Shown: piece after piece, positions 1-64,000 of the stretch
Layout: the number at the start of each line of letters is the position of its first letter
Numbering within the stretch: position 1 is the stretch's first letter
DNA from: an uncultured Pirellulaceae bacterium
GTDB taxonomy: Bacteria > Planctomycetota > Planctomycetia > Pirellulales > Pirellulaceae
DNA: 64,000 nt
Direction: 5' to 3'
Assembly (NCBI GenBank): GCA_905480235.1
Contig: CAJQPP010000006.1
Span: 62,001 to 126,000 of the forward strand
Notes under the pieces: generated by a model
Told to the model about the DNA's origin: nothing
Databases searched by the model: none
Seen by the model: the letters and a program-made list of their open reading frames with translations, nothing else
Made by a program: the position numbers and the translations under genes

Positions 1-1062
1 ATTACCCTGCAAAAATTGGAATTCATCTTCCTGAGCTAATTCCGTCATCACCAGCTGTGGCAAAACGCGTGTCGCAGCGGAGGACGGAAACGCGTCCAAC
101 TGAATACTCCCGGCGACCAGTAAATCTTTTGCTTCCAGCCCAAGACCAGGCCTCCAGTCGCGCCGAACCGCCTTGAGGTCTACCAGTTCTGCCAAGGACT
201 CGTTGTCATCGAGAAAGGAGCCAAGGTGCACTCTGACGAAATTTTTCTGAATGTATTTCAGGCTGAATAATCCAACTATGAAATTTCGAAAAATTTCATT
301 GGCTCTCTTTAACCATATCAATTCTGATTCGGCAAGCGTGGCCTCAAAAAACTCCATCCGCTTATCCAAGTTAAACTGCAACAAATCGGAATCGGCATTC
401 AATGCACCGAAAAACGTAATTCCTGATTCATCAAATACTTTCCAACTTTCTTTATCGAGCCTTTCGTTTAGGAGCGGTGAATTCCAAAATGCTTCTGATT
501 TTTCTCGATCGTCCAGAGTAGACAAAAGTAAATCCTGACCTCGGACTTTGGCCTGACATTCATCCTCGACTATAAATCGCAGCCAGTACGGAACCTCCAC
601 CGACTTAAAAAAATTCTCGGCGTCCATCCAATCATCCAGATCCAGCAACTTTTTCTTTAAAATCTGTTTTGGCTTTTCACCCGCTAGTAACTGAAGCTGA
701 ACGAACTCATGCGCTGGAGATTCAAACTTAAAATCTTGTGGTACATAAATAATGGCACCTTGGCTGGTGTCGATAGTGCCACCAGTGTATTCCGGTAAAA
801 AAAAGGGGACGTAAAAGCCCCACGATGGACCACCTTCGCTTTCCCAGTCTTCGCAAAGCTTCGTCAGACTACTCCTTAGAGCTCCGACATCACCGATCGC
901 AATTCCCATGTAGCCTGGTTTTACGCGGATCCTTTGTGAAATTGCGGTGCCGGCTCCCGCTTCTTCGCTTTGTGCTTCGACGATGTTCGGCAACCAGCAA
1001 AACACAATCGCCAAGCGACACGCCCACTGCATCAAAAATCGCATTTGCATCATTAAGCTCAT
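1..1062 (-). CDS. Secreted protein of unknown function, C-terminus cut by window edge
   Basis: The minus strand is open from an ATG at 1062 to base 1, giving 354 residues with no stop, so the gene continues beyond the window. In-frame ATGs also occur at 1053, 1050 and 1044, and the true start is uncertain because there is no clear ribosome binding site. The N-terminus has a basic-hydrophobic signal peptide with a likely cleavage after NIVEA (around residue 31). The mature part is mixed alpha/beta and rich in charged residues, with no domain I recognise. The gene is followed upstream in the window by an ABC-F gene on the same strand, 126 bases away, so co-transcription is possible but not shown. 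Confidence 0.72.
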   Translation of the reverse strand, partial: MSLMMQMRFLMQWACRLAIVFCWLPNIVEAQSEEAGAGTAISQRIRVKPGYMGIAIGDVGALRSSLTKLCEDWESEGGPSWGFYVPFFLPEYTGGTIDTSQGAIIYVPQDFKFESPAHEFVQLQLLAGEKPKQILKKKLLDLDDWMDAENFFKSVEVPYWLRFIVEDECQAKVRGQDLLLSTLDDREKSEAFWNSPLLNERLDKESWKVFDESGITFFGALNADSDLLQFNLDKRMEFFEATLAESELIWLKRANEIFRNFIVGLFSLKYIQKNFVRVHLGSFLDDNESLAELVDLKAVRRDWRPGLGLEAKDLLVAGSIQLDAFPSSAATRVLPQLVMTELAQEDEFQFLQGN

Positions 1063-1187
1063 TCAAGGAATCCGCAGACTCAATTCATAGTCAAGACTTG
1101 GGTAATCGCTAACAACGGACGAACCCGGTTCCATTTCTACCTGCCGAGCTTGGCTGAAGTTTCCAACGACAGAACACTTTCGCGCTT

Positions 1188-3110
1188 TTAATTCAGCTCG
1201 CTAGCCTCTTCCCAATGGTCGTAAAGCTGCTGCATGCGTTCGTTATGGTCAGCCAGCTCGCTTTTAGCCGCTTTCACGGCACCGGGGTCCCGGTGCGTCG
1301 CCGGGTCTGCCAAGCGGAAATGCAACGCCTCGATCGCCGTTTCACAAGCGGCAATATCGTTCTCGAGGTCCGTCACTTTGCGATAGGGAAATTTTCGTTT
1401 TCGTTTGGTCACATCTTGAGCTGCGCGACCTTTTTTCTTGCCTGCGGCTGTCAATCCATAGCTTTTGGCGATCTTCGTTTCTTCCGCTGCCTGTGCCTGT
1501 TTTAGCATGCGATAGGTATCGTAGTTTCCTTCGATCACGCGAGTGCTCTGGTTCTCAAGCAACAAAATATGCGTACATGCGCGATTTAAAAAATAGCGGT
1601 CATGGCTAACCAGCAGAATCGTTCCCTCGAACTCACGCACTGCGGATTCCAAGGCTTCGCGGGCCCATAAATCCAGGTGGTTAGTCGGCTCATCTAGAAT
1701 TAAAAAATTGGCGCGTTGAGCGGCTAGGTTAGCCAAGGCGACACGGTTGCGCTGTCCCCCACTGAGACTCTGCACCTGCTGCAATGCCGTATCGCCCATA
1801 ATGCCAAATCGAGCCAACAAATCTCGGCGTGCCAATTCATTCATCCGCAACTCGGCGGTACTCTCATTCCGCGGACGAATGGCCTCGGCGCTGATCACAT
1901 TGCCGTCGATGCAATTCAAGTGCTGATCAAAGTAACCGACTTCAACACCGGCTCCCATTTTTACGGTTCCAGTATCTGCGGCGTGCTCTCCCAGGAGACA
2001 TTTCAATAACGTGGTCTTCCCCGTACCGTTAGCGCCCAAGATTCCCCACCGTTGCCCACGTTCTATCTGAAATCCCACTTGGCTGAAAAGCATTTCATCA
2101 AACGACTTGGCAAGATCATCGACCCGCATCACGATATCCCCTGTACGAGTTACTTCGTGAAATTTCATTTTTGGAATCGGTATTTCGCGTGGCACGGGTG
2201 CCTGCTCACCAGCCTCCAACCGCTCCAACTTCCTGCGGCGATCCTCCGCTTGCGCGTGTTTTTGCCCGTGATGATGACGGCGAATAAAGTCTTTGAGCTT
2301 TTCTTTTTCTTCTTGCTGTTTTTCAAAAGTGCGCAACTGCACTTCCAAACGCTGAGCTTTCAACGTTTTGTATTTCGTATAGTTACCTGGGAAAGAATCA
2401 ATTTGACCATTCACCAATTCGAGGGTTGTGTTGGTCACCCGGTCCAAAAAATACCGATCGTGACTGACCAGCAAAAAAGCTTGCTTGGACTCTGCCAGAA
2501 AACTTTCTAACCAGGTCGTTGCTTCGATATCCAAGTGATTGGATGGCTCATCCAAAAACATCAAGTCCGGTTCCTCAAGTAGCAAAGATGCCAGCAGCAA
2601 GCGATTTTGTTGCCCGCCACTTAACTGCCGAACCGGCTTTTGTTCCATCTCGCTGCCAAACCCCAGGCCGCCCAAAATCCGACGGATCTTAAAGTCGATT
2701 TGATACCCACCGCGTTGTTCTAACTCCGTGTGGATGGCATCGTATTTCCGCGCCAGTTCCTGCTGCTGTGGCGTGTCCGCGGCAGCCATCTTTTCAGCCA
2801 TCTGATGGGCTTGCTCTGCCAAATCCATCAGCGGTTGCAAGGCCTTTTCCGCCAACTGCCAGACTGTTTCGGTGGGATCGAATTCCGGTCGCTGACGAAG
2901 AAAACCTACACGAGCACCCGGCGCGATATTAACCACTCCGGCGTCATACAGAAGGTCGCCCATCAGAATATTCAAAAGCGTCGTTTTGCCTGCGCCGTTA
3001 GGCCCCACCAACCCTACATGTTGGCCTTTGCGAATTTCCAGCGTCGCCCCATCCAATACGGGTTCTGCGGCAAAGTATTTACGTAAATCGGATGCAGAGA
3101 GCAGGCTCAT
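1188..3110 (-). CDS. ABC-F family ATP-binding protein (Uup-like)
   Basis: A soluble tandem ATPase of about 640 residues with two ABC cassettes and no membrane domain, as in ABC-F proteins, which act on the ribosome or in translation-linked stress. Cassette 1 has Walker A GPNGAGKTT and signature LSGGQQNR; cassette 2 has GANGTGKTT and LSGGQRNR; each has a Walker B followed by DEP(S/T)NHLD. The linker between the cassettes is long and highly charged (residues about 250-330). The C-terminal 80 residues, after a basic stretch rich in K and R, look like the coiled-coil DNA/RNA-binding tail of Uup. I chose the ATG at 3110 (MSLLSASDL) because upstream in-frame codons encode non-family sequence. The exact ABC-F subgroup is not certain. 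Confidence 0.92.
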   Translation of the reverse strand: MSLLSASDLRKYFAAEPVLDGATLEIRKGQHVGLVGPNGAGKTTLLNILMGDLLYDAGVVNIAPGARVGFLRQRPEFDPTETVWQLAEKALQPLMDLAEQAHQMAEKMAAADTPQQQELARKYDAIHTELEQRGGYQIDFKIRRILGGLGFGSEMEQKPVRQLSGGQQNRLLLASLLLEEPDLMFLDEPSNHLDIEATTWLESFLAESKQAFLLVSHDRYFLDRVTNTTLELVNGQIDSFPGNYTKYKTLKAQRLEVQLRTFEKQQEEKEKLKDFIRRHHHGQKHAQAEDRRRKLERLEAGEQAPVPREIPIPKMKFHEVTRTGDIVMRVDDLAKSFDEMLFSQVGFQIERGQRWGILGANGTGKTTLLKCLLGEHAADTGTVKMGAGVEVGYFDQHLNCIDGNVISAEAIRPRNESTAELRMNELARRDLLARFGIMGDTALQQVQSLSGGQRNRVALANLAAQRANFLILDEPTNHLDLWAREALESAVREFEGTILLVSHDRYFLNRACTHILLLENQSTRVIEGNYDTYRMLKQAQAAEETKIAKSYGLTAAGKKKGRAAQDVTKRKRKFPYRKVTDLENDIAACETAIEALHFRLADPATHRDPGAVKAAKSELADHNERMQQLYDHWEEASELN

Positions 3111-3275
3111 TGAATTCCGCGGGAGGCCTAAATGGAAACCATGGAATGTTATCCGATCCATCCGAGGGGGTCGATGGACGTTCCGATTGGGTATCGGAGA
3201 GCAACGAAGCGACGCCCCTGAATGGAACCCCATCCCTTGCCGCCAATGCTCGAAAGAGGCGTCCGGCTATGCATG

Positions 3276-3626
3276 TCAGATGAACGACAGGAACCATAAC
3301 AAGGGAATGCCGACCAGCAGAGACGCTAGATTACACGCCAGGCTGAGCAAAAACGCAGAGCGCCCCGGCAAACCGCCTAGGCGATGCAAGACACACGCCT
3401 CCACGAAAACCACGGCAATTTCGATCCCGAAGTATGCGAAAAAAAAGGACGGATTCCCGCAAGCCAATAACCACCAAGCCAAGGGATGTGTTATGCAGTT
3501 CATACCGCCTAACAATAAACACAGATCGAAAGTTCGGTAGGAAGGCCCCCGCAAGGATACCCAAATAAGGAGCACACCCCATTCTATTGCCAGTGTTAGC
3601 GCAAAACATACGAAATAAAGAATCAC
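3276..3626 (-). CDS. Small membrane protein, unknown function
   Basis: A 116-residue protein with four predicted membrane helices, starting with GTG. The start overlaps the TGA of the upstream lipoprotein gene by four bases (GTGA), which indicates translational coupling and is the best argument that it is real. The sequence is hydrophobic throughout, with short basic loops around residues 26-32 and 80-90. No family is recognised. Its position as third gene after a DUF4912 protein and a lipoprotein suggests an envelope-related function, which is inference only. Confidence 0.65.
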   Translation of the reverse strand: MILYFVCFALTLAIEWGVLLIWVSLRGPSYRTFDLCLLLGGMNCITHPLAWWLLACGNPSFFFAYFGIEIAVVFVEACVLHRLGGLPGRSAFLLSLACNLASLLVGIPLLWFLSFI

Positions 3627-4288
3627 GAGGATTCAACTCTTCGGTTTTCTCCCGAACGCTGCCGCTGCAAAGGCCCCGCTTTTAGCCGACGGGATGCGTA
3701 AAAACAAAGGGCCAACCCGACACCGACCAGCAATAAGATGATTAACAAAAAAGTGGTCGGATTGACGACCTGCCCCAACGAATCCAGCTTGACCTGAGAT
3801 ACGACTCCGAAGACAGGTTGCCCGTCAACGACGCCGTCGAAACATAGATTCGTAATGACCTCCGCCACCGAACTAATCAGGGGCACGCTGTTTATTTCAC
3901 TGACTGGCGGAATCACACTGGGCCATGCCTGAAGCGATTCCTGATTCCAGGCCTCCGTGGAAAATTCGACTGGGACCAAATAAATGCGGGTGTCGTATTT
4001 ACGGGAAAAGCGAAACGGTTCCCCCACCTTAATTTCCTCGAAGCCGTTAAGGCCGCGAGTTGGTCCCACAATTAAAAGCTGCCCGGGAGGAAGTGATAAA
4101 TCTTCAAAAACCAGGTAATGCTTCACTGATTTATACCCTGGCAACAGGATATCAGCTCGCGTTTTAGATAACCCACAACCAGTGACCAGCAAGGTACACA
4201 GCATCAGAAGAAGGCCGCGCAGAAGAAGGCCGCGCGAGGGGAGACTCCCAATGCGCGGCGTTATTTTGTTTCGATTGAATTCAAACAT
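3623..4288 (-). CDS. Lipoprotein with C-terminal membrane helix, unknown function
   Basis: A 221-residue protein with a basic N-terminus, a hydrophobic stretch and the lipobox LVTGC (Cys near residue 38), so it should be lipid-anchored after signal peptidase II cleavage. The middle domain (residues 45-175) is globular and unrecognised. A second strongly hydrophobic helix (TTFLLIILLLVGVGLALCFY, near 178-200) precedes a basic tail, so the protein is probably fixed in the membrane at both ends. It lies 28 bases downstream of the DUF4912 gene and its stop overlaps the next gene. A 15-bp direct duplication inside the signal peptide creates the repeated segment RGLLLRGLLL. Confidence 0.78.
   Translation of the reverse strand: MFEFNRNKITPRIGSLPSRGLLLRGLLLMLCTLLVTGCGLSKTRADILLPGYKSVKHYLVFEDLSLPPGQLLIVGPTRGLNGFEEIKVGEPFRFSRKYDTRIYLVPVEFSTEAWNQESLQAWPSVIPPVSEINSVPLISSVAEVITNLCFDGVVDGQPVFGVVSQVKLDSLGQVVNPTTFLLIILLLVGVGLALCFYASRRLKAGPLQRQRSGENRRVESS
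4206..4235. repeat. 15-bp tandem direct duplication in a lipoprotein signal peptide
   Basis: The unit AGAAGAAGGCCGCGC occurs twice without a gap (4206-4220 and 4221-4235). On the minus strand it encodes two copies of a five-residue R/G/L-rich block in the signal peptide of the lipoprotein at 3623-4288. Confidence 0.9.
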
Positions 4289-4316
4289 AGGCTACATCCA
4301 TGCACCTGCTTGTCGG

Positions 4317-5528
4317 TTAGGTATCCTCAAGGTCCCGAGAAATAGGCTCCATTACTTTGGTATTCCGCTCGATGGCAACCACCGTTGTGCGCTGCTCGGT
4401 ACCATCTCGACTGCAGGCGACAATCGGTAACACCTGGCGTCGATCTGGCATGGACATGCGAACTTCGAATGTCCCATCACTGCGCAACTTGACGGGTTCA
4501 CCGGCAAGAGTGACCGTCGCATTAGGATCTGCCGTTCCGTAGATAATCATCTCCGCATCGACTGCAAATTCAAAACCCCTGACTCCACCTAATGTCGAAG
4601 ATGCGATCTGGGCGAACATCGGGGTAGACATCGGGCGACGTAATTTCTCTTCGAACACTTCTCGCAAATCGTCATGATCTGCGTTCTCCGCGTAACCGCC
4701 GGAGAGCGCATAGAACTTTTGATGGTTCATCGCGATGTCTGTCCAGTTATGGTCGACCGTATCGCTGCTGCTGGGGATCGGAGTCGTTACCTTATTGCTC
4801 TTTGCAATCAGGTAGAATTTTTTTTCCGGCAACAAGTAACCAATGGCGATCCGATAGGTCTTGGGAGGATCGGGCACGTCAATAAACCAATTCTTTACCC
4901 CACCGTGAATGGGAATATCGCGGACGTGTTGTTCCACCGCATGGGTCTGTTGTTGTTCCGTAACTTCGTAGAGACGAATGATCGGTTTAACTTCGTGCCA
5001 GCGGTCAGTAAATGCGACACTGGCTCGCTGCACGGTTGCTTTGGTGATCTCCCAATAAGCTTGAACCCAATGCGGATCACGGACCAACAACACGACGCGG
5101 TCTTTCACAGGATCAGATTTACAATCGCTGGAAGTAACCCGAGCCAAGTCTTTCAGTTGTTCGCGGCGTCGATTCTCTTCTCGAATCACACTAACAATAC
5201 GTTCGTTGGGAACGTGGGCGGGTTTTCGCACCGCCTTTTTTTTGCCCGAACCATTTCGACCGTTGCCATTACCATTGGCTGCCACTGCCTTTCCAGCAGA
5301 AATCCGCACGGTCGACGTTTTACCGGATGTTTTCGATGCGCTCTTGCTGCCGCGTGTAGCGGCCGGCCGTTTGGCTCGTTGCTTTTGCCGTGCAAGTTTC
5401 AACAACTCTGAGACGAGTTGCTCTTTTCTCATAGAGTGCCAACCCGGCACGCCACTTTTTTTGGCCGTCTCGGCAAGTTTTTTGGCCGTTTGAGAACGAA
5501 GTGATGATGCAGTAGTCAAGAATTCCAC
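4317..5528 (-). CDS. DUF4912 protein with N-terminal Rho-N-like domain
   Basis: A 403-residue protein. Residues about 10-50 resemble the Rho termination factor N-terminal domain (LAETAKKSGVPGWHSMRKEQ), followed by a low-complexity basic K/S/G/N-rich linker to about residue 110. Residues 145-260 match the DUF4912 pattern, with RDPHWVQAYWEI and a ligand-binding-like beta core. A further beta-rich module (residues 300-395) contains GTADPNATVTLAGEPV, similar to Ig-like modules in such proteins. The first possible start is GTG at 5528. A TTG at 5519 has a better-placed purine-rich site (AGGTGG) just upstream and may be the true start. It heads a unit with the lipoprotein 28 bases downstream. The function of DUF4912 is not established. 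Confidence 0.85.
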   Translation of the reverse strand: MEFLTTASSLRSQTAKKLAETAKKSGVPGWHSMRKEQLVSELLKLARQKQRAKRPAATRGSKSASKTSGKTSTVRISAGKAVAANGNGNGRNGSGKKKAVRKPAHVPNERIVSVIREENRRREQLKDLARVTSSDCKSDPVKDRVVLLVRDPHWVQAYWEITKATVQRASVAFTDRWHEVKPIIRLYEVTEQQQTHAVEQHVRDIPIHGGVKNWFIDVPDPPKTYRIAIGYLLPEKKFYLIAKSNKVTTPIPSSSDTVDHNWTDIAMNHQKFYALSGGYAENADHDDLREVFEEKLRRPMSTPMFAQIASSTLGGVRGFEFAVDAEMIIYGTADPNATVTLAGEPVKLRSDGTFEVRMSMPDRRQVLPIVACSRDGTEQRTTVVAIERNTKVMEPISRDLEDT

Positions 5529-6026
5529 CTGGCGTAAAGCCTGTCATTACATGGCGAGATCCCCGGCAATTGAATTGCCGAGTGCCCCTTGGGAATTCCA
5601 TTTCACCCTGGAGGTGTTTTTATTCAAACTGACCGTCCGAATCAGCTTACGAAACTTTGGCAAGACAAGCGGATGCTCCAAGAGAGTTCTCAGCCTGCGA
5701 TAGCCGTCGCGGTGAACAGATTAAAACCGTTACCGCCTTTTTGTGGGTCCTCAGGTGACCATACTAGTCAGAAAGTGTCAGTTTTGCAAGAAAAGAGCAC
5801 TGCGAAACAACCGTTTACAAAATTGCAAACCATTGATATCAATGAACTTACAACCAATACGGGATTCCTATTAATATCACTCTCAGAGAGCCTATGCTGA
5901 CCCCGGCAATGGCTTAAGGGGCGCTATTGGGAGTTTCTGGGCCTGACGCAACGGCAGGGTTGTAACCCAAAATTTGATAGGGATTTGCGCCGCCAAAAAA
6001 CTTTGTGAAAATTTTCCCAATGTCGG
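5529..6026. other. Intergenic region between DUF4912 gene and ATP synthase operon
   Basis: About 500 bases between divergent transcription units. The only long open frame here (5589-5900, plus) has no recognisable domain and no good ribosome site, and I do not regard it as a gene. The region should hold the promoter of the minus-strand unit, which I could not place. Confidence 0.5.
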
Positions 6027-6055
6027 TTGACCGGCCAATTTTGCAAAGCTAGATT
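6027..6055 (+). promoter_or_regulatory. Candidate sigma70-like promoter of the ATP synthase operon
   Basis: TTGACC at 6027-6032 and TAGATT at 6050-6055 are separated by 17 bases. These match the -35 consensus at 5/6 and the -10 at 4/6 with ideal spacing. A start of transcription near 6062 would leave about 50 bases before the GTG at 6114. No other box of this quality was found upstream of the operon. Confidence 0.5.
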
Positions 6056-6113
6056 GTGGCCCGTAAATTCTGCCGTTTTTTATAGACCTCCAGACAGGTT
6101 AAGTGGGTCCGCT

Positions 6114-6425
6114 GTGCATCAGCAAATCCCGGAAGACGATCGCTCTGCGATGGCCAAAGCAATTGGCCGAGCATCCGAGGCATCGACGGTAGCATTCACA
6201 ATCGGAATCTGCTTTTTGCTGGGATATTGGTTGGATTATGCCCTCAAGACGAGCCCCCTTTTTTCCGTGATTGGCTTGGCTTTAGGCATGGTGACCGCAT
6301 TCCGGCAATTGCTCAAACTGGCCCAGCGGATTAGTAATCCTCCGGCAGGTCCTGAGAAAGAACCCGCCAGTAACGAAAATCAGAACCCCGACCCAACACC
6401 GGTATCCAAGGCACCCAGATCCTAA
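6114..6425 (+). CDS. atpZ: AtpZ/AtpI-type ATP synthase accessory membrane protein
   Basis: First gene of the ATP synthase operon. The product (103 residues from GTG 6114, 91 from ATG 6150) has two membrane helices with the pattern ICFLLGYWLDYALKTSP and a following hydrophobic helix, matching the small AtpZ/AtpI family thought to help c-ring assembly or Mg2+ supply. The tail after residue 75 is polar and rich in P, E and N. I prefer the GTG at 6114 because it keeps the segment PEDDRS before the first helix, but neither start has a strong ribosome site. The family assignment rests on helix pattern and operon position. Confidence 0.72.
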   Translation: MHQQIPEDDRSAMAKAIGRASEASTVAFTIGICFLLGYWLDYALKTSPLFSVIGLALGMVTAFRQLLKLAQRISNPPAGPEKEPASNENQNPDPTPVSKAPRS

Positions 6426-6473
6426 TGGACTCTGGCCGACGATTTGGTACTTCCTTTCACTTGCAAAAACATA

Positions 6474-6944
6474 ATGTCACAAGCGGAAACTCCCAGCACC
6501 GAAAAGCAGGCACCCCCAGTTACGGAAAACCGTAATCTGGCCACCCTACTGCTGATGTTTGCGGGTGTAGGCGCGTTGACGCTGGGTGCTGTGTTCGCTT
6601 TCGGCAATTCAGAAATGTTGATATCAGCGGGCGTTTCTCTCGCTTTTTGTGCATTGGGAGCGATTATCGCTCACTTTTTCTCGATCTACCCACGCGGTGA
6701 CGCTTTTTTAGTGTCGCGGCTTTACTTATCAATGGCGGCTCGAGCGGGTTTCCCCCTGGCCCTGCTAATGGTTTGCAAAACGAACTTTGAGTCATTGCTC
6801 GCTGAGGGCATGGTCTACTTTGTGATTTTGTTTTACCTTGTTGGGCTGCTGACCGAACTAAAAACTCGCATGCGGACTTTGGGAGTCGGGCGGGGCGAAA
6901 AATGCACCCCCACCATTGGCCCCACAGCCAAGATGGACGTTTAG
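6474..6944 (+). CDS. AtpI-like membrane protein of the ATP synthase operon
   Basis: A 156-residue protein with four membrane helices located between the AtpZ-like gene and atpB. The ATG at 6474 (MSQAETPS) is preferred over an upstream TTG at 6444. The order atpZ, a second small membrane protein, atpB is common in bacterial F-ATPase operons, where the second protein is usually AtpI, an assembly factor for the c-ring. The sequence itself shows no motif that proves this. The helices cover residues about 20-45, 48-70, 85-105 and 112-135. It ends seven bases before atpB. Confidence 0.6.
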   Translation: MSQAETPSTEKQAPPVTENRNLATLLLMFAGVGALTLGAVFAFGNSEMLISAGVSLAFCALGAIIAHFFSIYPRGDAFLVSRLYLSMAARAGFPLALLMVCKTNFESLLAEGMVYFVILFYLVGLLTELKTRMRTLGVGRGEKCTPTIGPTAKMDV

Positions 6945-6951
6945 GAAACAC

Positions 6952-8157
6952 ATGTCAAAGATTCCACCAGAACGAATCGCTAAGTCAAAGGTCGCAAGCC
7001 TTTTGACGAGCCTGATGTTACTCCTTTTGATGGGGCTCATTGCACCCGTTAATTCTGTGGATGCCGCCGCGCCGGTCGTTCAGGAATCGGAAGCAAAAGC
7101 AACGACCAAGCAAGAAAAAGAGTCTGCCAAAGCGGACGCTGGTGAAGACCACGCCGAGGGTGAAGACCACGCCGAGGGTGATGAGCATCACGACGACGAG
7201 CACAGCAAGGAGATGTCCAACTTTGATTACTTCCTGAACCAAGATTGGTTAATCAGTCACGTTCAGGATTCCGATCACTTCACCATCCCAGGCTTTTATG
7301 ACCACGAGGATAATTTTTCCCTTTTCGGTCATGATGGGCACAAGTCACGAAAGTTGACCATTCCGCAAATATCGCCCTACACTGATAATGAACCGCTTTA
7401 CGAAGAGTCGGAAGACGAGAACGTCAGCAAGTTTATTGGGCGTGTCACATTTCAACCGACAAAATTCATCGTCTTAATGCTGATTGCAGCAGCCTTTGTG
7501 TTCTTCCTTTTCGTTTGGCTTGCCAACAAGATCAAGGACGGAAACGCTCCCCAAGGCCGTTTATGGAACGCCTTGGAATCGATGATTTATTTCGTACGAG
7601 ACGATGTGGCGAAGCCTTCTATTGGCTCCCACGATTACAAAAAATTCTTGCCCTTTCTGCTCACCACCTTCTTTTTCATTCTGACCATGAATCTGATGGG
7701 CATGTTCCCATTGTTTGGAACACCTACCAGCAACATCAGCGTGACGGCCTCTTTGGCGCTGGTCGTCTTTTTGATTGTGCTGTTTACCGGCATGAAGAAA
7801 TTGGGCGTGGTTGGATTCTGGAAAGCTCAGGCTCCTCACGTCGACGTGGATGGGTTCCTGAAAATGCCGCTAACGATTGGGATTTGGGCGATCGAGGTGT
7901 TCGGCCTGTTTATTAAACACATGGTTTTGGCAGTTCGATTATTTGCCAACATGTTTGCGGGTCACTTGGTATTGGCAGTGTTGATTGCCTTTATCGGAGC
8001 GATGTGGGGTACCCATATGAATTGGGTGATTGTGCCTGGTGTTCTCGGATCATCCATTGCCATCAATATTCTGGAGTTGCTTGTCGCATTCATCCAGGCA
8101 TACGTTTTCACATTCTTAACAGCCCTGTTCATTGGAGCTGCGGTTCATCCGCACTAG
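6952..8157 (+). CDS. atpB: F-type ATP synthase subunit a, with secreted-type N-terminal extension
   Basis: Subunit a of the Fo membrane part, which forms the proton half-channels against the c-ring. The 401-residue product is much longer than the usual 230-290. Residues 1-40 look like a cleavable signal peptide (a long Leu-rich stretch ending VDAAAP), and residues 41-180 form a hydrophilic periplasmic segment including a His/Asp/Glu-rich run around 64-87. The conserved core follows, with the essential arginine in LAVRLFANMFAGHLV and the last helix pair with FIQAYVFTFLTALFIG. Signal-bearing long subunit a proteins are also known in other phyla such as Bacteroidota. The ATG at 6952 is seven bases after the previous gene. 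Confidence 0.96.
   Translation: MSKIPPERIAKSKVASLLTSLMLLLLMGLIAPVNSVDAAAPVVQESEAKATTKQEKESAKADAGEDHAEGEDHAEGDEHHDDEHSKEMSNFDYFLNQDWLISHVQDSDHFTIPGFYDHEDNFSLFGHDGHKSRKLTIPQISPYTDNEPLYEESEDENVSKFIGRVTFQPTKFIVLMLIAAAFVFFLFVWLANKIKDGNAPQGRLWNALESMIYFVRDDVAKPSIGSHDYKKFLPFLLTTFFFILTMNLMGMFPLFGTPTSNISVTASLALVVFLIVLFTGMKKLGVVGFWKAQAPHVDVDGFLKMPLTIGIWAIEVFGLFIKHMVLAVRLFANMFAGHLVLAVLIAFIGAMWGTHMNWVIVPGVLGSSIAINILELLVAFIQAYVFTFLTALFIGAAVHPH
7141..7176 (+). repeat. 18-bp exact tandem duplication inside atpB
   Basis: The unit GGTGAAGACCACGCCGAG occurs at 7141-7158 and 7159-7176, in frame, encoding GEDHAE twice, immediately followed by a related His/Asp-rich stretch. It lengthens the acidic, His-rich periplasmic segment of subunit a. 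Confidence 0.92.
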
Positions 8158-8244
8158 ACATCTGGCTGCTGGAAACCGAATTCAAATCAAACAAAACAAA
8201 TTTCAAAGATACTCAACGATCAATTTTTTAACGCTGGAGAATAA

Positions 8245-8568
<324 letters not shown>

Positions 8569-8656
8569 TTGGGCAGCTGCGGCAGTCCTTCCGGGCGGCC
8601 GCAGCGCTAACTAAATGTTGCCCCTTTACCGGGTGTGTCATGAACGGGGTGTTTTA

Positions 8657-9208
8657 ATGAACACAGACCTTTTGGTTGAGCTGAATGCGATGGTGCTGGC
8701 TTCTGGAGAAGCTGCGCCCGCGTTGCAATTTCGCGTCGATACGTTGCTGTTCAGCCTGTTGATCTTCGTCCTTCTGATTTTGTTGTTACGCAAGTTTGCG
8801 TGGACACCGATCATCGAAGGTCTGGAAAAACGGGAATCGGGCATTGCCAACAATATCAATGACGCTCAAACCGCCAACGACAAAGCGAAGGCCTTGCTGG
8901 CTCAATACGAGCAGCAAATCCAAGCCGCGCGTGACGAAGCCTCCGCTCTCGTAGCAGAGGCCAAGCAAGACGCGCAGCGAGCAAGGGAAAAGATACTGGC
9001 AGAAGCCGGTGACGAAGCCCAGCGCCAACGCGACAAAGCCGTGGCAGAAATCAAGGCCGCCAAGGATGAGGCCGTTCGCGAACTGGCCGAACGTAGTGTG
9101 GATTCGGCCGTCAGCTTGGCAGGTAGCCTGGTTGGTAAAGAACTCACTACCGATGACCACCAACAGTTGATCGAACAGTCCCTCGAGCGTTTCGCTCAAT
9201 CCAGCTAA
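8657..9208 (+). CDS. atpF: F-type ATP synthase subunit b
   Basis: Peripheral stalk subunit b, 183 residues. A single membrane helix near residues 25-46 (LLFSLLIFVLLILLLRKFAW) is followed by a long charged, Ala-rich helix with the right-handed coiled-coil pattern typical of b (residues 60-175). The ATG at 8657 gives a normal-length protein. The 88-base gap after atpE has a GC-rich segment that may form an intercistronic hairpin. The acidic N-terminus before the helix is slightly longer than in most b subunits. There is one b gene only, so the stalk is probably a homodimer. Confidence 0.95.
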   Translation: MNTDLLVELNAMVLASGEAAPALQFRVDTLLFSLLIFVLLILLLRKFAWTPIIEGLEKRESGIANNINDAQTANDKAKALLAQYEQQIQAARDEASALVAEAKQDAQRAREKILAEAGDEAQRQRDKAVAEIKAAKDEAVRELAERSVDSAVSLAGSLVGKELTTDDHQQLIEQSLERFAQSS

Positions 9209-9228
9209 CGTGCGGATGTGAATTGAAA

Positions 9229-9849
9229 ATGTCAGAAGACGACAACAAACCGGTTTTTGATACCGACCAACAGTACTTGGGCAATGTGTACGGTAAAGCT
9301 CTCATGGGCTTGGCCACCAAGGCCGGTGTGGTCGATCAGATGGTCGATCAACTCGACTCGTTTGTTGACGTATTGGGTCAACTGCCAAGCCTGAGGCACG
9401 CGTTGGAATCGCCGCGAATCGGTTTCGCGGAAAAGGAGTCGCTAATTGACAAAGCGATCCGGGACAAAGCCAGTCCCGAGTTCTTGAACTTTGTCAAAGT
9501 GGTTTGCCGAAAAGGTCGCGCTGATTGCTTCGCCGCGATTCGCGATGCGGTGCAACTCATGCACGACGAAATGTCCAATCGCATTCAGGCAACCATGATC
9601 ACGGCGATCCCGGTCAATGATGGACTGCGACAACAAGTGGCCGAGCAAATGTCCCAGGTGTTGGGAAAGCAGGTCACCATGGCAACTCAAGTCGATCCCA
9701 CCATCATCGGTGGCTTGGTGGTTCGCATCGGCGATACCGTCTACGACGGCAGTGTCACCAATCAATTAAATCAAATTCGTACGACCGCGATCGGTCGTGC
9801 CAACCAACAAATACGACAAGCCCTGGACCGCTTCGCAAGCGAAGCCTAG
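9229..9849 (+). CDS. atpH: F-type ATP synthase subunit delta
   Basis: Delta subunit (OSCP-like) that joins F1 to the b stalk. 206 residues; the N-terminal helical domain (residues 20-125) carries YGKALMGLA and the PRIGFAEKE segment. The C-terminal domain ends with the conserved pattern DPTIIGGLVVRIGDTVYDGSV, the hallmark of the family. The ATG at 9229 is preferred over the TTG six bases upstream. It lies 20 bases after atpF. Confidence 0.95.
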   Translation: MSEDDNKPVFDTDQQYLGNVYGKALMGLATKAGVVDQMVDQLDSFVDVLGQLPSLRHALESPRIGFAEKESLIDKAIRDKASPEFLNFVKVVCRKGRADCFAAIRDAVQLMHDEMSNRIQATMITAIPVNDGLRQQVAEQMSQVLGKQVTMATQVDPTIIGGLVVRIGDTVYDGSVTNQLNQIRTTAIGRANQQIRQALDRFASEA

Positions 9850-9888
9850 ATCGTCTAGTCCCGGCAATCGAAAGTTACGAGGAAACCC

Positions 9889-11427
9889 ATGAAGTTTAGT
9901 GCTGACGAAATCGCATCGGTCATCCAACAGGAAATCGATCAATTCGATAGCCAAGTCGATGTCCGTGAAGTAGGAACGGTTCTCGAGGTCGGCGATGGTA
10001 TCGCTCGAGTTCACGGTCTAACCGGAGTCGCTGCGGGTGAGATGGTTGAGTTCCCTGGTGGAGTCATCGGCCTGGCGTTTAACCTGGAAGAGAACAGTGT
10101 TGGTATCATCATTCTCGGTGGTTATCTAAACATCAAAGAGGGTGACGAAGTCAAAGCGTTAGGCACGCTGCTTTCGGTTCCCGTGGGTGAAGCCGTCATG
10201 GGTCGCGTCATTGATCCACTCGGCAACCCGCTCGATGGAAAAGGCCCGATCAATGCCACCGAGACACGTCCGGTGGAAGTCATTGCTCCCGGCGTTGCCG
10301 AGAGAAAGGGTGTACACGAGCCGATGCAAACCGGTTTGAAAGCCGTTGATGCAATGACACCCATCGGTCGAGGCCAGCGGGAATTGGTTATTGGTGACCG
10401 AAAAACCGGGAAAACAGCTATCGCCATCGACGCGATTATCAACCAAAAAAATACCGGTGTGAAATGCTTTTACGTCGCGGTCGGCCAAAAAGACAGTTCG
10501 GTAGCGGGCGTCATCGGAGTGCTTGAAGAGAGTGGTGCGATGGACTACACGACCGTGGTCGTGGCCGGAGCTAGTGCTCCCGCTCCTTTGCAATACATCG
10601 CTCCCTATGCCGGGACCGCCATGGCCGAACACTTTATGTGGAACGGTCAGCACTGCTTGGTGGTTTACGATGATTTATCAAAACAAGCGGTCGCCTACCG
10701 GGAATTGTCGCTGTTGATGCGGCGTCCTCCGGGTCGTGAAGCTTACCCGGGTGACGTGTTCTATTGCCACAGTCGATTGCTCGAACGTTCTTGTAAATTG
10801 AGTGACGAACTGGGAGCAGGCTCCATCACCTCCTTACCCATCATTGAAACCTTGGAAGGGGAAGTTTCGGCATACATTCCGACCAACGTGATTTCCATCA
10901 CCGATGGTCAAATTTATGTGCAACCTGACCTTTTCTTCCGCGGCGTACGCCCCGCCATGAATGCCGGTATTTCGGTATCACGAGTGGGTGGTGCGGCTCA
11001 GGTAAAAGCCATGAAAAACGTGGCCGGTGGGTTGCGGCTTGACTTGGCAGCTTTCCGTGAACTGGAAGCGTTTGCTCAATTGGGTACGGACCTCGATGCG
11101 GCCACACAATCCCAACTGGATCGTGGTTATCGCATGGTAGAACTGCTCAAACAGGGGCAATACAAACCACTCAACGTGGTCGATCAAATCATGGTGATCT
11201 TTGCTGGAGCAGCCGGTCATCTTGATAAAATCCCCGTCGATCAGGTCCAACGCTGGGAAGAGGAATTCCTGACCTTCATCCACGACAAGAAACAGGATGT
11301 TTGGACCCAACTGGATGAGACCAAGGACGAGGGCGATTGTATGAAGAAAGACGATCACCCAACGACGCAAGCAGTCGTCGCCGCAATGGCGGAGTTCAAC
11401 GGCACGTTCAACACATCGTTTAAGTAA
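9889..11427 (+). CDS. atpA: F-type ATP synthase subunit alpha
   Basis: Non-catalytic nucleotide-binding subunit of F1, 512 residues, the usual length. The beta-barrel crown lies at residues 25-95, Walker A is GDRKTGKTA (near 170), and the conserved [20 protein letters not shown] (near 280-300) and arginine-finger region [16 protein letters not shown] (near 362-377) are all present. The ATG at 9889 follows a clear GAGGAA ribosome site. It lies 39 bases after atpH in the canonical order. Confidence 0.98.
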
Positions 11428-11515
11428 TGATCCTCGGACGTGACGGTGGCGGCGATGAGAATCGCTGCTCGCCTCAAGTCTCAATCGGTTCCACACCAAA
11501 ACACCTGACGAAGAC

Positions 11516-12406
11516 ATGGCCAACCCAAGAGCACTCGACAAACGTCGCAAATCGATTCGTAATATCAAAAAGATTACGCGAACGATGGAATTGATCGCCA
11601 CCGCGCGATTCAAGAAGGCGATGGATCGCGCCTCGGCAGCAACGGCTTACACGGACCGCATCACCCAAGTGGTTGGCGACTTGGCAAATGCCGGCCTGGA
11701 GGTGACACACCCTCTGTTGGAGGAGCATGCGGAACAGAAGTCGGGCGCCTTGTTGGTGCTTACGGCAAACCGTGGCCTATGCGGTGGTTACAACGGTAAC
11801 GTCATTCGCATGGGGACAAAACGGCGAAAAGAAATGCTGGAAGAAATTCCGCAGGTCGCCATGGACGTCTCCGGCAAGCGAGGCATTTCAGGCTTCAAGT
11901 TCCGCGAAATTGAAATGAACGAGCAATTTTTGCAGTTCGATGATCAGCCTGCTTACGAAGAAGTCGAGCGGATCGCCAACGTGTATCTGCAACGCTACAT
12001 CGCCGGTGAATTGGATCGTTTGGATGTGGTCTACACCCAGTTCCATACCATCGCCCGACAGACCGCAGTCGTCGAGACACTGCTGCCTTTGGGAACGTTG
12101 GATGGGACGCCAGATGAAAAATCAGGCGACGCAAAACAATCGGAATCGGTTTATGAATTTGAACCCTCGGCCGAGAGCATTCTCGAAGAGGTCGTTCCTA
12201 CCAGCTTCAAGGTCAAGCTGTTCAAGTGTTTTCTGGATGCGGCAGTCAGCGAACAGATCGCCCGCATGGTAGCCATGAAAAGTGCTACGGAAAACGCAAA
12301 CGAGATGATTAAGAGCCTCTCGATGACCTACAACCGAGCTCGTCAATCAAAGATTACGGGCGAGATCATGGAAGTGATTGGCGGAGTGGAAGCCCTGGAA
12401 GGGTAA
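11516..12406 (+). CDS. atpG: F-type ATP synthase subunit gamma
   Basis: Central stalk subunit gamma, 296 residues. The N-terminal helix has the family hallmark RRKSIRNIKKITRTMELIAT, and the C-terminal helix has ARMVAMKSATENANEMIKSL with YNRARQ.ITGEI. The middle Rossmann-like domain contains LTANRGLCGGYN. The 88-base leader after atpA is unusually long for this operon, and the gene may have its own translation initiation control; that is inference. Confidence 0.97.
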   Translation: MANPRALDKRRKSIRNIKKITRTMELIATARFKKAMDRASAATAYTDRITQVVGDLANAGLEVTHPLLEEHAEQKSGALLVLTANRGLCGGYNGNVIRMGTKRRKEMLEEIPQVAMDVSGKRGISGFKFREIEMNEQFLQFDDQPAYEEVERIANVYLQRYIAGELDRLDVVYTQFHTIARQTAVVETLLPLGTLDGTPDEKSGDAKQSESVYEFEPSAESILEEVVPTSFKVKLFKCFLDAAVSEQIARMVAMKSATENANEMIKSLSMTYNRARQSKITGEIMEVIGGVEALEG

Positions 12407-12492
12407 TCCGACAAAAGTCGGGAGGCACCTTTTCAGGTACCGTCCCCAGACTCCTTAATAGACACAAGCAACTCAAAACCTTAATTCGATAA

Positions 12493-13935
<1,443 letters not shown>

Positions 13936-14026
13936 GCATCTTTCAGTTAAGGCAATCGCCGGGACGCTGTCCCGGTGCATTTCGCCTTGAGTGGATAACG
14001 CCTCCTCCGATGAAACGAGACTTAGC

Positions 14027-14413
14027 ATGCAAGTTGTCATTGTTACTCCCGAAACCACGGCCCTGGACGTGCAAGCCGAATTCGTATCTCTGCCATTAAT
14101 TGACGGGGAAATCGGAATCCTGAAAGACCACGCGCCCACGATCGGCCGTTTGGGTTTTGGGGAGATGCTGGTTCGCACCGGCAGCGACACCGATCGCTAC
14201 TTTATCGATGGAGGCTTTGTGCAAATTTCCAACGATGTCGTCTCGGTATTGACGGGCAAAGCGACTCCGTTTGCGGATTTGGGAATGGACGCGGTTCGCA
14301 ACCGCTTGTCCGAAGCTGAGGCACTTCCCCAATCCACAACAGCGGAAACAGAACTCCGTCGACAGTCGATCAATCGCGCATCGGCCCAAATTAAGATGCT
14401 GGAAAAGGCCTAG
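14027..14413 (+). CDS. atpC: F-type ATP synthase subunit epsilon
   Basis: Epsilon subunit of F1, 128 residues from the ATG at 14027 (MQVVIVTPETTALDVQ). The N-terminal beta sandwich contains LPLIDGEIGILKDHAPTI and YFIDGGFVQISNDVVSVL, which fits the family. The C-terminal part (residues 85-128) is a helical hairpin of the type that can inhibit ATP hydrolysis. A GTG at 13991 would add twelve residues that do not look like the family. It is the last gene of the operon; no strong terminator follows directly. Confidence 0.95.
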   Translation: MQVVIVTPETTALDVQAEFVSLPLIDGEIGILKDHAPTIGRLGFGEMLVRTGSDTDRYFIDGGFVQISNDVVSVLTGKATPFADLGMDAVRNRLSEAEALPQSTTAETELRRQSINRASAQIKMLEKA

Positions 14414-14457
14414 GCCTGCCATCACGGCATCGGTGTTCTGAAAAAAGCCTCTTCAAC

Positions 14458-14503
14458 CCTGCCCTGCTCCAAACGAAATCTCTCGCTTTCGTGCTCAGGC
14501 AGG
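14458..14503. other. Compound inverted repeat after the ATP synthase operon
   Basis: CCTGCC (14458-14463) can pair with GGCAGG (14498-14503), and inside it ACGAAA (14473-14478) pairs with TTTCGT (14487-14492). There is no T-run, so this is not a standard intrinsic terminator. It could stabilise the 3' end of the atp transcript. Confidence 0.3.
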
Positions 14504-14574
14504 CCAGGAACGGCGTCCCTCACTGGGGCAATATCGCCGACGATCAATCTGCCGATATTTCTGGGGACAGATCG

Positions 14575-14602
14575 TTGCATTCTCTTATCAGCTCTCGATA
14601 AT
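14575..14602 (+). promoter_or_regulatory. Candidate sigma70-like promoter before the DUF3500 gene
   Basis: TTGCAT at 14575-14580 and GATAAT at 14597-14602 are separated by 16 bases, about 45 bases ahead of the ATG at 14648. Confidence 0.4.
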
Positions 14603-14647
14603 TAGGGACAAGCTGTTCTACACGCTCCTTTTTAGTGGGTTAAGACG

Positions 14648-15736
14648 ATGCGCCGAATTCTCCGTTACTCTACGATGCTTGCCCTGACAACGCTGTTCAG
14701 TTTTCTGGCAGAGTCTGCGTCCGCTCAGCAGACGCTACCTACGGATCGAGCCGCCTATGTTTCTGATGTCAGCTATTGGCTGGGCACGTTCGTTCCTGCC
14801 AAGACCGAGCATACTGCGGCAGAAATGGCCGCCTCAGCCAATGCGTTTGTTGATTCATTAGATGCGTCATTACAAAAGAAAATTCGCTTCGATCTGCTGA
14901 GCGATGAGCGACGTCAATGGACCAATCTACCGGCCATGCGCAGGAACACGGCCGGGCTGCGTCTCGGGGAACTGAATCGGCAGCAACTCGAGTTGGCTTG
15001 CCAGCTTATGGCTTCGCTGTTTTCGACGCGGGGGTACGAAAAAATGCGCGGCATCATGTTGGCTGATGACCAACTTTTGAATCAAGGGAAACCGCGTGAT
15101 GGGTTCGGCACGGAGAATTTTTTCCTTTGCTTGTTCGGAACTCCTTCGCCGACAGAACCATGGGCGTTTCAATTAGATGGCCACCACATTGGTGTCAACG
15201 TCTCATTAGCCGGTGACGACATCACAATGGCTCCCAGTTTTATCGGTACCCAGCCACAAACGTTCCAATTGGGAAGTCGCAGTTTAAGGCCACTGACTGG
15301 GGAAATTGATGACTCCTATCGTTTCATCAACAGTCTCAACGATGAACAACGAATCCGTGCCGTGCAAGGAAAACAACGTGGTCGAATCATGACCGGTCCC
15401 GGACAAGACGATGTGACACCCGCACTCAAAGGGCTTTCTTGCGCGGATTTGACCGTTCAACAAAAAACGATCTTGATGCGACTGATCAGTCAGTGGGTCA
15501 ACGACTTACCTGCCCCATCTGCGAAACAGCGCATGCAGGAGATTGAAAATGAAATGCCGCAGATACGGTTTGTATGGAACGGGGAAATGGAAGCTGGAAG
15601 CGATATTTCCTATCGCATTCAGGGCCCCTCAATCATCATTGAATACGCCTGTCAAGATTTGGGTGGCGACCCCCAAGAGCACCTGCATACGGTGTATCGT
15701 AATCCCCGCAACGATTACGGTGGGCAGTTAAAATAA
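14648..15736 (+). CDS. Secreted DUF3500 family protein
   Basis: A 362-residue protein with a signal peptide cleaved near ESASA-QQ (residue 26). The mature part matches the DUF3500 pattern: an RRNTAGLRLGEL segment, RGYEKMRGIMLAD, a Phe/Gly-rich core LFGTPSPTEPWAFQLDGHHI, a downstream MAPSFIGTQPQTF, and a C-terminal WNGEMEAGS..YRIQGPSIIIEY with a final HLHTVYRNP. No enzymatic activity is established for this family. It probably stands alone behind its own promoter, as it follows the atp operon after 234 bases. Confidence 0.82.
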   Translation: MRRILRYSTMLALTTLFSFLAESASAQQTLPTDRAAYVSDVSYWLGTFVPAKTEHTAAEMAASANAFVDSLDASLQKKIRFDLLSDERRQWTNLPAMRRNTAGLRLGELNRQQLELACQLMASLFSTRGYEKMRGIMLADDQLLNQGKPRDGFGTENFFLCLFGTPSPTEPWAFQLDGHHIGVNVSLAGDDITMAPSFIGTQPQTFQLGSRSLRPLTGEIDDSYRFINSLNDEQRIRAVQGKQRGRIMTGPGQDDVTPALKGLSCADLTVQQKTILMRLISQWVNDLPAPSAKQRMQEIENEMPQIRFVWNGEMEAGSDISYRIQGPSIIIEYACQDLGGDPQEHLHTVYRNPRNDYGGQLK

Positions 15737-15825
15737 ATGCAAGCCAATCCAAAAAATGCGGCGTTATCCAAGCTCTACTCTGTCTGAAACCCTAGCCTAC
15801 CGCGATCTTTTTTGCATCCTCACCC

Positions 15826-16924
15826 ATGTCGAACCTTGAGCACCGGATGAAATCAGGAAACCCGAGTTACTCCTTCGTCCTTGCGGTTACGATTTCGTGG
15901 CTTTTCGTGACTACCGCCTTCGCCCAAGAAGATTCAGACAGGACTTCAGAACTCGAACGGTTGAAACTCGCAGGCAAACCTGTTTCAGTCAACGACTTGA
16001 ATGTCGAACCGATTCCCGATGTAGATAATGCCGCATGGTGGTTTTCTCAAGCGGAGGCTGGACGCAAGGCCACTGAGTCTGCCCTGGGAGAGGACTTCAA
16101 TAGCGACCAGGATTTCAGCGAGAAGCTCGTTGAGAAATTCGAAGCGATCAACACAGCAGAGACCTTTCAAAAAATATCAAAGGCCATTTCTGCGAATGCG
16201 TACGTGCCGCTCGTCGAACTGGATTCATCCAATTTCGATTCCATCAACGCAAAAGACCGCGTCGAAATGCGTTCATTTGCACGTCTCCTGTACTTCCGTG
16301 GTGCAGTCGAGATTGCCAAAGGGCAACCGCATGAAGCAGCCAAGACTGCGTTGCAAATCATAAAGCTAAGCCGACAACCCAATCATTATCTAGGCCTCGT
16401 CGGTTTTCTTGTACGCAAGGCGATTCAGAACATGGGAGCTTCGCTTTTAATCGAAGCAATGGAAACAGGGGATACACGAACCGGCGTTGCTGAACAGATT
16501 ACAAGCAGAATTATCCGCGCTGGATAACTTAAACGATTTGGTTCAGACCATCGATTCGGAGCGCGTATTCGGTTTGTATCTCTTGAAATCCCAAGGACCC
16601 TTAACGCTCCTTTGGAATACCGAACCCTATCTAAAAACGATGCGTCTTGCGCAGCAACAGTTGGCATTGCCGATCGCCGAGCACCACGAACTCTTCGATG
16701 GCGAGGGAACTGGGGGAATCCTGACCAATCAATTACTACCGGCCCTCAAAATGACTCGGCAAGCAGCCCATCGAGAATTGACCACACTCCGCCAATTACG
16801 GATCCAAATTGCATTTCTGCAGCAACCGGAAGCGGAAACGGTTGAATCGCTCGAGCTTCCGCCGGCCACCAAAACCGACCCTTCCACCGGCCAAATTCTG
16901 ACAGTGACACCAGCGGATAATTAG
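15826..16924 (+). pseudogene. Frameshifted secreted protein of unknown function
   Basis: The first frame (15826 to a TAA at 16525-16527, 233 residues) has a signal peptide ending TTAFAQ and a helical body. The second, shifted by one base, is open from 16451 to 16924 and contains about 145 residues from a TTG at 16487. The two overlap between 16451 and 16527, and the second continues the helical pattern naturally (LLNRLQAELSALDNLNDLVQ), so a single one-base change near 16480-16490 would join them into a protein of about 365 residues. The second part has no signal or ribosome site of its own. Either the gene is broken, or the sequence has an error; programmed frameshifting is possible but no slippery run is evident. 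Family not recognised. Confidence 0.65.
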
Positions 16925-16954
16925 AGAAATCCCAAAATTCCGTTTCCCTCGTGC

Positions 16955-18508
16955 CTAGCTGACGACTGTAGCTTCCATCAATCGAGAAATTTCAGCAATG
17001 TCGTTAACGGCAGGCATACGACTTGCGGCGGGAAGATCAAAATGTTCGACGAGTGATTGACTTCGTTCACCCGGATTCAAAATTTCGAAATGCTCGGTCG
17101 TGATTAAACTTGGGTGAACGACGCCACAGGCATGGCACAGTTGCAAAATTTCTTTACGAAGATGGGTTAGGTAATTCGCGAAATTATGCGATTTCACACC
17201 CGGCGTTAACCCTCGCATGAGCCATTTTCGTTGAGTTGCCACTCCCGTTGGACAAAATCCGGTGTGGCATTCTTGCGCTTGAATGCAACCAATCGACATC
17301 ATCGCTTCCCGACCGATTGCCACCATGTCACATCCCAAAGCAAAAGCAAACAAAGATGTCTCCGGAAACCCTAATTTGCCGGAACCCACAAACACGACCT
17401 TGTCATGCAAGCCGGCTTCAAAAAATACACGATGCACTCGGGCAAAACCCAACAGAAACGGTAATGCAACGTGATCAGAAAAGACTCTCGGTGCCGCTCC
17501 CGTACCGCCCTCGCCCCCATCGATGGCAATGAAATCAGGTGCCCTCTGGGTCGTAGAAATTTGTTGCGCGAGTTCATGCCAAAAATTCATTTGGCCGACT
17601 GCCGATTTAATCCCCACCGGTAAACCCGTTTTCTCGGCAAGCAGTTCGATAAAATCCAACAGCCCGTCGACATCCGAAAAGACGCGGTGAGATGAGGGGC
17701 TCAGGCAATCACGGTCCATCGGGATACCACGAATTTTCGAAATTTCCGGGGTGATTTTTGTGGCTGGTAAAACACCACCCTTCCCCGGTTTAGCGCCTTG
17801 GCTAAGCTTGATTTCAATCGCCCTTACATCGTGCTGAGCGACGGTTTCCAGAAATCGCTCCATCGAAAATCCGCCATCGGCTGCACGGCAACCGAAGTAC
17901 CCAGTCCCGATTTGCCAAATCAAACCAGAACCGTGATCGTGATGAGAGGCGATGCCACCCTCGCCAGTATTTTGCAAGCAACCGGCCAATTGGCATCCGC
18001 GACTGATCGCTTCCACGGCGGGGGCGCTCAAGGAGCCAAAACTCATTCCTGACGTATTCACAATGGAGCGGGGGCGAAACGCTTTTTTGCGTTTCCGGTA
18101 CCCTCCCAACACCTTGGCCACCGGAATCTGGAACTCCGGGTCGTATCCCACCTCGCCCTTCAATGGTTCCGCTAATGGAAACGAGGCGTGCTTGATAATC
18201 AGATAGTTATTAATGCTACCGATCGGATTATCGGTCCCAAAACCACTGTAATTATTTTTCATCTCAGCAGAAGCATGCAACCACTCTCTTTGATCCCGAG
18301 TGAAAGGGCGTTCTTCGTCGTTAGCAGCAACGATATATTGCCTCAACTTGGGTCCCAGAGAAATCAGCAGGCTGCGACCATGGCCAACCAGTGGAAAGTT
18401 CCGCAGGATCGGATCCTCGCGCTGAAACAGGTCGTGTACTGCCACCAGTAACAAGAAAACGACAATCAAGCCCAATAGCGTTATCCAAACCACAAGCGTG
18501 CCTAACAA
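16955..18508 (-). CDS. FMN-binding glutamate synthase family protein, membrane-anchored
   Basis: A 517-residue oxidoreductase resembling the synthase domain of glutamate synthase (GltB C-terminal half), without the glutaminase domain. An N-terminal membrane helix (residues 4-26) is followed by the FMN/TIM-barrel domain with MSFGSLSAPAVEAISRG, NTGEGG, the KLSQGAKPGKGGVLP loop (near 235), IAIDGGEGGTGAAP, and a cysteine cluster for a 3Fe-4S centre in CIQAQECHTGFCPTG (near 425). Such stand-alone proteins are widespread and their electron donor is usually unknown. The start is a TTG at 18508 in the first readable position, and it is uncertain. It converges on the frameshifted gene with only 30 bases between them. 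Confidence 0.9.
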   Translation of the reverse strand: MLGTLVVWITLLGLIVVFLLLVAVHDLFQREDPILRNFPLVGHGRSLLISLGPKLRQYIVAANDEERPFTRDQREWLHASAEMKNNYSGFGTDNPIGSINNYLIIKHASFPLAEPLKGEVGYDPEFQIPVAKVLGGYRKRKKAFRPRSIVNTSGMSFGSLSAPAVEAISRGCQLAGCLQNTGEGGIASHHDHGSGLIWQIGTGYFGCRAADGGFSMERFLETVAQHDVRAIEIKLSQGAKPGKGGVLPATKITPEISKIRGIPMDRDCLSPSSHRVFSDVDGLLDFIELLAEKTGLPVGIKSAVGQMNFWHELAQQISTTQRAPDFIAIDGGEGGTGAAPRVFSDHVALPFLLGFARVHRVFFEAGLHDKVVFVGSGKLGFPETSLFAFALGCDMVAIGREAMMSIGCIQAQECHTGFCPTGVATQRKWLMRGLTPGVKSHNFANYLTHLRKEILQLCHACGVVHPSLITTEHFEILNPGERSQSLVEHFDLPAASRMPAVNDIAEISRLMEATVVS

Positions 18509-18822
18509 GTTTAACTCTAGATCGACCTTACTACTTGGAATCGATTAGACCATCTCCTCCCTTGCTCAGGTAGGGTTTTGTTCCCTGCCAACGCTTGTTA
18601 TGGGAATGAAAGGCTCCATGGGCTCACCTCTGGCAGGCCGCCTCATGACGGCATGGCCCCACATTAGCGGCATATCGAGTACGATATTCATTGGTCAACT
18701 AGAATGTTGTTGCACGTCCCGAATGCCCAGGTATTGGTTCTTTCGACAAACACTCCATTGGAATCATGTGAGTGGTTATCCACCCCATTCCATTCGTTTC
18801 CATCGCGTGCTTTGATACCTCC
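18509..18822. other. Divergent intergenic region
   Basis: 314 bases between divergently transcribed genes, presumably with two promoters. I could not place either with confidence. The short open frames here have no recognisable content. Confidence 0.4.
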
Positions 18823-21327
18823 ATGAATCGCACCCCTCCCCAATTTGAAGCCTATGACAAACGGGTCGATATCCTTGGTCACTTTCTGGTTCTAGTAATT
18901 TCCATTTGGCTTTTCTGGCCCGTTTTAATGGGTGTCAGCCAATTCGGTTTTGGAGATGCCGCTAACCTTTACCAACCGCTTTACCAATGGACCAGTGAGC
19001 GTTGGCTTGCGGGCGACATACCACTTTGGTGCTCGTTAGATAATTGGGGCGCGCCGGTGGTCGCCGATGCCTCCACAGGCGTCTTTTATCCAGGCAAGCT
19101 AATCTTCCTGATTCGCTTCGTTCCATTTACTGTTTTGTTTGGACTGTACACTTTGTTGCACGTCTACCTGGCGATATATGGTGCTCGCTGGTGTGGTTTT
19201 CAGACAGGCCTCAGTGCTCCCGCCGCCTGGTTGGTGGGGCTCAGTTACGGACTGGGAGGATGCTGTTTATCGCAAACCTCCAATACCGTTTTTTTGGTTG
19301 GGGCAGCTTGGCTACCGATCGCCGTGGGCTGGATTCTCCGCTACGCGAATCACCGAGATATACGATCTCTCATCGCATTAGCCTTCACTCTTTGCATGAT
19401 GATATTAAGTGGCGATCCACAAATGGCGTTTCATGTCTTATTGATTGCCGGGATTGGGTGGTGGCTTCAGGGGGCGGGCTTGGGATCGGGATGGCGAATT
19501 AAACAGCGTCTGAAATTCGTCCTTCCTCCGTTACTGGGTGTGGCCATACTGTCGGCATCTTTGGCCGCCATCCAGATTCTCCCTTCGCTTGAGTGGTCGC
19601 AACGCAGCGAACGCTCTTGCCATGAAAATGACCGTTCGATTTACCACGCACTGAAATCCGAATCTGAGACCCTTTCTCCGCTGGCCCGCCCGATTCCGGG
19701 AACCCATCAAGATGCGATTTACCAATTCAGTCAGGCCCCGTGGACTCTTGTTGATTTGGTTTGGCCAAATTTGTTGGGAGCCGAAAACGCCTGGTCATCA
19801 AACGTGCTGGGAGCGGATCGAATTTGGAATGGCAGTATCTATCTAGGCGTGATTACTTTTTTACTGGCGTTAGCCGAGATTTTTGCGAAGCGATTTCATC
19901 AGGACAATCGGTTCTTGATGATCGTATTAGTAACTTTCTTGTTTGCATCGTTCGGTTGGTATGGCGTCGGTTGGTGGATCAATGAACTCAACCTGATGCG
20001 CGGTGGAAATGGGACGGCTCATTTCCTTGGAGAGCCGTCGGGTGGCGTGTATTGGTTGATGGAAATCTTGCTGCCTGGTTACTATCGATTCCGTTACCCC
20101 GCCAAGCTCTTTGTTGTAGCGGCGCTTTGCTTGTGTCTATTGGCGGGCCGAGCCGTGGACGCCGTGCGGCGTCAAGACTTTGAAAACAACCACTCGTCCA
20201 AAATGATCCGTATCATGTGCGGTGTTGTGATCGCGGTGGTCGCCTTGACCCTTTCCCTGGCCATCCTGACTGCGCTCAATCAATTTTTTGGCTATCAGAT
20301 TTTTCCTGTCGTTAAAGATACGGCGACTAGCCAAATCTTTGCCGCGCTATTGCACACCACCGTCGTGTTAGCTGTTTTCGCAATGGCCTGGCACTTGCGC
20401 GATCGATTTCAATTCGTGCGGGCTAATTTCATACCCGCCATGCTGACGTTGGTATCCATTGAAATCGCATTAGCTACTGGCTGGACGCTGCAATGGTCTC
20501 CAGCGCTGGCGACCAACCCCTCGGCCACCAACGCCGTCTTTGACTCGACTTGGATACGGGCTGCGTCGATTGACATCGAAACAGACCAAATCACTCAGCT
20601 TTCGGAACAGATTCTTCGCGATCGCAAATCACTGTATCCCAAACACCACTTACTGGAAGGTAAACGGATCATCGGTTCCTTCCACTCTATCCAGCCAGCC
20701 GATTTATCAGCGATCTTGTATCGCGACGCTCTATTAGAAAACGCCGAACATTTTTGTATCGATGGCCAAGTTACAGGCGATCTGGAATTGAAAGTAATCG
20801 CCGCTCCCTCGCATGCTTTTTTCCCGACGGAAATGGTGTGGCTACAGCCGCTTACGGGGCATTCGCTCCGTGAAATCTCTAAACAAACGGAAAACGTATT
20901 TAGGGCATTGACCGCTCCACGCCCCAACCCCGAAACAGTCCGCGTGGTGGTTGAGAGTCCCCGTGAGTTGCTCGTTGATATCCCAACCAGTAACGCGGGT
21001 GCCACCAAAATCGACCCAATGATTTTCACCCATGAACGCCAAGTCTTGCGGATTGTCACCGAGCAATCGAATTTGCTGGTGCTCGGCGACTATTACGATC
21101 CCAACTGGAAGGCTTACCGTATTGAGGACGACCAGCAAATCGCACTAGCAACCGTCAGAGTCAATCGAGTCTTAACCGGAATCGTGGTCCCCGCAGGGGA
21201 GCATACAATTTTCTATTACTATCACCCTGCCCTGTTCTACTGGGGAGCCGGGATCAGTTTCCTGACGTGGGTGTTGCTGGGGGCTGGTTGGATTTGGCTG
21301 ATTCGTTTTCGTCCAAACGGGATGTAA
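18823..21327 (+). CDS. YfhO-like polytopic membrane protein
   Basis: An 834-residue protein with about a dozen membrane helices in its first 560 residues and one at the C-terminus, separated by a soluble region (residues 590-800). The segment FGFGDAANLYQPLYQWTSER after helix 1 and the aromatic helical pattern are like YfhO/GT-C-fold proteins that act on lipid-linked sugars, for example in glycosylating cell-surface polymers. No catalytic residue can be assigned by eye. The ATG at 18823 is preferred because upstream codons give a non-conserved leader. The 3' end overlaps the convergent sulfotransferase gene by 74 bases. Confidence 0.75.
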   Translation: MNRTPPQFEAYDKRVDILGHFLVLVISIWLFWPVLMGVSQFGFGDAANLYQPLYQWTSERWLAGDIPLWCSLDNWGAPVVADASTGVFYPGKLIFLIRFVPFTVLFGLYTLLHVYLAIYGARWCGFQTGLSAPAAWLVGLSYGLGGCCLSQTSNTVFLVGAAWLPIAVGWILRYANHRDIRSLIALAFTLCMMILSGDPQMAFHVLLIAGIGWWLQGAGLGSGWRIKQRLKFVLPPLLGVAILSASLAAIQILPSLEWSQRSERSCHENDRSIYHALKSESETLSPLARPIPGTHQDAIYQFSQAPWTLVDLVWPNLLGAENAWSSNVLGADRIWNGSIYLGVITFLLALAEIFAKRFHQDNRFLMIVLVTFLFASFGWYGVGWWINELNLMRGGNGTAHFLGEPSGGVYWLMEILLPGYYRFRYPAKLFVVAALCLCLLAGRAVDAVRRQDFENNHSSKMIRIMCGVVIAVVALTLSLAILTALNQFFGYQIFPVVKDTATSQIFAALLHTTVVLAVFAMAWHLRDRFQFVRANFIPAMLTLVSIEIALATGWTLQWSPALATNPSATNAVFDSTWIRAASIDIETDQITQLSEQILRDRKSLYPKHHLLEGKRIIGSFHSIQPADLSAILYRDALLENAEHFCIDGQVTGDLELKVIAAPSHAFFPTEMVWLQPLTGHSLREISKQTENVFRALTAPRPNPETVRVVVESPRELLVDIPTSNAGATKIDPMIFTHERQVLRIVTEQSNLLVLGDYYDPNWKAYRIEDDQQIALATVRVNRVLTGIVVPAGEHTIFYYYHPALFYWGAGISFLTWVLLGAGWIWLIRFRPNGM

Positions 21328-22276
21328 TATCCGCGTCACCTTGACTGGGTGCCGTACGATTGCGAATGGATGAACTTCCCGTCAGGTGATCCCCCTCAGG
21401 GACCAATTGATCCTCGCCGCCAACCGGCTTAGGAGGTTGGAAGTTATGATAACGGCGACCGCAAAGCTCTCGAAAGGCTTCCAGGCGATTAACCTTTTCG
21501 TCTTCTGTGGCGAACACTTTTTCCAAGGTTCGATTGAGGAAGTTGTTGGCCAAATCCCAAACAGGCTGATCCTTTTCCAAATACTTGGCCACGAACAATT
21601 GATCTTCGGGGTCAATGGCCGTGTCCTTTTTGGAGACATTGGTTCGGACGTAAGAAAGGTCTTGAAAAGAATCGGGAAACAAATGCTCCAGACAAATACA
21701 AGCCTCGTCAAAACGCTCAATCGGAAAGACATAAGCCTGCCCTGTGGCCATCGCGGATTTGATCAACGTCATATCGTCAAATGAACGACCGCCGTTGAGG
21801 AAATAGACCTGGCTGTTAGTTTGCGGATCAGCGTTCCCGTTGATTAATTCCTCTTCCGCAAAATCGCGGAAGGACATGCGTTGCGCGATGCAGGCAACTT
21901 CCTCGAAGTTACGATGAAAGAAATAGCGAGAGATAAATCGCTCCACGGGATCTCGGACAAAGCTGATTGCCATCACTTTCGTTTCCACCTGATCATAGGG
22001 CAGATCCAGTGACAGTTTGTGATCCGAGAAACAACGCAACCAAGGATGGCAACGGACGATTTCGCTAACGTCCTCGCAAGTATATTGCTTGGTCTCCAAC
22101 AACGAATTTGAGTTGTAAAAACCCTCTGCAAAGTTTCGATTGAAAAGCTGCCGCAGGGTACTGCCACCCGCCTTGGGCACATGGACATGTAGCCAAGTCA
22201 GTGGTTGTTCAAGTTTCTCTATTTCGTGCATCGTTGTATTATCACCTGAGACAGTGGAGCCGGCAATATCGATCAT
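21254..22276 (-). CDS. Sulfotransferase family protein
   Basis: A 340-residue protein likely to transfer sulfate from PAPS. The 5'-phosphosulfate loop is VHVPKAGGSTLRQLF (near 31-45) and the 3'-phosphate site is SFVRDPVERFISRYFFHRN (near 105-123); both fit the family that modifies carbohydrates. The ATG at 22276 overlaps the TGA of the upstream glycosyltransferase gene by four bases (ATGA), which fixes the start and shows an operon. The last 60 residues are polar and low in complexity and overlap the convergent YfhO-like gene. The acceptor is unknown; the neighbouring YfhO-like and glycosyltransferase genes suggest a glycan, which is inference. Confidence 0.85.
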   Translation of the reverse strand: MIDIAGSTVSGDNTTMHEIEKLEQPLTWLHVHVPKAGGSTLRQLFNRNFAEGFYNSNSLLETKQYTCEDVSEIVRCHPWLRCFSDHKLSLDLPYDQVETKVMAISFVRDPVERFISRYFFHRNFEEVACIAQRMSFRDFAEEELINGNADPQTNSQVYFLNGGRSFDDMTLIKSAMATGQAYVFPIERFDEACICLEHLFPDSFQDLSYVRTNVSKKDTAIDPEDQLFVAKYLEKDQPVWDLANNFLNRTLEKVFATEDEKVNRLEAFRELCGRRYHNFQPPKPVGGEDQLVPEGDHLTGSSSIRNRTAPSQGDADITSRLDENESAKSNQPPATPTSGN

Positions 22277-23421
22277 GAATCGGCAAGGGAAAACCTCACA
22301 ACCGATTCGATTTTATCATCCAATCGAGGCGCCCGGGCGCCCCAGTCTAAATCCCCCTGCAGCTCATTTTGCAATGCTTCATGCTGACGAAGTAGAGTGG
22401 TATTTCCCCGGTTTTTTGCCAAAAACTCAACCTTGTCAACAAAATCTTCCGCACTTCCATCATATAAAAATAGCTGTTTCCGCGATGGTTCTGCAGCGAC
22501 TCGCAATAATTCCGGGTAAGCCAAACGACTTGGCAGGAGCGGGAGTAGGCCTCCGAGAATCGCTTCGGCTGCCGCGATCCCGAAAAACTCATGATCGGCC
22601 GTGGAAATGAAAACGTCGGACTCCGCGATCGCAGCCTGATACTCCAATCGGGATTCCTGATACCCCCAGCGTCGGATCTCCGCTTGAAACTCAGCTTGGA
22701 TCTTCTGGAATTCCTCCGGGATACGCCGAAACGACTGCCCAATGACATTGATACGAAAATCGACGCCTCTTTTCTTCAGAGCCCTCAAGGCCTCAAGTAG
22801 CAGTTGCGGATTCTTATCATGTTCCCACCGACTGGCCCACACTAAATTAACTGGTCTGGTGGTTTCGCCCGCGACTTGAAATCTCCGCAGCGTTTTCCCA
22901 CTCACGATCCCCGGCGGCTCGACATGGCACTTGGTTCGGATGCGTTGAATACTCTCTGTCGGTTGATAATCAGGCCACTGCCCGCATGCCTTTTCCAGGC
23001 CGGCAAAGAACGAGTCACGGTTGAATGCCGAATTGAACCAAACCTGATCAGCCGCAAGGCAACTAGTAAAGTTAGTGAATCCAAAGTGCAGATCACGCTC
23101 ATCATAGCGCCGGGAAGGATAAGCAAATTGGTTTTCGTGAAAATAAACCACCATCGGCAAGCTTTGAAGTGCTTCGCTAACCAACCCTTTGAATTCCGCG
23201 ACATTCAAGAAGTCACTGCAAAAGATAGCATCAAAATCCGGCTCCGACGAGCGATTCCCCAACTGCTCTGCGAAGTAAACAGCCGCATGCCGCATCCGCC
23301 ACTTCCAATGCCTCGGAGCACAAGCGAGCACTTCCCATTGATGCCGACTGTGCCTTTGCCAATCGGTTTGAAACGCTTTATGGCTTCCGCCAAAATACGG
23401 TTGCAGCGAAAGAATACGCAT
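22273..23421 (-). CDS. DUF3524 glycosyltransferase, tRNA-queuosine mannosyltransferase (QTMAN)-like
   Basis: A 382-residue GT-B-like protein. The N-terminus MRILSLQPYFGGSHKAF and the following TDWQRHSRHQWEVL match the DUF3524/GTDC1 family, whose animal member QTMAN adds mannose to queuosine in tRNA-Asp. The middle has VVYFHENQFAYPSRRYDERDLHFGFTNF, and the C-terminal half has the donor-site pattern VNLVWASRWEHDKNPQLLLEALR and HEFFGIAAAEAILGG. I chose the ATG at 23421; a TTG fifteen bases upstream is in frame. It overlaps the sulfotransferase gene by four bases. A queuosine role in this organism is not shown here, since no queuosine gene is in the window. Confidence 0.82.
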   Translation of the reverse strand: MRILSLQPYFGGSHKAFQTDWQRHSRHQWEVLACAPRHWKWRMRHAAVYFAEQLGNRSSEPDFDAIFCSDFLNVAEFKGLVSEALQSLPMVVYFHENQFAYPSRRYDERDLHFGFTNFTSCLAADQVWFNSAFNRDSFFAGLEKACGQWPDYQPTESIQRIRTKCHVEPPGIVSGKTLRRFQVAGETTRPVNLVWASRWEHDKNPQLLLEALRALKKRGVDFRINVIGQSFRRIPEEFQKIQAEFQAEIRRWGYQESRLEYQAAIAESDVFISTADHEFFGIAAAEAILGGLLPLLPSRLAYPELLRVAAEPSRKQLFLYDGSAEDFVDKVEFLAKNRGNTTLLRQHEALQNELQGDLDWGARAPRLDDKIESVVRFSLADS

Positions 23422-23627
23422 GGAAGGATTTATCAATCTTGCGGGATATTTTCAGTCAGCGATCCCCAGCATAAAACATACCCCATCAAGGGACAACGCG
23501 TTATCAACGTGCGGGTCTTGCTGCAATCATCGTCCAACCAACAGCAACATTGGGTATTTTGGAAAAAATGGCTCGCATGGCCCCGGCGCGTCCATTGTCA
23601 TTGGTTTTGGACCCGTGGGAGACCCAC

Positions 23628-23661
23628 AAAAAACAGCTGCTGCCTAATGCAGGCAGCAACT
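23628..23661 (-). terminator. Intrinsic terminator of the EF-G-like gene
   Basis: On the minus strand an 11-bp stem (AGTTGCTGCCT with AGGCAGCAGCT, one G-U pair) with a GCATT loop is followed by G and a T6 run. It lies 64 bases beyond the stop of the gene at 23725. Confidence 0.85.
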
Positions 23662-23724
23662 GTTGATGAGCGGGGTGATTGCCAGGTACCTACGACGTCA
23701 AAATTTTCTGATGCCCGAATCGAG

Positions 23725-25815
23725 TTACTCGTCTTCGTCGTCTTTCAACTGGGCTTTGGAAATCACGTCCTGTTGAATATTCGAAGGCATCACATCGTAG
23801 TGACTGAATTCCATCGTATAACTGCCCATGCCACCGGTCATACTAGACAGTGTTCTTGAATAGGTTGTGACTTCCCGCAGCGGGACTTCGCAATGCACCG
23901 TGGTAAAATTCCCACCAGCGGAATCGCTTCCCGATACCCGGCCTCCTCGACCGGACATGTCAGAGTAAACGTCCCCCACGTTGGCTTCAGGGACCGTCAC
24001 TTCCAATTGCACGACCGGCTCCAAAAGACTCGGACGAGCTTTTTCAAAAACTTGCTTAAAAGCTTGCTTAGCCGCTGTCTTAAAAGCAGCTTCGCTGGAG
24101 TCGACATCGTGATATTTCCCAAAATGGACTTCCACACAGACATCCTGGACAGGGTATCCAGCGATCACACCCGCCGTAATCCGTTCGGCAAAACCTTTTC
24201 CCACGGCAGGCATAAAGTTCGACGGAATGGTCCCTCCGACGACAGAATCCACCCACAGAAAGTTGGATGTCTCGTCGTAATGTGAGGACTTTATCGAATT
24301 AAAATTGGCTTTGGTCGCGTACTCGTCAATATTGGTGTCGCGAGGTAGCGGAAACATGCGAATATGGACTTCACCGAATTGCCCGCGACCACCGGATTGT
24401 TTTTTGTGTCGATAGCTACCGTCTGCTTCCGACTGGATGGTCTCGCGAAATGCGATGCGTGGTTCTTTGGTATCCACTTCCAGTTTATCGCGCCGCTTGA
24501 GTCGCTCCTGAATGATGTTCAGGTGTAGCTCACTCATGCCTGTCATCACCAATTCTTTGGTCTGAATATCACGGTCTAATACACAAGTGGCATCTTCTTC
24601 TACGATTTTGGAGAGGGCTCCAGATAGTTTGGTTTCATCGCCTCGCGTTCGCGGAGAGACGGCCAGAGAGACCATCGGTTTCGGGAACGAAATATCGGGC
24701 AAGGCGATCTCTCCGAGTACCGATCCGGTTTTCAGGTCATCCATCTTTGCCACGGCGACGATATCGCCGGGTCCAGCGGAATCGACATTCTCAGTCGCCT
24801 CACCTTGCACCTGTAGCAACTGGCCCATCTTGACCCCTTTGCGAGCCGTTGAGCAAGGCAAGTTCTGGTCACGTTTCATCGTCCCAGAATAAACTCGCAT
24901 GAAGCTCAATTTCTGCACGAACGGATCAATGCGAGTCTTGAATACCCTGGCAACCAGCGGGCCGTCCGCTTTGGGTTCGATAACAATTTCCTCATCCCCT
25001 TGCTGCCCTGTTTGCAAATGATCGTTCGGTGACAAACCGCATTGCCCAACCGCGTCCATTAATTCCGTTAGTCCCGCACCGGTTTTTCCGCTGCAACAAA
25101 CGATCGGTATCAGGGTTCCTGCTTTGACCGCTTTCACGACCAACCGTGCCAAGTCGGCGTCACTGGGCATGTTACCTTCGAAGTACTGCTCCATCACAGC
25201 TTCGTCCACCTCAATGATGGACTCAATAAGCGGCTCGCTGATGGTGGACGGATCAATCAAGGCTCCGGAAGTATCCGCGGGAACTTTCAAAGTGCTGACC
25301 ACGCCTTTGAAATCAGCGCCATGCCCCACCGGCACATTTAGCAGCACGCAGCGACTGCCCCACATTTCCTGAATTCCACTGATCAGACCATCGAAATCGA
25401 TGTTGTCACCATCCATTTTGGTAACACAGATCATGCGCCCCAATCCTAGTGCCTCGGACTCTTTGAAGACACGGCGCGTGTTGACTTCGATACCCGATTG
25501 AGCGTTGACGACAATCAGTGCCGTATCAACGGCTGACATGACTCCGATAGTTTGGCCGATAAAGTCGGGGTAGCCGGGCGTATCGACTAAATTGAAATGC
25601 TTGCCACCGTGATCAAAGTGCACACAGGACGCTTCAATCGTGTACTTATGAGCTTTTTCTTCGGGATCGAAATCACAGATGCTGGTTCCGTCCTCAACGC
25701 TGGGGTTGGTTGCGACGGTTTTGGTAAGAGCCAAAAGGGCGTCAGCGATGGTGGTTTTCCCGGACGAACCGTGGCCACATAAACAGACGTTACGAATGGA
25801 CTTTACATCTGGCAT
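23725..25815 (-). CDS. Elongation factor G paralogue
   Basis: A 696-residue translational GTPase with the domain order of EF-G. G1 is GHGSSGKT (residues 14-21), G3 is DTPGYPDF (near 78), and G4 is TKMD in place of the usual NKxD. Domain II, the domain III segment MSELHLNIIQERLKR, the domain IV loop region with SGGRGQFGEVHIRMFPL, and the domain V signature with GSYTMEFSHYDVMP are recognisable. It lacks the classical HGE-region effector sequence of the main EF-G and resembles the second EF-G of many bacteria, which may act in recycling or stress. The ribosome site AGGAACG precedes the ATG. It is not in an str operon. Confidence 0.88.
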   Translation of the reverse strand: MPDVKSIRNVCLCGHGSSGKTTIADALLALTKTVATNPSVEDGTSICDFDPEEKAHKYTIEASCVHFDHGGKHFNLVDTPGYPDFIGQTIGVMSAVDTALIVVNAQSGIEVNTRRVFKESEALGLGRMICVTKMDGDNIDFDGLISGIQEMWGSRCVLLNVPVGHGADFKGVVSTLKVPADTSGALIDPSTISEPLIESIIEVDEAVMEQYFEGNMPSDADLARLVVKAVKAGTLIPIVCCSGKTGAGLTELMDAVGQCGLSPNDHLQTGQQGDEEIVIEPKADGPLVARVFKTRIDPFVQKLSFMRVYSGTMKRDQNLPCSTARKGVKMGQLLQVQGEATENVDSAGPGDIVAVAKMDDLKTGSVLGEIALPDISFPKPMVSLAVSPRTRGDETKLSGALSKIVEEDATCVLDRDIQTKELVMTGMSELHLNIIQERLKRRDKLEVDTKEPRIAFRETIQSEADGSYRHKKQSGGRGQFGEVHIRMFPLPRDTNIDEYATKANFNSIKSSHYDETSNFLWVDSVVGGTIPSNFMPAVGKGFAERITAGVIAGYPVQDVCVEVHFGKYHDVDSSEAAFKTAAKQAFKQVFEKARPSLLEPVVQLEVTVPEANVGDVYSDMSGRGGRVSGSDSAGGNFTTVHCEVPLREVTTYSRTLSSMTGGMGSYTMEFSHYDVMPSNIQQDVISKAQLKDDEDE

Positions 25816-25929
25816 ATTTCGTTCCTGACAATCGGGTTAAATGACAATTGATTGGTACGGGATATTAATCCTGTCCCTACAAATCCTGATATGAAGAACC
25901 TAGTGCACACAGCCGACCAGGTAAAACAT

Positions 25930-26658
25930 TCAGTTCGAAACCTCCTTCCGAGCGGCAACCATTGCGTCCTGCAATGTTAAATGCCCCTCGTATAGTGCTC
26001 GCCCAACGACACACCCCTCGACTCCCACCGTGGTGAGGTTCGCGACGTCCTCGACAGTGGTGACGCCACCCGATGCGATCACGGGGACATCCACCGCCGA
26101 TACCATCTCTCGCATGGCGGTAATATTAGGCCCTCCCAACATTCCATCCTTGGCGATATCGGTATAGATAATGCCGGCGATTGCATTCGCAGAAATTTGT
26201 TGAGCCAGATCGACAGCATTAGTCTCGGAAGTCTTTTTCCAACCATCGGTCGATACGCGGCCATCTCGAGCATCGATGGCAACCAGCAACTTGTCTGGGT
26301 ATTTACGGCACATTTCGGCCAACCAGGCGGCATCCGTTAATGCCTTGGTACCTACAATCAGTCGAGCGAGGCCTAATTCAAGGTAATCGCGAATGGTCCC
26401 CTCGCTACGGATCCCACCGCCAAGTTGGCATGGCACGTTGACTTCGTTGACGACCTCAGCAATTTGTTTTTGGTTGGGATTATCGCCATCCCGAGCACCA
26501 TCCAGATCAACGAGATGCAAACCCGTTGCGCCGTCTGCCTGAAAGCGAACAGCCATATCTGCGGGGTTGAAACCGTAGACCGTCTCCTGATCGTAATCAC
26601 CTTGCACGAGCCGCACACAGCGTCCGCCACGAATATCGATGGCTGGCCAAATTTGCAT
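25930..26658 (-). CDS. hisA: Phosphoribosylformimino-5-aminoimidazole carboxamide ribotide isomerase
   Basis: HisA catalyses the fourth step of histidine synthesis, the Amadori isomerisation of ProFAR to PRFAR. The 242-residue TIM barrel starts at the ATG 26658 (MQIWPAIDIRGGRCVRL), with Asp8 as the acid/base, and has LVDLDGA, QLGGGIRS, VAIDARDGRVSTDGW, the second catalytic Asp in YTDIAKDGMLGGPN and VIASGGV. An upstream in-frame extension is not family-like. A GGAG site precedes the ATG. The gene is isolated from other his genes. Confidence 0.96.
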   Translation of the reverse strand: MQIWPAIDIRGGRCVRLVQGDYDQETVYGFNPADMAVRFQADGATGLHLVDLDGARDGDNPNQKQIAEVVNEVNVPCQLGGGIRSEGTIRDYLELGLARLIVGTKALTDAAWLAEMCRKYPDKLLVAIDARDGRVSTDGWKKTSETNAVDLAQQISANAIAGIIYTDIAKDGMLGGPNITAMREMVSAVDVPVIASGGVTTVEDVANLTTVGVEGCVVGRALYEGHLTLQDAMVAARKEVSN

Positions 26659-26738
26659 TGCCCGTAACTCCGAAAAGGAAAAATTTCCCACCACAATTCG
26701 TTTGTGAGGGTGTGGACACGGTCCAAGGAAGACCGCTC

Positions 26739-26767
26739 ATTATCCCAAAAGCCCAACCGTTTTGCAA
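26739..26767 (-). promoter_or_regulatory. Candidate sigma70-like promoter of hisA
   Basis: On the minus strand TTGCAA (26767-26762) and GATAAT (26744-26739) are spaced by 17 bases. Transcription from about 26732 would leave a leader of about 73 bases to the ATG at 26658. Confidence 0.5.
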
Positions 26768-27165
26768 GTAACTGAGGGGGTTTGCATTCGCCAGCACCCT
26801 AACGCTCCCTGTTCCGACAAACGAAACAAATGCAGTTTCACCGTTATTCATAGCAACGCACAGTACCGCGAAAGCTACCATTTCTGCGCAATCGGAAAAG
26901 TCGCCGACTTACCAATCCTTCTTGCTGCCACCCCACTCTCCCTACCTGAACTGCTTAACGTCGCGCAGGCTTTCAGCGAACTTACGGTAACGAGGTGCGA
27001 CGCAGGGTTGGTTTGCTCCGGTCCTACTCCGGCCCTAAGATCCAGTCACGGCAACTTGCCCATCTCGAGAGCATCGCCATAACACGGCGTTTAAATAAAT
27101 CACAGAATGTGCCTTCTGTTTTTTTGATCGACCGCTGACCTCTGCTGCATGCCTAGGCTGTGAAA
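26768..27165. other. Intergenic region with orphan plus-strand terminator-like hairpin
   Basis: 398 bases between hisA's promoter and the end of the aminotransferase gene. No gene is convincing; a plus-strand open frame (26762-27082) has no recognisable domain. It holds the hairpin at 27102-27125. Confidence 0.4.
27102..27125 (+). terminator. Terminator-like hairpin with T-run, no assigned gene
   Basis: ACAGAA (27102-27107) pairs with TTCTGT (27114-27119) and is followed by T6 (27120-27125) on the plus strand. The stem is short and AT-rich, so it is weak. There is no plus-strand gene just upstream that would need it. Confidence 0.35.
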
Positions 27166-28098
27166 TCAGGGAGCGTCACGATCTATCCAGTCAAGCCAAC
27201 CCCATTGGTCTTGTTGTCGGCCATCAAACAAGCCGAAAAAGATTTCCTGAATTGCCTTTGTAATAGGGCCTGTTCTTCCGTCACCTACTTCTATTTGATC
27301 GACCGATTTCACAGGAGTGATTTCCGCCGCAGTCCCCGTGAGAAATAGTTCATCGGCAATATACAGCGCCTCACGAGGAATGGACTCTTCCGCAACGGAG
27401 TACCCCAGTGAATGCGCTATCTTCATCACAGCGTCACGCGTAATTCCACCAAGAATCGAAGAGGCTAAAGGCGGTGTATAGATTTTTCCATCGCGGATCA
27501 CAAAGATATTTTCGCCGGACCCTTCTGAAACCATCCCCTGCGCACTAACCGAAATCCCCTCCAGGTAACCGTGGCGATTTGCTTCGTTGCAAATCAATTG
27601 AGCGGTCAAATAATTACCTCCGGCCTTGGCTAATGCCGGGACCGCGGCACTGGTCGAACGACTCCAAGAAGAGACACAAGCGTCAATTCCATTTTCGATC
27701 CCTGCTTGACCCAAGTAAGCACCAAATTCATAAGCACCCACGGCTACTTCAATCTTGCAGTCTTGGAGGCCGTTTAACGCCAACGTGCCGACGCCCATGA
27801 ATACGAGTGGCCGAATGTAAGCATTCTGTAGACCGTTAACCGTGATGATATCCCGACAAGCTTGGCACATCTGCTCTTGAGAATAGGGCACTTTCATACG
27901 ATAAATTTTGGCCGAATCGAAGAGCCTGCGGATGTGCTCGCGGAGCCGAAAAATGACTCGTCCTTCGGGCGTGCTGTAACAACGAACCCCTTCAAAGACA
28001 GAGGAACCGTAATGCAGGGCGTGCGACATGACATGAACCCGCGCCTCGTCCCAAGCGACCATTTCGCCGTTTCGCCAAATAAAATCAGCCGCTTCCAT
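27166..28098 (-). CDS. ilvE: Branched-chain amino acid aminotransferase
   Basis: A class IV PLP aminotransferase of 310 residues that interconverts branched-chain 2-oxo acids and Leu, Ile and Val. It has DEARVHVMSHALHYGSSVFEG, the PLP lysine in ALAKAGGNYLTAQL (near 160), the phosphate-binding VSEGSGENIFVIRDGKIYTPP, and SILGGITRDAVM. The ATG at 28098 is preferred because GGGAAGG lies 5-11 bases upstream; an ATG at 28116 is the alternative. It has no close neighbour on the same strand, so it is probably monocistronic. Confidence 0.93.
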   Translation of the reverse strand: MEAADFIWRNGEMVAWDEARVHVMSHALHYGSSVFEGVRCYSTPEGRVIFRLREHIRRLFDSAKIYRMKVPYSQEQMCQACRDIITVNGLQNAYIRPLVFMGVGTLALNGLQDCKIEVAVGAYEFGAYLGQAGIENGIDACVSSWSRSTSAAVPALAKAGGNYLTAQLICNEANRHGYLEGISVSAQGMVSEGSGENIFVIRDGKIYTPPLASSILGGITRDAVMKIAHSLGYSVAEESIPREALYIADELFLTGTAAEITPVKSVDQIEVGDGRTGPITKAIQEIFFGLFDGRQQDQWGWLDWIDRDAP

Positions 28099-28310
28099 GT
28101 CAGCCTTCCCTTTCATCGTTGGGGCGTGGATTTCTCACGTTGACCTTTTACTAAATCGCAAGTGCCGGATCATACCTGACAGTGCCAGATTACTTTACCA
28201 CATCCAATAAAATCTGATCAAACCAATGAGCGGGGCAATCTCATGAACGCTGCCGGCAAAATAATCGGTGACTTGGGACCAGCAGACCGAATGCCCAAAG
28301 AAAGAAAAAC

Positions 28311-29240
28311 TCAATTAAGCACAATTGAGTCGATGGATCCTGCAAGAAACAAACCAAAGCTAACAACCGAGTTGACTTGAAAAAACGCGATGTTAACGCG
28401 AGTCAAATCATCAGGCTTGACCAACGAGTGCTCGTAAATCAAGAGTCCTGCCACGGCCAGGACCGTAGCGTAATACAACCAGCCGAGCTCTGTCGGTACT
28501 CCCGCGTACGCGGAAACTGTTGGCAACAAGGCCAGTACCACCAACATCACAAGGTGACTGGCTGCCGCGATTCGCAACGCGCCTTGAATCCCAAATCGAG
28601 TCGGCACGCTTTTGAGCTTGCTTTCGCAATCGAACTCATAATCTTGACAGGAATAAATAATATCGAATCCAGCTACCCAAAAGAAAACGGACAACCCCAG
28701 CATGATGGCCGGAGTCAGGTCCCATGGATTCGTGATGACGATTTCGCCACGGAGTGCTATCCACACGGCGATTGGTGCCAGCATCAGTGAAAACCCCAAC
28801 CAATAATGGGCCAGTGACGTGATGCGTTTGGTGTAACTGTAAAACAAAAGAACCAGCAGCACGGGGACGGCAAGATAAAAGGGCAACCAGTTGGGCAAAA
28901 AGAGCAAGGTCGCGATCACAAACCCAGCACCGCAGATAACCGTAAACAGCGCGACGCTAGGTACCGAAAGAAGCCCGGCCGGTATGTGACGTAATTTGGT
29001 TCGCGGGTTGCCGGCGTCAATATCCCTGTCGACTAGCCGATTAAAAGCCATCGCCGCGCTGCGGGCTGTCACCATGCAAATCAAAATCCCCAGTAAATCC
29101 TGCCAGCGAAAAGAGACGATTTGACCCTCGCCTACCGGTGTCGTCCAAGCGATGACGGCGGCTAACATTGCAAACGGCAACGCAAATATCGTGTGCGAAA
29201 ACCGAATCATTTCGAGAAGCTGTCGCAATTTTTTAAACAT
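28311..29240 (-). CDS. UbiA-family prenyltransferase, probably for menaquinone
   Basis: A 309-residue integral membrane prenyltransferase with eight or nine helices. The Asp-rich motif is NRLVDRDIDAGNPRT (near 69-83), and the second is YSCQDYEFDCES (near 202-213), so both Mg-diphosphate sites are intact. Next to UbiX- and MenG-type genes on the same strand, it is most likely MqnP of the futalosine pathway, which attaches the polyprenyl tail to the 5,8-dihydroxy-2-naphthoate ring precursor, or UbiA-like. It cannot be assigned further by eye. Confidence 0.9.
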   Translation of the reverse strand: MFKKLRQLLEMIRFSHTIFALPFAMLAAVIAWTTPVGEGQIVSFRWQDLLGILICMVTARSAAMAFNRLVDRDIDAGNPRTKLRHIPAGLLSVPSVALFTVICGAGFVIATLLFLPNWLPFYLAVPVLLVLLFYSYTKRITSLAHYWLGFSLMLAPIAVWIALRGEIVITNPWDLTPAIMLGLSVFFWVAGFDIIYSCQDYEFDCESKLKSVPTRFGIQGALRIAAASHLVMLVVLALLPTVSAYAGVPTELGWLYYATVLAVAGLLIYEHSLVKPDDLTRVNIAFFQVNSVVSFGLFLAGSIDSIVLN

Positions 29241-29341
29241 CGCAGCAGGTCGAAAAACAGGAATACCGACACCCTAGGTCGATGCTGCGGTTTCGCAGCA
29301 ACTGGCCGGATTAGCCTGGCCAGTCTGACTCGTCCTTGAGC

Positions 29342-29959
29342 TCAATTCCCGCTCTCGGTTCCTTCCCCCCAGCGTTTGATCAAGTGGTGTTCGATGTTGA
29401 GTTGGTCCAAAATTCTCGCGACTACGAAATCAATCAATCCCGCCACCGATTGGTCGCCATGGTACCACGCCGGCATAGCTGGCAGGATCACCGCCCCAGC
29501 CAGTTTTGCTTTTCGCATGTTTTCGATCGTTGGCAAAGATAACGGGGTTTCCCGTTGCACCAAAATAAGTTTACGGGACTCCTTCAAGTGCACTTCGGCT
29601 GCCCGCTCAATCAAATTTCGGCTATTGCCGTTAGCGGTAGCGCTGAGAGTGGCTCCGCTGCACGGACAAATCACCATGCCCCGTGTCAAGAATGAACCAC
29701 TTGCCATCGGAGTCATAAAGTCTTGATAGTGGTAATAGTGCAGATTGGCAAACCGCGACTGTTGACCAGGCCAAAAGAGTTCCGGCGAGAAATTCTTAAG
29801 ATCGATACTGACGTCAAGTTCGTGCTCGATGACCTGTGTCGCTGCCGGACTGATCGTCAGGTGGACGGGTTGCTGGAGTTCCAGCAATACCTCCACCAGC
29901 CGGCGGCCATATCCGGGTCCACTTCCACCGGTAAACGCAACAACAATGGGATGGCTCAT
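29342..29959 (-). CDS. ubiX: UbiX-type flavin prenyltransferase
   Basis: A 205-residue flavoprotein that makes prenylated FMN, the cofactor of UbiD-type decarboxylases. It has FTGGSGPGYGRRLVEVL at the N-terminus (the usual TGASG is TGGSG), the ISPAATQVIEHEL segment, ICPCSGATLSATANGNSRNLIERAAEVHLKE, and the terminal VQRETPLSLPTIENMRKAKLAG. Its ATG overlaps the stop of the menG gene by four bases. No UbiD gene is in the window. Confidence 0.92.
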   Translation of the reverse strand: MSHPIVVAFTGGSGPGYGRRLVEVLLELQQPVHLTISPAATQVIEHELDVSIDLKNFSPELFWPGQQSRFANLHYYHYQDFMTPMASGSFLTRGMVICPCSGATLSATANGNSRNLIERAAEVHLKESRKLILVQRETPLSLPTIENMRKAKLAGAVILPAMPAWYHGDQSVAGLIDFVVARILDQLNIEHHLIKRWGEGTESGN

Positions 29960-30705
29960 TTGCTGCCTGTGTAGAGGGTTGCGATGCCGAAAGTGAGCGG
30001 GCGAAATCTCGCCGTGGCCATGCCGATTTTCAGCATCCGCTCGGTTAACGCTTCGTAAGATGGAAACTCACCCACGCTTTGCGGCAGGTAGTCGTAGGCT
30101 GACATGTTATTTTTCGCCAATCGCTGCCCGATCATCGGCAACACGTTCTTAAAATACCAGCTGTAAGCGGGACGGATCGGCCAGCGTCTAGGCGTCGTAA
30201 ACTCAAGAATGCCAATCTTCCCCCCCGGGCGACAGACTCTTAAAAGTTCCCTAAGACCGAGGTCCGTGTCCTCTACATTCCGCAATCCAAACGCCACGGT
30301 GACGATGTCGAACGAGTTGTCATCAAAGGGAAGCTGTTGGGCATCCGCTTGGGAGAACGTCACCTCGCCCGAAGCGACTGGCTTTTTGCGGGCGTAAACC
30401 AACATCTCCTCACAAAAATCTGTCCCGATGACTTCGCAATCTCCTGATAATTTTTTGTGAAACGCTAATGCCAAGTCACCTGTTCCGGTACACACATCTA
30501 GAATCTTGTCGCCCGGTTTAGGTGCCATCTGGCGAACCGTGATCCTCCTCCACCAGCGGTCGACGTTCATCGATAGCAGATGGTTCATGCGATCGTACTG
30601 AGGTGCGATCTCCCCAAACATCTGCTTGACGCGTTCTGATGATTTGTCGACTTGCTGCGAGTCGTCTGGGACAGTACTGGTGGCAGATGGGGTTGTTAGG
30701 TTCAC
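29956..30705 (-). CDS. menG: Demethylmenaquinone methyltransferase, UbiE/MenG
   Basis: A 249-residue SAM-dependent methyltransferase for the last step of menaquinone synthesis. It has MFGEIAPQYDRMNHLLSMNVDRWWR, the SAM motif VCTGTGDLALAF (near 81), FSQADAQQLPFDDNSFDIVTVAFGLRNV, and the C-terminal ILEFTTPRRWPIRPAYSWYFKNVLP typical of UbiE. It overlaps the ubiX gene by four bases and belongs to the UbiA-UbiX-MenG group, which supports a menaquinone rather than ubiquinone pathway. Confidence 0.94.
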   Translation of the reverse strand: MNLTTPSATSTVPDDSQQVDKSSERVKQMFGEIAPQYDRMNHLLSMNVDRWWRRITVRQMAPKPGDKILDVCTGTGDLALAFHKKLSGDCEVIGTDFCEEMLVYARKKPVASGEVTFSQADAQQLPFDDNSFDIVTVAFGLRNVEDTDLGLRELLRVCRPGGKIGILEFTTPRRWPIRPAYSWYFKNVLPMIGQRLAKNNMSAYDYLPQSVGEFPSYEALTERMLKIGMATARFRPLTFGIATLYTGSK

Positions 30706-31112
30706 CGGAATGGAGCCGTGGCTGAGTTTTGTGAAACAAGGGTATTGAGTATAACCGCCCTTGAGGAAATTAAATAACCGTGGGTCCTCTCTGCCATCCA
30801 GCCGGCAGAAGACGGGTTTAAGCCGGTTTTTCGGCTACGTCAGCTACGCTCGCGGCCGCTGCAATGCCGTGACCCATCCTCGGTAACTCATGTCATGCCG
30901 GACCCCCACGCGAATTGTCGTAACGAGAAGATTCCGGTACCGTACTCGTGAGCAAGCTTTTTGGTTGTCTGGGGATCGCCTGAGCTGGTGAACCTTAGAT
31001 TTTCTCGTGCGTTAATGTTGCTGCTCAGCAACCAACGAGACGGCCTAAAATGTAAGGACGCCGTCATTCCCGAAAGCATCGCTTTCCATTTTTGATTCAA
31101 GAAAGAAAATTC
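30706..31112. other. Divergent intergenic region
   Basis: 407 bases between menG and the comB-like gene. A perfect inverted repeat GTTGCTG-CT-CAGCAAC is present near 31016-31031, of unknown role. No gene or clear promoter is seen. Confidence 0.4.
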
Positions 31113-31874
31113 GTGCCCCACTCGATTGAATTATTTTCGCTACCCGCCGATGCTCCGCGTACCTTAACGGGGAAATCCACAGTCGCTGTCGACGTCCTTC
31201 GAGCTGGCACCACCATCGTAACCGCACTTAACCATGGCGCCGCATCGATAAGGCCCTGCGTCGATATTGAAACGACGCGGCAGTCAGCAAGGCAGAGCTC
31301 AGATGCGCTTTTGGGAGGTGAGCGGCAAGGTTTATTGATCGACGGATTTGACCTTTCTAACTCACCTGAATCCTACCAACCCGAAATCGTCGCAGGCCGG
31401 CAGATTTGCTTCACCACGACCAATGGAACAAAAGCGATCGAAGCGAGTCGTACGTCCGACGCAATCTTGATTGGCAGTTTCATCAACTTCACGGCTGTTT
31501 GCTGCCGCCTCGAGCAACTGCAGTTGCCGATTTCCATCATTTGCGCGGGCACCGACGGAGATCCCACTTTGGAAGACAACCTCTTCGGAGGTGCAATTTG
31601 CGATTGGTTCGCGCAGAAAAAGAAGATCAAGATGAATCCTGCCGCTCATGCGGCGTGTGAGATGTGGCGAACAGCCCATCGGCAACGGGACCTCGGCGTA
31701 TCACTGTGCGAGACCCTCTGTCACACCCAAGGTGGAAAAAACCTTGTCAAATTGAACTTGGCACCCGATATCGAGTTCGCTTCCGCAATCGACCGTTACT
31801 CCACGTTGCCCATTTACGATCCAAACACAGGATTGATTGGGACCGACGTGGACCTCAACAGCGCCCCTCGTTAA
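31113..31874 (+). CDS. ComB-family 2-phosphosulfolactate phosphatase-like protein
   Basis: A 253-residue HAD-unrelated phosphatase of the ComB family, which in methanogens acts in coenzyme M synthesis and in bacteria has an uncertain substrate. Family features are AVDVLRAGTTIVTAL (near 25-39), GGERQG...GFDLSNSPESY, TTTNGTKAIEAS, and GSFINFTAV with CAGTDGDPTLEDNLFGGAI. The GTG at 31113 is chosen because it gives the normal N-terminus; a TTG at 31092 is in frame. It precedes glyS by 138 bases. Confidence 0.88.
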   Translation: MPHSIELFSLPADAPRTLTGKSTVAVDVLRAGTTIVTALNHGAASIRPCVDIETTRQSARQSSDALLGGERQGLLIDGFDLSNSPESYQPEIVAGRQICFTTTNGTKAIEASRTSDAILIGSFINFTAVCCRLEQLQLPISIICAGTDGDPTLEDNLFGGAICDWFAQKKKIKMNPAAHAACEMWRTAHRQRDLGVSLCETLCHTQGGKNLVKLNLAPDIEFASAIDRYSTLPIYDPNTGLIGTDVDLNSAPR

Positions 31875-32012
31875 ACTGCAGCATTGTTTCGTTTCCGGCA
31901 TGTCGGGCCAACGGAAGCTGGGAAACCTTCGCAGGCACTCTGTGAAAACCCGGCCATTTATGGTCACCCGATACATTGCCTCCGCCCCGTTACATTGCCA
32001 ACGAGCCCCCTC

Positions 32013-33662
32013 ATGAGTCTGGACGTCACCTCCACCCAACGCCCTGCCCCGACGCGAAACATGGAGCAGATTGTTTCGCTTTGCAAACGTCGCGGCTACA
32101 TGTTTCAAAACAGCGAAATTTACGGCGGTTGCAATGGGTTTTGGGATTACGGCCCCTTGGGCGTGGAACTGAAACGCAACATCAAGGAAGCCTGGTGGCA
32201 TGACATGGTCACCTCCCATAACGACATGGAGGTGCTGTCCGGTGCACCCGCGATCTACTCCATGACGGGTATCGACTCAACCATCATCATGCACCCCCAA
32301 GTGTGGAAGTGTTCCGGGCATTACGATCTTTTCCATGATTTCATGGTCGATTGTCGGGAATCGAAAAAACGCTACCGGCACGATCAAATTGTCGGACGCT
32401 GGGTTCAGGCCAAAGGCAAAAGGATTTTCGCGACCGCTCAAACGAGCGAACAGGAACTAGAACAATTGGAACGCCAAGCCATGAAGTTCTTCAAGTTACG
32501 TGCCAAGAACAAGGAGCAAATGGAGTGGGAGGGAGATGTCATCGCGTTAGTAGATCTCGACGTCGAACACCGAGAGTCAGTATTAGCTCCAGACGCCAAG
32601 TCACTCGACACGTTGACCGAACCGCGGGAATTCAACCTGATGTTCAAAACAACCATTGGCGCATTAGGCGGTGAAAACGATGCGGCGTTTCTACGGCCTG
32701 AAACCGCCCAGGGTATCTTTGTTAACTTTAAGAATGTGATCGACAGCACGCGTTTTCGCTTGCCTTTGGGCATCGCGCAAACCGGTAAAAGTTTTCGCAA
32801 TGAAATCACGCCGCGGAATTTTACATTTCGCTCACGCGAATTTGAGCAAATGGAAATTGAATTTTTCTGTCACCCCGATGCCTCAGGAGACTGGTACCGA
32901 TTTTGGCGAGATCGTCGCATGCAATGGTATCAAGATCTAGGCCTTTCGGCCGATCGCTTGATTCTACGCGAACATGCGGCCAGTGAACTTGCTCATTACT
33001 CCATCGGCACGGCCGATATTGAATACGCCTTCCCTTTCTTGCCCGCCGGTGAGTATGGCGAACTGGAAGGTGTTTCCCATCGTGGCGATTTCGATCTAAG
33101 AAGCCACATGGAAGGCAAGCTAACCAAGGAACTGGAATTGGAATTGGGTGAAGACGGGAAACCCAAACATCGCGGCAGCGGGAAAGACCTGTCCTACCGC
33201 GATGATTTAACTAATGAAAAATTTGTACCTCATGTCATCGAACCGTCTGCCGGCGCTGACCGCGCGGCATTGGCCTTTCTTTGCGAGGCGTATTGCGAGG
33301 ATCAAGCACCCGATGAGAAAGGGAAAATGCAAACCCGCACCGTGATGCGTCTGCACCCGCGCCTGGCGCCGATTAAAGCAGCCGTCTTCCCATTGGTCAA
33401 AAAAGATGGCATGCCTGAAGTCGCAAAAAAGATCTACTTGGATCTCAAGAAACACTTCAACGTGTTTTATGACGACAAAGGCGCTGTTGGGCGACGCTAT
33501 CGACGTCAGGACGAGGCGGGAACTCCGTACTGCATCACCGTGGATGGCCAATCATTAGACGACCAAACGGTCACGATTCGTGATCGGGACACTTTAAAGC
33601 AATCCCGCGTCAGTATCGGTGAATGTGTGGCAGCTATTCAGGAAGGCCTCGCATCCCAATAG
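32013..33662 (+). CDS. glyS: Glycyl-tRNA synthetase, homodimeric type
   Basis: A 549-residue class II synthetase of the single-chain (alpha2) type, not the bacterial alpha2beta2 type. It has motif 1 region GCNGFWDYGPLGVELKRNI, motif 2 GKSFRNEITPRNFTFRSREF, and motif 3 EPSAGADRAALAF. The anticodon-binding domain is C-terminal with LAPIKAAVFPLVKKDGMP. The ATG at 32013 is chosen (MSLDVTSTQRPAPTRN); upstream open sequence reads through non-family residues. Several planctomycetes use this form. Confidence 0.95.
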   Translation: MSLDVTSTQRPAPTRNMEQIVSLCKRRGYMFQNSEIYGGCNGFWDYGPLGVELKRNIKEAWWHDMVTSHNDMEVLSGAPAIYSMTGIDSTIIMHPQVWKCSGHYDLFHDFMVDCRESKKRYRHDQIVGRWVQAKGKRIFATAQTSEQELEQLERQAMKFFKLRAKNKEQMEWEGDVIALVDLDVEHRESVLAPDAKSLDTLTEPREFNLMFKTTIGALGGENDAAFLRPETAQGIFVNFKNVIDSTRFRLPLGIAQTGKSFRNEITPRNFTFRSREFEQMEIEFFCHPDASGDWYRFWRDRRMQWYQDLGLSADRLILREHAASELAHYSIGTADIEYAFPFLPAGEYGELEGVSHRGDFDLRSHMEGKLTKELELELGEDGKPKHRGSGKDLSYRDDLTNEKFVPHVIEPSAGADRAALAFLCEAYCEDQAPDEKGKMQTRTVMRLHPRLAPIKAAVFPLVKKDGMPEVAKKIYLDLKKHFNVFYDDKGAVGRRYRRQDEAGTPYCITVDGQSLDDQTVTIRDRDTLKQSRVSIGECVAAIQEGLASQ

Positions 33663-33737
33663 CTGAGCTCCGTACCGATGCCCTTGCAAAGCCACACATT
33701 ATCTTTGTTCGAAACTGCCCCTGATCGGTAATCCGCC

Positions 33738-34841
33738 ATGGCCTCCATACGAATCCAGGATCTCGTGAAACGATTCGAGAATGGCGTGGAGGCGGTACAG
33801 GGCGTCACTCTGGAAGTTGCGGATGGCGAGTTTGTGGTGCTCGTGGGGCCCTCCGGTTGCGGTAAATCGACCACGTTGCGCATGGTTGCTGGATTAGAGG
33901 AGGCCAGCGCGGGCGATATTTTCATCGGCGGGAAACGGGTCAATGATGTGGAGCCTGGCAAACGTGACATTGCCATGGTATTTCAAAACTACGCACTCTA
34001 CCCCCACATGACGGTGCGGCAAAACATGTCGTTTGGATTGAAAATGCGACACGTTTCCAAAGCCGAAATCCAACAAAGGGTAAACGACGCTGCGGCTATC
34101 CTGTCCATTGAATCACTGCTCGAGCGCCGACCCCGTGAACTTTCGGGGGGACAGCGGCAACGGGTAGCGGTAGGACGGGCCATCGTGCGAAAACCGGCAG
34201 CCTACCTATTCGATGAACCTCTCTCCAATTTGGATGCCAAACTTCGCCTGCAAATGCGAAAGGAGCTGGCACAAATACACCAACAATTAAAAACCACCAC
34301 CCTTTACGTCACACACGATCAAGTCGAAGCCATGACACTTGGGCAACGCATTGTGGTCATGAACGAGGGGATAATCCAACAGGTGGCAACCCCCATGAAA
34401 CTGTACCAAGAACCAGCCAATCGCTTCGTCGCCACTTTCATTGGCAGCCCTGCCATGAATATATTACCGGGCAAAATTCTGGAAAACGGTCAGCAATTTC
34501 AAACCCGCAATTCGCGCACCACCTACCCCATCAGGATGCCGGCGAATCAAGCCGGTCCAGCTTCGCCAGCCTTGTTGGGTTTTCGCCCCGAACACCTAAC
34601 GCTGGACGCTTCGCACCCTCAGATCGGCGCAATCGAAGTTGACCTGGTGGAACGCTTAGGGGACGCAAGTCTTGTGTATTTCAAACTCGAAGACCAAAAC
34701 TGCACCGCGCGGTTGCCCGGCAATGCCGCCTGCCAACAAGGAGAGCGACTGTCGCTTCATCTGCCAAAAGATAAGTGGCATTTATTTTCTGCTCAGTCCC
34801 CTCACGAGGTCGTTTCGCGTGGGTGCTCGGCAGGAAAATAG
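33738..34841 (+). CDS. ABC transporter ATP-binding protein, UgpC/MalK type
   Basis: A 367-residue ATPase with an N-terminal ABC domain and a C-terminal TOBE/OB regulatory domain (from about 240), as in sugar or glycerol-3-phosphate importers. Walker A is GPSGCGKST, the Q-loop is AMVFQNYALYPHMTV, the signature is LSGGQRQR, and Walker B/D-loop is YLFDEPLSNLDAKLR, with the His switch in VTHDQ. No permease or binding-protein gene is adjacent, so it may serve several transporters, as in other bacteria. The start at ATG 33738 is well placed after glyS. Confidence 0.93.
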   Translation: MASIRIQDLVKRFENGVEAVQGVTLEVADGEFVVLVGPSGCGKSTTLRMVAGLEEASAGDIFIGGKRVNDVEPGKRDIAMVFQNYALYPHMTVRQNMSFGLKMRHVSKAEIQQRVNDAAAILSIESLLERRPRELSGGQRQRVAVGRAIVRKPAAYLFDEPLSNLDAKLRLQMRKELAQIHQQLKTTTLYVTHDQVEAMTLGQRIVVMNEGIIQQVATPMKLYQEPANRFVATFIGSPAMNILPGKILENGQQFQTRNSRTTYPIRMPANQAGPASPALLGFRPEHLTLDASHPQIGAIEVDLVERLGDASLVYFKLEDQNCTARLPGNAACQQGERLSLHLPKDKWHLFSAQSPHEVVSRGCSAGK

Positions 34842-34988
34842 GCCGATCCGCCTCGCTGGAACCGATATTGCGAGGAAGCGAGCAGCAGTTCATAAAATTC
34901 GCTTGTATTAAACTGGACGGACATCAGTTTTTCGATATTATATGCCTGCCTAAGGAGAGTGGCGTCCAGCAACTCTCTCCCCGATCAC

Positions 34989-35060
34989 TAGCCCGTGGTG
35001 TAATTGGCAACACGATGGATTCTGGTTCCATTGTTCTAGGTTCGAGTCCTAGCGGGCTAA
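34989..35060 (+). tRNA. tRNA-Gln (CTG)
   Basis: A 72-base cloverleaf. The acceptor stem is TAGCCCG with CGGGCTA, giving the U1-A72 pair typical of tRNA-Gln; the D stem is GTGT/ACAC, the anticodon stem ATGGA/TCCAT with loop TTCTGGT (anticodon CTG), the variable loop is TGTT, and the T arm is CTAGG-TTCGAGT-CCTAG. The discriminator is A at 35060 and CCA is not encoded. The zinc-ribbon/TPR gene begins 54 bases after the tRNA on the same strand. Confidence 0.95.
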
Positions 35061-35114
35061 CATCTCTGGTTCCTATCGAAAGAAGATGCTCAGTTCGTCA
35101 CCGGAGCATTCCAA

Positions 35115-36095
35115 ATGCAGACCAACCTGGTGAAGAATAACCAACGGGTAAAATTTGCATATCGCGATCTATATCTCAACGATGCGTTAGTCCACCAAGA
35201 AATCGAAATTGGTACGCACAACGGAACCCATCTCAAACTCGGTAATTTGGAAATTCTTGACCGAGAAATCCGTAACGTGAGGACCAGCGGGAACGAATTA
35301 CACCTTGGTTGGCAAGATGCTCAGGACCAACCGCAAGTTGTTTCTATGATCGTCGATCGAGAATTGCGGACCGTCGCCGATGCCATTCATTACGGATACA
35401 GTCGCAGGCTGTTCGAGCAACAATTGGCGGAAGCAGGAGATAAAGGCATCGGAAACCAGTGCCGGGACAGTGTATGCCCGTTTTGTCAGGCCAAAATCCT
35501 TACACTGGACGAGTATCCTTGGGCACCGCAAGTCTATTGTCACTTCTGTGAATCTATCCACACGACGGTTGCCGTCGACGGAATTGGTCAAACGGAGAAA
35601 GACTACCGGATCTGCCCAAAGTGCACCATGTATAGCCGACCGCGACAGTTCACCATCGGCTACTTCTGGTTCGTCTGGTTTCACGCCCAGGTCAACCACC
35701 GCTCCATTCTTTGTTGTAACGATTGCATGCGTCCGGAAGCTTGGAAAATGACATTGGGAAATCTGCCGGGAGTGCTCGGGATGCCACTGGCTCTCACTCA
35801 GTTATTACGCGTTTACCGAGACGCAATTAAAAAAGGGCCTTTTCAAGGCTTGGACAAAGGCAATCGCCTGCTGAAACGTGGGCAGGTTGAAAAGGCTCTG
35901 GAGCAATATTCGAAAATCATAGAAAAACACCCTTTCAGCGCGGGCGTTCTCTACAACGTCGCGATCGGTCTACTCGCCCAAGGCGATCGTGTTCATGCAA
36001 CTGAGACCCTCGATATGGCATTACAAAACTGCGTCAATTACGCACCGGCCGAGAGGATGCTAAGCAAGCTTCAAGCTGAACGGGACGTTGCCTAA
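35115..36095 (+). CDS. Zinc-ribbon and TPR protein, unknown function
   Basis: A 326-residue protein with no recognised family. Residues 1-110 are a beta-rich domain. There are four CxxC pairs, CPFC and CHFC (near 121-144) and CPKC and CNDC (near 169-202), so two zinc ribbons are likely. A Trp/Phe-rich hydrophobic segment (FTIGYFWFVWFHAQV) lies between the second pair, and the last 90 residues form TPR-like helices (GNRLLKRGQVEKALEQYSKI). The ATG at 35115 is close to the tRNA-Gln gene and co-transcription is possible. Confidence 0.75.
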   Translation: MQTNLVKNNQRVKFAYRDLYLNDALVHQEIEIGTHNGTHLKLGNLEILDREIRNVRTSGNELHLGWQDAQDQPQVVSMIVDRELRTVADAIHYGYSRRLFEQQLAEAGDKGIGNQCRDSVCPFCQAKILTLDEYPWAPQVYCHFCESIHTTVAVDGIGQTEKDYRICPKCTMYSRPRQFTIGYFWFVWFHAQVNHRSILCCNDCMRPEAWKMTLGNLPGVLGMPLALTQLLRVYRDAIKKGPFQGLDKGNRLLKRGQVEKALEQYSKIIEKHPFSAGVLYNVAIGLLAQGDRVHATETLDMALQNCVNYAPAERMLSKLQAERDVA

Positions 36096-36395
36096 AACGA
36101 CTATTTTGGGCCCACGGTAACTTAGGTGATTTATCTCACGGAGTAGCTTGCGAAGTGACAAATCCGTAGTTAGCCGGTCGAACCCAACAAAAACGACAAC
36201 GGAATAGCGATAATCCGGCGAAAAACAGAAATCGAGCGTATTCGGTGGGATTTGACACTATTAAACGGTTAATATTGCCTTAAAATGAAGGGTTATCTAT
36301 TGTCAGTCATCTTTTCAAAGGGACCATTGGCCGTCCTTCCCGAATAGACTGGATGAATATTTAAACCTCCCACCAATTTCCTCATACCTGTTTTT
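36096..36395. other. Intergenic region before the FHA gene
   Basis: 300 bases. A TTGACA lies at 36252-36257, but no good -10 box at the proper spacing; TATTGC at 15 bases is the nearest. Nothing else is seen. Confidence 0.35.
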
Positions 36396-37040
36396 ATGGA
36401 TCGGATTACGCTACGAGTTGTTGACGGGGCCGATCGAGGCAGCGTCTACACGGAATTCCAACCGCCAATCACCATTGGCCGGGAGGAAGGCAATTCGATC
36501 CAACTGAATGACGAACGGGTAAGCCGGTTCCACATCAAAATTCAAAGGGACCATGAAGACTTGGTGCTGACGGATTTAGCGAGTACTAACGGCACGAAAG
36601 TTAACGGGGAAGAATCTCAACTGAGAATCCTCCGTCACGGTGATATGATTTCGGTCGGTCGCAGTCTGTTGGTCTTCGGTTCCCGAATGGAAATCAACGA
36701 GCGGCTCAAAAAGATTGGCCAAGCTCCTCCATCAGAGGAATTAGAAAGCAACGATGACTCGGGGGACTGGGAATACATGATCAGTCAGACAGACGCTCAA
36801 TTGCGTTTGCTGGACATGGAACCACCTCGCCTCCCTTCACGACTCTCTCCAGGGCAAGCCGCTCAATTGAGCGAGGTGCTGGAGTTTGTGCACCTACAGT
36901 TAAGGCGTCTAATCGGTTCCGTCGAGTCGCCCTCTCGTGCGTCGACAGTGGAATTAGATATTACTCAATGGCATCAGCTTGTTGATTTACAGGCCCGCTT
37001 GGCGGAATACCTCCGCGGAATTGCCATCCCGGAAGAGTAA
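36396..37040 (+). CDS. FHA domain protein
   Basis: A 214-residue cytoplasmic protein with an N-terminal forkhead-associated domain that binds phosphothreonine peptides. The conserved pattern is ITIGREEGNSIQLNDERVSRFHIKI (near 26-50), with TDLASTNGTKVNG (near 62-74), so the Gly-Arg, Ser-x-x-His and Asn-Gly sites are all present. The rest (residues 100-214) is charged and helical without a recognised domain. The partner kinase is not in the window. Confidence 0.9.
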   Translation: MDRITLRVVDGADRGSVYTEFQPPITIGREEGNSIQLNDERVSRFHIKIQRDHEDLVLTDLASTNGTKVNGEESQLRILRHGDMISVGRSLLVFGSRMEINERLKKIGQAPPSEELESNDDSGDWEYMISQTDAQLRLLDMEPPRLPSRLSPGQAAQLSEVLEFVHLQLRRLIGSVESPSRASTVELDITQWHQLVDLQARLAEYLRGIAIPEE

Positions 37041-37091
37041 AAGTAATCTCTTTGCTTGCAAACTCCTGAGTCGTCCCCGGAGTGGGGGATT

Positions 37092-37883
37092 TTACCGACC
37101 ACGATTTCGACTTCGCATCATCCGAGAGCGTTCCCCCAATGTGGTTGGCTTGACGTCAAAATCATTTCCCAGCATCGATTTGAGAGTTTCTCGTTGCTTC
37201 CGAGTCAGTTCCTCCAACAACTCGTCCCGAGCTTTCATTTTCAGCTCTTTGACCTTTTCTTCCATCTCTTTCTTGAGCTCCTTGGCTTTTTCAGCGAGCT
37301 TTTCCTGCTGCTCTTCGGTCAAATCGAGTGCATCAATTACCTCTTGGTTGGAAAAAACCGCCTCGTCACCGCGGTTCTTCATTTGAGTCTGTCGGGAGAT
37401 TTGTTTGAGGCGTTCCAGTTGATGAGGTAAAAAAACCTCTTCCATCTTCGCGTTTTTTTCTTCGCTAAGATTTTTGATCAAATCGGCCAATTTTTTGGCG
37501 TTTGCGATATCGAAATTTCCCTTGTTATCTTGAATCGACTCCATTTGTTCCTGGATCCGGGCGGAAAACTCTTTGTTGATGGCCTTCAATTGATCAAGTT
37601 GTTCCTCCACCAGTTCGATTTCTTTTTGCACACCCCTATTTTGTGCCAAGGAAAAGACACTTGGAGCTGCCATGCTCGATGAGTTACCCATGACGAAATC
37701 ACCGGAACCGTTCGCGCCTAAGGACATGAACTGGATTTCTGGCATCTGGCCACTGCCATCATCGGAAGCGATGATCACAGAGCCTTGGACGACGCCTGCC
37801 TCGGCCTCTTGCTCTTCTTGCTGGGCACAGCAGGGAGAGACAAAACACAATGCGGTAAGAAGCGTTAAGAAACATCGATTCAT
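37092..37883 (-). CDS. Secreted Spy/CpxP-like coiled-coil protein
   Basis: A 263-residue protein with a signal peptide (residues 1-20, ending CCAQ) and then a mostly helical, highly charged body. Residues 90-200 and 205-263 carry the LTEEQQEKL pattern (ALDLTEEQQEKLAEKAKEL) typical of Spy/CpxP periplasmic proteins, which may act as chaperones or sensors. The C-terminus is basic (RSRMMRSRNRGR). The ATG at 37883 is preceded by GAGGT, and the longer upstream frame adds a second, weaker hydrophobic segment, so I reject it. It lies 149 bases after the inositol-phosphate synthase gene on the same strand. Confidence 0.75.
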   Translation of the reverse strand: MNRCFLTLLTALCFVSPCCAQQEEQEAEAGVVQGSVIIASDDGSGQMPEIQFMSLGANGSGDFVMGNSSSMAAPSVFSLAQNRGVQKEIELVEEQLDQLKAINKEFSARIQEQMESIQDNKGNFDIANAKKLADLIKNLSEEKNAKMEEVFLPHQLERLKQISRQTQMKNRGDEAVFSNQEVIDALDLTEEQQEKLAEKAKELKKEMEEKVKELKMKARDELLEELTRKQRETLKSMLGNDFDVKPTTLGERSRMMRSRNRGR

Positions 37884-38032
37884 AGCAACCTCGGTTGTAA
37901 AAGGTGAAAGCCAATCCCTTGAGGGAATCCTGAACTCCGGAACGAGCGAGACGCCGCAACCCGAAAGCAGTGCCAACGTTATAGTAACGTTTTTCCAAAC
38001 CACTGGTCAATAAAACGTGAAACCGCTTCGTT

Positions 38033-39220
38033 TCATTCAGAAATTTCTGTGATCCAATTTTCCAACATCGAGAATTGGTGCACAAAATTATTTTCTTGGA
38101 CAGCCATGGGAGATTTGAAGAAACATGCCAGGCTGGATAAAACTCCCGCCTGCTTTGCTCGCATCGCTCGTTCCGTTAACCGCATCAGATCCAAGACCAG
38201 CGGGGAAGCCAAAATGGAATCACACCCTTGCCATGTGAATTGCATTACCATGGGCGTTCCGAGAAAGCCCTGGAAATGAATGTGATCCCAAGCCGTCTTC
38301 CAGTCCCCGAGGCTTTTGATGTACTCGATGCTGATGTGTGTCTGCGGATCGTATCCCAATATTTCACCCAACAAACGATCCTTGCTATCAACCTTGGTCT
38401 TCTTATTTTCTGGATCATCAAGAACCAAACCGTCCATGTTGCCGAAAATGTTGTGACCGACCCAGCTCAGTACTTCTAAATTCCGCATGGCGAAGGCAGG
38501 CGCTAAGGCGCTTTTAATGAGTGTCTCGCCGGTCTTTCCATCGCTGCCGGAATGCGGTAGTCCCTGCTGCTCGGCCAACTGGCAAATGGCCGGGGCATTA
38601 CTTCCCAAAGAGGGCGTAAAATTAACATAGCCGCAACCGGTCTGAAGAGCCGCAATGGCGTATAACGAACTGATGGGAAACTGCTCGAGTTGCGACTCTG
38701 CTGCTTCCCAAGTTGCCGGCAATTGACTGGCATCGGCTGGCGGTTCGGTGGATGACACATTGATCACGACCACTCGCGTCAAATGGTTGTCCTGTTGAAA
38801 ATTCAACAAATCCTGTTTGATTTGTCCCAACTTTTCCGTGACCGTTCTATGATCGGACTGAATCTTTGATTCTGCCAATTGGTCAATGGTTGCTCCACAG
38901 CGATGCAGAATCCCGGGCACGATTCGTTGGTCGATTTCCGCTAACTCGTCTTTAATCTCCTCGACTAAATGCGGAGCAAAGGCGCGGCTTGCCTGTTGAA
39001 AACTGGTGGCTTGCTCGACCAGGGAGGTGTCACGTATTTCATGACCGCCGATTACGATTTGCGACCAATCAACGAGATCCGCTTTCGAAAAAAGAGGCAA
39101 GGCTGTGACCAACCCGCTTTCGTTCACCCGTTTTTGTTGCAAGGACAACAAACCGATGGACGCGACCGTTGCCACGCCGCCGCGAGCACCTATTAACCAA
39201 AGCCCAACGCGTTCTGACAT
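38033..39220 (-). CDS. Myo-inositol-1-phosphate synthase family protein
   Basis: A 395-residue NAD-dependent isomerase/cyclase making inositol-1-phosphate from glucose-6-phosphate. The N-terminal Rossmann motif is LWLIGARGGVATVASIG (near 7-23), followed by VVINVSSTEPP, VNFTPSLGSNAPA, the conserved HSGSDGKTGETLIKSALAP, and a C-terminal VGHNIFGNMDGLVLDDPENKKTK. The ATG at 39220 gives the normal start. Products feed phosphatidylinositol or related solutes; which one is not visible here. Confidence 0.9.
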   Translation of the reverse strand: MSERVGLWLIGARGGVATVASIGLLSLQQKRVNESGLVTALPLFSKADLVDWSQIVIGGHEIRDTSLVEQATSFQQASRAFAPHLVEEIKDELAEIDQRIVPGILHRCGATIDQLAESKIQSDHRTVTEKLGQIKQDLLNFQQDNHLTRVVVINVSSTEPPADASQLPATWEAAESQLEQFPISSLYAIAALQTGCGYVNFTPSLGSNAPAICQLAEQQGLPHSGSDGKTGETLIKSALAPAFAMRNLEVLSWVGHNIFGNMDGLVLDDPENKKTKVDSKDRLLGEILGYDPQTHISIEYIKSLGDWKTAWDHIHFQGFLGTPMVMQFTWQGCDSILASPLVLDLMRLTERAMRAKQAGVLSSLACFFKSPMAVQENNFVHQFSMLENWITEISE

Positions 39221-39398
39221 GGAATTTTTTCTACCTGGATCGCAATTGATGAAAAATGGCCGTTTTACAATTCCGCACAAATTTCAGCTGCGGAATGACG
39301 GGACCTCGAAGTTGACCGGTTGAACGGTTAAATTGAAATCTTGCTTTGCATGCCGTTCAACGTCAAGTGTATCTCAAACTTTGAGCAAGAGCCGATTA

Positions 39399-40613
39399 AT
39401 GTTTGAATCCGTTCCCGTAGTTCCCCCAGACCCCATCTTCAGCTTGGTTACCCGGTTTCGCGAAGATCCCAACCCCGACAAAATTAATTTGACGGTCGGC
39501 GTTTATAAAAACGAGGCTGGTTTGACCCCGGTGATGAGCTGCGTCAAAGAGGCGGAGCAGCACTTGCTGGAATCTGAAAACAGCAAAAATTATTTAGGTA
39601 TTGGCGGACTGGAGGCTTTCAATGAGCTGACGGCGAGGCTTTTATTAGGTGACGCCTCCACCACGATACGCGAGGAGCGGTCTACCACGATCCAAACGCC
39701 TGGCGGAACCGGGGCTCTGCGTATCGCTGCCGAATACCTGGACAAGCTGAGGCCGGAAAGAAAACTCTGGATCGGCCTGCCCTCTTGGTCCAACCACATG
39801 AATATCTTCTCTCAGGCCAATGTGGAAATTCGTCACTACGATTACCTAGACAAAGCCACAAGAACCCAAGTTGATTTCGAGGCGTTGGTCGAGGCCTTAC
39901 TCGAATCCAACGAAGGCGATGCCTTTTTGTTTCACACCTGCTGTCACAACCCGTCAGGTTTTGATCTCGAAATTGACCAGTGGGAAATCATTTTTGGCTT
40001 CCTCCGTGAACGCAACCTGCTGCCTATCTTCGATTGTGCCTACCAAGGATTTCGTGACGATCTGGAGACCGATGTATTTCCCCTAAGACGCATGGCAGAT
40101 TTAGGCGGAGAATTCCTTATCTGCAGTTCTAACTCCAAGAATTTCGGCCTGTACAGCGAAAGGGTTGGGGCGATCACCGGGGTTTGTCAAACACCGGAGG
40201 AAGCAAATCAACTAGGAAACTATCTCAAGTCTTTGATTCGTGCGATTTACTCTAATCCGCCCAAGCATGGAGCCAGCATTGTGGCGGCGATATTGGGCGA
40301 CTCAACACTTCGTCAAAACTGGGAATGCGAGTTGCAGACCGTGAGAAATCGCATTCATGAAATGCGTGAACTGTTGGTAACCCGATTGAATGCAACGCTG
40401 GGTGATAACCAGTTTGATTTTCTCTTGCAACAGAATGGGATGTTCAGTTTCACCGGCCTTAAACCGCAGGAAACAGATCGCTTGAGAGATGAGTTTGCTA
40501 TCTACATGTTGCGTTCTGGGCGAATCAACATCGCTGGTGTAACGCATGAAAATGTCCAACGCATATGCGATGCCATCTCAAGCGTCAAAGAGTCTACCGA
40601 ACTACCGGCCTAG
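39399..40613 (+). CDS. Aspartate/aromatic aminotransferase family protein
   Basis: A 404-residue fold-type I PLP aminotransferase like AspC/TyrB. The N-terminus MFESVPVVPPDPIFSL and KINLTVGVYKNEAGLTPV are typical of this subgroup. It has PGGTGALRIAAEYL, HNPSGFD, the PLP lysine in CSSNSKNFGLYSERVGA (near 236-250), and ISGR-like C-terminal arginine in LRSGRINIAGV. The substrate (aspartate or aromatic) cannot be fixed by eye. It converges on the protease gene. Confidence 0.92.
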   Translation: MFESVPVVPPDPIFSLVTRFREDPNPDKINLTVGVYKNEAGLTPVMSCVKEAEQHLLESENSKNYLGIGGLEAFNELTARLLLGDASTTIREERSTTIQTPGGTGALRIAAEYLDKLRPERKLWIGLPSWSNHMNIFSQANVEIRHYDYLDKATRTQVDFEALVEALLESNEGDAFLFHTCCHNPSGFDLEIDQWEIIFGFLRERNLLPIFDCAYQGFRDDLETDVFPLRRMADLGGEFLICSSNSKNFGLYSERVGAITGVCQTPEEANQLGNYLKSLIRAIYSNPPKHGASIVAAILGDSTLRQNWECELQTVRNRIHEMRELLVTRLNATLGDNQFDFLLQQNGMFSFTGLKPQETDRLRDEFAIYMLRSGRINIAGVTHENVQRICDAISSVKESTELPA

Positions 40614-40755
40614 AGGATATTTCTCCGCAGGCTGACGAGTATTCCCGCACGCCAAACCCTGCGAACGTTTGCTGGGTTTAGCTTCGGCAATTATGTCTGC
40701 GAGCGTTTAGGCATTCACCACGCGGTCCGGGGAGGGCTTCCTTGGCCCACGAGCC

Positions 40756-40787
40756 AAAAAAAACCTCTTCCCCAGCAAGGGAAGAGG
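40756..40787 (-). terminator. Intrinsic terminator of the secreted protease gene
   Basis: On the minus strand a perfect 9-bp GC-rich stem CCTCTTCCC/GGGAAGAGG (40787-40779 with 40772-40764) and a six-base loop are followed by T8 (40763-40756). It is 36 bases past the stop codon at 40823. Confidence 0.9.
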
Positions 40788-40822
40788 CTCGGCTCGTTAG
40801 CTTTTAATACTGGCTGCTCGAT

Positions 40823-43636
40823 TTAGGAAATAACCCAGCCAAATTGGTCAACGTTTACATTCCAAAAATACGGTGTGCCGGAAAATTCGGGGCTCAGCCA
40901 CGAAATCTTGGAAATGATTTCACCCGTGCCTGATTTCACAAATCGTGAGAGGTCACCTGTTCCAGCGACCGTAACAACGGAATCTGCGTTGGTCGCGTCC
41001 CGTGTGTCAACGATTTCCCAGTTTTTGATTTCATGGTTCCACAAACGCACCGTTTGCATCACATCCCCTTCCGCTCCTCCCGTCATATTGGCTTCCACTA
41101 CAAATTCAAAGCTACTCAATGGGCCACTGTATTCACTGACCAGAATCAAATCGATCTTCTGCTTCAGCGGGTTAGAGGTCGGCGAAGTTCCTAAATTGTA
41201 ATAAATATCGTCACTGACTTGAGCGTCTGTGATCAGGCCACCTATGGCAACGCCATCCAAAAACTTCTTGCCCAGTGGGTCAATGACGTCAACGACGGGT
41301 ATTTCGCGGATTGCCAAACCAGCCACGACGACATCCGAGGTGGCTCCATCTGGCGCGATGTCGATGATAATCTCACCGCTCCCACTCGATTCAATAACCG
41401 CTGCATACTCGTCCAAAGTGCGGGTACTGTCTCCCACTTCGCCATTAATGAAAAGTGTATCGGTGGCAAAATTTTGGTTGAACACGGTCGGGGTACCGGT
41501 ACCGGTGATGGTCACCACCTGTTGGATCGAAGTATAAAATCCTTCCGCCGCCATCACAAATACTTCGTATTGAGCGTTCGGGCTCAAATCCTGAAGCGTC
41601 AACCTTAAGGCGTCAGCACCTGTGTAAATCTGACCGTCAACATTGGCCAAATCATTCGCGTTTTGCGGGATGGTACTTGCACCCGGTGTCACTGCGTAAT
41701 CATCCCAAGTGCCATCTGTTAATTCGGCAATCGCTAAATCCACAACCGTTGCATTCCCATCCTCATCAGATAGATCATTGACGGTGGAATTGGTACCGCC
41801 AGCGATGGACGTCCAATTGGTGGGAGCAGGATTACCCGCCTCAGCAAAATCGACTCCAATCAAAACCCCTTCGCTCGGTTCGATGACAAGAGCACTATCT
41901 TGAACGGTTTCTGAGCCGCCATTGCCGTCATCCGGATCGACGTAGCTAACCGTGATTTGGTCAAGGGATGCCGTTTGCAGAATACCATCGCCGACATTAA
42001 CGGGTCCGCCATCAGTCGCGATGGAGTTGGTGTAGGTTCCGCCACCCGCATCGCTCAGCACAAGCGTTTCCGAATCTCCCGAATCAGAGATAATCGTGAC
42101 CTCAACGGGGTCAACGCCATTGGTATCGGTCACGGTAATGACCGCAGTGTCACCTAACAAATAGGACGATTTATCAAATCCCACTTGGCCTAAACCTGAA
42201 ACACCAAACACGCCACCAGCGGCCTCAATCTCCGCTCGATAGATTGCGGTTCCCGTCCACCAGGAAATGTCACCATAAACACTGGTCGACGTAGTACCAC
42301 CCGATAACACGCCGGCGATCAACCATTGCCCACCCTGTTGCACCAACACAGGGCCCCCACTGTCTCCGGGAGCGGTCGTCGCTTCGAATTCCAGCGCAGT
42401 TGAACTACTGGAGCCAATAGTATTATTTCCATTACTGCCATCATCAAAATCTGTGGAGATGATATTGGATCCCGATGAGGATGCGGGTGAGCCGTAGACG
42501 TCAATGACGTTCTCACCTCCCCAGCGAATTCCATCAGAGGAAAAACCATGTCCGGTACTTCCCAAACCGTTGTAACCATACCCCAACAATGCAGTCGTCA
42601 TGCCCTCCAGTTCATTCGTGGCGTCAATAAATCGCATTGGATCGGCGACGCTGGAAGGCACATTACCGGTCAATGTCAAAATGACGACGTCGCCACCATC
42701 GAGCAATGATCCGTTGCCATCAGGCAGCAACGATGACTGAACGGTGAATACGGCGTCGGGGGAATTAGAGTTATCACCAAACAGAATTTGGTCGCCTGCG
42801 CCAATTCCACAATGTCTGGCGGAAATCACAACGTTTTCGGCTATTAATGTTCCCGTGCAACCGACTGAAATAGCCACCACCGAATCAAAAGGCGCGGCGT
42901 AATCTTTTGAACCTTGCGCTCCAATCGCATCATTGATTGTGATGCGTGGATAGATGCCATTTTGGCCTTGATACAACAGATCATTGACGAGCGAGGGCGA
43001 TTGCACTTGCGACAGGATTTCTCCAGAGTTGGCATCCACGACGGTCATGAATTCCAAATCCTGTCCAAGCGTATTCGCTTGAGACACTACCATATCTACT
43101 CGCCAAGCTAACTCTGCCCGATCTCCTTTTTGGAACCAAACCAACGCTGCACTTTCGGAAATGCTTGCGCGGTCAAATGCCTGGTTAACCAATCCTTGGG
43201 CCTCAGAGGATGTCAACTGAGGCTTAAGCGAATCTTCGGTCGCCAGGTACCGGGTCCCGCCGTTGTTGACGTTGACGACGTTTCCATTGGTATTGTGGGA
43301 TACCGAAACAAAACTACCGTGAACGGGCAAGCCGTCCATCGTTTGTTGAAAGACGGAGGTGGTCAGCGCATCCCCGTTTTCAATTTGGACCAATTTCAAA
43401 TCGCTGGCGCCCTGTTGCAAATAGGCCGTTTCACCAGCTTTGTTTAGATGCCCTAGCAGATACTGCTCTTGAGTTTGCTCCAGAAAGCCCCCCAGATCAA
43501 TTTGGGTGGAAGCCGACAATAAATTTCGCTCTTCGCATTTTTCAAAATCCAAGGTGCTACTTCGCTCGCTTCGCTGCCTAGCGTTGCGAACGTTCCATTT
43601 TTTTGACCTTGCTCCTGGCGGATTTGATTCGAGCAT
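40823..43636 (-). CDS. Secreted trypsin-like serine protease with FTP propeptide
   Basis: A 937-residue protein. The N-terminus has a basic region and the sequence LDFEKCEERNLLSA (residues 29-42), the LEPR-like export motif found in planctomycete cell-surface proteins. Residues 50-210 resemble a fungalysin/thermolysin-type FTP propeptide (PVHGSFVSVSHNTNGNVVNVN). A trypsin-like domain follows, with His275 in VISARHCG, Asp316 in LLDGGDVVILTL, Ser426 in APGDSGGPV and Cys260/Cys276 placed for the usual disulfide near the His. The C-terminal half is a beta-rich region of CARDB/Ig-like type with Asp/Gly-rich repeats, and no anchor. Its intrinsic terminator lies just downstream. Confidence 0.85.
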   Translation of the reverse strand: MLESNPPGARSKKWNVRNARQRSERSSTLDFEKCEERNLLSASTQIDLGGFLEQTQEQYLLGHLNKAGETAYLQQGASDLKLVQIENGDALTTSVFQQTMDGLPVHGSFVSVSHNTNGNVVNVNNGGTRYLATEDSLKPQLTSSEAQGLVNQAFDRASISESAALVWFQKGDRAELAWRVDMVVSQANTLGQDLEFMTVVDANSGEILSQVQSPSLVNDLLYQGQNGIYPRITINDAIGAQGSKDYAAPFDSVVAISVGCTGTLIAENVVISARHCGIGAGDQILFGDNSNSPDAVFTVQSSLLPDGNGSLLDGGDVVILTLTGNVPSSVADPMRFIDATNELEGMTTALLGYGYNGLGSTGHGFSSDGIRWGGENVIDVYGSPASSSGSNIISTDFDDGSNGNNTIGSSSSTALEFEATTAPGDSGGPVLVQQGGQWLIAGVLSGGTTSTSVYGDISWWTGTAIYRAEIEAAGGVFGVSGLGQVGFDKSSYLLGDTAVITVTDTNGVDPVEVTIISDSGDSETLVLSDAGGGTYTNSIATDGGPVNVGDGILQTASLDQITVSYVDPDDGNGGSETVQDSALVIEPSEGVLIGVDFAEAGNPAPTNWTSIAGGTNSTVNDLSDEDGNATVVDLAIAELTDGTWDDYAVTPGASTIPQNANDLANVDGQIYTGADALRLTLQDLSPNAQYEVFVMAAEGFYTSIQQVVTITGTGTPTVFNQNFATDTLFINGEVGDSTRTLDEYAAVIESSGSGEIIIDIAPDGATSDVVVAGLAIREIPVVDVIDPLGKKFLDGVAIGGLITDAQVSDDIYYNLGTSPTSNPLKQKIDLILVSEYSGPLSSFEFVVEANMTGGAEGDVMQTVRLWNHEIKNWEIVDTRDATNADSVVTVAGTGDLSRFVKSGTGEIISKISWLSPEFSGTPYFWNVNVDQFGWVIS

Positions 43637-43850
43637 ATTGCTCCCCCATACGAATTTGTTCTAACTTCCTGACTGCTTACAAGTTTACGTAAAATGGCCA
43701 ACATTTTCTACGGATTTCTTCAGCCCTCCCTTTAATTACCGCCACCCAGCAGGCAATCCGCTGACCGTTTTTGAAAAGGAGTGGTCGGATTCTCCACCAA
43801 CGCAAGGATCAATCCTTTAAGGTCGCGGTTAGCTCGCTTACTGGTAGGCA

Positions 43851-43874
43851 AACCCCCTTTATTCCAAGGGGGTT
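43851..43874. other. 9-bp inverted repeat next to the BECR-like gene stop
   Basis: AACCCCCTT (43851-43859) pairs with AAGGGGGTT (43866-43874), five bases beyond the stop codon of the minus-strand gene at 43879. The T-run is missing on either side, so termination is likely but not certain. Confidence 0.5.
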
Positions 43875-43878
43875 CGTT

Positions 43879-44505
43879 TCAGCGTTGCGGCCATGTCGGA
43901 TAGGCAGTAATCACCTGCTTTCCCGCAAGCACCAATTTTAGCCGCCTGGTGGGAGGATTTCTCTGCTTGGCTCCCGCTTTTCCTCCCACGAAGCCAATCC
44001 TCGATGGCATCTCGATGGTATAGGCAACGCGACCATCCTCATCCGCCGGCTCCCGCTGAACGGCAGGGGAGTTGTCTTGGATCAACTGAAAAGCATCATC
44101 CAAGACAGCCAATACTTCGGCTTGGGTGTTCCCGTCAAAGACGCCGTGAGCATGGTCTCGGTTAGGGTCATCGCGAGCATGCCTCATCACGTGATCGACC
44201 CGGGTTTCACGCCCGGACTTGTTATAGAGCAGGCCCGCAGGCGAGCGGTCCGTCGAACGGTCGACCGCTGTCAGTTGGAATGTCGCTTTCTCGTTGCCCA
44301 CACCGTCGGTAGTTACTGGAGGACGGGGCGCGTCCGAAGTCGTTACCTCCCGTTGCGTAAAATCAGGTAAATCGAGACCTGTCCATTCCTCTAATTGTGG
44401 TTGCAGCAGCGAGTAAACCGTTGCGCCGATGATGAGTAAAAAACAGATGATTCGCTTGCGCGTCAGCCATTTCGCTGGTGGCTTGGCGGGAGAAGATGAG
44501 TTCAT
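43879..44505 (-). CDS. Membrane-anchored protein with a BECR-nuclease-like C-terminal domain
   Basis: A 208-residue protein with one N-terminal membrane helix (residues 18-34) and a soluble domain that is probably periplasmic. Residues 90-120 read GLLYNKSGRETRVDHVMRHA then DPNRDHAHGVF, and the C-terminus ends GKQVITAYPTWPQR after RRLKLVL. The pattern of HVxxHA near the start and (V/I)ITAYP at the end resembles Barnase/EndoU/ColicinE5-RelE-type nucleases used as secreted toxins. No immunity gene is seen beside it and the domain is attached to the cell's own membrane, so a toxin role is not demonstrated. The ATG at 44505 is preferred; 44562 is an alternative. Confidence 0.6.
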   Translation of the reverse strand: MNSSSPAKPPAKWLTRKRIICFLLIIGATVYSLLQPQLEEWTGLDLPDFTQREVTTSDAPRPPVTTDGVGNEKATFQLTAVDRSTDRSPAGLLYNKSGRETRVDHVMRHARDDPNRDHAHGVFDGNTQAEVLAVLDDAFQLIQDNSPAVQREPADEDGRVAYTIEMPSRIGFVGGKAGAKQRNPPTRRLKLVLAGKQVITAYPTWPQR

Positions 44506-45009
44506 TGAGATTCCGCAGGTACAGTCAACAATTATCTCGCTCAAGTCTAACATATCTGGCAAGCAAAAACGCGCGTCGCGAAAAACCTGTTCGGCCTCCG
44601 CGGTGCCGTTTCAAGTAGATGAGGCCCACCCGCACCTGCCCCCAAGGGCACTGCGATAGTCTCTCTCTAACGCTGAAAAACTCGCAAATCCCTACCGTCA
44701 TAACCGGGGGTTTATCGGGGCGACGCTAGCAATGGTGGTATCAGAATTCGTGAAGATTTTCAGTAATGGAAATCGATCTTCTGCAATTGATCTGATTTCA
44801 ATAGTCTTTGCAAAAGTTACAAGACCGGGCCCGAGGCCAGAGACCGTCGACTTAAATGACAATCAGGATGTTTGTTGTTTTGCCCGCATAACGCTCGACG
44901 TCTCATAAAAACGCCGAACCCGCACCGAACTGGCACTGAGTTTGCAAAGTCATTTCGACAGCTAACTCAATCCAAATAATGCTTTCAATCCAAGGAAGGA
45001 ATCAAAAGC
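44506..45009. other. Divergent intergenic region
   Basis: About 500 bases between divergent genes. I see no gene or strong promoter, only AT-rich stretches around 44750-44830. Confidence 0.4.
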
Positions 45010-46080
45010 ATGAGGACACGTACCGCGCCGCGCATTATTGCATTTGCCATTCTGATTCTATTCATCAATTCGGCGCATCGATGTTCGGCTCAGTACCGGA
45101 CGACCAATTTTGTCGTCACAGCACCCCAACCGGCATTAGCCAAACAAGTCGGTGACTTGGCAGAAAAATATCGCAATGATCTCGCAGTGCGTTGGTTGGG
45201 CCAACCATTACCTAAATGGCCGCAACCTTGTCCCATCCAGGTTGAAATCCAACCTCATGCTGGTGGCGAAACCAGCTTTGCCTTCCAACCTGGCGCCGAC
45301 GGAAGATCCCAACCCTTTGATTGGCGGATGAAAATCTACGGCTCACCTGAGCGCATTCTCGATTCCGTCTTGCCTCACGAAATTACGCACACGATATTTG
45401 CAACGCATTATGGACGCCCGCTTCCTCGCTGGGCGGATGAAGGTGCCTGCACGACCGTTGAGCACAGTGTGGAAAAGGAAAAAAACCACCGCATGTTAAT
45501 GCAGTTTTTAAACAGCAATCGAGGCATCCCGTTTAACCACATGTTTGCCATGAAACAGTATCCGCGAGATATTCTACCGCTTTATGCCCAAGGTTATTCC
45601 CTCGCCAAATATCTCATCATGCAACGCGGGCACCGCCACTTCGTGAACTTTGTGGGCGAGGGCATGGAACAGGAAGTCCCAGGTCAAGAATCGCAAACCT
45701 GGAATCAAGTGACCAAAAAGTACTATGGCTTTAACGACCTCTCAGACTTGCAGGTGCGCTGGCTGTTATGGGTCAAAAAAGGCAGTAATCCGATCGGACG
45801 CACCGACCTAGCGGCCAACACCCCAACCGCGCCAGTTCCAACCAATCCAGTAACCAATCCAGCAGTAACTCGCCAAGGCGCAACGCCAACGCTAGAAACC
45901 CTCAATCCCAGCGAAAGCTGGTACGTGCGTCAATCAAGACTTGGTGGCAATGCCACCATGCAACGCCCCGCACCGCTGACGGCCACCCCCAACTCACCCG
46001 CTGCAGGTTACGCACCTGGATCAATCCAAACGAATGCTCCCCCAGCCAATACCCCGGCAACGCCGACGGTTTGGCGTTAG
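45010..46080 (+). CDS. Secreted gluzincin-type metallopeptidase-like protein
   Basis: A 356-residue protein with a signal peptide (cleaved near RCSA-QY, residue 27). A zinc motif HEITH is at residues 123-127 in LPHEITHTIFATHYG, with the third ligand Glu in PRWADEGACTTVE (Glu144), as in gluzincins. The remaining central part is helical with YAQGYSLAKYLIMQRG. The C-terminal 100 residues are rich in Pro, Thr and Asn and look like a linker. AAGGAAGGAA precedes the ATG by 8 bases. The substrate is unknown. Confidence 0.82.
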   Translation: MRTRTAPRIIAFAILILFINSAHRCSAQYRTTNFVVTAPQPALAKQVGDLAEKYRNDLAVRWLGQPLPKWPQPCPIQVEIQPHAGGETSFAFQPGADGRSQPFDWRMKIYGSPERILDSVLPHEITHTIFATHYGRPLPRWADEGACTTVEHSVEKEKNHRMLMQFLNSNRGIPFNHMFAMKQYPRDILPLYAQGYSLAKYLIMQRGHRHFVNFVGEGMEQEVPGQESQTWNQVTKKYYGFNDLSDLQVRWLLWVKKGSNPIGRTDLAANTPTAPVPTNPVTNPAVTRQGATPTLETLNPSESWYVRQSRLGGNATMQRPAPLTATPNSPAAGYAPGSIQTNAPPANTPATPTVWR

Positions 46081-46817
46081 GAGTTCCAAGGTCGTCGGTT
46101 AGCTTTCGACTTAGCCCACCATCCGACCTTTCAGGTCCGCAACGGCCTGAGTTACCTGGGCGTCGAAAAATCGCAAACCTTCTATCGCTTCGTTTCGATG
46201 AATGGGTGTCCCAGCAGACCGGCATTGCGGGATTGGCGATTTTCCCTTTGGCGAACCAGCGAATCGGTAACCCAGCGCACTCTGAGATGCCCCCCCTTCG
46301 GTGAAGCCCATTCGCCTCCCATTCGCCTCCCATTCGCCTCCGCTCTGCGGCAGACGAACGTGCCTGAAGGGTTTAGCAAAATCATGAAAGTCGGCAGACT
46401 CGTTCATTTATTTGCGTCAGGTTCCCGCTTGTTCCATAGCATCCTCTTGATGAATGAAGGCTGAATAATTCCCCCCTTTTCCTAACGGTGGGTTGCGCGA
46501 AAAAGCCTGTCGAGCCAATGGACTCCTGCGCCTCTGGAGATTAATTTCGACAACGTTGATGCTTCACGTTAGGCCTCGCCACTAAGGCGCTCACTTGAAT
46601 TACAATAGAAGCACAGGTCACCATTGATGACCGATTTGGCCGGTCCATACCACCAGCCGGCAAAATTTGCAGGCGGTGGGGCATTCGTTCGGTTCACTCG
46701 ACCGGAAACACCCGAATTGCTAGGATCGGCGGTTCCCCATGGGCGTCCGATAAAACTTGTTCCCGTCAGGCTTATGTCACTCACCTGTTCAACCGGCTCT
46801 TAACAGACAACACCCAC
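46081..46817. other. Intergenic region with short tandem repeats
   Basis: About 740 bases without a convincing gene. Open frames on both strands are short and repeat-driven. The 11-bp tandem repeat at 46307-46339 is the only clear structure. Confidence 0.5.
46307..46339. repeat. 11-bp tandem repeat, three exact copies
   Basis: CCCATTCGCCT is repeated three times at 46307-46317, 46318-46328 and 46329-46339. It lies in a non-coding stretch and creates repetitive open frames on the minus strand. Confidence 0.95.
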
Positions 46818-47546
46818 TTGTTCAAAAAATTATTCAGCAAGAAACGGTTTCGGCTTTTTCACGACAGTTTTGCGATGACCAAAGCGACCAAACTGGCAAC
46901 GCTTTGCCAGTGGACTCAACAGCAGTCCGCGCGTGGGGAAACGGTGATCATTCTCTCGCACTTTCCCTCATCCTTTCTAGAGAACCAAGATGCTTTGCAG
47001 GATGCCGGCATCGATTTTGAGATCATTGCCGAGCGCATGGACGAGCCATCCTTTGCGCAATGGCTGGAGAGCTCCAGCGGGCGGGGAGAAGTTTTATTGA
47101 CGATGGCTCAAATGCTGGCCCTATCGCCCGGCGACTTTACCCCCGCATCCTCGCAGCCCAATCTACCAAGCTCCGATAAACTGCTTTCCGTGATTGTCAC
47201 TGAGCGTTACCCCATTGTGATCAACGACCAGCACCTGGAAGCGTTCTTTCGTCGCGTCGACCGGGTGGTATCGATGGGCTATTTAATCTCCTTTGACGAC
47301 CCCTTGGTCAAAGGTCTGCTGGGGGAACGCTTTGTCAACCTGATGGAGCAACTGGGTTTCAGTGACAACGAACTCATTTCCAGCGCCATGACGTACCGTG
47401 GCTTGGCACGCAAGCTGCAAAAATCAACGGCCTCCGTTACCCAGGAGCAGACCGCAGAATCGCCCGAAGAGTGGATTGAACTAAACGGCATCCCGGGCGT
47501 CGCCAAAAGACCGCCAGCGGCCAAGCGACCTAAAAAGCCGTCGTAA
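46818..47546 (+). CDS. Stand-alone SecA motor-domain-like fragment
   Basis: A 242-residue protein that resembles the second nucleotide-binding half of SecA without the rest. Compare KATKLATLCQWTQQQSARGETVIIL with the NBD2 start, SVIVTERYPIVINDQHLEAF with the SecA TER...NQLR region, and GYLISFDDPLVKGLLGERF with FYLSLEDDLM. No Walker A is present, and the preprotein cross-linking domain and C-terminal zinc motif are absent. The TTG at 46818 is the first start; the ATG at 46875 is the alternative. The gene overlaps the convergent ATPase gene by 17 bases. The function is unknown; homology is by eye only. Confidence 0.5.
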   Translation: MFKKLFSKKRFRLFHDSFAMTKATKLATLCQWTQQQSARGETVIILSHFPSSFLENQDALQDAGIDFEIIAERMDEPSFAQWLESSSGRGEVLLTMAQMLALSPGDFTPASSQPNLPSSDKLLSVIVTERYPIVINDQHLEAFFRRVDRVVSMGYLISFDDPLVKGLLGERFVNLMEQLGFSDNELISSAMTYRGLARKLQKSTASVTQEQTAESPEEWIELNGIPGVAKRPPAAKRPKKPS

Positions 47547-49986
47547 CCCGCCCTGTCGCATCCCGACAATACGGCAACCAAACCAGGCTTAGTTGCTCAA
47601 CTTCCAACTCGCCTTTGCGAGCGGGCACAACCCATTCTTCCAATTCCCATTCGTCGATAATCATGCGACCCTGCAAGTCCTTAATTTCCAGTTGAAACTC
47701 CTCTTCCATCGCTTCGTAATCCGCTTTTACATCCCCTAATGATTCTTTGGCGCGCACAACATCATCGCGCTCTTTACTGGTTCGACCAAACGATCGCATG
47801 CTGGAACTTGCACGGCGGGAGTTCGCCGCGCTAATCGTTTTTCGACCCAGCACAGCACCTAAAATATTGGAGCCAACCGAGAGAATAGAATCCAGACGTC
47901 GATGCTTGTATTGAGATTCTTCCTTTTCCACTTTTTGTTCAGCACGCCGGATTCGCGACTGCAAACTGCCAAGTTTCTCACTATATTTTTTTCGCAACCG
48001 CTCCATTTCGAGATCGCGTTTTTCAGCCGCCAATTGCTGTAACCTTACCTTAAACGCACCCAGCGTCTCTTGAGGTTGGGAACTCAGTTTGAGTTCTTTG
48101 CATTCGTAGATCGTTAAGCGTTGCTGGTGGTAAAGGTAATCTACAAATTCTTTTTCCCACGCAGACCACGTCTTGCCATCCTCAAGAGCGATTGAAAATT
48201 CCTCAAAAGCGATTCCCTCAACCGAATTTTTATCGACCTCCAACTGCCCCTCCACCGGCGCGGAGCGACTCCAAATATCGTCGGGTAACTCGCGTCCTGT
48301 AAGTGGCACCATAAAGGTTCGTTCAGTAATTTGATCGACGTCACAGCTTTTGCGGATGTAATGCAAACGTCCAGTTGCCAAGACAGCTGGCCGATACACC
48401 AAGTCTCGTTCGCCAACATCACCGCGGGTTTGCGCGAAACTCTGATAGATATCGCCCGGTATACGATCACGATTCCCACCATGGGCCTGTTTAATCGGTT
48501 CCGCATCGGTGACTTGCTCTGTTTGAGCAACCGCATCAGCCAGTGCGGTTTGCGGATCACTTTCCTTGATCGTCGGGCTGTCGCCGCTTAGCTGGCGGAT
48601 CTGCTTGAGTGTCAAAGGACCACGGAGATAACTCATCGCCCAGCGAGTTTCAAAAACAACCGGGCCGTCTTCATGCACATTGTTCATCAAAAATTTCCGA
48701 CTCCCCAATCCTGCCAAGACCCGCTCCATTTCCGACCGATCAAAACTGGCTCCGGTGTTTGCGGCGGCTCCCTCAAGTCCCTCGAGTACGCGGGCCTTGT
48801 CACGTTCCGTTTGCAAGCGGCCCAAAAACCAAGTGCCCGTATTTGAGAGGCCTTTATAGTCAAGGTCCACTGGATTCTGGGTTGCCAACACGACTCCCAA
48901 ACCGAACGCCCGCGCTTGTTTCAATAACGTCAACATCGGTTTTTTCGCAGGCGGATTAGCCACCGGAGGGAAGAAGCCGAACACTTCATCCATGTAGAGA
49001 ATGGCGCGTAAGGAAGAGGTCCCGGCCTGACTTCGCATCCACGATAAAACTTCGTTTAACAAGATGGTCACAAAAAACATTCGCTCGGCGTCACTGAGAT
49101 GAGCAATCGACATGATTGATATTTGCGGCTTTCCATCCTCGCTGTGCAATAATCGTTCGATGTCCAATGGCTCTCCCGTTAGCCAGGAGGCAAAGGAGGG
49201 TGACGCCAATAAATTATTCATCGTCATAGCCAATTCCAGGCGGGCCGCCGGTGGAAAGAAGGTATCCAAATCCATCACCCCGATTTTCTTAAGCGGTGGG
49301 TTTTGAATTTCTGTGATGAGTTGCCCCAACGTCAGGTCTTTGGATTCCGACCAAGCTTTACTTAGGATATTTGACAGCAAAATGTGCTCGCGACTGCGGA
49401 TAGGATCCACATTGATGCCCACCAAAGCCAGTAAACCACTTACGGCAGATTGCACTCGCTCCTGAAACGCGTCCACGTCTTGAATCACGGCTGCGTCAGG
49501 CGCGGCAAACGATTTCAAAATTGCCACCGAACGTCCGGTACTGCTGCCCGGAGTAAAGACCTGCAAATCAACGTTGTCGCGAAAACGTTGAATCCGCTCT
49601 CCCGATTGCTCCCATCCTGCCAACCCTGCACGCCATTTTTCAGCCTCGCTTGCCGCAAACTCATCTGCCGTCTGGCCTTCCCTGACGGCCTGGCTCTCAT
49701 CGATCCAGGGGCGAAATTCTTCCGCGGAGAGCTGCGGAAAAGTGAGCAGTAGATTGGCAATATCTCCTTTGGGATCGATGACGATTGCCGGTATCCGGTC
49801 CATCCCCGCTTCTTCCAACAAATCGAGACACAATCCAGTCTTTCCGGAACCGGTCATACCCACCGCCACGGCGTGCGTCGTCAAATCTCGCGAATCGTAA
49901 AGCAACGGTGTTGAAGTCGTTTCGCCTGTGGTCGCGTCAATTTCGCGGCCCAAATAGAAAGCGCCCAATTTTTCATAGGATGACAT
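47530..49986 (-). CDS. HerA-like ATPase with C-terminal coiled coil
   Basis: An 818-residue cytoplasmic ATPase related to HerA/DUF87/DUF853 proteins. Walker A is GMTGSGKTG (near 39-47), the next block is VIDPKGDIANLLLTFP, and Walker B is AILYMDEVFGFFPPV, followed by the helicase-like LATQNPVDLDYKGLSN and RDKARVLEGLEGAA. The C-terminal 300 residues include a long coiled coil (ERLRKKYSEKLGSLQSRIRR). HerA-type motors move DNA or proteins; here no NurA nuclease gene is adjacent. The ATG at 49986 (MSSYEKLGAFYLG) is preferred over the first possible start at 50004. Confidence 0.85.
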   Translation of the reverse strand: MSSYEKLGAFYLGREIDATTGETTSTPLLYDSRDLTTHAVAVGMTGSGKTGLCLDLLEEAGMDRIPAIVIDPKGDIANLLLTFPQLSAEEFRPWIDESQAVREGQTADEFAASEAEKWRAGLAGWEQSGERIQRFRDNVDLQVFTPGSSTGRSVAILKSFAAPDAAVIQDVDAFQERVQSAVSGLLALVGINVDPIRSREHILLSNILSKAWSESKDLTLGQLITEIQNPPLKKIGVMDLDTFFPPAARLELAMTMNNLLASPSFASWLTGEPLDIERLLHSEDGKPQISIMSIAHLSDAERMFFVTILLNEVLSWMRSQAGTSSLRAILYMDEVFGFFPPVANPPAKKPMLTLLKQARAFGLGVVLATQNPVDLDYKGLSNTGTWFLGRLQTERDKARVLEGLEGAAANTGASFDRSEMERVLAGLGSRKFLMNNVHEDGPVVFETRWAMSYLRGPLTLKQIRQLSGDSPTIKESDPQTALADAVAQTEQVTDAEPIKQAHGGNRDRIPGDIYQSFAQTRGDVGERDLVYRPAVLATGRLHYIRKSCDVDQITERTFMVPLTGRELPDDIWSRSAPVEGQLEVDKNSVEGIAFEEFSIALEDGKTWSAWEKEFVDYLYHQQRLTIYECKELKLSSQPQETLGAFKVRLQQLAAEKRDLEMERLRKKYSEKLGSLQSRIRRAEQKVEKEESQYKHRRLDSILSVGSNILGAVLGRKTISAANSRRASSSMRSFGRTSKERDDVVRAKESLGDVKADYEAMEEEFQLEIKDLQGRMIIDEWELEEWVVPARKGELEVEQLSLVWLPYCRDATGRVTTAF

Positions 49987-50328
49987 TACGGAACCTTCGA
50001 ACAAGAACGGAGTGACGACGGGGCCTGACGAGAATAGCGCGGAGCACTATTGAAACCGACCAATTTAAGGAGCAACGGTCCAAAATCCCAGTAGTGCGCG
50101 GAAGAGTTACTGCAATCGCATCACCTTTTGCCCATAAAACTCGCGGCGAAACCGACCCAAGTCCCGGCCCTCGAAAACGTTCGACGTTGGTTTGACGTTT
50201 TTATCCGGTCTGCTCCAAGTAGCGGCTGAATTTTTTTCCGCACTGCTCGTCAAGCGAACAAAGAACGTAATAATGAGCGTTCGCTGTAGGCCATTCCGAA
50301 AGATCCTCCCGCTCCTCGAATTAGACGC
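49987..50328. other. Divergent intergenic region
   Basis: 342 bases between the HerA-like gene and pyrC; no further gene, repeat or confident promoter is seen. Confidence 0.4.
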
Positions 50329-51669
50329 ATGAAAACCCTGTTTATTAACGCACAATTGGTATACCCAACCGAAATCCTCGACGGCAACCTTTTGATTGAA
50401 AACGATCGCATCCTCGATATCGATGTCCCGTCCAACACCAACGCCGACAACACAATCGACCTCGCCGGAAAATATTTGATGCCGGGAGTGATCGATGATC
50501 AGGTGCATTTTCGTGAACCAGGCCTGACCCACAAGGAAGATCTGCGACATGCCACGCGAGCTTGCGCACGCGGTGGTATTACCTCGTTTCTTGAAATGCC
50601 CAATACTAATCCGGCCACGATTACGGTTCAGGCGTTACACGACAAATTGAAACTCGCCTCGGATCGTTGCCTGGTCAATTATGGTTTTTACATCGGAGCG
50701 ACCTGTGACAATGTAGACGAACTGCGAAAAGCCCAACGTACCCCGGGGATCAAAATATTTATCGGTTCCAGCACCGGCGATTTACTGGTGGACCAGCAAG
50801 AGGCTCTGGAACGTATTTTCTCCGAAACGAGCCTGACCATTTGCGCGCATTGCGAAGACGAAACCACGATCCGGGAAAACCAGTTGCGGTACCAATGTGA
50901 TACGGATATCGCGACCCACTCACGCATCAGAGACCATCGAGCAGCACTCATCTCTACCCAACGGGCCATTGATTTATCCCTCCGTCATAAACACCGATTT
51001 CATGTGCTGCATGTCTCTACCGCGGCGGAAATCGAACCGATCTATGCGGCACGGGAATTTGTGACTGCCGAAGTCTGTCCCCACCACCTGTTCTTCAATG
51101 TTGATGATTACGAGCGGCTGGGTTCTCTGGTGAAAATGAACCCCTCAATCAAAAACAAATCGGATAACGAAGCCCTTTTCCAAGCTTTACTGGACGGCAA
51201 GATTGAAGTACTTGCCACGGATCACGCCCCGCACACGCGAGATGAAAAATCGCAGCCCTACCCCGGCTGTCCTTCAGGATTACCGGCCGTGGAAAACTCA
51301 CTGGCACTGATGTTAAATGAAGTCAACCAAGGTCGTTGCACGATGCCACAAGTTGCGTCCTGGATGTGCGAGGCGCCTGCTCGAGTTTGGGACATCGCCA
51401 GAAAAGGTCGCTTGGCCGTGGGATTCGATGCCGACCTGACGATCGTGGATCTTGCGCATAGCGAAACGATTCGCAACCAAGAACAACAAACCAAATGCGG
51501 ATGGAGTCCTTGGGATGGCGTCACCTTAACGGGTTGGCCAGTACAAACCTGGGTGATGGGCAAGCCGGTATTCCGACGCGAAGCCGACGGAACTGATTGG
51601 TTCGCCAGCGAGTGCTTAGGACAAGAAATTGAATATCAGCACGGTGATGAAACCGGGCTGGCAAACTAA
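50329..51669 (+). CDS. pyrC: Dihydroorotase
   Basis: A 446-residue zinc amidohydrolase of pyrimidine synthesis, closing the ring of carbamoyl aspartate. It has the HxH of [19 protein letters not shown], the carbamylated lysine in [11 protein letters not shown], the histidines in ICAHCEDE and VLHVSTAAE, and [12 protein letters not shown], all of which ligate the two metals. Its N- and C-terminal parts form the small beta domain of the type I (class of 420-450 residues) enzymes. The start at ATG 50329 fits. Confidence 0.94.
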
Positions 51670-51692
51670 TCAACGTAGCGAGCAGGGTTTGC

Positions 51693-52220
51693 TTAACGAC
51701 GTTTAAAGCGATCTTTTTGCAACTCTTTGGCCTGCAATCGTTTCAGCTGCAATAGCTCACGTTGAGATTTACTTAAGCTGTAAATCCGATCATCGAACGG
51801 CGGAACCTTGAATCCAGCCTTTTCCGCCCGCAAGCGAAGCACCCGTTCAAAATAGACAAACGGGCTGTTGGTTCCAGGTCGCTTACTGCGTACCCACAGC
51901 CAAGAGGAATCCACCAACTTTTTCGGCAATTGATCTTTCTGAATTAACAACGTCACTTGTGCGACAAATTCTCGCTCCTCGATCAAGCGAGCTTCAACAA
52001 CCGCCTGCAGCTGTTTCTCGTACTTACCCCAAGTCTCGTCGAGTTGCTTTAACAACTCATCCAAAGACAGACTGGTAAGCTGTTGGATTTCTTTCTCCAA
52101 CGCAGGTTTGATTTCTTTTTCCTGCGCTAACGTGGCCGGCGTGCCGGCAAAACAGCAACCCAGCAAGATCAGACAAAAAGTAATCAGCGATTGGTTACGG
52201 GCCATGAGAGCCATCTCCAT
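51693..52220 (-). CDS. Secreted helical protein, unknown function
   Basis: A 175-residue protein with a signal peptide (residues 1-32, ending ATLAQ) and a charged helical body with several Lys/Glu-rich stretches (residues 33-80 and 150-175). It has no recognised domain. ATGs at 52220, 52214 and 52205 are all possible starts. It converges on pyrC with 23 bases between the two. Confidence 0.65.
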   Translation of the reverse strand: MEMALMARNQSLITFCLILLGCCFAGTPATLAQEKEIKPALEKEIQQLTSLSLDELLKQLDETWGKYEKQLQAVVEARLIEEREFVAQVTLLIQKDQLPKKLVDSSWLWVRSKRPGTNSPFVYFERVLRLRAEKAGFKVPPFDDRIYSLSKSQRELLQLKRLQAKELQKDRFKRR

Positions 52221-52324
52221 CGGTTCAGCGCACTGGTTTGCAAAGGAAAAATCAACAGGACTTCTAGCAGTTCCCGGGAGCAGGGCTCAAGTGCGATTTT
52301 GCCGCTCTCGTCGAGGCTTGATAG

Positions 52325-52690
52325 CTATTGAGATCCTAAACTGCCCCAAAAAGTCGCCCGCACGAGTGCGGAGGTCTTCTCGACTGCTATCACTTTTTGA
52401 GAATGATTCGAATCTGTCTGTTCCCGAGGTCGCAGTAGGCCTTGAGAATTCGAAAGTTTGCCGGTGTTGGCATCCGCAGGCGTAAACGGCGGACTGGGTG
52501 CAACCGTGGAAACGGTCTCCAGCGCGGGCGTGGGGTCATTCTGAGTCGTCAGGAAAAGAAAGCCCAGCATGGCAAGCCCCAAGCCCTCCAACACCAAACC
52601 GCGTACAATTTGACCAGCCTTGCGAGATTTTCGCTGCCGGCGTGTTGAACGGGTCTGAGAGGCTTTCTTGCCAAAAAAACTCATCTGCAT
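52325..52690 (-). CDS. Small single-span membrane protein, unknown function
   Basis: A 121-residue protein from ATG 52690 (or 52684). A very basic N-terminus (KKASQTRSTRRQRKSRKAGQ) is followed by one hydrophobic helix (residues about 36-52) and a polar Pro/Thr/Ser-rich tail. It has no recognised family, and a longer frame reaching 52825 adds only a shadow-like leader. It lies about 105 bases upstream of the next minus-strand gene and may be co-transcribed with it. Confidence 0.5.
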   Translation of the reverse strand: MQMSFFGKKASQTRSTRRQRKSRKAGQIVRGLVLEGLGLAMLGFLFLTTQNDPTPALETVSTVAPSPPFTPADANTGKLSNSQGLLRPREQTDSNHSQKVIAVEKTSALVRATFWGSLGSQ

Positions 52691-52932
52691 CACTCCACTG
52701 GTTCCCACATCTGGATGTTGACTCTTCGCTGACAGTCCTACGAGCAATTGAGGTGCCAAGTTCCGCACATAGAACAAATTGCCTCTAAATCGTGGCCATT
52801 GCGTGGCAAAATTCCGATTTGTCAAACATTGCTGGCAATTCTCGCTAGCCGGTGTGTGGTTACAATGTGTCGCAATCCTGATGACAAACGCCTCAATTCG
52901 ACACGCTCTCCCAGTAAAAGCTACAAACTAAT

Positions 52933-55362
52933 ATGACCGTATCCCAGGACCGTCGTGACGAATTGGCGGAACTCTATTTTGAGACCATTCCCTTTGAACC
53001 CTACCCGGTTCAACAAGAAGCCCTGCTGGCATGGTTTACCAACGAACAGGGAGTCTTGGTTTGCGCCCCCACTGGCACCGGTAAGACGTTAATTGCCGAG
53101 GCCGCTATGTTTGAGGCTTTGCACCTCGGCAAAACGGCTTATTACACCACGCCTCTGATCGCTCTGACCGATCAAAAGTTCCGTGAAATGCAAGAGGCGG
53201 CGGTTAGCTGGGGATTTTCAGCGGATGACGTGGGGTTGGTCACCGGGAATCGCAAGGTAAATCCCGACGCCAAAATTTTGGTCGTCGTCGCTGAGATCCT
53301 GCTCAACCGATTATTGCACCGCGAGGCGTTTGATTTCGACGATGTGTGGGCTGTGGTGATGGACGAATTCCACAGCTTTAACGATCCCGAAAGGGGCATC
53401 GTGTGGGAGTTTGGTTTGGGTTTATTGCCCCCCCAAGTGCGCACGCTTTTGCTTTCGGCGACCGTCGGTAATGCGATGGATTTCAATGGTTGGCTGCGCA
53501 CCCGGCACAACCGAAAACTGCAGCTGGTGCAAGGGGATGTCCGCAAAGTACCGCTGTCGTTTCAATGGATCGAAGATCAATTACTGGTGGAGCAAGTAGA
53601 AACGATGGTCGACCGCGACCCGGATTTACGGCGCACCCCGGCGCTCATTTTTTGTTTTAATCGCGAACAGTGCTGGACGGTTGCTGAGCAGTTAAAAGGG
53701 AAAAAGGTTGTCACTGACGATCAGCAAAAACAGATAGCAAAATTCCTTGCAGACCAAGACATGTCCCCGGGCGCAGGTCCCAAATTGAAACGGATTCTGA
53801 TGCGCGGTATTGGTGTCCATCATGCCGGCGTCCTTCCCCGTTATCGCCGTATTGTGGAGGATTTATTTCACGAAAAACTTCTTTCCCTATGTGTCTGCAC
53901 CGAGACCTTGGCTGCCGGAATCAATTTACCGGCGCGCAGCGTTGTGCTGCCCACCTTGTTAAAAGGGCCACCGGGAAAAATGAAATTGATCGAACCCAGT
54001 TCGGCGCACCAGATGTTTGGACGCGCTGGCCGCCCTCAATTTGATAATCAGGGTTACGTCTATGCGCTGGCTCATGAGGATGACGTCAAAATTTTGAGAG
54101 CCCAAGAGAAGCTCGATCAAATCCCGGAAAACACCAAAGACCCGGGGCTGATGAAGGCACGCAAGAAACTGAAAAAGAAAATGCCCAAACGGCGGGAAGG
54201 CGTGCAGTACTGGAATGAGACCCAGTTCCATCAATTGGTCGCCGCTCCCTCCGCAGATTTAGCGAGCCGCGGTGGATTGCCATGGCGCATGTTAGCTTAC
54301 ATGTTGGAATTATCCCCCACCGTCGCACCCATTCGCCAGCTGATCGATAAGCGTTTGCTAACACCCAAGAATGCGGTGCGTGCCCACAAGATTCTTAATG
54401 ATCAGTTAATCACTTTATGGCGTGCGGGTTATGTGAACCTGGAGCCTAAACCGAGTCTCGCCGAGATGGAAACCGGAAAAGCAGATCCCCAGGAATCAGC
54501 CGATAAAGCGGCCGCTGCGGCGTCGACCAAACCGGCAGGGATCACGCTGGACCTTGGTCAGCGGCAGGCCTCGAGTTCTCCGCCCAAACGTAAACCGTCG
54601 GCCCCTTCGGAACCCAATCACGATAAGGATAAGGCGCAGGAACCCAGGCCCCTTTACCAGCCTGAATTTGCACACCCGACAGAGCTCCTGCCAAACCTTG
54701 CCAAGCTCCGCGGTGTGCATCCGTTGTATGGCATGTTTTTGATGAATCACCTCGGCATAGCCGATCGCAACGAACGATTGCAGGCGATGGAGAGCCTGTT
54801 GGAATTGCCGCGTTCTCTGGGGCGAGCCGTGCGGGTTCCCAATTATGAAGCATTACCACCCGGCCCCCTGGCGCTTGGGCGGCTCGATGAGCAACTTCTC
54901 AAATTGGGATTAGCGACCGCTGAAGAACTTGGCGCCACTCCGCCCGATGAAGACGAGGACGATAAACGCGGTGGCTGGTTCGATGAAGAACGAGTTTACG
55001 TGTTATCACTCGCGCAAAAACTTCACCGCCTTTTCCAACACGATTTCCCCAGCGTGCACGACGTTCGTATTTGGCCCGTTTGGATTGCCGGTGAACTCAT
55101 GGAATACGGCGGCGATTTCAACAAATATATCACCAGCAACAAGCTGCAAAGTCAGGAAGGCATGATCTTTCGCCACCTGTTAAGATTAGTTCTCTTGATT
55201 GATGAATTGGCTCAACTTTGCCCACCTGATATCGAGGCGAATGAGTGGCAGGCAGAACTGGGAGAAATCGCCGATCAAATTGAATCAGCCTGCCGATCGG
55301 TGGACGAACGCGGCACCGAGCAATGGCTGCAGGTCGGAAAAAAAGAGCCTTCAGACGGGTAA
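52933..55362 (+). CDS. DExH-box helicase of the SKI2-like type
   Basis: An 809-residue superfamily 2 helicase. Walker A is CAPTGTGKTLIAEAAM (near 47-62), motif Ia includes TTPLIALTDQKF, motif II is MDEFHSF (DExH), motif III is LLLSATVGN, and motif VI is MFGRAGRPQF. The middle HHAGVLPRYRRIVEDLFHEKLLSLCVCTETLAAGIN shows the SKI2/MTR4 type. A poorly conserved, low-complexity linker (residues about 515-590) is followed by a helical C-terminal domain. It is 33 bases ahead of the deiodinase-like selenoprotein gene on the same strand. Confidence 0.92.
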   Translation: MTVSQDRRDELAELYFETIPFEPYPVQQEALLAWFTNEQGVLVCAPTGTGKTLIAEAAMFEALHLGKTAYYTTPLIALTDQKFREMQEAAVSWGFSADDVGLVTGNRKVNPDAKILVVVAEILLNRLLHREAFDFDDVWAVVMDEFHSFNDPERGIVWEFGLGLLPPQVRTLLLSATVGNAMDFNGWLRTRHNRKLQLVQGDVRKVPLSFQWIEDQLLVEQVETMVDRDPDLRRTPALIFCFNREQCWTVAEQLKGKKVVTDDQQKQIAKFLADQDMSPGAGPKLKRILMRGIGVHHAGVLPRYRRIVEDLFHEKLLSLCVCTETLAAGINLPARSVVLPTLLKGPPGKMKLIEPSSAHQMFGRAGRPQFDNQGYVYALAHEDDVKILRAQEKLDQIPENTKDPGLMKARKKLKKKMPKRREGVQYWNETQFHQLVAAPSADLASRGGLPWRMLAYMLELSPTVAPIRQLIDKRLLTPKNAVRAHKILNDQLITLWRAGYVNLEPKPSLAEMETGKADPQESADKAAAAASTKPAGITLDLGQRQASSSPPKRKPSAPSEPNHDKDKAQEPRPLYQPEFAHPTELLPNLAKLRGVHPLYGMFLMNHLGIADRNERLQAMESLLELPRSLGRAVRVPNYEALPPGPLALGRLDEQLLKLGLATAEELGATPPDEDEDDKRGGWFDEERVYVLSLAQKLHRLFQHDFPSVHDVRIWPVWIAGELMEYGGDFNKYITSNKLQSQEGMIFRHLLRLVLLIDELAQLCPPDIEANEWQAELGEIADQIESACRSVDERGTEQWLQVGKKEPSDG

Positions 55363-55395
55363 CGAAACACGAGTTTAAGGAGTTAGTCTAAAGCC

Positions 55396-56775
55396 ATGCG
55401 ACGCTTTTTAATCTCCCTATTATTTGGTGTTCTCCTATGTGGCACCCCAAACGGTAAAGCTGCGACTCAAGATAAAAGCAGTAACGCTCAATCTGAGGGC
55501 GTCGAGTGGACGGAGCGTTTCAACCAACAATTTTTAAAACGCGCACCGCTCCTGGACCAAACCGCACCGCAGGTATCGGCTTTCAATGACCAAGGGAATG
55601 CTTTTGCATTATCCCGCACCCGAGGCAAATACACGGTATTGGTTTTTGGTTGCTTGACGTGACCACCGTTCCTAAAAAATGTCTCCGGTCTGGAGGCTGT
55701 GTATCAGGACTATCACAAGAAAGACGTCAATTTTTATTACGTTTACAAAAGCCTCGCGCACCCTGAGGTCAACGGTTTCGTTGCCCCTCACACCCTCTCC
55801 GAACGACTCAAACATATTGCCGAGTTTCAAAAAATCACGGGCTCTCAAGTCCCTTGGCTTTGTGATTCCATGGAGGGAGCACTGGCTCGCGCATTTGGCA
55901 ACGCGCCCAACGGGGAATTTGTCATCAATCCGCAGGGAAAAGTAATCCGCCAACGATTCTGGTCCAACCCGGTGACCTTACGAGCGGACTTAGCGAAACT
56001 GATCGGTCCCGTTAACCCGGCAACCACTGCCCAGCAGGCACTGCCGGCTTTTAAAATGCCACATCGCGAAATCGCCAGTGGTGTCGTCCCGAGGTTGAAA
56101 CTTCCTGCTGATTTACAGCCCCTACCTTGCCAGATTCAGCCAAGCGAATTTCCGGCTTATGCGAAACTGCGAGCCGAAGCGACTCCCGGACTGTTCACCG
56201 AACGCGGGAGCGGAAAAATGTATCTGGGCATTTATTTGGATCCGCTGTATCAAGTGCACTGGAACAACCGGGCCGGAAATGTCTCCGTACAAATCGAAGT
56301 TGCGGACGGTATGGAAATCAGCCAAGCGAATTTGGTTGGGCCTGCGGTAGAAGCGGATGCCGATCTTGACCCACGCATGTTTCTTGTGGATCTGCAGCGG
56401 AAGACATCACTTGAAAAAACGATTTCAGTCGCGCTGACTTATACGGTGTGTGATGATGCCGATACCTTTTGCCAGACCTTTTCCCAGTCCTACGAGATTG
56501 AACTCCGAGGCGATCGGCGTTTGGGCAGTCGACCCGGTATTTTCATGCCCAGCATGTTCGCTCGCGCTGCAGATTTGGATCGCGACGGAAACGGTCTGAT
56601 CGAGGGCAGCGAATTTCCTGCAAATCGAGCGACGCTTTTTCTTAGCCATATGGACAACAACCTGGACGGTGCCGTCGATCAAGATGAGTTAAAAGCTTTT
56701 ATGGCTCTGTTCAACGACGGTCGAGGATTTGATTCGCCTTACGATGACGGCAAGAATCCGAACAAAGACCCATGA
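55396..56775 (+). CDS. Secreted deiodinase-like selenoprotein with EF-hands, in-frame UGA
   Basis: Reading TGA 55660-55662 as selenocysteine (codon 89) gives one protein of 459 residues. It has a signal peptide (residues 1-23), a thioredoxin-like domain in which the Sec sits in LVFGCLTUPPFLKN, matching the FGSCTUPPF site of iodothyronine deiodinases, and the following FYYVYKSLAHPEVNGF, which fits the deiodinase Y..EAH region. The C-terminus has two EF-hand loops, DRDGNGLIEGSEF and DNNLDGAVDQDEL. A hairpin with a GGUCU loop begins 18 bases after the UGA. The frame stays open to 56775, and RBS GGAG lies before the ATG. If Sec is not decoded the protein would stop at 88 residues. Substrate unknown; deiodination is not implied. 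Confidence 0.85.
55660..55697 (+). promoter_or_regulatory. Predicted bacterial SECIS element, deiodinase-like gene
   Basis: After TGA 55660-55662 there are 24 bases, then the loop GGTCT (55687-55691) enclosed by a 6-bp stem GTCTCC (55681-55686) and GGAGGC (55692-55697), one pair being T-G. The GGUCU loop and the distance match the E. coli fdhF type SECIS that SelB binds. Confidence 0.75.
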
Positions 56776-56829
56776 AAACATTGCCTGGCGACGCCCTGCT
56801 TAAAAGGTCAGAAACGAATGCCAAGCAAC

Positions 56830-57093
56830 CTATCGCATGCCGTTGTTGCGTTGCACAAAGGGACTCGTTTGCAAATTGGTGGTCTGGTCCATCGGCCGAT
56901 CATATTCCAGAGGACGCGCCCCTTCGATCGTCGGTCCCAATTGGTCACTGGGAAACGGGTCGTGAACGACAGCGTCAAAGCGTTGGCGATAAACATCACC
57001 CGGTGCCTGTAGATTGGGTCGGATATTACATCCGCAGACCAAAATAATTGGCAGCAAAGCAGCGGTAACGTATGGAAAAAAGCGCATGCGCAA
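56830..57093 (-). CDS. Small lipoprotein, unknown function
   Basis: An 87-residue protein with a signal peptide and a lipobox (ILVCGC, Cys near 22) and a polar, disordered-looking remainder. It has no recognised domain. ATG 57093 or 57087 are possible starts. It is convergent with the deiodinase-like gene, 54 bases away, so it is not part of that operon. Being short, it could be spurious, but the lipobox in the right place supports it. Confidence 0.5.
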   Translation of the reverse strand: MRMRFFPYVTAALLPIILVCGCNIRPNLQAPGDVYRQRFDAVVHDPFPSDQLGPTIEGARPLEYDRPMDQTTNLQTSPFVQRNNGMR

Positions 57094-57198
57094 CGACGAT
57101 AGTAAATGCTCGGATAGAGGTGGAGAAAGTAGATACGTGCGGCAACCAGCACAAGTTCATTGAGACACTAAATTCGAACGCTAGCTACCAAGTCGCTT

Positions 57199-58197
57199 TC
57201 AGGGGATGCGAATTTCCAGCACCGTTGCCTGATCATCGCAGGCCAAGGTCACCGTTTCCAAAGCTGCCGGAATTAACACCGAGTGTCCCTTTTTGAGCAG
57301 GTCACCTGAAGGTTCTTCCAGCATACGAAGGTGACCTTCAACGACCATTAGCAGACAACACCCTCCGTTCAATTGAACTTGGGTTGAGGTGCGTTCCAGT
57401 GATCGTCGATTGATACTGAATTTGTCACAATGAATGAGTTCCTGCGTATTGGGTTCATCGGTATCCCGGAGTGTTTGCGGGCCCACCGGTCCGTGCTCAA
57501 AGTCGGTCACTTGCAAAGCCTCCGTCACATGCAGATCTCGAGAATTGCCCTCGGCATCCACTCGATTCCAGTCAAACAAGCGGTAAGTCGTATCGCTGGA
57601 TTGCTGGATCTCGGCCACCAACAACCCCTGACCGATAGCATGCACGGTGCCTGCCGGCACAAAGACGCAATCCCCTGATTTCGGTTCAAAGGCGTGAATC
57701 ACTTGCTCGGTTGTTCCTTGGGCCACAGCATCAGCCAACTGTTTACGACCCACGCCTGTTTTAAGGCCGCAATAAATTTTGCTTCCAGCGGCAGCATCCA
57801 TTACGTACCAGGCTTCCGTTTTACCGAGGTCCGGAATTTCTTTTTTTGCGCCTGCGGCATCGTCAGGGTGAACCTGCACGGAGAGCGTTTTATTTGCATC
57901 GAGAAACTTGAGCAGTAATGGGAATCGACCCCGCAATCGATCCGGCAATGTCTCCCGGTGTATTTGCTGATAAACCTGGGGACCCAATAATTGCTCCCCT
58001 GACCTGCCAATCAATTCATGTAGCGTCTGGCCGGCCCAATCTCCATTAGCAATCACACTGTTTGCCTCCGGCCGATCCACCACTTCCCAGCTTTCCGCAC
58101 AGACACCTTCTCCAATGGATTTCCCTAATTCGGTAGCCAGTCGCTGACCTCCCCAGAGGTAGCGTCGGAAAATCGGCTCGAATCGTAATGGATACAT
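57199..58197 (-). CDS. manA: Mannose-6-phosphate isomerase, class I
   Basis: A 332-residue zinc enzyme that interconverts mannose-6-phosphate and fructose-6-phosphate. It has YPLRFEPIFRRYLWGG at the N-terminus, PLLLKFLDANKTLSVQVHPDD with the metal ligands, GKTEAWYVMDA, VFVPAGTVHAIG, and the C-terminal cupin part. The ATG at 58197 gives the normal start; a leader from 58227 is not family-like. It may provide sugar donors to the glycan genes at 18-23 kb, which is inference. Confidence 0.94.
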   Translation of the reverse strand: MYPLRFEPIFRRYLWGGQRLATELGKSIGEGVCAESWEVVDRPEANSVIANGDWAGQTLHELIGRSGEQLLGPQVYQQIHRETLPDRLRGRFPLLLKFLDANKTLSVQVHPDDAAGAKKEIPDLGKTEAWYVMDAAAGSKIYCGLKTGVGRKQLADAVAQGTTEQVIHAFEPKSGDCVFVPAGTVHAIGQGLLVAEIQQSSDTTYRLFDWNRVDAEGNSRDLHVTEALQVTDFEHGPVGPQTLRDTDEPNTQELIHCDKFSINRRSLERTSTQVQLNGGCCLLMVVEGHLRMLEEPSGDLLKKGHSVLIPAALETVTLACDDQATVLEIRIP

Positions 58198-58421
58198 AGT
58201 TCGCTTCTTCGGTAATAAATCTTGCACAGATTCCGCAGAGTATCAAAGGTGCCGCCCGCTTCCAAGTTGTACTTATGACGGGTGGAACGGTCTGGCAGCC
58301 CTTCGATTAGGTCATTTGAGCCTCATTAGGCTGATTTGAGATAGAAAACTAAGGCTTCCATTGATATGGTATTCAGTTCACTTTGCTAGTCCATTTCCCG
58401 CCTGTTTTCCCAGCCAACCCA

Positions 58422-59840
58422 ATGACCCAACGCCCCTCCGACGATCTTTTCGAAGACACACGGATGTCCTTTGGGGACCACATTGAGGAACTCCGCAAAA
58501 CCTTGGTGCGTTGCCTGATCTTTATTGGCATCGGCTGCATCGTTGGTTTCATGACCGCAGAGAACGTCGTGAACTTTTTGCAATTGCCGTTACAGCGTGC
58601 CATTAAGCAATACAACGACAAGGCTGCCTTGAACCGCTACACCGCTTTGGAGGGATTTTACCCACCTGAGATATCCAATCGCATTCAGGACGGTTTAGCG
58701 CCCAATTCTGTATGGATCGACCCCGGCCAATTGGTTACGGCGATTCGCTCCATCAGCCCGGGTTCCTTCGAGGAAATCGACTTAACACCCTACCGGTTTC
58801 GCCCCAGCGCGATAAAGCCCGGCGCAGCGACCGACACGGTTACCACGTTGATCCTGCAGGGTGCTGATGCGGGGGCCGACGATCGCATCAAAGCAATTCA
58901 CGATTTGATACCGGCTGACAGTTTGCAACAATTATCAAAACCGGAAGACGAAAGTGCCGCCCACCGTCGCTTGATAAAAACCTTGAACCAGCTGTTGGAA
59001 GACCCCGCGCTGCACGACGAGGCAGCGTTTAAGAAACAATTCAGCCAACCCGCATGGTCGTTTTCCCAACTCTTAAACCCGGTCAAAGAAAATCAAATTG
59101 CGTTGATGAAAGTTCAAGCCGATTTACACCCGAACGATGTCGAACTAAGCCGTCGCCTGAATCGTCTTTTAATTTCCAGCGTATTTCCCAAAGAAATCAC
59201 GCCCCCCAGTATCGACCTTGCCCGAGTCGAAATTTGGCAAGATATTACCGAAGGCACGCAAGCACTTTCGCCTCATGAAGTTTTCATGGTCTGGATCAAG
59301 GCCGCGATCCTCGTTGGTTTGACGATTGCAGCGCCATTTGTTTTCTATCAAGCTTGGATGTTTGTGGCAGCTGGCCTTTACCCACACGAACAAAAATACG
59401 TTTACTACTATCTCCCGCTCAGTATTTTGTTGTTTGTCTTAGGCGTTTGCCTGGCATTCTTTTTCGTCTTCGATCCCGTATTGAAGTTTCTGTTTTCCTT
59501 TAATGCGAGCATGGGCATTTCGCCGCAATTGCGAATCGGCGAGTGGCTCTCCTTTGTCATGTTCTTACCACTCGGTTTTGGTATCGCCTTTCAATTGCCT
59601 ATCGTCATGTTGTTTGCCAATCGGGTTGGCTTGGCCTCGATCGACTTCTTCAAAAGCAATTGGCGGTTGGCCGTCATGATCATCAGCGTCCTGTCCATGC
59701 TGTTAACGCCAGCCGACCCAATCAGCATGCTCATGCTGGGTGCGCCGCTGACCCTCCTCTACTTCTTTGGTATTGGCTTGTGCAAATGGATGCCCCGACC
59801 CGAGACTCCCTTTTCTGAAGACGCCGTAGACCCCATTTAA
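58422..59840 (+). CDS. tatC: Sec-independent protein translocase TatC with large insertion
   Basis: TatC is the receptor and pore organiser of the twin-arginine export system. The first 50 residues have the family start MSFGDHIEELRKTLVRC and helix 1; the rest of the family pattern (SPHEVFMVWIKAAILVGLTI, YPHEQKYVYYYLPLSILLF, FDPVLKFLFSF and the final helices) starts near residue 283. In between, residues about 60-280 are a soluble, periplasmic insertion of about 220 residues without a recognised domain, so the protein has 472 residues rather than about 250. This seems usual in planctomycetes. The ATG at 58422 is chosen over one at 58383. No tatA gene is adjacent. Confidence 0.93.
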   Translation: MTQRPSDDLFEDTRMSFGDHIEELRKTLVRCLIFIGIGCIVGFMTAENVVNFLQLPLQRAIKQYNDKAALNRYTALEGFYPPEISNRIQDGLAPNSVWIDPGQLVTAIRSISPGSFEEIDLTPYRFRPSAIKPGAATDTVTTLILQGADAGADDRIKAIHDLIPADSLQQLSKPEDESAAHRRLIKTLNQLLEDPALHDEAAFKKQFSQPAWSFSQLLNPVKENQIALMKVQADLHPNDVELSRRLNRLLISSVFPKEITPPSIDLARVEIWQDITEGTQALSPHEVFMVWIKAAILVGLTIAAPFVFYQAWMFVAAGLYPHEQKYVYYYLPLSILLFVLGVCLAFFFVFDPVLKFLFSFNASMGISPQLRIGEWLSFVMFLPLGFGIAFQLPIVMLFANRVGLASIDFFKSNWRLAVMIISVLSMLLTPADPISMLMLGAPLTLLYFFGIGLCKWMPRPETPFSEDAVDPI

Positions 59841-59866
59841 TCCTCGGACCCTCAACGTGGGGGCGT

Positions 59867-60304
59867 GTCAACTCGGATTCGCCGGTCGCTTACTGCCCCG
59901 ACCTTGTTTTTTCGCTATTTCTGAAAAGTGCAATTGCGGGTGTCGAGGCATTTCCGGCGGCCGATTTGCCTGCTCAAGAAAAAGGCACTTCCGAAAAAGC
60001 GATCGCTGCGGCTCCTGTGAAGCAAGCAGACGCCGAGCAGGAAAAAGAGTAGGAGGCAACAGGAACCCGAGGCAAAGAAGCGCAGACCTTAAAGGAAGAG
60101 ACTGAAACTATCGACTTCGGTCGATTGGTGGAACGCAATGATGCGTACTATGAAGTCAACTCAACAGTGGGCGTTACCGGACGGGCGCTTCAAAAATACT
60201 TCCACGGGCAGAAATCCTCAGAGGGAACTTTAAAGGATGGCAAGAAAGATGGCAGATGAAACTACTGGCACGAGAACGGTCAGAAGATTCACAATCCGCA
60301 CTAG
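59867..60304 (+). pseudogene. Decayed YwqK/MORN-repeat-like gene
   Basis: One plus-strand frame runs from about 59867 to TAG 60302-60304 but has two internal stops, TAG at 60050-60052 and TGA at 60257-60259. It reads LFFSLFLKSAIAG (signal-peptide-like), then FGRLVERNDAYYEVNSTVGVTG, KSSEGTLKDGKKDGR, stop, NYWHENGQK. This is the signature of the MORN-like repeats of YwqK-type antitoxin-like proteins (GTLKDGKKDGxWxxWHENGQK). At the TGA a Trp is expected, so the stop is a Trp-to-stop mutation, not selenocysteine. No start or ribosome site could be placed. The 240 bases after the pseudogene up to 60543 hold nothing recognisable. Confidence 0.6.
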
Positions 60305-60543
60305 TGAGCCATGCCACACCGCTATAACACCGCTATACCAACACCGCTGGCGTTTCATGCACGGTTCCCCAAAAAACTTTTTTCACCCTCTTGTTTTTGG
60401 CAGCAACGAAAACACCTCTTTAATGGTGCTGATTCAAGGTGCTACTTCGGCACCTGTAGAGACGGCCTGGATTGGGGTGGTACCCCAGGCACGCACCCCG
60501 CCTTACTCGTCAACATTCGAGCGAAACCGCACAAACCGATAAA

Positions 60544-61635
60544 TCATGGGTCTTTTGGTTTCCCTGAGGCAGTGAGCTCCAGATGGGATTCGATTCGGCG
60601 TTGATAGTCAATCAAGTCTCTTTGATCTTCCGGAAATCCGAATTCCTGTAACGCTTGGGGATTTTTGGCAAGTGCTCGGCGTACTCGCACTAGCAGTTTT
60701 TTTTGCCGCGGGCTAAGGAAATCCTTAACCTCCCAACGGCTCTTTCGCCCGCCCAACAAGGCGTTCATTTTAATGGCTTGCAGTTCCGTCAAAGGGAGGT
60801 ATCCATAGATAGAATTTCTTAAATAGTACTTCTGCTCAGCTTTTGCTACTTGCTTGGTCTCCAGGTCTTCTCGCCATGTGATGATGTTTTCGACACCCGC
60901 TTTTTGCGCTGTCTCTTGTTGCTCATCATTAAAGGTATACACCGCGTCGGTGCATTTCATCTGCCGAGCTTTTGCCAACAGGCTGGCATAGGAAATGACC
61001 GCTGGGTCAAACACAACATGAACGACCTCGCGGGGACCAGCCCATACTGCGCGAGTTGCAAAAACACCTTCCAAAGAACCCAACTGGGCCTCACCTTCCC
61101 AGTATCACAACATGGCAAAGCTGGCCCGTTGCAAGGAATAACGCCACCCCAGTGCCAAGGCCTGCAAGTAAGCCGGTGGTTTCCGACCCGCAGCCTCTAG
61201 ACTGGCATACATCCGCTCAGCCAAAGGGGTGACTTCCCAAATACTGTCTTTGCGTGGAATCAGATCTTTACCGTTTGCATCCAAAAACCGCACAACAGGA
61301 TTATTCCAAGCAGGTTCCGAGAAGGATTTCAGTAAATCTTCATCCTCGGTTTTGTTATTGAAAATAACCACCGGAACGAATTGATCTTCGATCGCTTCGA
61401 CCATTAACGGCAATGACAGCGGACCGCTGCCAAAATCCTGACAGGTCGCTCAGCCAGGGACCTCTTGAAACAAAACAAAAATAGGTTTGCCGGTTTTAGA
61501 GGAAACTTTTTTAGCCGCTTCTAGATCACGCCCCCAAGCCACAGCGCCCAATTCAACAGGGGGGTCTGCAGCCATTGCTGAAGGCGGTACTAAGGACAGA
61601 CCAACGAGAAAAGTGACCCAACACCACAACTGCAT
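60544..61635 (-). CDS. Double-selenocysteine protein, VPGUxT thioredoxin-like and MsrA-like domains
   Basis: Reading two in-frame TGA codons (61452-61450 and 61107-61105) as Sec gives a single 363-residue protein. It has a signal peptide (1-22, ending SAMA), a thioredoxin-like domain with QEVPGUATCQDFG (Sec62, a UxxC site; I recall NCBI naming a VPGUxT (seleno)protein family), then a second domain where ASFAMLUYWEGE aligns with the catalytic GCFWGVE of methionine sulfoxide reductase A (Sec177), with GVFATRAVWAGPREVVHVVFDPAV continuing that match. A hairpin with a GGUCC loop follows the first UGA; the second UGA has only a weak one. A GGGAG site precedes ATG 61635. The MsrA-like domain lacks the longer loop of real MsrA, so activity is uncertain. 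Confidence 0.8.
61068..61107 (-). promoter_or_regulatory. Weak candidate SECIS after the second Sec codon
   Basis: At the same 24-base distance from TGA 61107-61105 a GGTTC-type segment (61080-61076) occurs, but the flanking pairing is only a few base pairs (CCA/TGG with mismatches). It is therefore much weaker than the other two. Confidence 0.25.
61415..61452 (-). promoter_or_regulatory. Predicted bacterial SECIS element, first Sec codon
   Basis: The TGA is at 61452-61450. After 24 bases comes the loop GGTCC (61425-61421), between GGCAGC (61431-61426) and GCTGTC (61420-61415), a 6-bp stem with one G-T pair. The geometry is the same as at 55660. Confidence 0.75.
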
Positions 61636-61865
61636 CTTCCCATCTCCCAGACTAGGTAACCAATAAGAATGGCCATCATACACCTTTTAAAGGCCGCCTG
61701 CTTTATCACTTTGGGCTAAACACCATGCTCTGAAAAGCGGCGTGTACTAAGTGCTTCTGGGCCTTCAAACGACAGCGAAACCGCGAGTCCCAGCTTATTT
61801 CCAAACGGGGCCCGAACCCGTTTAAAAACGAAACCGGCTTCTTGAACGTGGCTCAGCAGGCGGGT

Positions 61866-62957
61866 TCATCGTGTGAGCGGCGACCAACGGCGGTAGGTCG
61901 CGCAACGCCACAACCACTCCACAGGTCCCATCCGAAAACGACGCAACCAGGCCTCCGAAAACAGTAATTGCAGCGTCCAGATAGCTAGGATGGCGATCGC
62001 AATGGTGCTTCGCGTAATCCACCAATCCGGAATCAGATACGCCAAATACAAACACAACACCGTTTGGCCGAGATAGTTTGTCAGAGCCATGCGCCCCACC
62101 GCCCGAATGCGTCGAACCAATACGCCTTCAGCGCGGCCATCCCACCAGATCAGCACGCCCAAATAGCCCAGGGTCATGGGCAGGGTAGCCAAGGTATTCG
62201 GTAGATTTCCGACCAATACCGCCCGGGCATCAAATTCCTGCAAGCAAACCCAAACCACGCCGGCCGCACTGAGCAACGCGCCTAGCCCAATGGCGTAAAG
62301 ACAGCGTTGGAGAGTGATCATTTCGATCGACCGAGTCAGCCAGCCGCCGCGATATAGCCCCATGCCCATCAACATCATGCCAAGGGCCCTGGAGAATACA
62401 TCACACAACACCTCCAACAGGAAGGCGCCTGCTTGCGGGTGAGAGTCATCCCCACCCCAAACCGCTCGGAGACCGGCATCATCGAATTGCCCGGCAAATA
62501 TCAAAGGCGTAAAGAAGGCGAAAGAGAAAACGATGATTCCAAGCAAAATTAACGTTGTAGCTCGTGCCTTACGAACCATCAGCAACACTGGCGCGCATAA
62601 CGCATAGACACACAGGATATCCCCCAGCCACAAAAGACTGTGCAGCAAACCGATAAAAAACAACAACAGGTTTCGCCACATACTCAAACGCACGGGGTGA
62701 GCAGTTCGATCGGTTACTCGCTCCAGAAATAACAATAGGCTGGCGCCAAATAACAACGAAAAGAGCCCCATGAATTTTTGATCTGCAAAGACTTCACCGA
62801 AGATAGCGAGTGCCCAATCCAACGCGGTGTGAGTGCCCACCGCCGAGATGTCAAAGACAGCCACATTGCCTAAGCCGAAAGAAATACTGTTCATGATCAA
62901 TATTCCCAACACAGCAACTCCGCGCACCGTGTCGAGGTGGGTAATACGATCACTCAT
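61866..62957 (-). CDS. DUF418 family membrane protein
   Basis: A 363-residue protein with about ten membrane helices. The N-terminus DRITHLDTVRGVAVLGILIMNSIS matches the start of DUF418 proteins, and the C-terminal MALTNYLGQTVLCLYL also fits this acyltransferase-like membrane family of unknown substrate. The ATG at 62957 fits well. It is on the same strand as the double-Sec gene, 231 bases upstream of it, with no overlap. Confidence 0.88.
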   Translation of the reverse strand: MSDRITHLDTVRGVAVLGILIMNSISFGLGNVAVFDISAVGTHTALDWALAIFGEVFADQKFMGLFSLLFGASLLLFLERVTDRTAHPVRLSMWRNLLLFFIGLLHSLLWLGDILCVYALCAPVLLMVRKARATTLILLGIIVFSFAFFTPLIFAGQFDDAGLRAVWGGDDSHPQAGAFLLEVLCDVFSRALGMMLMGMGLYRGGWLTRSIEMITLQRCLYAIGLGALLSAAGVVWVCLQEFDARAVLVGNLPNTLATLPMTLGYLGVLIWWDGRAEGVLVRRIRAVGRMALTNYLGQTVLCLYLAYLIPDWWITRSTIAIAILAIWTLQLLFSEAWLRRFRMGPVEWLWRCATYRRWSPLTR

Positions 62958-63232
62958 AATGGACTCCGCGAGATGCCCCCAAGAAGTGCCTTGCGGGCAC
63001 AGGCGTTCGGTAAATGTTGGCGATGGTTTGGATCAATTTCTGATCCAGTGGCAAACACAATAAAAAGCACGGAGTCGGGGGAAGAGCCCTCGGTCTGTGC
63101 GATTTCATTACCCCCACTGACGCCTTTAATAACGTGCGATAAAGTACACTTTCAAGGAAGCCGTGCAAAGTCCTATTCAGACGAACCGCGCTGATGATCC
63201 GTCATGCAAGCCACCCGTATTTTTACCGCTCG

Positions 63233-64000
63233 TTATTTCCCGAGCTCTCCAATCGGGCGGGACGCGTTTCTGAGTTCCTGATTAAACTGCGCGGCCATTT
63301 CACGCAATTGAGCCACTTTTTCGGGATGCTCGCTCGCTAAATTTTTGGATTCGGAAATATCATCTTCCAAATTAAATAGCTCGACCATTTCTGGTATCTG
63401 CTTTTTCGGATTCGCTGGCGTCGTGCGTAACTTCCAATCTCCGGCTCGCACAGCAGATACACGATTCCCCTTGTAGTAGAAATAAGCTTGATGAGGTGAC
63501 GCGGCAGACTTCCCTGTCATTAAAGGCATAATATCGTGCCCGTCCAGGACACGATCTTGCGGCAAAGCGGCACCACAAAGTGCAGCAATGGTTGGCGCGA
63601 GATCGATCGTTCCGGCCACCGCATCGGTCTCACTGCTTGGCGGAATATGACCTGGCCAGCGCATGATACAGGGCACCCGCATGCCGCCTTCATAAGTATT
63701 AAACTTAAACCCACGCAAAGGATGAGCCCGACCACCATGGCCATTTTTCAGCTTCCAAGGACCATTGTCCGAGGTGTAGATCACCAAGGTCTGTTTTGCC
63801 AGTCCCAGCCGATCAATCGCATCCATCAATTGACCGACACTGTCATCGATCTCCTCGATGGTATCTCCGTACAAACCAGCCTCGCTTTTACCGCGAAATT
63901 CCTCGGAAGCGAAAAGCGGAATGTGCGGCATCGTATGCGGCAAATAAACGAAAAAAGGCTGATCTTTATTTTCCGCCATAAAGCGGATCGCCTCTTCGGT
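63233..64000 (-). CDS. Sulfatase, C-terminal part, N-terminus beyond window
   Basis: 256 codons of an arylsulfatase-type enzyme are open to the right edge. The visible part has PFFVYLPHTMPHIPL, the metal site YTSDNGPWKLKNGHGG, the segment RVPCIMRWPGHIPP and the DLAPTIAALCGAALP region, all typical. The catalytic Cys/Ser-formylglycine motif (CxPSR) is outside the window. The C-terminal small domain ends with a charged helix. Planctomycetes usually carry many such genes for sulfated polysaccharides. Confidence 0.95.
   Translation of the reverse strand, partial: TEEAIRFMAENKDQPFFVYLPHTMPHIPLFASEEFRGKSEAGLYGDTIEEIDDSVGQLMDAIDRLGLAKQTLVIYTSDNGPWKLKNGHGGRAHPLRGFKFNTYEGGMRVPCIMRWPGHIPPSSETDAVAGTIDLAPTIAALCGAALPQDRVLDGHDIMPLMTGKSAASPHQAYFYYKGNRVSAVRAGDWKLRTTPANPKKQIPEMVELFNLEDDISESKNLASEHPEKVAQLREMAAQFNQELRNASRPIGELGK

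Follow-up and report, generated by a model that had tools for sequence, protein, structure and literature searches.

The window, by which we mean the whole stretch of 64,000 nucleotides of planctomycete DNA that was analysed, contains on its reverse strand a single gene whose product is predicted to carry two selenocysteines (Sec, U), one in a thioredoxin (Trx)-like domain and the other in a domain derived from methionine sulfoxide reductase A (MsrA). The features of the gene are as follows, in the order of translation:

60544-61635, reverse strand: the whole gene of 363 codons with internal TGA read as U, from the ATG at 61635 to the stop TGA at 60546-60544, with Sec at positions 62 and 177.
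61570-61635, reverse strand: signal-peptide-like N-terminus (residues 1-22), with a hydrophobic core and a cleavage-like site AMA-ADPP, as read from the sequence.
61276-61536, reverse strand: Thioredoxin_7 domain, residues 34-120 (PF13899, 35.5 bits against a cut-off of 27).
61450-61452, reverse strand: TGA for the predicted Sec62 of VPGUATC, in a UxxC centre with Cys65 (61443-61441); the site is U or C in all homologues and Cys65 is invariant.
61414-61432, reverse strand: SECIS-like hairpin 1, UGGCAGCG(GUC)CGCUGUCA, 8 bp with a GUC loop, from a constrained apex search.
60850-61131, reverse strand: MsrA-derived domain (roughly residues 169-262) in which both active-site loops are absent, as seen in profile, hhalign and Foldseek comparisons.
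61105-61107, reverse strand: TGA for the predicted Sec177, in the motif LUYWEGE; homologue and structure-profile alignments put it where MsrA has its nucleophile.
61075-61092, reverse strand: SECIS-like hairpin 2, with an AGUU apex at +22 from the UGA and a 5-bp core, from the apex search and relatives.
61027-61029, reverse strand: Glu203, equivalent to the MsrA catalytic Glu, as aligned to MsrA structures and to an MsrA of the same genome (L053).
60952-60954, reverse strand: Cys228, which in the alignment with MsrA takes the place of the loop-2 Tyr and is a candidate for the resolving Cys.
60664-60846, reverse strand: helical part at the C-terminus (roughly residues 264-324), similar to the helical domain found in C. 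oremlandii MsrA.

Judged by its sequence, the frame from 61635 to 60544 is confirmed as one selective unit, split only by two TGAs that replace redox cysteines of the homologues. A contig scan for relatives returned one close relative, in Planctomycetaceae bacterium isolate Cli_10 (L033), which is 90% identical to the window protein, keeps both internal TGAs and stops with TAA. Since TAA stands at the end of that gene while the internal TGAs are retained, the third TGA of the window gene is an ordinary stop. Compared with this relative, dN/dS is 0.18 before U62, 0.07 between the TGAs and 0.10 after U177, low in all three segments, so that purifying selection acts on the entire frame. TGA ends 10 of the 32 long open reading frames of the window and is therefore not reassigned as a whole. 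The same genome encodes SelA (576 bits), SelB (382 bits), SelD (359 bits) and a tRNA-Sec with the anticodon TCA (UCA), which completes the Sec machinery whose absence would have spoken against the two-TGA frame of the preliminary description. Its SelD (L054, G000:C123) has an in-frame TGA of its own (AGUAGK), in the N-terminal active-site region. A pseudogene, a sequencing error or a TGA reassignment has nothing in its favour beyond the two TGAs, and with the same TGAs found in L033 and 14 further aligned genomes, with the low dN/dS, the normal use of TGA as a stop and the complete machinery, we regard its probability as practically negligible. That each of the two TGAs falls at a redox Cys/Sec site is likewise upheld by the homologues: neither among the 31 aligned ones nor in three more complete genes is either site, 62 or 177, occupied by an unrelated residue, and only U or C is found.

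A SECIS hairpin is predicted downstream of both UGAs, strong in the window itself at site 1 and resting on covariation among the relatives at site 2. The score of hairpin 1 was reached by none of 300 synonymous recodings and its stem is present identically in L033. Hairpin 2 of the window is weaker than in most relatives, a fraction of 0.07 of recodings scoring equally well, and plain RNA folding of the 60 nt after site 2 did not separate it from shuffles (z 0.64). In nearly all members with Sec at both sites, a GUU-containing apex is fixed at 22 nt from the second UGA. Over 15 sequences 95.2% of the cells of hairpin 2 are paired and four of its seven pairs have changed on both sides, a result equalled by 0-1 of 500 shuffles and collapsing when the hairpin is slid along the alignment. 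The hairpins also track Sec: genes with Cys at the second site have no such hairpin, and at both sites U genes differ from C genes, each with p about 1e-4. The weakness of the window's hairpin 2 is what one would expect if only Sec62 were inserted and most ribosomes stopped at the second UGA, leaving a 176-residue Trx protein as the main product. We consider this very unlikely, in view of the covarying hairpin, the AGUU apex at its fixed distance and the strength of purifying selection downstream of the second TGA. UGA codons at Cys positions, SECIS hairpins and a full set of Sec machinery together identify the window protein, at the sequence level, as a bacterial selenoprotein with two predicted Sec residues.

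The protein belongs to the NCBIfam family NF041383 (VPGUxxT family thioredoxin-like (seleno)protein, type 2), with 377.4 bits against a cut-off of 275 over residues 28-315 and model positions 1-287. It has the VPG-(U/C)-x-x centre of this family in the form VPGUATC, so the assignment to a VPGUxT family in the preliminary description was right as to the family, properly VPGUxxT, but not as to the centre, which is UxxC and not UxT. The family exceeds its cut-off in 32 of 392 Planctomycetota genomes. We counted the states of sites 62 and 177 in 34 complete Planctomycetota homologues, consisting of the 31 aligned copies read through TGA and the three additional genes: 17 are UU, eight UC, nine CC and none CU. 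The association between the sites has a Fisher p of 0.0009, phylogeny not being corrected for, and the absence of CU is not independent of phylogeny, with few pairs available to an independent-pairs test of the dependence between sites. A further gene, in G264, is split across two contigs (L092, L093) and also has U at both sites. On the gene tree the UU genes fall into one large group and, besides it, the pair that includes the window gene and a further gene, L017; given this placement, the second Sec of the window gene was either gained independently or kept from an ancestor. We rejected the view of the CC forms as a mere result of lost Sec decoding, as SelA is present in seven of the nine CC genomes. 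Cys65, Trp179 and Glu203 are invariant in the 31 aligned homologues, Cys228 is found in 27 of them, and the fusion is conserved, with 115-122 residues between the two redox centres.

The thioredoxin-like nature of the N-terminal domain, already suspected from the sequence, is borne out by the PF13899 match above the gathering cut-off, and Foldseek matches for this half are DsbD-gamma, DsbH and AGR-like proteins. Export, also claimed at the outset, finds support as a reading of sequence: the N-termini of the homologues are hydrophobic and signal-like, with a lipobox evident in at least one (L008), and the protein therefore probably acts outside the cytoplasm. The n-region of the window protein contains no positive charge. 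The Trx domain is also found without the MsrA core, either alone or with other C-termini (L094-L097). L094 (G158:C249) lacks the core and keeps the VPGUxxC Trx domain together with the C-terminal LSPRQ helical part, while in L095 (G193) and L096 (G237) a different, long helical C-terminus is fused to a VPGU/EPGUxxC Trx domain. A separate small exported family with a Trx-like domain and an NPGU/HPGU/DPGUxGC centre occurs in five genomes (L099-L103).

The second half derives from MsrA. The family alignment profile matches PDB MsrA structures with E about 1e-9, with U177 aligned to the nucleophile and E203 to the catalytic Glu. The AlphaFold model of the window protein is confident (pLDDT 91.4, pTM 0.86), and its best solved match in Foldseek is the C. 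oremlandii selenoprotein MsrA 4u66 (E 1.1e-7, 208 columns, TMt 0.62), followed by other MsrAs and Trx-like proteins; a search of viral structures gave nothing significant. In hhalign, residues 143-299 align with the Sec-containing MsrA of the same genome (L053; E 9e-14), reaching into the C-terminal helical part, and the deletions in this alignment take out the two active-site loops and with them the loop-1 Tyr; Cys228 falls on the loop-2 Tyr. The own-genome enzyme (L053:1330-2157, G000:C145) is a selenoprotein MsrA of the C. oremlandii type with a GUFW motif and a signal-like N-terminus, and beside it lies a Cys-type exported MsrA (L052). In E. coli MsrA, E94 is the catalytic Glu and Y82 and Y134 are the substrate-stabilising tyrosines of loops 1 and 2. 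The window protein has the Cys/Sec-Phe/Tyr-Trp nucleophile motif as U177-Y178-W179, with the invariant Trp, and lacks both of these tyrosines. It also misses the curated MsrA cut-offs (PF01625 PMSR, 18.1 of 23.7; TIGR00401, 13.9 of 108.1), because both active-site loops and their tyrosines have been lost. The proposal of an MsrA catalytic site at the second Sec therefore holds as far as homology is concerned, in the nucleophile, the Trp and Glu203, but not as far as identity is concerned: L053 passes the cut-off that the window protein fails, and so we describe the domain as MsrA-derived, its identity as an MsrA being only putative.

What, then, would this protein do? Established at the level of sequence are the frame, the pair of predicted Sec sites with their SECIS hairpins, the ancestry of each domain, and the retention of Sec177, Trp179 and Glu203. 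The reading we propose, and to which we give about an even chance, is that of an exported NF041383 double selenoprotein, in which a Sec62-x-x-Cys65 Trx domain reduces in cis a loop-trimmed, MsrA-derived domain acting as a putative sulfoxide-type reductase. Sec177, with Glu203 as the proton donor, would attack a sulfoxide-type oxidised substrate, methionine sulfoxide being the likeliest class, and form a selenenic acid, which Cys228, where present, would resolve into a selenenylsulfide. This bond would then be reduced by a UxxC centre, either that of the same chain or that of another molecule, and the centre would in turn be recharged by a membrane electron donor, e.g. a DsbD/CcdA-type protein. 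With the two MsrA loops gone, the selenium site would lie open to the Trx domain. A reductase recharged in cis fits the absence of the loops, the presence of an own UxxC domain and the Cys in place of the loop-2 Tyr, and we consider the in-cis electron relay and the contact between the domains plausible. The loss of the substrate-binding tyrosines, the failed MsrA cut-offs and the lack of Cys228 in four of the 31 homologues count against an in-cis sulfoxide reductase. The system is unlikely to be 'self-contained', as had been suggested, since the chain has no internal electron source and would have to draw on a donor in the membrane, for which the DsbD_TM protein encoded in the same genome is a candidate. 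Among 312 flanking open reading frames from 32 genomes, no family was common to more than five genomes, the top one looking like a cluster of spurious frames, and there were no conserved neighbours pointing to a substrate or donor.

It is conceivable, though we think it somewhat unlikely, that the MsrA-derived domain has given up sulfoxide reduction and, itself reduced by the Trx domain, instead serves as a selenol/thiol module acting on protein disulfides, on peroxides or on a small molecule bound to it. The loss of both loops and tyrosines and the missed PMSR and TIGR00401 cut-offs are in line with such a role, and the Cys at the Tyr position would provide a Sec177/Cys228 redox pair; however, a module acting simply on disulfides or peroxides would have no use for an acid-catalyst Glu and a Phe/Tyr-Trp pocket, and both of these are invariant. 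Clearly less probable still is an arrangement in which one chain carries two independent enzymes, a UxxC domain that serves other periplasmic proteins and an MsrA-like domain that a separate reductase recharges. It would agree with the occurrence of the Trx domain without the MsrA core, but sits poorly with a site-2 Sec found only together with a site-1 Sec and with a fusion that holds the two centres at a nearly constant spacing. Returning to the putative reductase recharged in cis, the presence of Sec177 only alongside Sec62, with no CU form and with SelA in most CC genomes, is what would be expected if the selenium of the Trx domain serves site 2; this one-way dependence fits recharging in cis, over few independent events. 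We would extend this, tentatively, to a selenium-to-selenium relay in one chain, where the UxxC Trx domain reduces in cis a Sec site that evolved from MsrA by removal of its gating loops, and where Sec at the catalytic site may be tolerated only once the partner domain has Sec.

The window contains a second selenoprotein candidate at 55396-56775 on the forward strand, an exported deiodinase/redoxin-like protein with the motif FGCLTUPPF, one in-frame TGA (55660-55662) and a C-terminal EF-hand. Gene callers split the double-Sec protein of NF041383 at each TGA, and because of these cuts annotation can easily miss the half derived from MsrA. The natural UU, UC and CC forms represent a ready series for asking why selenium is used twice and whether one Sec site depends on the other, and an MsrA fold that has lost its substrate loops offers a test of which parts are needed for sulfoxide chemistry.

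The family itself is known. NF041383 was listed in 2022 without a domain or motif (PMC9312934) and appears in a 2026 review as the hypothetical protein OS_HP5, with one Sec per protein (PMC13188914). The window gene is a member, matching at full length and sharing the VPGU centre; it differs from the family as reviewed in having a second Sec, in the MsrA-derived domain, a trait it shares with roughly half of the members identified in Planctomycetota. The family name is silent on this domain, and in the part of the literature covered we found no description of the second Sec or of the MsrA ancestry, so that both this Sec and the nature of the second half are apparently undescribed there. With Thioredoxin_7 proteins, DsbD-gamma and DsbH the window protein has in common the Trx fold, a redox pair and a probable extracytoplasmic location, while its UxxC centre, the VPG before the Sec and the fused MsrA-derived domain set it apart. 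L053 is homologous over residues 143-299 and has a single Sec, at the nucleophile; in contrast to the window protein, it has its two loops intact and scores above the TIGR00401 cut-off (110.8 of 108.1). In C. oremlandii MsrA (CoMsrA), loops L1 and L2 move as another chain gains access to the catalytic residue; the proton comes from Glu55, and the reductant is glutaredoxin, not thioredoxin (PMC4479559). CoMsrA (4u66, 4lwj-4lwm) resembles the window protein in its Sec nucleophile, Phe/Tyr-Trp, catalytic Glu and extra C-terminal helical domain. However, CoMsrA is a stand-alone enzyme without Cys, whereas the window protein lacks L1, L2 and their tyrosines and has Cys228, a Trx domain within the same chain and predicted export.
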